Source of the DNA: Saccoglossus kowalevskii
Lineage: Eukaryota; Hemichordata; Enteropneusta; Harrimaniidae
Length of the DNA stretch: 30,186 nucleotides
Direction: 5' to 3'
Assembly (NCBI RefSeq): GCF_000003605.2
Contig: NW_003131875.1
Span: 16,261-46,446 of the forward strand
Shown: positions 1-30,186 of the stretch, in pieces
Position numbering within the stretch: the stretch's first letter is position 1
How the letters are laid out: each line of letters starts with the position of its first letter
The notes under the pieces: generated by a model
What the model was told of the DNA's origin: nothing
Seen by the model: the letters and a program-made list of their open reading frames with translations, nothing else
The model's database searches: none
Translations under genes and position numbers: made by a program

Positions 1-164
1 CTTAAGTTTCAAACCCACATTGTTGAAGTAATTTAGGATAACACCAGTCTACATAATATGGCGTAATATCTCCACCATATGAATCAAAACTAAATAAAAA
101 TATGAACAATAAATAGAAATAAAACAAAAAAATAAACATTTCCAATGGCGAATATACAAACAAA

Positions 165-165
<1 letters not shown>

Positions 166-228
<63 letters not shown>
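166..228. repeat. (GAAA)n microsatellite
   Basis: About sixteen uninterrupted GAAA units form a purine-only tract on the + strand. The minus-strand reading frames across it (FLSFFLSFF and similar) are only the translation of this tract and are not genes. Confidence 0.98.
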
Positions 229-328
229 CACGTAAATTATTTGAGGCTGCTACCATTCATTTAAAGAATGGTGAAAATGTATTTCCTTACTTCATTTTGA
301 AAAAAACATTTGCTAATATAGTTTTTTT

Positions 329-497
329 TTAAAGCGGGAGCGTCGTCACCTGCGCACGCGCGAGAATTGAGTCCCAAGCGACAAAAACAACACACGCTAA
401 AAACGCAAAGGCTCATGGGTAGATGCTTATTTGTAAAAAAAAAATGACACGCTATGGCCATCTGACGCATGCGCAGGTGACGATTCCCCCGCTTTAA
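329..497. mobile_element. MITE-like element with 28-bp terminal inverted repeats and TTAA flanks
   Basis: Bases 333-360 (beginning AGCGGGAG) are mirrored by the reverse complement of 466-493 with 24 of 28 positions identical. Both ends share the core TCGTCACCTGCGCA. A TTAA lies immediately outside each end (329-332 and 494-497), which would fit a TTAA target-site duplication as made by piggyBac-type transposases. The TIR does not begin with the usual CCC of that superfamily, so the class is uncertain. The body is about 161 bp and non-coding. The CpG-rich TIRs contain E-box (CACCTG) and NRF1-like (GCATGCGCA) words. It lies about 2 kb upstream of the CDKN1-like gene. Confidence 0.75.
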
Positions 498-498
498 A

Positions 499-2110
499 TA
501 TTAGCTGACAATGAGTTCCAAATGAGAGTGGTTCTGCAATGAAACGTGCGTTGACCCTGTGGTGTTAAAGTTATGTTATATATAAATTGGACATGTTTAC
601 AGAACGAGTATCATAATCGTGTATATCAGCTGTAAACTGCAATTTAGCGGTAAAATAAACAGGTGCGATATTTAAAAGTCAGAAGGGCCGTGAAACAGTT
701 AATCTTGTGATCGATTGCATGATTTGTGGCCAACAAATCATTTCGAAATGGGGGTGTCAGCGTCGGAGGACACTTTTTTGTAGTTTATAGATTTTAATAA
801 GGTTAGTCTTACTCGTATTGCCCCCAAACCAACTGCCTTATAATACTGTCGAAATGGCCACAATTTAATAAAAACACAACAATCATTTTCTCAAGAAAAA
901 AAATATATATCTTATATTGACCGGCAGTACAATTTATTTCAAAATGAATTCATTAAAGAAACATTGAACCAATCAAAACTCTGGTTTCATGACACGTTCT
1001 AATTGGCTAACAAAAGCCTCAGGCTAAACGCGATTTGTAATAGGTCAGACGTCAGCGTCACATATATATAGATATATTGATTCTTAGATATGTGAGGTTA
1101 TTTATATATCACTGCTTTTAATATAAATTTGGCGATAGTATATAGATTTTAAGATATTTCGCTATTTCAAATATTTTGAGTGATATACAGTGGTTTACGT
1201 GCCAGAGGATCAGCTGTACATATGGATAGTTTTGTGCATTTTGGACCACACGGTTTCACACAGTGGTCAGATATAAGATACTCTGCATAGGCTCACCTTT
1301 AAAAAATAGAGTAATAACTTATATAAAGTGTTTGTAAATTGGTGAGCCACTACGTTTCACAGTTCGGTGACGTACCCCAACACATATAATAGGTTTGAAT
1401 AATGTCCCCCTCTAGCGACGACAACTGGAGATGCCGTAGCAACAACGTCGACTTGCCATACAGTATGTACTTGCATATCGCTGAGTTAGGTTGACCCAAT
1501 CAGACAAGTTCATCGTCCCGACTGTTTTATTAAAGGCAGATTCAATCTTGTACGATTAATTGAAATAACCAAGTAACTCTACATGATGAGCAATACCTAT
1601 CTAACACATACTGTAGTTATCCCAGGGCGTCTTTGAAATTACAGCCTTTTTTTTAGCTCAATGCTCTATCATATGAAGGGTCTGTGTTTTAATCACACTG
1701 GCTAGATACGGGAGCAATTCATTCGGGTCTGGCGTGCTGCCGTCGAGGCAGACTGTAATCCCCGAGATCACTTGCATGAGTAAACGACACTAGCAAGTCC
1801 ATAAAAGTCACTAGTTCCGACTCTCCACCGTAGCGCTTTCCCACAGCAACAAGTGCAGTTAATAAATCGGGCAGCATTTCTGAGTATCTCGTAAATTACG
1901 TAGTAAAGTTTCAGTAATTGCCTATCGATTTGTCATTTATTCCTTTTTAACCCGACAACGCTTTTGTGCTAGTTTACACCAGAGTGGAAATATTACGAAT
2001 CACTGGCACTGCGCCGAAATACAAAAGATTGGCAAATTGCCAGCTTACCCCAGGGTCGAGATGGACTCAAAAACATACACTATTCAAGTCATCATGTCGA
2101 GATAGGGTTG
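499..2110. other. Intergenic DNA with no supported gene
   Basis: I see no domain-bearing reading frame here on either strand. The region is AT-rich, with short alternating TA runs near 1065-1080. At about 1655-1715 a stretch beginning TAGCTCAATGC has the look of a decayed tRNA box A, followed by a poor box B (TTTTAATCAC), so it may be a worn SINE head; this is weak. A small CTGCC/GGCAG hairpin lies near 1737-1751. Confidence 0.6.
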
Positions 2111-2119
2111 ATAGTCAAT

Positions 2120-2470
2120 CAACATAGCGACCAATCAAATGCGAGAAAGGTTGACAGCAACGTTCTTGTAAACAACTTGTCAATCACTTTGATGTACTTT
2201 GCATACAAATGAGGTTCGTATTTTTGGTCATTCGTTTCGTTCGTAGGCCACACCCCTGTTGTGCGTTCACATGAATCATCCATTCACCGAGAAGAATGGG
2301 TGTCACATGATTGCAAACGCCAATCACTTGAGCCGCCGTATACGTCATTTTGGCGGGACTTTGTTACGCATAGATAAACACGGGGAAAATAACTCACAAC
2401 CCCGCGTATACGGTGTCACTATCTCTCTAATCTACGCAGTGTGCGGATCTAGCTCAGGATTTTACGCGTA
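2120..2470 (+). promoter_or_regulatory. Candidate promoter of the CDKN1-like gene: CCAAT, FoxO, E2F and CRE-like sites
   Basis: Within 400 bp upstream of the start codon are CCAAT boxes at 2131-2135 and 2320-2324 with further CAATCA words. There is an exact FoxO element (GTAAACAA, the reverse of TTGTTTAC) at 2168-2175, and an E2F-type site TTTTGGCGGGA at 2348-2358 that overlaps a CRE-like TACGTCAT at 2341-2348. Mammalian CDKN1B is a well-known FoxO target and has been linked to NF-Y and E2F control, so this combination fits the downstream gene. I cannot place the transcription start; no clear TATA box is seen. Single motifs of this length occur by chance, so the cluster rather than each site is the evidence. 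Confidence 0.5.
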
Positions 2471-2522
2471 GAGTTGTGGAATTATACGCCAAAGCTTTCC
2501 GATCGACAGTTACTTGTAGACG

Positions 2523-3902
2523 ATGTCGATCCGACGTGGAGGAGTTTGCGGAGTCAAGTCGAAAGCTTGCCGGAATTTATTCGGACCCGTTGACCACGAA
2601 GAGGTCGATGCGTATTTGAAGAAGGAACTGGGGAAAATACAGGAAGAACAGAACCAGAAGTGGAATTTTGATTTTGGTACAGACACTCCTCGTGATGGCA
2701 GTTTCGAGTGGGAGCCTGTCTATGACAACGTCCCACAATTTTACCAGGCGAGAATTCTAGTTTCACCGAGGTGTGTTAAAAGGACTAGTCACCCCGATAA
2801 TGTGACGGACACGAGACTCACTACTACAATTACAAACCACAGTAGTACGGCATGTGGACTCGGCGATCACATACGCCCAACACAGAGTGACCAAATCGAC
2901 GAGAATACGCCGTCCCAATCCGATCTCCAGAAACAGCCGGATAACTCATTTGCTACCCCTAAATCGCGTGGAACAAATAAATACAGTAAAAGGACAAGTG
3001 CAACAAGAAAAACAACAAAACTTACGAGGGCGAATCAAATACAGATTTCAGGTAAATACGATTTTCCATTCGTAGTATTTTATCATTCCCCAACCAAGTT
3101 ATCGTACTCGTAGTAATTCGGGGTCTTGCCCTCAGCGCGTCCAATTACAATGAACCTTTTGAGTTGTAATAAATTACTACTACAATATCGTAGATTTGCA
3201 ATGGTTTTCTGTTTATCGTACGGTTAAAACTTAACGCAGCGACCACGTAGATGCTTACCAGCACAAATTTGAATAGTAAACACTTATTTACTATTCTGGG
3301 CACTGACTTCACTACCGCTATTGTCTGGCCAGGGGCTTTTGTCGGCTATGTGTGCATGTCTTAACTTGTACCGGGGACTCCCCTGTTGGTCAAAGTGCCT
3401 GGACAAAAGAAAAAAAAGGTTCATACTTCCGATATCTACTCAGCCGTTTCTAATTTCTATATATATATATATAATGTGACTTCCGAATGAAACAAGTGGC
3501 GACATGCTCATATCGGAAAAGAAATATTCACCCTGCGTGTGATTCCGTTCTTTTGTTTTTGCCCCTAGAGCCATTTAGCCTATCAATGCGTCTGGACGAG
3601 TTTCGATGATATTATCCTCGCACGCAGCGACCGTCGTTCATTGTATTATAAATCTTTTCTCGATTAATCAAGAAATCAAATAGTTAGAATCTGAATTCAC
3701 ATCTTTCGTGATAACAAAGTAATTGTGTGGATTACTTAGATATATAACCGTTGTTTTATTTTGTTTTGTGACAGCAGACTGCTTTAGGCAGCGGAAATCA
3801 CCGAAGAGAAAGCTACAACTATGTGTGAATGATCAGACCGGTTCAGCCATCATGTCAGTTGAAAAACAGCCAAGGATGGTGGAAGAAACTGTGCAGTCAT
3901 AA
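2523..3902 (+). CDS. CDKN1: Cip/Kip cyclin-dependent kinase inhibitor (p21/p27/p57 family), two coding exons
   Basis: The product should bind cyclin-CDK complexes in the nucleus and block cell-cycle entry. CDS is join(2523-3051, 3778-3902), giving 217 residues, or 218 if the upstream acceptor is used. The N-terminal CDI domain is clear: cyclin-docking ACRNLFG at residues 15-21, then PVDHEE (22-27), KWNFDF (46-51), FEWEPV (61-66) and P-Q-F-Y (71-74). Tyr74 corresponds to the inhibitory Tyr88 of human p27, but the second tyrosine is Gln. A polar, Ser/Thr-rich linker follows. Exon 2 adds a degenerate PIP-like motif (Gln172, Ile175, Cys178, Phe179), a CDK-type SPKR site at 184-187, a basic KRKL at 186-189 that could serve as NLS and second RxL motif, and a p27-like SVEKQP at 203-208. 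The ATG has A at -3 and is the first ATG of the frame. Donor CAG/GTAAAT and a T-rich acceptor support the splice. If intron 1 is retained, the frame ends at 3113 (196 residues). The family is certain from the CDI domain; the gene is a general CDKN1 rather than one vertebrate paralog. Confidence 0.93.
3052..3777 (+). other. Intron 1 of the CDKN1-like gene (phase 1)
   Basis: The donor is GTAAAT directly after TTTCAG at 3046-3051. The acceptor follows the T-rich stretch 3750-3770. The last exon-1 base is the first base of codon 177, so the intron is phase 1. The intron holds a (TA)n run near 3458-3473 and nothing else recognisable. In-frame reading through the donor reaches a stop at 3111-3113. 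Confidence 0.85.
3771..3777 (+). promoter_or_regulatory. Tandem NAGNAG 3' splice acceptor (CAGCAG)
   Basis: The sequence A-CAG-CAG gives two AG acceptors three bases apart, ending at 3774 and 3777. The distal choice encodes ...Ser-Asp-Cys-Phe; the proximal choice inserts one alanine (...Ser-Ala-Asp-Cys-Phe). Only the distal form keeps the Q-x-x-I-x-x-C-F spacing of the PIP-like motif. Confidence 0.7.
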
Positions 3903-3910
3903 TGTTATAG

Positions 3911-6206
3911 GTAATTATACATTTTTCACTGATAAATTGTAGTTGTGTTAGATTTGCAGCAGTCTTTGTTCTGTTTTCACAGTGGGTGTTTCTCCCGAAT
4001 CTCTACTGTGTTTACACAGAATCCGCTTCATGTTGTTTTTTAAATCAGTTTTCCTATTAGTCGCTAAAATATTCACCAATTATTAGAAAAATAAAGACCT
4101 CGTAGGCAGTAATTGCGTGTTGTTAAAAAACGACGCGCACGTGCCGGGTACAGGGCCTTTTGTTCCAACCAATTTTAATAGTCATTTCAAATCAATTTAA
4201 TCTCATTTCCCAAGCCTTCTTTTGTTTTATCTCGACCTACGCTACAACAGATGGTACAGCTTCCAGTTGCTTAGCAACATACCAGTTACTATAAATTTGA
4301 ATACGATTGTTAAAAGTGGCGTATTGTTGTTTCGCCACCTGTTATGTCAGGCAATCTGTGCCCACGAAAGGGCACAGGTGTTTGGCTTTCACACCCACCC
4401 GCATATTACAACGAATTTGTAACACTCAGTTGAATATTCAGCAAATGAAATACAACTCCATGCGGCGTAATTAATGATCACGAACTTGACCAAGCGATTA
4501 TAAATTCACATCAAATATTCACCATTTATTTTGTTATCTTCCCTTGCCAATTTCTGGGGTTTCACTTCCTGCCAAATGTCAGTCAGCTCTTTTATGTTCT
4601 TCACTTCACTTTAGTGATTCCTTGCTGTAGTAAAAAGTAAAAAAAATCCCCTGGTAACAACCATATGTAACAATCAATAAACAGCCAAGCATTTTTACAA
4701 CCAAAACTGACATTCTGATTTTTAATTGCGTAAACTTTCTTTTATTCAGATATTTTACTACTCATCCATATGTGAACTAAGTGCTACTATACTTCTCAAA
4801 ACAGTGTAAAAATAATTAAAACTCGACTCTTTCCAAAAGCTATTCCTTATTTGTCAGTACTTCCACTATGCATATAGACCGTTAATTATACATAATTTAA
4901 TTAAAATTGGGTTTAATCAGACAACAATACATGCTTAATTATTTGTTTTCTTTCGAAATTAGCTCAATGCATTCAATTAAAATCTAGTGTATATTCAAAT
5001 TTAACAAATAAAATTTCCTTCATAAAGCAATGAATTTAAAATCAAGTAAATACCCTACAATGTCAGCTCTGAAACATTACATGCATTCTAAAGACAATGG
5101 TGGGAATAAATACTGAATATTTTTCCTACATTGACAATTTATATTGAATATTATGAATACCTAAATAGTCTGATTATGAAACTAACATTATTATACAGTA
5201 CTCAAAAGTTTCAAACTGAAACAATTTTGTGAAATATACAAATACCGGTAATATTCATGCGTTTTTGACAAGTGGTGTTTGTTAAGAGTTTATTTAAACT
5301 GTCTTCAACTGTTTTCCCATTGAGTCTCACTTCCAGGCCTTGAATACAGCTAACTTATCTTTTGAATGGACCCTGGGTTTTTTTTTTCACTGTTTAAGTA
5401 AACAACTTGCTCCCTTTCAGTAAACAAATTCCCAAATTGAACAATGAATAAAAACAAGTTGCAGAGCAGGTCAGAAGTAAAATGAATCCACAACTGTAGT
5501 TTTATAGGCTGCTCTCTTGTCTGACTTTAGTTCTTGTTAATGCAATAAACTAACACAAAGGATTACCAGGGAACTGAAACTGTTTGTTACAGTGTCGTTG
5601 GACCCCACCCATTGTGCAAGGCAGTAGTGGTGCAGAAAGTCCTAGAAAAAAGCTGAGAAAATGTGAATGCATGAAAAATGAAAACTGTGGGCCGAAAATA
5701 ATGTAGTAATATAGTATTGAGAGTTGCATTTAGAATTTTGACTTGATGACTTCCCAACATGTGACTTGCAGAAGTGCAAACATATTAGACTTTAAAATAA
5801 CAGACATTGAAAGCAATAAATAGAGGTGGGGGGGGGGGGTAATCCATAAACCAGTTATTAGTAACCAGTAATTAGGGATAGATAAGGGATATTAATAACT
5901 ATTTGTTAAACAATTCTTTCATATTCATATTTAAAATATCAATAATGGCTGCAAAGTAAAATGCAGCCATTTGAGACATAACAAAAATGTTTGCATTGTC
6001 TGTTTCAATCATGCCCATTGCCTGGCATGGCTACTCAACACTGTCACTTATCAGTCTGTTTTAATATTGTTTCCATAGCGATATATTCACATTCTGTTGG
6101 GCATACTGTTCCCTATTACTAGTGTATATTCTAGACCAGTAGGTTGCCAAGACGATAATGCACGTCAATACAATTCTAATGTTTCTGTCTCTTCTTCTGA
6201 TTTCAG
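3911..6206 (+). other. Probable 3'UTR intron of the CDKN1-like gene
   Basis: Eight bases after the TAA stop (3900-3902) is TAG/GTAATT, a fair donor. The strongest downstream acceptor is at 6206, after a long pyrimidine tract (TTTCTGTCTCTTCTTCTGATTTCAG region, 6182-6206) with a CTAAT branch-like word just upstream. Human CDKN1B, as I recall, also has a non-coding last exon joined just after the stop. A second acceptor-like site (CTCCCTTTCAG) ends near 5420, and an AATAAA at 4090-4095 with GT-rich DNA after it could end a short unspliced transcript. The interval is AT-rich; it contains a G13-like run at about 5826-5838 and an 8-bp hairpin at 4356-4377. I see no coding exon in it. Confidence 0.5.
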
Positions 6207-6705
6207 TAGATATGATGTTTGTACTGGTACTATCAGCAGCCAAAACAATGCCACTGGAAGCCAGCCAACACATATGTCTGTGCTCAGATGCAAATGGATT
6301 GGACAACATGTGTGGAAAAAACTGGCATTCTGCCAAGTTTCTGATGACTAAAGGAGAACCTGGTAATGTTTCTGCTGGTTGGCGTGGCGACTACAGCTGG
6401 TCTGGAAAACCTTTGTAGCTTAATCATTAAGCAATGCTAAATATGGACTTGTCATCAACAGACAGTTAGCATATAATATCAAGATTTCATATTTATATAC
6501 GTTACAGGTCATGAGGTCACATGACTGTTTTAACTATGTGCTGGTATTATAGTTTCTTACATGTTTTGCCAGGGGTGTTACATTATGCGAAACTGTCATC
6601 TTATCGTAAGCCTGTTGCATTGTTGTAAAATATTTTTTTTAGAATTTTCGGTGCTCAGTTTTTCACTGCCAGTTTATTTACTAGCAAATATCACTGCCAT
6701 GTTTT

Positions 6706-6813
6706 GACATGGTCTAAATTTTTAACAGCTGTATACATATTGCAACTGTTGTTCATTATCAATATAATGTTTATGCTAAATATTGTGCAGCTGTTAAAAA
6801 TTTATACCAAGTC
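6706..6813. repeat. 26-bp inverted repeat (hairpin) in the predicted 3'UTR
   Basis: Bases 6706-6731 and the reverse complement of 6788-6813 match at 24 of 26 positions, with a 56-base loop. The inner half (AAATTTTTAACAGCTG) is perfect. It may be a tiny MITE, an RNA hairpin in the mRNA, or both. The loop is longer than in typical miRNA precursors. Confidence 0.85.
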
Positions 6814-6890
6814 GTGTTTCAGGAAAACCAAACTTACGCAAGTTTTTTTTTTAAAAACCAAAGGATATGTACTTTCATGCTAGTATTATC

Positions 6891-6898
6891 TGTACATA
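6891..6898 (+). promoter_or_regulatory. Pumilio recognition element (TGTACATA)
   Basis: This is an exact UGUANAUA word in the predicted 3'UTR of the CDKN1-like gene. Pumilio proteins are known to bind the 3'UTR of human p27 mRNA. Confidence 0.5.
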
Positions 6899-7568
6899 TT
6901 AAAGCCATCATAGATTAGACATATTTCTAAGTCTGTTTAAGTAAGATTAGAAAAATCCTGATTGCTGTTATCCAGGAGGCTTTATCTGATGATCTCAAAA
7001 CTTGGTCTCTGTCTCCTTTATTAAGGGATTTAATTGAAATGTTTAAATAAAAACATTCCATCACATCACAATGTGTTTTACAAATATTTATATTGTATTG
7101 AACATGTTGCAATTCACAAAAACAAAATTACTTTTCCCTCATATAAATGGTTTTGAACCAGACCAGATATGTGTTCAATTTAATGGTTTCAAGTGTTTTT
7201 AGTCAACTACCCCTGTGTAAAATGGGTTATTCCATTATTTTTAAATAATTTGCAAGCCAACAATTCCCATGTATTGGTATTCTTGCATACCAATTTTCCT
7301 ACCCATGTCTATAATGGTTTATTCCATTGTTTTTAGATATCAGTTTGACAGATTCAGCCCCTACCCTTCCTTGTTTGGTTTTTAAATTAAATTTATTCTC
7401 ATTCAGCTTGGCTCAGTTCAACTAAAACCATCCATACAATACTTGGCCAGTTCATGTTCTTCAGCATTTTAATTTTTTAACATTATTTATTTTTTTATTT
7501 TCAAAAATATAATAATTGGAATAATTTGTGAGATGAAAATACATGTTACTTTGAATATGTAAATTGCT

Positions 7569-7582
7569 TGTACATAAATAAA
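7569..7582 (+). promoter_or_regulatory. Second Pumilio element overlapping region of the poly(A) signal
   Basis: TGTACATA at 7569-7576 is immediately followed by AATAAA at 7577-7582, then a GT/T-rich stretch. The abutting sites make this the likely main poly(A) signal and suggest that Pumilio binding could interfere with 3'-end formation. Confidence 0.6.
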
Positions 7583-7894
7583 ATATTTTTTTTGTGTTAA
7601 ACTTATTTTCTTGCATTTGTATTGTCTGTTTCAAATGAAGAGCCGCCTTCTGTATGTTTCAAACTTCTAAATACTACTTTATTTTTGCAAAAGACGAATT
7701 TTTGCTAATTTTTTAATTCTGAAAAAACAACAAAATAATGTTGTAGTGAGCATTTCCTCAGCCAACAGCAGGGACTACCCCCATGAATGCCATCAAATTC
7801 TATCGCAGAAAAAGTGACAAAAAAACTTAAGTACTGGTATACATAGTTTCATAAGAGTGTACCATGATATTATTATCTACCCAATGGACGCAAG

Positions 7895-7984
7895 TACTGT
7901 AAAATGACTAATTTTCACTTTCATTTTCCAGTCAGCGAAATGAGCAAAATTAAAACCCAGTGAATAATTAATCCTTTTACAGTA
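7895..7984. mobile_element. MITE of the CTGTAAAA family, copy 1
   Basis: CTGTAAAA (7897-7904) is mirrored by TTTTACAG (7975-7982), and TA lies just outside each end, which suits a TA target-site duplication (Tc1/mariner-like). The 86-bp body has no coding capacity. The reverse complement of its right half (TTATTCACTGGGTTTTAATTT words and GCTGACTGG) matches the left part of the copy at 13.3 kb. Confidence 0.75.
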
Positions 7985-8361
7985 TACACCTGCATTCTGT
8001 AAATGCAAATTTTATTTTTTACCAGATGCACTATTTGACCGATCCTAATGCCTTTGCAAATGAATTCAGTCAGTTGACTTTTAACAATCAAATTTTCCTG
8101 TCCCTGAAAAATTAATATGTTTCACAATGGAATGTTTTACAGTGGTGACGATATTAATATTCAAAATTCATCTCTTCAAAAGATTAATATAAAGAGCACT
8201 TTGAATAAATTTCAGTCATTGGTACGAATAATTCTTTATCAATTAAAAACTTTTGGGGCAGGATTTATACATGAACATGTTATGGAGAAATGGTTATATG
8301 AATATTTTATAAATTTACATCATAATTTTTATATTATCTCGTTCTGTGAAGGTAGAGCATG

Positions 8362-8389
8362 AATAAATAAATAAATAAATAAATAAATA
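8362..8389. repeat. (AAAT)n microsatellite
   Basis: Seven perfect AATA units. Tetranucleotide tails of this kind often mark the 3' end of retroelement insertions, but no element body could be identified here. Confidence 0.95.
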
Positions 8390-9238
8390 TGAAATGAGGA
8401 TTGAGATTCTAAGTTCACTCATTCTGTATAAAATATTTTTTTCATAATTAAAGCGAAATATCCTACCCCCTCCAAGAATATTGGGAAAATAAATAATCAA
8501 AGTAAGAATAGTATTCATAAATTCCATAATTTTCAACTGCGAAGTGGAAGAGGAAAATTCAGAAAAGAAAACGCAAATATACAATTTGTTGTATCAGGTG
8601 TGATAACTTCGTATCTATATTTAGTACGCTAGATGTTCTTTTGTTAGTGGTCACATGACCACTTTTGAGTTTGTAATGGCGGCAAAGCTTGCCAAGTTGT
8701 AGATTGCGGTTCCACCGAATAAACCGCCGTTTTCCTGTGTGGATCATTGCGGTAGTGGTTAGGCGAACACTCGGTTACCATATCAGGCATTCCTTGATTG
8801 TCTTGATTCATATTCTTATGTAGTCTTTTAAAAATACGACGAAAACAAGAAAATATTACATGTACTCCGAAGATTGGTATTAAAGTTACATGTGTAGCTT
8901 TGAGTCAAAAACACTGCAGTTGGAAACTGCAAATTGTTTTGAAAACTGTCTTTTAGAATTTATATCAAAACATGACTTTGTTGGCTTGTTCTGTAAGCGC
9001 CCTTGTTTTATATGAATGCAGTGCAACTTGAAGTAGACTTCGTGACCTTTTCATAACCCTCGTATTAACCGCGGATCCGTAACCATCTATTGCTACCGAC
9101 AGCTTTCTTCTGTATTTTCTTTGATTCTCACGTCTGTGTTTAACTATAAACCGACAGTATTAATTAAATACGTGGGTTATGTACCGGTCATCCACTAGCT
9201 CCACTCAATGCAAGGTTTCTATGAGCCACCGTCGTCTC

Positions 9239-9272
9239 GTACCTCCTCAGACTTATAGTAGTCTGAGGTACC
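9239..9272. repeat. Short perfect hairpin flanked by GTACC direct repeats
   Basis: CCTCAGACT (9245-9253), a 6-base loop and AGTCTGAGG (9260-9268) form a perfect 9-bp stem. GTACC occurs on both sides (9239-9243 and 9268-9272). Its CTCAGAC...GTCTGAG ends are the same as those of the hairpin at 21048-21081. Confidence 0.8.
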
Positions 9273-9720
9273 ACCTAAGGGCTGACCAATTTTGGAAACC
9301 GGGAGAAGTTTAGAAGTATTGATAAGTTGGATAAGAGAGCATTGAACAGGGTTGTAGAATGCATAATGTAAAACAAAAGTCAAAAATCAGAAGAAAAAAA
9401 CATATCTAGTCGCCATGCTCATGGTGAAAAAACACAATTTGCTGTACCCCCCCCCCCATTCTTTAAAATGCGTAACCTCTCTGTACAAGAACAGTTTCTG
9501 TGTTTACGCGAATAACGTCTTGGTAGTCGGCACAAGACAGCTCCACATATAAAACTACATTTGAAATACATTTCAAACGAGTAAAAATCAAAATAACAAA
9601 AAAAAAAAAAATCCAGGATTACAGAATGCATGTTACATGTACGACGTCCCGTCATAGTAATATTATTTGCTTGTCTTTTAACTACATTTGTTCTCTGCAC
9701 GTAATAAACTCGGTTATTAA

Positions 9721-9825
9721 GCATCCCTTTTTGGGGATGCCCGGTGGCCGAGGGGAAGACGTGTAGTGGCGTGAAGCTAGGCGATTAGGTGCCGTACGCG
9801 AGCGCCGGTTCGAGTCACGCACGCA
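9721..9825 (+). pseudogene. tRNA-like sequence, probably a SINE head or tRNA pseudogene
   Basis: A box A (TGGCCGAGGGG, 9745-9755) is followed 62 bases later by a box B (GGTTCGAGTCA, 9807-9817), as in leucine/serine-type tRNAs with a long arm. No acceptor stem closes around them, and the T-arm stem is mismatched, so it is not a functional tRNA. A separate 7-bp hairpin (GCATCCC/GGGATGC, 9721-9740) sits at its 5' edge. Downstream sequence does not show a clear SINE tail. Confidence 0.6.
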
Positions 9826-10205
9826 GTATGTGTTTACTATAATTAGACATAGTCTTTACCTTGCCGTTTATTCGGTGTTATTTGCTTACTTTTATAAAGA
9901 GATAGCTGACTTGTTTTTCGCCATTTTCACAAAGACAAACTCTTTGCTGTTATACTAGTACTAGTAACGGATCTTTGTTCAATTTGTATTGCGAACAACT
10001 TTGTTAATAGTTTGCTTATCTCAATGGATCAAGTCATGGATCAAGTATAATCACAGTGATAGATATATAGATACAGGGTGTATAGGATATAAAGTGCTGA
10101 ACAAATCGCTCCCACGTAAGATATATTAATATTATGATGTGATTGAATACGTAAAACATATTCAGCGTGATTATCATGGTAATTGAAAAATCAGAAAAAA
10201 ATTAG

Positions 10206-10277
10206 TTCCCTAGCCGGGAATCGAACCCGGGCCCTGTGGGTGAAAGCCACATATCCTAACCACTAGACCACTAGGGA
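10206..10277 (-). tRNA. tRNA-Glu (anticodon UUC)
   Basis: The minus strand reads a 72-nt tRNA starting TCCCTAG, which pairs perfectly with CTAGGGA before the discriminator A. The D-arm contains TGGTCTAGTGGTTAGGA (box A), and the anticodon loop CTTTCAC gives UUC. The T-arm has GGTTCGATTCC (box B) with a perfect CCGGG/CCCGG stem. CCA is not encoded, as expected in a eukaryote. An A7 run on the + strand (10195-10201) gives a T7 pol III terminator five bases past the 3' end. All parts are intact, so it should be functional. Confidence 0.97.
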
Positions 10278-10410
10278 GAACACGGACGCCTTAAAGGGCA
10301 TGTCATATAGTTGAGCTACACGCGGATAATATTTTTGTGCGTGCTTATGATAAGATTATTAAATAATATTTGATTTGTGAAAGTCTCGTTATTGTCATCA
10401 TATCGCCGCT

Positions 10411-10503
10411 ATGACCACCGTGGATACAATCTATAGCAGTAAACTTGAGTTTAATCCTATAATCACTAATTGACTCATTTAGAAATACTAAGTGAGACCA
10501 TGG
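10411..10503 (-). repeat. Dispersed repeat, copy A (inverted relative to 16.9 kb)
   Basis: The reverse complement of this segment is nearly identical to 16863-16965. Shared blocks include TCTCACTTAGTA, TCTAAATGAGTCAATTAG, TGATTATAGGATTA and CTCAAGTTTACTGCTA. Copy B has about 8 extra bases next to a GATTG word. No coding capacity, TIR or tRNA-like part is visible, so the element class is unknown. Confidence 0.85.
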
Positions 10504-12600
10504 TAAATCTATGATGGACAAATAACATGAAACAAAACCCCCCAGACAGAGGTTTAATATAAATTTATCTGTTTAGTAAACTCTCAATGTTAATAACGAA
10601 TAGATGAGCTTATTTTTGTTACTACAAAGGGCGGTGGTAACGTTTTCGAATTTCATGTGAATAAACAATGTATTTTACACGCGTTGTATACGTCGCTATG
10701 AGTCACATATCGAACAGAACTCAACGCGACGACCGCCGCTCTTTAAGTTTGTTAAGTGATTTTAAGCAAAGACAGATATATATACAGACTATACTGTCTA
10801 TGTTTTAAGTTACGCGATCTTTGGAACATGACAGATTATGATAGGGAGATAGTGTATTTTTTTGTCGACAATTGTTTCGTTTTATAGATGAACTTCGTAT
10901 ATCAATGGATCTTATACATAGACAATATCGCAATTCTAAATTATAGTGCATTTTTGGATAATTTTGTCAGGTTGCACGAGTACACGCTTTGTGGTTATGG
11001 AGTTCAAGTTCGGTTCGGTTCGGTTCGGTCAAAACTATTCCACAATTCAAGTTAACTTCCAAAGGTTGCACATCCGGGCACTTCTTTTGGTTTTTGCACT
11101 ACAGTCATTACTACCTGCATCAGGGGATCGAAAAGTTGAAAGCGAATTGAATTTATACCCCAGACAGTACCAGGATGTATGACCCTTTAGAGGTCAAGTC
11201 AAAGGTGGTGCAGATTTATTCACATTTGCAGTTTACACTAGGTCGGTTTCCGTCCTCCCACGCATTCGCTGATTCACTTGAGCAATTTTGAAGTTTGACT
11301 ACTTTTTAGGGGACAGTGATATCAAAACATTTAGTTATTTACAGTGCGATACTGAAGTTTGGACTGTTAAATTAGAATGAAACTCCCTAGGTCGGCGAAT
11401 AAAAAGACGGGCATTCCGAGCCAATGGTATTGAATTCACCGTCTCCAAAACGAAGAAATATTCTTTGTAAACTTACGTGACGTTTTAGGACCGACCCTTA
11501 CTATTCGGTTTTGATTTTATGTAGTCGGATGTTTGTTTCTGTTAAGTTTGCATGTGTAAGTCATTTTCTATATTATATCCACCCCTATATAATTCAGCGC
11601 TGGCTGATTTCACTTCCGATTACATACGGGTCACTAAGGCCTTCCACTTGTTTACCAGAAACAGATACAGTTACATACCACACTATTTTTTTCAATCATT
11701 AAATTTCTCGCAAGTTGACAACTGCTCGTGTGTGTGCTCTTTGATTTGACATTAGGCCGCATGCCGGACGTCAGTACACAGTAAATAAAGGGACGCATAG
11801 CTCCAGGCACTGTCGGTCGCCCGATAAGAAGCTCACTCCGTAATAAGAGAACCCGATGCTGGAGGTTGCTTGACATGGACTCTAACATCTAAGCTCATCC
11901 GAGCATTTCCTGTAGTGTCCCTACATCGTGTGTTCTCTCATCGACTAAATAAGTTAGGGGTTGGGCATTAAAGATTCGAGGAGTGGGAGACAATAGACAA
12001 ATTGTGCAAAAGTTTGTTCTAATTGTTTATTTGCTTCTATCAAATATGTGCGGGATATTTATTTATTTATTATATATTTTTTTTCCTGTAGATTTTTGCT
12101 GTTGTTCAAAATTTTGTCAGTGCGATTCTGTTTTCGGATTAAGTGTATAATTTACGCTGAAGTGTCAGTAAAAGCGTGGTGATACGTCGTGTTACTTGGC
12201 GTGTGTTTATGATATTGTCACGCTAATAGCTCGAAAATGAATATTTGGTCGGCTAAACATTGATTTCCATCTGTCTAGATGCAGATTAACAAGCCCTGAT
12301 CAATCCCATAACGTGACGTTTATGTGTGTGATGATAGTATATAGAGGGATGCGTGTTTGTGTTTATGTTTGACAACAGAAGGTGGCGCGGCGAGTGAGGT
12401 ATTTGTTTACTCAGTACTTTCGAATAACGACGCGAGGGTGGGGCGTTACTGCCACAGATGAGAACCGCGGATAACAGATTTATTTTTATTTCTATTTTCT
12501 GAATAAAATGACAGCTAATGCCCTATTACACTGAAACCAAAATTACACCTACTACTTTCACGTGCAGCCTACTAGCACCAAGATGGTATTAAGAAAAGAG
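10504..12600. other. Intergenic DNA with no supported gene
   Basis: Open frames at 10946-11182, 11511-11749 and 11652-11888 lack domains. A (TTCGG)4 run lies at 11009-11029 and is followed by CAAAACTATTCCACAATTCA, which resembles the right end of the inverted-repeat element at 16.2 kb. The word AGGTGGCGC at 12380-12388 matches the core of the CTCF motif. Nothing else stands out. Confidence 0.55.
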
Positions 12601-12618
12601 TAGTGCGGCCGTCACCGT

Positions 12619-12799
12619 GTTCACAACTGTTTTGTGTGTCCTTTTACGCCGACGTAAGTAACCGTGGTGTTAGAGAAAAACAGGTGTGAACAACCCACTG
12701 ACACGTTCCACCGACGTCAAAGGGTTTCAAGGAGTTTGAACTCCGTTCAAGGTATAAGCACCGGCGAAAATATTATGTTATACTGACGTCGGCGTAAAA
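12619..12799. mobile_element. Inverted-repeat element with 19-bp ends (TTTTACGCCGACGT)
   Basis: Bases 12642-12660 match the reverse complement of 12781-12799 at 18 of 19 positions, giving a 158-bp element with a GACGT-rich body. A second inverted pair overlaps it: 12619-12633 against 12677-12691 (14 of 15). No target-site duplication could be defined. Non-coding. Confidence 0.65.
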
Positions 12800-13306
12800 A
12801 TAGAGGATAGCACGTTACTCTGGGTTTAAATATGACGGAGGCAACACTGTTGATAATCCACAAACGGTGTTGTAAGTGCATTGGCGTCCTAAAATAAACG
12901 TTAGTGCCACAGCTAACTGTATTCATATTTATGTTTATTTATTTCAAATTAGGCAGTCTGGCAATGTGTGTCAAATTTTGATGCAGTTTGTTACATAGAA
13001 CATATAATAGATGTTAATGGGTACAATACACATACAACACATGAAAAGTGACATGACAAGGCGAATGGACATACACAGAAAAAACAACACTTAAAAATTA
13101 AAATGGTAGAAATTCCAAGAAGTTTAAAGGTTATTAGGTTACATCCATGTCTAAAAGGTGTTGCTGTCTAGATTCAAAGCAGATCCACAAATATTGGATT
13201 AAACGAATTAACAGAGATTCATTGCTCAAGATAATAGGAGGTTTAAACTATGTTTCAAGAAGTTTCTACGTACTGTCATGGAAGGTACTAACGTTAGGGG
13301 GGGGGG

Positions 13307-13503
13307 TAATTATTCACTGCGTTTTAATTTTGCTGAGTTCGCTGACTGGAAAATGCGCTAAATTAAAACCCAGTGATTATGTAAAGTTTAGCATAGAACA
13401 CATTATCTAAATGACGAAACCGTGAATTTAAAACCCACTGAATATGCCTGAAATGGTAAATCAGTGAAATTTAAACCCAGTGAAAATTAGTCATTTTACA
13501 GTA
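13307..13503. mobile_element. MITE of the CTGTAAAA family, copy 2 (left end lost)
   Basis: The right end is TTTTACAG (13494-13501) followed by TA. The 15 bases inward, as reverse complement, read AATGACTAATTTTCA as in copy 1. The left part (TAATTATTCACTG, then GTTTTAATTTTGCTGA and TTCGCTGACTGG) matches the opposite end of copy 1. The left terminal CTGTAAAA is missing and a G10 run (13297-13306) stands there instead. AAACCCA(C/G)TGAA words recur inside the element. Confidence 0.7.
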
Positions 13504-15750
13504 TGTATATTTATGACTTATTGTCTGTGTGTAACTAAATGACCACACCGATTACGCCTCTTGTAAGAGTTGCTGGTGTGAACGCAACATTAAGAGATCC
13601 TTATCTTTTTAATCACCGGACGCAACCGACATAACTTTTTTTACTGAGAGCACGGTATTCTAGAGGGCGGAGCTACGGCAAAGAACGTTATATGTTGCCA
13701 CGGCGCACGCCACTGTACAGTGTATTTATACGAGCTCCACGCTAGTTGCTGTGGGACGCCGGTCGAAAAATTGGTGAAAACAGCTAAAGTAAAAACAAAC
13801 AAACCACAAACTCAACTTTGAGACAATCCCGAACAACCAAATTTATATTTGTTGCACATGTAGGGGTAATCTTGTTACACTTTTATACTGTTCAGGGGAG
13901 TCTCAAGCACAGTTTTCGACCGTTTTTTTCATCGGTTGTGATTGCCAGGCGGTGAAAATTCTCACTCCCGAGAAAATGTCAGCAACAGCTGCATTGTGTA
14001 TAATGTGACAGATTACCCAGGAGAGTATTATTCCCTATTGAACTTCCACTCCAAAATAAACTTCCTCTTAGGGCCTTGTAAAGCTGAACCTACATATCTC
14101 TTGAACCAAGTTCATGTTACATAGGCCTATCAATGATTTAAACAATTTGCTGGTCATATCCATCCATGAGTCATGGTCATATAAAGCACGGCGCATAGTA
14201 AATGCATTCTCACCTAGACAAACAATCAGAAATGAGATGGATAAACTTTGGCGGGATAAAGTAACTTTGAATCTCAACTGTCTGACCCTTGACAATAGTT
14301 GTTTCCATGGTTACCTCGCGATACATAAAGAACAAAGTACACCATGTGTGTTACGGATCCGCCTCTGGGATTTCTGTGATCAAAACAATCAATTATTGTA
14401 CCAGCAACGTAGTTTACACTTTTCTGTGTACAACTACTTACAAAAGAAAAAGGCAGTTCTTTTACCCACGTAACAGTAAAAACGATCAAAATCTCGAGAT
14501 GTAAATATAACGCATGAATTTGAATTTTGAAAAATATTTTCTTGTAAGGTTTATTTTGTTTTGCTTTTAGCTTAATCATTGCTTGTTAGTTTTCAGTTCG
14601 TTTGTGTTGTTTTGTATTGTATACATTTTAGTTATATTCCAATATTTATTATAAAAATAAATGAATTAAAAAATAAATAAATCACCAATAGATTCGAACC
14701 ATAAACAATGGCTGTCAATCTAATTAGTCCATTCGATGTAGATAGTGCTGCTCAGTTCGCTTTAAATTCCGTCATATTGTCTTTATTATCCAGTCTTGTA
14801 ATTTACACATGTATATGTTATCAATATTAGTTATATTATTACAAGCAAGATAACAGACATTCGTAAACAATAATACTATAATTTTGTATACTCGAGAAGG
14901 TTTGGTAGGGCGGTATTCCTGTCATTGATGGAGTTCGACTGGGACTGTGCTTACTCTGGATAGTAACCATTGATTGGTTCTTAAAGACGTTTGAGAGAAG
15001 TGAAAGTTTTCCCCATTTAGGACTAATATTTCAACGAATTGTAAGAAAACCTCACCAAATTACACAATCGTAATCCTTAATAATTACGTTGTCATGGTAA
15101 TAATCTGTTACCCGTAACAGCATCCAGGGTCGTTGGTTTCCGTTACAAAGAACCACTTCCGTCTTAGTTACTTATATGTCAATTCGCCCAGCAACGATCG
15201 TGGGAAATCACCCCCTAAACTAGAATTTGTGCGAGTGTTGCTCTATCCATCGGAAACCAATTACTGTATCGTGATTATATTCTCTACTATCCTGAATGCA
15301 TCTAAGCGGGTCTGGGTTTCCTTCCTAGTGGTCTAAGGTTTCCTGTATTGTTATTTTTTATATGTCGATAATTCCCTGTACCACCATTTGAAATACAAAT
15401 AGTATTGTAGCCAGTTCTTTTCATCCAGGAATGCGGAAAATTGAAACATAAGTGTGCATTTATTTCACGTACAATCCTACGCCACATAATTCAATCTATC
15501 TACGCATGCGTACTTCTGCCAGTCATATTGTTATTGGGCCTTACAATTATATCACCACTATACAATCTACTAAAACACCGTTTCGGGCATCATGAAGCAT
15601 TATGTTTGAGGCGAAAATTATAACGACAACGACTGCACATGGGAAGCAATTATAACCATTTCCCTCATATATTAGTGCACCAACAGTATGGATTTGTCAT
15701 TGTTATGTGTTACCAAACCAAAATTACAATTCACAATTGTGTCTACTATG
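13504..15750. other. Intergenic DNA with no supported gene
   Basis: The longest frame (14114-14473, 119 codons, + strand) has no domain I recognise and overlaps other frames. A GC box (GGGCGGAGC near 13665), a 12-bp palindrome CACTGTACAGTG (13711-13722) and a TATTTATA directly after it could be a small promoter, but no exon can be tied to it. (AAAT)-rich DNA at 14655-14690 precedes a reversed box B-like word (GATTCGAACC, 14691-14700). Confidence 0.5.
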
Positions 15751-15759
15751 TTTGTACAC

Positions 15760-16530
15760 CATCCTTTAACACCCCAAACAAAGAATCTCACCTCAAAAAC
15801 ATCCAGTAACTCCAACAACTACACCCACCCATCCAACAGCTACTTCATTATACAGCTATAAACGACTCAAAACAAACTTAATAAAATCCACTCATAAACC
15901 CGTCCCATCCTTACTTATTCCTATTCCATTCAAGATTAATTTCATATCACCCTAACAAACACACCTGCGCACCCAATTCCACGCCAATCCAATACATTCC
16001 ACCCACTCCGAACTCAACCAAACCAATTTCACTGTTACCGATTTATTCAAATTCTGTTTAATTCCATATCACTCCGAAGCCCACCACATCAATCCCACCA
16101 TTATCTATTCATTTGTCATTTAATTCCATCTCAGCGTAATATTCCCACCACACTAGCCCATTATATTCCACCCAGCCTTAAATAGGATTTATTATAGTCC
16201 ATTGTGGGAGGGTTATCAGGTTGCAGGATAAGGCGAACTTCGTGATTGGCGGAGTTGTGTCCGAACACGGTTGGATTCGGTTAAAACTATCCCACAATTT
16301 ACTATGATATGGATTTACGATAGCATCTACGCGCGGTTTGGATGTGTTTCATTCCAAACCACTTAAACCCACCAATACATATTTAATATTTCATTCAACT
16401 CTAACACTGGAAAGCGCGCAGTCTATCTTATTCATTGTCATTTTAATCCATTACATCATAACAATTTCGAGCCAGCTTTATCTATTCACACCCATCTAAT
16501 TCCACCCCACCATATCTCAGCCAACCACGT
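15760..16530. repeat. G-poor, strand-asymmetric degenerate repeat tract
   Basis: The + strand is strikingly short of G and full of CCCACC, ATTCCA and CCAATCC words, with no fixed period I can define by eye. It looks like a very old tandem array. It is interrupted at about 16185-16325 by sequence of ordinary composition that contains an inverted-repeat insert. Confidence 0.6.
16191..16308. mobile_element. Small inverted-repeat insert in the G-poor tract
   Basis: Bases 16191-16209 match the reverse complement of 16290-16308 at 16 of 19 positions (shared ATTGTGGGA). The inside is G-rich on the + strand, unlike the flanks, which supports insertion. Its right end resembles DNA at 11025-11048. No target-site duplication was defined. 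Confidence 0.5.
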
Positions 16531-16862
16531 ACCCCATTCAAACCGAATGGCTTTCGTGCACATAGAATTGTTTCCCGAACTGATTGTTTTTTCTCTCTAA
16601 AAATCAGACTTATTTGACGGTTATTGAAATGACACGTTAAATTAGGACATGTTAACTGTTGATAAAATACAGACACTGAGGTAGTAAGCACTCAACTCAG
16701 TAATTGTGGAGTAAATGTAATTGGTAATTAACCCAAAGACAGTCCAGTGACAAATTGTACAAACACAGAAGATAGATGTGGTGAACCGGAGCTGTCACCA
16801 ATGTGAAAAGAACGGAAACAGTGACTGTTTAGATCCTGTGAGGTCTCACCATGGTTACTAAA

Positions 16863-16965
16863 CCGTGGTCTCACTTAGTAGATCTAAATGAGTCAATTAG
16901 TGATTATAGGATTAGACTCAAGTTTACTGCTAAAGATTGTGAGATTGCATCCATGGTGGTCACGG
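16863..16965 (+). repeat. Dispersed repeat, copy B
   Basis: Nearly identical to the reverse complement of 10411-10503. It lies just before the 42-bp minisatellite, separated by about 60 bases. Confidence 0.85.
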
Positions 16966-17024
16966 CAATCTGAATGGTGACGCCATAAGAAGCAGCACTT
17001 CCACTATGGAGTTGAGTAACTGCA

Positions 17025-17753
17025 TCAACCTTGTATCTACCAGGGGACAGTAGACTAGTTCATTGCATCCACCATGTGACTGGACAATATAATTATAGTA
17101 GAATGACCATTTCATCCACCATATGTCTGGACAACTACAGTAAACTGACTATTGAGTCTACCATAAGACTGGATAACTGTAGTAGACTAGCCCATTTCAT
17201 CCACCATGTGACTGGACAACTATAGTAAACTGACCATTGAATCTACCATGAAACTGGACAACTACAGTAGACTGACCATTGAATCCATCATAAGACTGGA
17301 CAACTACAGTAGACTGACCATTGGATCCATCATAAGACTGGACAACTATAGTAAACTGACTATTGAGTCTACCATAAGACTGGATAACTGTAGTAGACTA
17401 GCCCATTTCATCCACCATGTGACTGGACAACTATTGTAGACTGACCATTTCATCCACCATATGACTGGACAACTATAGTAAACTGACCATTTCATCCACC
17501 ATATGACTGGACAACTATAGTAAACTGACCATTTCATCCACCATATGACTGGACAACTATAATAAACGGACCACTGAATCCATCATAAGACCGGATAACT
17601 ATTGTAACAGTGGACTAGCCTATTTCATCCACCATATGACTGGACAACTATAGTAAACTGACCATTGGATCCAGCAGACTAGTTCATTCATATCGCTATA
17701 ATATACTGGTCCATTGCATCCAGTATATTACTCGATAACTGCAGTAAACTGGC
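17025..17753. repeat. 42-bp minisatellite, left part
   Basis: Tandem units of about 42 bp share ACTGGACAACTA, AGTAAACTGACCA and CATCCACCAT(A/G)TG. Units vary, and a block of about five units is repeated: 17151 onward matches 17362 onward at a spacing of 211 bp. Since 42 is divisible by three, long open frames with a 14-residue period arise on both strands; these are by-products, not genes. The array enters the assembly gap. Confidence 0.95.
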
Positions 17754-18650
17754 NNNNNNNNNNNNNNNNNNNNNNNNNNNNNNNNNNNNNNNNNNNNNNN
17801 NNNNNNNNNNNNNNNNNNNNNNNNNNNNNNNNNNNNNNNNNNNNNNNNNNNNNNNNNNNNNNNNNNNNNNNNNNNNNNNNNNNNNNNNNNNNNNNNNNNN
17901 NNNNNNNNNNNNNNNNNNNNNNNNNNNNNNNNNNNNNNNNNNNNNNNNNNNNNNNNNNNNNNNNNNNNNNNNNNNNNNNNNNNNNNNNNNNNNNNNNNNN
18001 NNNNNNNNNNNNNNNNNNNNNNNNNNNNNNNNNNNNNNNNNNNNNNNNNNNNNNNNNNNNNNNNNNNNNNNNNNNNNNNNNNNNNNNNNNNNNNNNNNNN
18101 NNNNNNNNNNNNNNNNNNNNNNNNNNNNNNNNNNNNNNNNNNNNNNNNNNNNNNNNNNNNNNNNNNNNNNNNNNNNNNNNNNNNNNNNNNNNNNNNNNNN
18201 NNNNNNNNNNNNNNNNNNNNNNNNNNNNNNNNNNNNNNNNNNNNNNNNNNNNNNNNNNNNNNNNNNNNNNNNNNNNNNNNNNNNNNNNNNNNNNNNNNNN
18301 NNNNNNNNNNNNNNNNNNNNNNNNNNNNNNNNNNNNNNNNNNNNNNNNNNNNNNNNNNNNNNNNNNNNNNNNNNNNNNNNNNNNNNNNNNNNNNNNNNNN
18401 NNNNNNNNNNNNNNNNNNNNNNNNNNNNNNNNNNNNNNNNNNNNNNNNNNNNNNNNNNNNNNNNNNNNNNNNNNNNNNNNNNNNNNNNNNNNNNNNNNNN
18501 NNNNNNNNNNNNNNNNNNNNNNNNNNNNNNNNNNNNNNNNNNNNNNNNNNNNNNNNNNNNNNNNNNNNNNNNNNNNNNNNNNNNNNNNNNNNNNNNNNNN
18601 NNNNNNNNNNNNNNNNNNNNNNNNNNNNNNNNNNNNNNNNNNNNNNNNNN
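17754..18650. other. Assembly gap (897 N)
   Basis: A run of N inside the minisatellite. The gap most likely marks collapsed or unassembled repeat units, and its true length may differ. The two long frames spanning it are artefacts of the Ns. Confidence 0.99.
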
Positions 18651-18880
18651 CGACGGGCTAATTTGATTCACCATGGGACTGGATAACTGCAGTAGACTGG
18701 CTAATTTGATTCACCATGGGACTGGATAACTGCAGTAGACTGGCTAATTTGATTCACCATGGGACTGGATAACTGCAGTAGACTGGCTAATTTGATTCAC
18801 CATGGGACTGAATAACTGCAGTAAAGTGGTTCATTTGATCTACCATGGGACAGGGTAGACTGGCCCACTACATCTACCAA
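18651..18880. repeat. 43-bp minisatellite, right part
   Basis: Four or five units of 43 bp (ATTTGATTCACCATGGGACT, then GGATAACTGCAGTAGACTGGCTA) are nearly identical to each other but differ from the 42-bp units left of the gap. The last unit decays into CACTACATCTACC. Confidence 0.93.
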
Positions 18881-21040
18881 TACGTCGCGTTCCTATATCA
18901 TGCCCTTTGTTCTCAGCCGCCAATCGTGTTGCTCGCCAACACAAATCCGTATTATACACTCTCTGATCATCCGAAAATTTAGGTAAGGTCTGCCTTATCG
19001 CCCAATGTAGAACCAGCTAATGTGAAATGTTCTTAGATCCCGACAAATAAATTGAAAACAATTGCTGTTGTCTAGGGATTCCACTGGGCTGTCAGGTGTG
19101 TTATAATTACCCGTATTACAATTGGTGGTACTGCCATGATCCGTGTCATGTGCGTACGCATCCTGAACGACCTACGCGAAGAATATAACAGTTTAACGGG
19201 AAACACTTATGAATGAGTGAGTAAAATATATCCATCATGGACAAGCAATTCGCCTTCATCATTCTGCCTCCATTGCCCAAGCGTCATATTCTCACCCACA
19301 ATCAATCGCGCCATTCATACACTATTTATTTTTTCTTACCAATGAATAAAATATAAGCTTGTAACATGTATTTATTTATCCTATGAAGTGCCAAGCATTT
19401 TCTTGGCATTAGCTTCACGTTTTGCGGTAGTACAAAAGGCTGTCGTCTATGGTTACGCTTCTTTCGTTGTGCAAACAAGTGTAAGTGTTGCAAAGTTATG
19501 CTGTCGGGGTCATAGGTCACCCTGTATCGTGAAATGCTAGTTGCATATTGATATAGTTGGTAGCTTGTCATGATTATTTGGTTGCACTGCGTGTAAACAC
19601 CTTCTCATTTTGTTGAACATATTCATGGTTGGTTCAACTCACAGCGTGCATAGGTGGACTGTTTGTAACTCACAGAACGCAATGCCTGCATTGTTTTTAA
19701 CGCTGTGAGCCCCACTCGAAGAAGACGTACCTTCTGTTCTGTTCTGTAATGTTCTGAGAACTTCAATAAATCGAGTTTTCTCAGTATTATTAAATGTGCT
19801 GTCCTATTGTTGACGTTATCGACAGACGATATTTTTATTTCGATTTTTTTTGTGTGTGTTTAACATTTCAAGGTGCATGGTGGAATTTCAAAAATGTCGC
19901 TTGGTAACTGGACACTGGTTTGTAATCAAGCATACTAACATCATGAGTATGTGCGCAATCTTAGCATTTTTGTAGTAAACGAAGTTGAAATTGACTCGTG
20001 CTAGCCAGTGTGAGGTTGCTATGATACTTGTATATTGACGCCTTGGTGCTAAGGGGTTCCGTATTTGAAAACAGGGGGGACTGGAAGCAACACAATTGTT
20101 GTGAGAGTAAAGAGAACAGATTACAATGTTCAAGACGAATGTCAAGCAATTGGGAAATTTTTAATAACAAACATTGTAATTAGGATTGTGAACAAAATAT
20201 TTGCTAAAATAAAACTCTTCCAACCCTCAGACTTTAAATGCGTGATCCCTTTGTTTAGCACTTTAAACATTGTGCCAGAAATCCAATATAACTCCAACAT
20301 AAAGTACGGTTTGATTGTAGAGTGGTTATATTTGGTACTTAAATGATGGCAGTGCCATGGAAACAGATACTACGCCGCACAGTAGGCTGATAAACACTCA
20401 ATTGTTCACACCTGTTGAAACGTTTGTCTGGGAACCAAACTAATAACATGAATTGTTAACTTTAATCGTTGTCCGTAATGCCATGTTATTACTCAGTGAT
20501 GACTGAGACACAATGATGTTTACGAGACGTCGTTTATTGTCGTTAATGCCATGCTACAGTGATTGCAACTTAAACAAAGCCATCAAAACACAAAGCTGTT
20601 TATTTTGTAATGTTACGTTGTCATGGACAAGGGGTGATTTTTCTGTAAAGTTAACAGTATTGGTGATGATTTTGTCTTCCCACTTCATAATACACACATA
20701 ACACCTCTTATTGTGAACACCATTAAAAATGTTAAAATCAGTTGGTTTGACAACATATTTTGAAATAATAGAGTACCGAAGCTAGTCTGCAGTGAAGGTT
20801 GTGGCGTCTAATCACCCAATTAAACATAAGTGCCATTGTTGTAATCACTAAGGACAGCTTTACTTATTATACGAGATCTCATGGTATTGTTGTATAAGAC
20901 TTCTCATGAACTATACAAATTCCAAAAACCTTATGGAGCTTAAAGGGGTCAGTGAGAAGTTTTTCTACAGATCATTCGCAGTGGGAATGAAACTTTACTT
21001 TTTACAGCTTGGACCCTTACGTTGCGTTGAAAATTTGCTA
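18881..21040. other. Intergenic DNA with no supported gene
   Basis: No domain-bearing frame is seen. A 10-bp inverted pair (CTCACAGCGT 19638-19647, ACGCTGTGAG 19700-19709) is followed by an AATAAA near 19764, which could be a decayed LTR or transcript end. GTTCACACCTGTT near 20404 repeats a word from the element at 12.6 kb and contains a T-box half-site. Confidence 0.5.
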
Positions 21041-21088
21041 GTAGAATCTCAGACAACTAATAAATGTATTAGTTGTCTGAGGTAGAAT
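21041..21088. mobile_element. 34-bp perfect palindromic insert with 7-bp flanking duplication
   Basis: A 15-bp stem (CTCAGACAACTAATA, 21048-21062), a 4-base loop and its exact complement (21067-21081) are flanked by GTAGAAT on both sides (21041-21047 and 21082-21088). The flanking repeat looks like a target-site duplication. It shares CTCAGAC...GTCTGAG ends with the hairpin at 9245-9268. Confidence 0.75.
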
Positions 21089-21691
21089 GCACTCATTGCG
21101 GGGCACCACATTGGTAGTTGATACACATAGTCACTGAGAATCGACCTTTCCATTATTGCGTGATAGCGGCTGCACGTGGTACTGATGGACCAATGAGAAT
21201 GCGGAGATTCAATAACAGTTCGATAAAAGACTTTTCACAGGAACATTAAATTTCATCTCACAATTCTTCGAACACAACACAACAAATATGAATATTAAAG
21301 AACCCATTTTATCCATTTAAATTTAAGAATCATACTAACTTGGCGATTTTAGAAAAAGAACATCCCCCAGCGAAGTTTGTGTATGACAATTATTTCATAA
21401 CTGTTTTGTACATGTTTTGAAATTAATTGAAATGCTTTCGTCGTTTAATAGAGTATGAATTCGTCGAGGTAATTGAAATGCTCCTGTAATATTATTAGCT
21501 CAAATATATTGTCTTAGTGTGACTATGAATGTGATGGTTTGATATTTGTTAGAAAGGGGCGTAACACTAGTGTATACAGTTGCAATGGCGGGTGCCTCGT
21601 ATACGTATGAGTCTAGTCGCGTTTAAATATATTTCATAATAATTTTTACTCCAGTTCTTCCAGAGTTCTTCAATTTAGGACGAGACAACTC

Positions 21692-21895
21692 ATGTTGGCT
21701 GCCCGACCATTCAACATTAAAGTTGTTCCTACTTTGCAATTATGTGAAACTCACTCTCAGAACAAGCATAAAACGCGTACAAATGACATTTTGTTTGCTA
21801 AACAAATGTTATATATTAAAAAAAGATGCTTCACATATGTCCTTATTCTTTGGAACAAACATACCAAAGTTGTAAGGACATACAAAATCCTATAA
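21692..21895 (+). pseudogene. Possible LINE ORF2 C-terminal remnant
   Basis: The frame contains H-S-Q-N-K-H-K-T-R, then K-K-R-C-F-T-Y and L-I-L-W-N-K. This order recalls the extreme C-terminus of CR1/Jockey-like reverse transcriptase proteins (HxxNTR ... F.Y.G..LWN.LP). The LP after LWN is missing and nothing upstream extends the match, so it is a worn fragment at best, or a chance resemblance. Confidence 0.35.
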
Positions 21896-22190
21896 ATCGG
21901 GGAGTAGAGTCAGAGTAGATTGTTCACAAATCTCGCTTGAATTCATAATTCTCGGGTAATTATTACCGATCCACAATCTCAACCACAATTTGTTGGTGTA
22001 TATATTGGTCAGGGGATGGTACCTCACAGATCTACTGATACTTTAACAATGTGGTATTATTATTACTGAGCACTATTATGACGATGTCCCTCAGTAACGA
22101 TTAGCTGTAAATTACCGCAGTTTGCGTTGACAGTGTATTTCATGAACAAGTTTTAAAATTCCATTTATGGAGATTGATTAAATTCAACCG

Positions 22191-22273
22191 AGAATAGAAT
22201 AGAATACAATAGAATAGAATTGAATTGAATTGACATGAATTGAATAGAATTGAATTGAATAGAATAGAATAGA
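22191..22273. repeat. (GAATA/GAATT)n pentanucleotide microsatellite
   Basis: An imperfect pentanucleotide run alternating AGAAT and TGAAT units. It produces the FYSIQFYSI peptide pattern on the minus strand, so the minus frame 22184-22522 is not a gene. Confidence 0.93.
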
Positions 22274-22663
22274 TTTATAGCTATATTTGGCACGTACACA
22301 ATAAGGAGTCACAATAGAAAATACACACACATGAAATAAAACAAACAAGACAACAAACAAATCTGATAAAGGTTTCATAAACATAATATTCGTAAATGAA
22401 TAATGTAGCCCGGCATTTTTTTCTTGGCTCTGAGCTAGTTTCATGGTTACAATAGAATATGCGTACACACCGTCCATTCCCTGTGAATGTCTGTTTCTGA
22501 TTTCGGTCATTGCCTCTTCCAAAATGAATGTTTTATTATACTCACATATATTTAGACAAAACTAAATCTAAGAATCAGCTTTAATACATGTATTCTTGTA
22601 TTTCACAATGATGCATTTTTGTGTGAGACCTTTGGTTGAATTTGATCGTTGCTTTATCCACCA

Positions 22664-23009
22664 CCATAATAATAATAATAATGAATTCATTGCATCCTTA
22701 GAAATAATTTCCATTGGTTGACAGCAATAAAATGTTTGTAATAAAGTACAATACATATAAAACTAAAGTAAAAGTAAAATGTCAGTTATTGTTATTTCTG
22801 ATTTCAAATATTTTGTATAAGTATTCACCAACTTGTCTTATTAGTACGTCTTCTCTTGAACTCATAATATATTTAAATATCTGGTCATCACTTTTCAATT
22901 CTTCTGGAATATTAATATTATTAAATAACTTTTGTCTTTCTGTTTGGTACCTAAGACATTCCATGAAGAAATGTTCTTCATAAGTAGTAACGACCTCGAT
23001 AACGATCAA
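22664..23009 (-). pseudogene. Non-LTR retrotransposon fragment (3' end of ORF2)
   Basis: The minus-strand frame 23009-22782 reads TYEEHFFMECLRYQTERQKL and continues to a stop about 50 residues later. This is the typical end of Jockey/CR1-like ORF2 proteins: an E-x-HF-x-x-x-C zinc-knuckle-like motif, then R.KLF..I, a K...F..I(L/M)S segment and a final F.IRN. Upstream, a stop and an apparent frameshift break the frame, so the reverse transcriptase core is absent. An (ATT)n run at about 22666-22681 lies downstream on the minus strand and may be the element's tail. Confidence 0.8.
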
Positions 23010-25140
23010 GCTCAGAAGTGTAATTTAATTTCTCTGCAATGATGTAGTCTTCTATGTGAGTTGACGTTACACTCAATTAACCAGGGTTTAATAATATAAA
23101 TCGTATTTGCTATGGATTACACTAGTTTTCGATATTGGAGAATGTGTGCGGCTTAGTTAGTACTGTTTGTGGAAATACAAATAAACAGCCAAAACAAATT
23201 AACTAAAAATAACACTACACCGGGGTGCGTGACCTGTATGATTGTTTGCGACACTGATAATGTTTATTTCACGGGCATGTTATAACACGTAATACAGCGT
23301 GGTATTGGTCTATATAATGCCTTGGTCGTTGAACATCTGTCGACGAAAAGTCGCGTACAATGTGCCATGTCATCATATTAGTATTGTTTTCCAACGCGCT
23401 GTTTCATGGTTTGTTGAGATGCATGAGAAGATAACATCATGAAAAGAATCACCCATGCTAATTAGTCGTTTAATGAGCGAGACTAATCTCTTTCCTCTCC
23501 ACGTGGTCGTCGTCTCGATTGCATCCAATTAAAAGACAGTTATCAAACAAATGAAACCGAGACGAAAACGCCTAATTAATGAATGTACGGTGATATTTTG
23601 GGAAATCGTTCGTGTGAATTTAGTAGCGATGTCTATCCCATAGAACGGTGTGTTCTTTTAACGCGGATAGTCTGGAACAAAGAATCCTCACTGATGACCT
23701 CGACATGACCTCACTGATTTAAGGATATGTTTCTATATCCCTCGTTGCCTGCCTCAACATGTTTTAAATTCAATTTTACATTTCGGATCCACGGTGTTTG
23801 TGACCGTGATAAATCTATTCCGTTGAAAGTAAGCCTCCAAGACCCATTGAATTCGCACCCGAAAAGACTCCGAGAACATGAATGTAATCCAAATATTTAG
23901 TGGCTTAATTTAGTCAACTCACACACAATAACAACCTCTGGGTATCCGTTCTAATTTCACCCTATGGTATACACACATATAATATTAAAAACACGATAAA
24001 TCACTGCGGCAAAACGCGAAACACGTGGATTTGTTGAATTTAAATGTCGGCGAGAGAATTGTTGTACTGAACTGATTAAACAGAGCATGAAACGTCAATT
24101 AGAAGTAAACTGTTTTGGTTTCAGGGATATTCAGCGGGGAACGACAGTCAATGTTATTTCATTATAAACTATTTTGAGGAGTTTTCGCTGTAATTGCAGC
24201 CATCGACCCACGGTATACATATCTTAATTTCGCGAACACTTTGAACTTTTAATTTTAAAATTGAAGGACACGAGAAGCCACAGCGAGACGTCTACGTTGA
24301 TACCGTTTTAGTATACGTTTTCTGGGAGTATGGGTGGCGGTTTCGACCCTGATTCTGAAATCGACAAATATTTTGACAGTGGTTGATATAATATATAATG
24401 TGTGGGAACTATGTGTTAGTTGAAAAAATAAACATACTTTGTTTAATTTGTTGTGATTAATTACAGTCAAGACAATATCCGCCGAATGTTTGCCTATTCC
24501 AACTGTTTGACGTTATCTGACTGTCCGTGACGTGTTTTCGCACATCCGCCTAATGCTCCCGTCATTGAGTACCACGGTTATTTTCCCTTGTGTGCGCAAA
24601 TTGCAAGTACATTTTTGCCACAGAAACCATATTATTCAGTATTTGGGAATGTACTATGTACCTATGTGTCAGGGCTGTGTGACCAACTTTCTATAACAAT
24701 GTCATTTCGGCAAACTTAATGTCCTACCAACGTCAATCATATACGGTCGAACACCCACTAAGATTCCTCTAAATGTAGCATTCATTAGTGAATGAATCTC
24801 GGCCTGTGACTCTGTCTTTCGAGCCCATGGCACACCCACCAAGGGTAGGGGTAGGAGTCGACTCCTAAGTAGGAATTTAACACAGCGCAATATGCAGAAA
24901 CCACTTGACTTATAGATGATGAATTCAATGAAATGGTCTGAATTTGTTCACCGCTCTACAACGCTATGTTGCAGTGTGCAGTGATCACTGCTTGCGACGA
25001 GTAACGCATTAACCTCGCTAACCATCACTGTTCAGGCATGCCCCGAGAGTTGAATGACTTTCATTCAAATTAGAATTAAATACTAGCGTACATTAGTAAT
25101 GTTATTTATTACAACTTCAACAATGTCCAGTTCAGTGATT
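23010..25140. other. Intergenic DNA with no supported gene
   Basis: No coding domain is seen. The interval 23455-23600 is dense in homeodomain-like words (TTTAATGA, ACTAATCTC, CCAATTAAAAG, TAATTAATGA) and a CACGTG E-box, as in an enhancer. Two perfect palindromes occur: 24852-24867 (16 bp, core AGGAGTCGACTCCT) and 24978-24991 (GCAGTGATCACTGC). Confidence 0.5.
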
Positions 25141-25159
25141 CACTCATTACTTCCCATCA

Positions 25160-25980
25160 ACCAGTAGGTTACGTTGGCATCCAACACGGTAACAACAACG
25201 TCACAATGTAGCCCAACTCTACCCAACAGAAACTTAAGATTTAACTGCAGCAACCATCCACCCAAAACAGCCTTAAAGGGTGGTAGTCGTCGCGCAACGC
25301 ATGCGTGAGATATATGGGTCTCATATAAACAAAGATGGCGACTTTGACTATTGCGTAGATCAACGAGTACAAACCGAGACGTTACCAAGCTTTAAGTAGA
25401 TATTTTTTAGGTGATTGGAAGAGATTGAAAGTCACCGGCGGTAATTAGTGCAACCCGCGCCCAGGTCAAACCTCATACTTGTGATTTCCATTAGAATAGC
25501 GCATTGGATTGTGGGAAATCAATGTTTATCAACACAAATGTCGCACATGTTCAGCGCGACCACTGTCGCCCTTTAATATATGACGGCAGCAACCACCGCG
25601 TTACGTTACAACTATGTGTCGTTATATCCCAACGCTACGATTTGACTGCAGCAACAACCAGGTTACTGCAGCAACCACCACGTTACATTGTCAGCCAACC
25701 AATCCCAACGTTACGATTTGACTGCAGCAACAACCAGGTTACTGCAGCAACCACCACATTACATTGCCAGCCAACCCATCCCAACGTTACGATTTGACTG
25801 CAGCAACAACCAGGTTACTGCAGCAACCACCACGTTACATTGTCAGCCAACCCATCCCAACGTTACGATTTGACTGCAGCAACCACCACATTACATTGCC
25901 AGCCAACCTAATCCATAGTTACGATTTGACTGCAGCAACCACCACGTTACATTGTCAGCCAACTCAATCCAACGTCACGA
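25160..25980. repeat. 56/76-bp tandem array, left part with diverged outer copies
   Basis: Units start at 25630, 25706, 25782, 25858, 25914 and 25970, so three are 76 bp and two are 56 bp. The 20-bp difference is an internal duplication (ACTGCAGCAACAACCAGGTT beside ACTGCAGCAACCACCACGTT). The core word is TTTGACTGCAGCAACCACCA. Diverged copies extend left to about 25160 (for example TTTAACTGCAGCAACCATCC near 25240). Overlapping plus-strand frames here are repeat translations. Confidence 0.93.
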
Positions 25981-26401
25981 CACGGGGGCAATACATAGAA
26001 CTGGCCTAATGGGGACGTGCCCTGAAATGGGTCTCGTTTTTGGATTTTAGGTATCGGTCTTATTTTTGGTCAAGATAGGTATAAATATCGGTAATATAAC
26101 CTGAACAATGTGTTAATAATATGCTCTTATGTAAGTGACAGAGCTGTTTCTATGGTCAAAATACATATTTCAATCAATATACAATGCAACTGTTCGCTTA
26201 CATGTGCTTCTATTGGAGTTGCTCTTCTAATAGAGAAAATACGGTAAATGTTTTATTTGGAATAAACAGTTATGACAGAATTGGTACTTTGGTATGAATA
26301 TGGGTATAGATTTTGCCACTATCCAGGTATAAAAATGGTTGAACTTTTGAGCACCCAGGGGCACCTCCCTACCCATATATGTATCACCCCCCCCCCCGGT
26401 G
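25981..26401. mobile_element. hAT-like non-autonomous element inserted in the tandem array
   Basis: The insert begins CACGGGGGCAATACAT and ends ATGTATCACCCCC...CCGGTG, so the ends are inverted and of the CA..GGGG/CCCC..TG form. GTCACGA lies just left and GTCACAA at the right end, inside the broken repeat unit, as expected for an approximately 8-bp duplication with one or two changes. The subterminal parts (ACGTGCCC and GGTGCCCC regions) are also loosely inverted. No transposase is present; the C11 run at 26387-26397 is part of the right end. Confidence 0.65.
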
Positions 26402-26640
26402 TCACAATTTGACTGCAACAACCAGGTTACATTGAAATCCCTCTGGATCTGCAGCATCGATCACGCTATGTTGGCATACAACCCAACACTTAAGCTTTGA
26501 CTTCACCAACCACTACGATGCAAGACAAAGCAATGTAATTCACCTCAATTTTAAGTTTTGACTGCAGTGACCACTACGGTGCTGTGATATTCACACCATA
26601 CTTCAGCTTTGATTGCAGAAATCACCGTAATGCGTCTGCT
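26402..26640. repeat. Diverged right part of the 56/76-bp array
   Basis: The interrupted unit resumes at ATTTGACTGCAACAACCAGGTTACATTG. Decayed copies follow near 26495, 26555 and 26610 (TTTTGACTGCAGTGACCACT, TTTGATTGCAGAAATCACC). Confidence 0.8.
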
Positions 26641-28068
26641 TTCACAAGTAAATAACTTTTTTACGTATTCGAACTGCCTTTTTTGAACGAAGAAAATTTA
26701 ATCACGTTAGACTTGCACTAATATAGTCAGTTGTTAAAAATATCACAGCATAGTCATCATAACACATGTTAGCGACCTGCGACTCCATTTTCTGATTCCT
26801 TATCAGGTTTACTAATGCTTCGTCTATTATGATAATAAATCTGGGTCTTTCCAGTATTGGTTTCGTTTACTGTTTTTACCGATTCACTTCTTCCTGACCT
26901 CTGGTCTCAATGTAAATCACTTACTGTCACGTGATTAATAAGTGTTTTACGACTGGACAGTTTACATAGAGTAAACGTATTTCTGAGAGAACGGACTCAG
27001 TTCGGCCCATTCATGACGTCATGTCTGGCTGTCAAGTGCCGTAGCATTGATCTTATATATAGTACCTTGGTGATAGGTATCAACGGTGTTTACTCACCCA
27101 CTCTATAAATAGCCACATATACTCACGAAGTGCAGCCATGACGTCATACATATATACAATATTGTCACGGTCTGGATACACGTGTATATTAAGTGATGAC
27201 GTTTTGACTGCAGCCTTCAGCAATAGACAGCAATTGTCAATGAAAATCTGCGGCAAGCAGACCAAGGCACCAGAAAGCAGTAAATAAATAAATAAATAAA
27301 TTAATTAATTGAGTGTGTTTCGGCAGAGACCATGAGCGGATGTAGGATGTCTTTTAGGGGTGTACGTTTACAAACTCATCATTGTCGAATTGCATTGTGG
27401 GATTTACCGATTTGAATAACGATGATTTTAGGTGGGCGTATGAAATTGGCAATTTCGCTTCAAACAGGCTGCGACACGCCTTTGAAGTCTCGCTATCGAC
27501 CGAAGCTTGAGTATTCTCCATATATACCGTTGACAGCCTATGGATGTAGGGTTTAGTATGACTGTACAACATTCTTTCAGAACAATAAACAAATAAACAA
27601 AAAATAAAAAAATAAAAATAAATAAATAAATAAATAAATTTATAAATTGTACTTGTTTTGTGTGGTTTGCAGGATTTATTCTATCCTGGAACGAGACGGG
27701 GTAGGTGGTACCTTCTTGTCAGTCCTGTGACTGCCACATAATTTTTTTCTCCGGCAAACTTAAAAGTTCAATACAATGAAATAAAATACACAAATTGTGT
27801 GCAATATAGACACCTAAGACATATGGCTCACATACTGTATTGAGAAGCCATTAATTTCTTAATGTCTGGGTTTTATCTCAAATTATACCAGTCTGCTTCC
27901 TCTGTGTAACAGCGATTGTTGTCGTGGTGATTGAAATGACTGTGGGAAAGGTTTACTATTTGATAAGCGTGGAACCGTGTCATGCGGAAATACCCAAGAT
28001 GCTTCCCGTCAGATCAATTAATCATTATGATATTTGCCCTGCCTGGCGTATGCCATTCAAATAGTGGA
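26641..28068. other. Intergenic DNA with AAAT microsatellites
   Basis: No supported gene. (AAAT)n tracts lie at about 27281-27310 and 27604-27640. A lone TTTTGACTGCAGCC near 27203 echoes the array to the left. The minus frames 27080-27265 and 27354-27572 show no domain. Confidence 0.55.
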
Positions 28069-28281
28069 TACTGTAAAATACTTTATCTTAGCTGGTATTA
28101 ATTTTTGCTGAAAATACTTTTTCTGCGTTTTGTATGGAATTTATTGTCATTGATTTTTGACGAATTGAATGTAAAATGTAGACAAAATTTATTTTAATGG
28201 ATTTAATTAATGGATTTATTTTCACTCAATTATTCCCTCAGCGAAAATTAATTCCAAGCGAAAATAAAGTATTTTACAGTA
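28069..28281. mobile_element. MITE of the CTGTAAAA family, copy 3 (best preserved)
   Basis: A perfect 16-bp TIR (CTGTAAAATACTTTAT, 28071-28086, and its complement 28264-28279) lies between TA dinucleotides. The similarity continues inward for about 20 more bases on each side (TTAATTTTTGCTGA against TTAATTTTCGCTGA). The body is about 209 bp, AT-rich and non-coding. Confidence 0.85.
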
Positions 28282-29790
28282 ATACGTTTTGGAATACGGG
28301 GAAAAATAAGTGGTTCATTTGAGTTTTCATTTTAGTTCAATGAATGGGATATGCTTCACTAGTATTATTGATAGCTGTTCACCCCACACACAAACACGCG
28401 GGGGGGGGGGGACAGAGTCGGTACACCGTGTTTTAACGTAGAATTTAACGACAAATGTATTGGTGTGTCAAATAATACGATCGCAACTATTATATTTATT
28501 TTCACAAGTATGCTTCCGTTTATTACTATGTTCAGGAAACAACTTTGGAAATCAACTACGATAATTTCAGTTACTTACTTCGTGCCATGGGTCGAGCGCA
28601 TTGGTCATTTCCAATGACTTCATCATTACGCACGGAAGAAAATAAGTTGTGTCAATACTAAAATTCAAACATTTCGAGGCCATCGTGATCTGAAGCCATT
28701 TATGAGATTAGTTTACTTCACACATGTTAAATGCCCACCTACTAAAGGCATGATGTCACTGTTTGTCCACTGCACTCGTTGAGTGACAGGCTGGAGTCGA
28801 GTGACATTTAAATTTATAAATATTTACAAAATAAAAACGAGAACGAGTTTGTGGTCGTGACAATAATGGTCAACAAGTTAGGCTCGTGTTGTTTTTAGAT
28901 ATGTTTGTGTCACGCGACAGTACCCGACATCTGATAAGACTGTCCCTGATTGAGTTGCGTGCAAATCACACGTGTTGACGGTAGTTTCGGAATGTACAGA
29001 ATTTTCTAATATTGCAACAATTCCTGGGATACCGATGAAAGTCGCTCAAGACAAATGCTGCCGTCATTGCATGTGCTGTGCTGATCTTCCCAAGTGTTCT
29101 AGTGTAAAGGCGCCAAGTCTCAGGTCTTGCAATCGACCCAAAGGTCATCGTATCTATTTCGAGACGTACACATCTGGGTTATATAAAAACAATACTGAAA
29201 CAAGCTATGTGTGTATCACTCGATGATGTCATCACCTCTCAGTTACTGGTTTGCTATAGGCATTTGTATGTTGTTCAACGCGTCTTTTACATTGTGCATG
29301 CATTGTATATTACGAGTCATATTAATAGCATGCACACATCACAACGTAAAAACGCCAGAAGGCGGGCGTCAATTGTACTTCACAAGAAAGACACCGACTC
29401 CAGACGTGTAACCCAAAATCAAAGTACCGGCCGCGGGTTGAGTCAATGAAACATCATTCCCCTTATGGTGTTAATTTCGTACTTCCGTGTTGCGGTAAAT
29501 CTAATTGGATTGTTTTTTTTTATCTGAAATCCGCTTACCTTCGATACGTCGTTTGCCGCAGAATTTTCAACCTTCGATACTCACCGTTTTAATTTGCACT
29601 GTTGATTGGGTGATTATGCCTTCATTACCGTACAAATCTAGGATTTGTGCGCTGACAAAATTCTCCATTAAGACTGGCCATGAATCTAGACCAATATTAC
29701 TACGTCAAGGTTCAAAAGGACAGGATGTAAGCTAATCATACCTTTATTATTAGTATTGTAAAAGGTATTTACTGTACGCGGCCCAATACC
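28282..29790. other. Intergenic DNA with no supported gene
   Basis: A G11 run is at about 28399-28410. The plus frames 28972-29226, 29207-29449 and 29505-29735 have no recognisable domain, and I see no reason to call them genes. Confidence 0.5.
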
Positions 29791-29799
29791 CACGTACTC

Positions 29800-30186
29800 A
29801 TGGTACAAACCAACAGGGCATATCCGTGAAACAAGTGCCACAATTTAGGTACAGAAACCAATATTACATTATCGTGAGCAAAGGCCAATATTAACATTCT
29901 CTGAGGTAAACTCGGAGGTAGGTATTGGCATATTTTGTCATTTTTCCTGGCAACGATTGCTAATCTTGAAGTACAGGTTGCCTAATCGGAGAGATACAAA
30001 GTCACAAGCCAACATGGTACAGAGCATCATTGCATAATCCACGGTACAGACTACCATTGCATTTTTGGGATACAGACCAACATTGTATTTTATGAACATT
30101 GCCTTGCCTGGGGCACAGACAAACATTGCCTTGCCTGGGGCACAGACAAACATTACCTTGCCTGGGGCACAGACACAACATTGCCT
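29800..30186. repeat. 27-bp minisatellite with degenerate left flank, cut by the window edge
   Basis: Perfect or near-perfect 27-bp units start at 30097, 30124, 30151 and (28 bp on) 30179: CATTGCCTTGCCTGGGGCAC then AGACAAA. Left of these, decayed copies of the ACAGACCAACATTG theme go back to about 29800. The period is nine codons, which explains the minus-strand frame with repeated MFVCAPGKA. Confidence 0.93.

Follow-up and report, generated by a model that had tools for sequence, protein, structure and literature searches.

A two-exon gene that its sequence assigns to the Cip/Kip (CDKN1-type) CDK inhibitors lies on the plus strand of the window, the 30,186-nucleotide stretch of Saccoglossus kowalevskii DNA analysed here, and its first intron ends in two adjacent CAG acceptors that fall inside a PIP-like motif of the predicted inhibitor. 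Splicing to the downstream (distal) CAG would leave this motif in register, and splicing to the upstream (proximal) CAG would add one alanine to it. The gene, its reading frames, the motif, the position of the intron and the scores of the two acceptors are direct observations. The explanation that we favour, tentatively and with a little less than even confidence, is that both acceptors yield protein, the alanine form predominating, and that the ratio of the two forms is set mainly by site strength and not by dedicated regulation.

Coding exon 1 was located at 2523..3051 and coding exon 2 at 3778..3902 when read from the distal acceptor (start at 3775 if proximal), both on the plus strand, with the stop codon TAA at 3900-3902. 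The last base of exon 1 opens an Asp (distal) or Ala (proximal) codon. Exon 1 matched the Pfam CDI (cyclin/CDK-binding) domain PF02234 at residues 18-66 (2574..2720, plus strand) with E 2.3e-19 and 69.6 bits (cut-off 25), and 49/49 positions were covered; two further Pfam families were both under their cut-offs. The PDB sequence search with exon 1 gave 13 matches at E<=1, ten of which were Cip/Kip chains. CDK inhibitor 1B was the best match (5.6e-16), CDK inhibitor 1 was matched at 9.8e-13, and the remaining three of the 13 were hydroxylamine oxidoreductases at E about 0.3. The CDKN1 assignment made in the first-pass annotation is borne out by the CDI match and the CDK inhibitor 1B chain. The N-terminal cyclin-binding RxLF motif is present as CRNLF at residues 16-20, and its counterpart in the PDB alignment is CRNLFGPVDHEE of p27.

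The CDI profile search of the 572-Mb assembly, parts of which read N, returned the window gene as its single match, and the gene region matched only itself when a duplicate or allelic copy of the locus was sought in the assembly. The 10 kb upstream of the window read N, and the contig ends at the downstream window edge. The window contains 18 ORFs that reach 95 aa or more from stop to stop, six of them N-run artefacts, and no second gene was recognised among them by eye.

The 3' end of exon 1 reads GCG AAT CAA ATA CAG ATT TCA G and is followed by the donor GTAAAT. Intron 1 (3052..3777, plus strand) is a phase-1 intron of 723 or 726 bases, with the donor CAG/GTAAAT (GT at 3052-3053) and the 3' end TTTTGTGACAGCAG. 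Two in-frame AGs, three bases apart, stand at this end (3773-3774 and 3776-3777), forming the NAGNAG tandem acceptor CAGCAG at 3772..3777 (plus strand), which is preceded by A at 3771. The distal acceptor completes an Asp codon (G/AC) and the proximal acceptor an Ala codon (G/CA). The resulting products are 217 aa, containing RANQIQISDCFRQRKSPKRK, and 218 aa, with one extra Ala and containing QIQISADCFRQRK, and both frames stay open as far as the TAA. The end of exon 1 in Gln-Ile-Gln-Ile-Ser plus one base and the position of CAGCAG inside the PIP-like motif had been proposed from the letters, and both agree with the reading frame and the exon/intron structure determined here. A downstream acceptor AG at 3786-3787 was rejected, as the frame would shift, and a U12 or non-canonical intron was rejected as unneeded, as GT-AG fits.

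A tandem acceptor is by itself common, at about 5% by chance, and AG makes up 4.8% of the window dinucleotides. For comparison within the genome, 12 acceptors from three CCT genes (CCT3, n = 6; CCT1, n = 3; CCT6, n = 3) were read by hand. An AG three bases upstream was found in 0/12 of them, and one of the 12 was a NAGNAG of another kind, CAGGAG. The exon order of CCT3 (six acceptors) was checked against a PDB alignment, and the CCT1 and CCT6 boundaries (six acceptors) were set from the human sequence together with frame and GT-AG agreement. The window site resembles NAGNAG acceptors generally in its CAGCAG at the intron end and its in-frame difference of one residue, and differs from them in its location, within a short binding motif that belongs to an inhibitor of the cell cycle.

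The first half of the motif, Q172-I-Q-I-S176 plus the first base of the split codon, lies at 3036..3051 (plus strand), and the second half, (D)177-C178-F179 followed by R-Q-R182-K183 with basic residues at +3 and +4, lies at 3778..3797 (plus strand). Both exons are required for the motif, as had been stated. Use of the distal acceptor yields QIQISDCFRQRK (Q172-I-Q-I-S-D-C-F-R-Q-R-K), and use of the proximal acceptor yields Q-I-Q-I-S-A-D-C-F, with Ala between positions 5 and 6. The predicted disruption of the Q-x-x-I-x-x-x-F spacing by this alanine was confirmed, I4 being shifted by one residue from D6 and F8.

Measured against the canonical PIP box, Qxx[LMIV]xx followed by two aromatic residues, the distal form carries Q at position 1 and an aliphatic residue at position 4 (Q172 and I175), and at positions 7 and 8 has C178-F179 instead of the aromatics. 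PIP degrons are PIP boxes that additionally carry T5-D6 and a basic residue at +4 (also at +3 in human cells), through which CRL4-Cdt2 recognises a PCNA-bound substrate (PMC8871960). The window motif has S176-D177 at these positions, with Ser in place of Thr, and basic residues at +3 and +4 (R182 and K183). Neither the canonical box with its two aromatics nor the strict TD pattern was found in the distal or the proximal protein. On strict definitions the motif can be classed neither as a canonical PIP box nor as a canonical PIP degron, and it resembles both. The earlier description of it as PIP-like therefore holds, and the likeness to a PIP degron is closer than had been claimed (S-D at positions 5-6, basic +3 and +4), yet position 7 is Cys. 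One aromatic is missing in 43% of a curated PCNA-binding set of 77 motifs (PMC6881253).

The window protein itself was shuffled 20,000 times for the box patterns and 100,000 times for the extended patterns. Chance alone produced the loose box, Qxx[ILMV]xx plus a single aromatic, in 27% of the whole-protein shuffles and in 6% for the C-terminal third. The loose one-aromatic box with [ST]D at positions 5-6 and a basic residue at +4 was obtained in 0.061% of 100,000 shuffles, and with a basic residue at +3 as well in 0.007%; these extended patterns were picked after the sequence was seen and follow the published degron definition, relaxed to accept Ser for Thr and a single aromatic. PCNA binding and Cdt2 recognition of the motif are putative because position 7 is Cys and position 5 is Ser, and given these two residues the motif may be in decay. 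The proximal protein contains a second weak register, Q174-I-S-A-D-C-F-R (Q1, A4, F7), which has neither the D6 nor the +4 feature, and through it the alanine form might still bind PCNA. PDB searches gave no match at E<=10 for the 29-residue peptide that spans the spliced motif or for the 41 aa encoded by exon 2, each query probably being too short.

Following the motif, RQRKSPKRKLQL (3786-3833) comprises, by eye, a basic stretch, the CDK-type site SPKR and an RKL similar to a second cyclin-binding motif. The order of basic stretch, SPKR and RKL after the motif matches, again by eye, the order of PIP, NLS and Cy2 in p21.

The splitting of the motif by a phase-1 intron had been noted from the letters. 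The split itself was confirmed, but it is no peculiarity of this gene and is to be expected, because the introns of human CDKN1C (by codon and phase) and of p21 (by residue) sit at the same place. In human CDKN1C, c.820G>A gives Asp274Asn, and the acceptor variants are named c.821-2A>G, c.821-3C>G and c.821-9C>A (PMC12604900, PMC6713069); these c.820/c.821 names place the intron between the first and second bases of the Asp274 codon, in phase 1. The Ile-Ser-Asp-x-Phe core is common to human CDKN1C and the window protein, and aligns with CDKN1C Ile272, Asp274 and Phe276. Human CDKN1C (p57Kip2) is like the window gene in being a CDI-type inhibitor whose Asp codon for PIP position 6 is interrupted by a phase-1 intron, and the window protein differs from it in having Cys at position 7. 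Ser273 of human p57 lies within the same core, and PIP position 1 is Gly in p57 versus Gln in the window protein. No report of a tandem acceptor in human CDKN1C was met in the literature examined.

Similar positioning was also observed for p21. Human p21L, a product of intron retention, departs from normal p21 at aa 149, the normal peptide being QTSMTDFYHSK, and mouse Cdkn1a has a layout similar to that of human p21 (PMC13042413). In human CDKN1A (p21), the PIP box is interrupted at the same residue (aa 149), and the splicing outcome sets whether the PIP box is present. Residue 149 is the Asp of TD if the Q of this peptide is residue 144. The human case differs from the window in that p21L arises by intron retention and loses NLS and Cy2 as well, whereas the change in the window would be one residue. 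Splicing to the distal acceptor reproduces the layout of the human genes, and the resulting protein can be aligned with human p57 and p21 without introducing a gap. From the matching intron positions we infer a shared ancestral intron at the Asp codon, with an ancestry that probably extends beyond the two compared human genes.

Retention of intron 1 would keep the frame open for 20 codons, GKYDFPFVVFYHSPTKLSYS (3051-3113, stop at 3111-3113), and this frame parallels human and mouse p21L in providing an in-frame new C-terminus; its first residues would leave a loose Q-x-x-I-x-x-K-Y. Past the stop codon, a candidate donor ATAG/GTAATT was noted at 3911..3912 (plus strand), eight bases beyond the TAA and comparable to the c.951+2 intron of human CDKN1C, which would lie directly past the stop codon for a CDKN1C protein of 316 codons. 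This candidate may mark a 3'UTR intron like that of CDKN1C, for which no acceptor was located. The human intron is named in PMC12604900.

The proximal acceptor scored above the distal one with each set of weights: 8.7 versus 5.1 bits with generic weights, 11.4 versus 5.8 with the pooled matrix of the 12 same-genome acceptors, and 9.6 versus 0.3 with the positional matrix of the same 12, a matrix-dependent difference of 3.6-9.4 bits from matrices that are small (12 sites) or generic. On the pooled matrix the 12 sampled acceptors scored 7.5-15.0 and the distal site fell beneath all 12, the sampled sites being flattered relative to the window sites by a matrix built from themselves. Because the proximal acceptor scores higher, the prediction is that the alanine isoform predominates. 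In mammals, equal use needs a distal site about 1 bit stronger, i.e. the proximal site is preferred; a pyrimidine at -4 favours the distal site, and a purine at -4 shifted a reporter to the proximal one (PMC3250501). The base at -4 of the window tandem acceptor is A, a purine. A two-parameter form reconstructed from the values of Q, B and the 50% point printed in PMC3250501 gave 0.94-0.997 proximal use, on a score scale that differs and with a usage rule fitted on mammals, to which this animal does not belong.

The difference of 3.6 to 9.4 bits, the A at -4, the published preference for the proximal site (PMC3250501) and the Cys at PIP position 7 are all consistent with the upstream CAG being the working acceptor, in which case nearly all protein would carry the alanine, the PIP motif would be a fading relic and the distal CAG would be mere exon sequence. 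We consider such exclusive proximal use rather unlikely. Q1, I4, S5, D6, F8 and the basic residues at +3 and +4 are all retained, which is improbable by chance if the motif has long been out of register. Sites of the CAGCAG type frequently use both acceptors, which also counts against it. The same direction is indicated by TassDB2, where 18.1% of 12,542 human NAGNAG (Delta-3) acceptors are confirmed as alternative (PMC2878309).

Features of the intron end point towards the distal site. Only one yUnAy branch match was found within 3701-3775; its branch A, at 3758, stands 16 bases ahead of the proximal AG, and the pyrimidine tract contains no run of five, the longest run by eye being TTTT. A short branch distance and a short pyrimidine tract are associated with distal use (PMC3250501), and the short branch distance and broken tract found here therefore favour the distal acceptor. 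Together with the gap-free alignment to human p57 and p21 and the retained degron features, this branch context argues for a gene in which the human layout is kept, local factors or the position of the branch point cause the first CAG to be skipped, and the PIP-bearing inhibitor is made. That the distal site alone is used is nonetheless doubtful, given its score beneath all 12 sampled same-genome acceptors on the pooled matrix and the purine at -4. The first-pass annotation had taken the distal product as the base state and the proximal one as the switch, a view that calls for correction: the proximal site scores stronger and the motif-broken form may well dominate, and it is the intact-motif isoform that needs explaining.

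In the favoured explanation, with both proteins made, an ordinary Cip/Kip gene would carry a C-terminal PCNA-binding and PIP-degron-like motif whose Asp codon is interrupted by an intron common to its human relatives, and this intron would now end in two CAGs. The distal product is expected to bind PCNA, where CRL4-Cdt2 could target it for destruction in S phase. In the proximal product, the register would be broken and I4 separated from D6 and F8, and the alanine protein is expected to have poor PCNA binding and greater stability. Site strength would lead mostly to proximal use. The distal form is probably still used and selected, because the motif is kept and its decay would be expected if it were hardly ever made in register. 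In this chain, the use of both acceptors, PCNA binding and degradation are steps that we infer. PCNA was also sought by Pfam in the assembly, parts of which read N: PF02747 gave no match at E<=0.001 (5 candidates scored), and PF00705 gave two matches at E<=10, neither above its cut-off, which exon splitting or the stretches of N may explain.

The p57 variants Ile272Ser, Asp274Asn and Phe276Val each lost PCNA binding and remained fairly stable in cycloheximide, a treatment under which wild-type p57 was degraded (PMC3787065), indicating that damage to one residue of the motif can stabilise the inhibitor. Such single-residue changes in the CDKN1C motif occur in patients with a growth-restriction syndrome, and the authors hold that the gain of function does not result directly from the lost PCNA binding, and doubt such a direct origin for the disease phenotype (PMC3787065). 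Damage to the motif need not strengthen the inhibitor, because the CDKN1C acceptor variants c.821-2, -3 and -9 are listed with Beckwith-Wiedemann overgrowth as loss of function (PMC12604900), and p21L, which has the PIP box among its lost parts, inhibits proliferation less than normal p21 (PMC13042413). Another CDKN1C variant, c.787+4A>T, named on another transcript, was reported with growth restriction and without RNA evidence (PMC12604900); it would lie at the donor of the same intron if the transcripts differ by 33 bases.

A regulated choice, in which tissue or S-phase status shifts the ratio and splicing sets the PCNA coupling and S-phase destruction of the inhibitor, can be given only a very small probability, as regulation goes with similar site strengths (PMC3250501) and the scores here clearly differ. 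It would be in line with the share of strongly regulated sites among alternatively spliced mammalian NAGNAGs, which is at least 12% and at most 37% (PMC3250501), and with the effect of an SF3B1 block, which alters the C-terminus of p21 and reportedly that of p27, the latter with increased stability (PMC13042413). We also regard as improbable that the three-base choice acts as a stability switch of the only CDKN1-type inhibitor found, with a distal form coupled to PCNA and degradable in S phase and a proximal form blind to PCNA and to the degron reader. Such a switch would need only that the isoform ratio matters for stability and, if real, the ratio would set the firmness of arrest during replication or regeneration.

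In the library searched, literature searches for NAGNAG together with the PIP box and for the exon/intron structure of CDKN1A found nothing. From the search on NAGNAG and CDKN1, the accessible part of PMC4512258 mentions NAGNAG only as a read-mapping remark, and the accessible parts of PMC522874, PMC3973624, PMC8080560 and PMC3095350 hold nothing on an intron at this position. The nearest published relatives found were p21L, formed by intron retention (PMC13042413), and the CDKN1C missense variants (PMC3787065). A natural one-residue splice choice, in an animal in which a single CDI gene was found, would provide a clean test of NAGNAG control of protein stability, and the shared intron position means that the same question can be asked in other animals with a CDKN1-type gene.

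Elsewhere in the window, a tRNA-Glu (TTC) gene was found at 10205-10277 on the minus strand (65.6 bits), the only Rfam match at the gathering threshold in the window. By eye, minisatellite-like repeats around TTTGACTGCAGCAACAACCAGGTTACTGCAGCAACCACCACGTTACATTG were seen at 25580-25980, and diverged tandem repeats of about 50-60 bases, CCATATGACTGGACAACTATAGTAAACTGACC, flank an N run at 17040-18850. On the mitochondrial contig C4830 of the same assembly, COX1 is without AGR codons and seems to read ATA as Ile, AAA as Lys and TGA as Trp, and ND1 lies on the opposite strand. These codon assignments were judged against known COX1 and ND1 sequences, and would make up an unusual code set for an animal.
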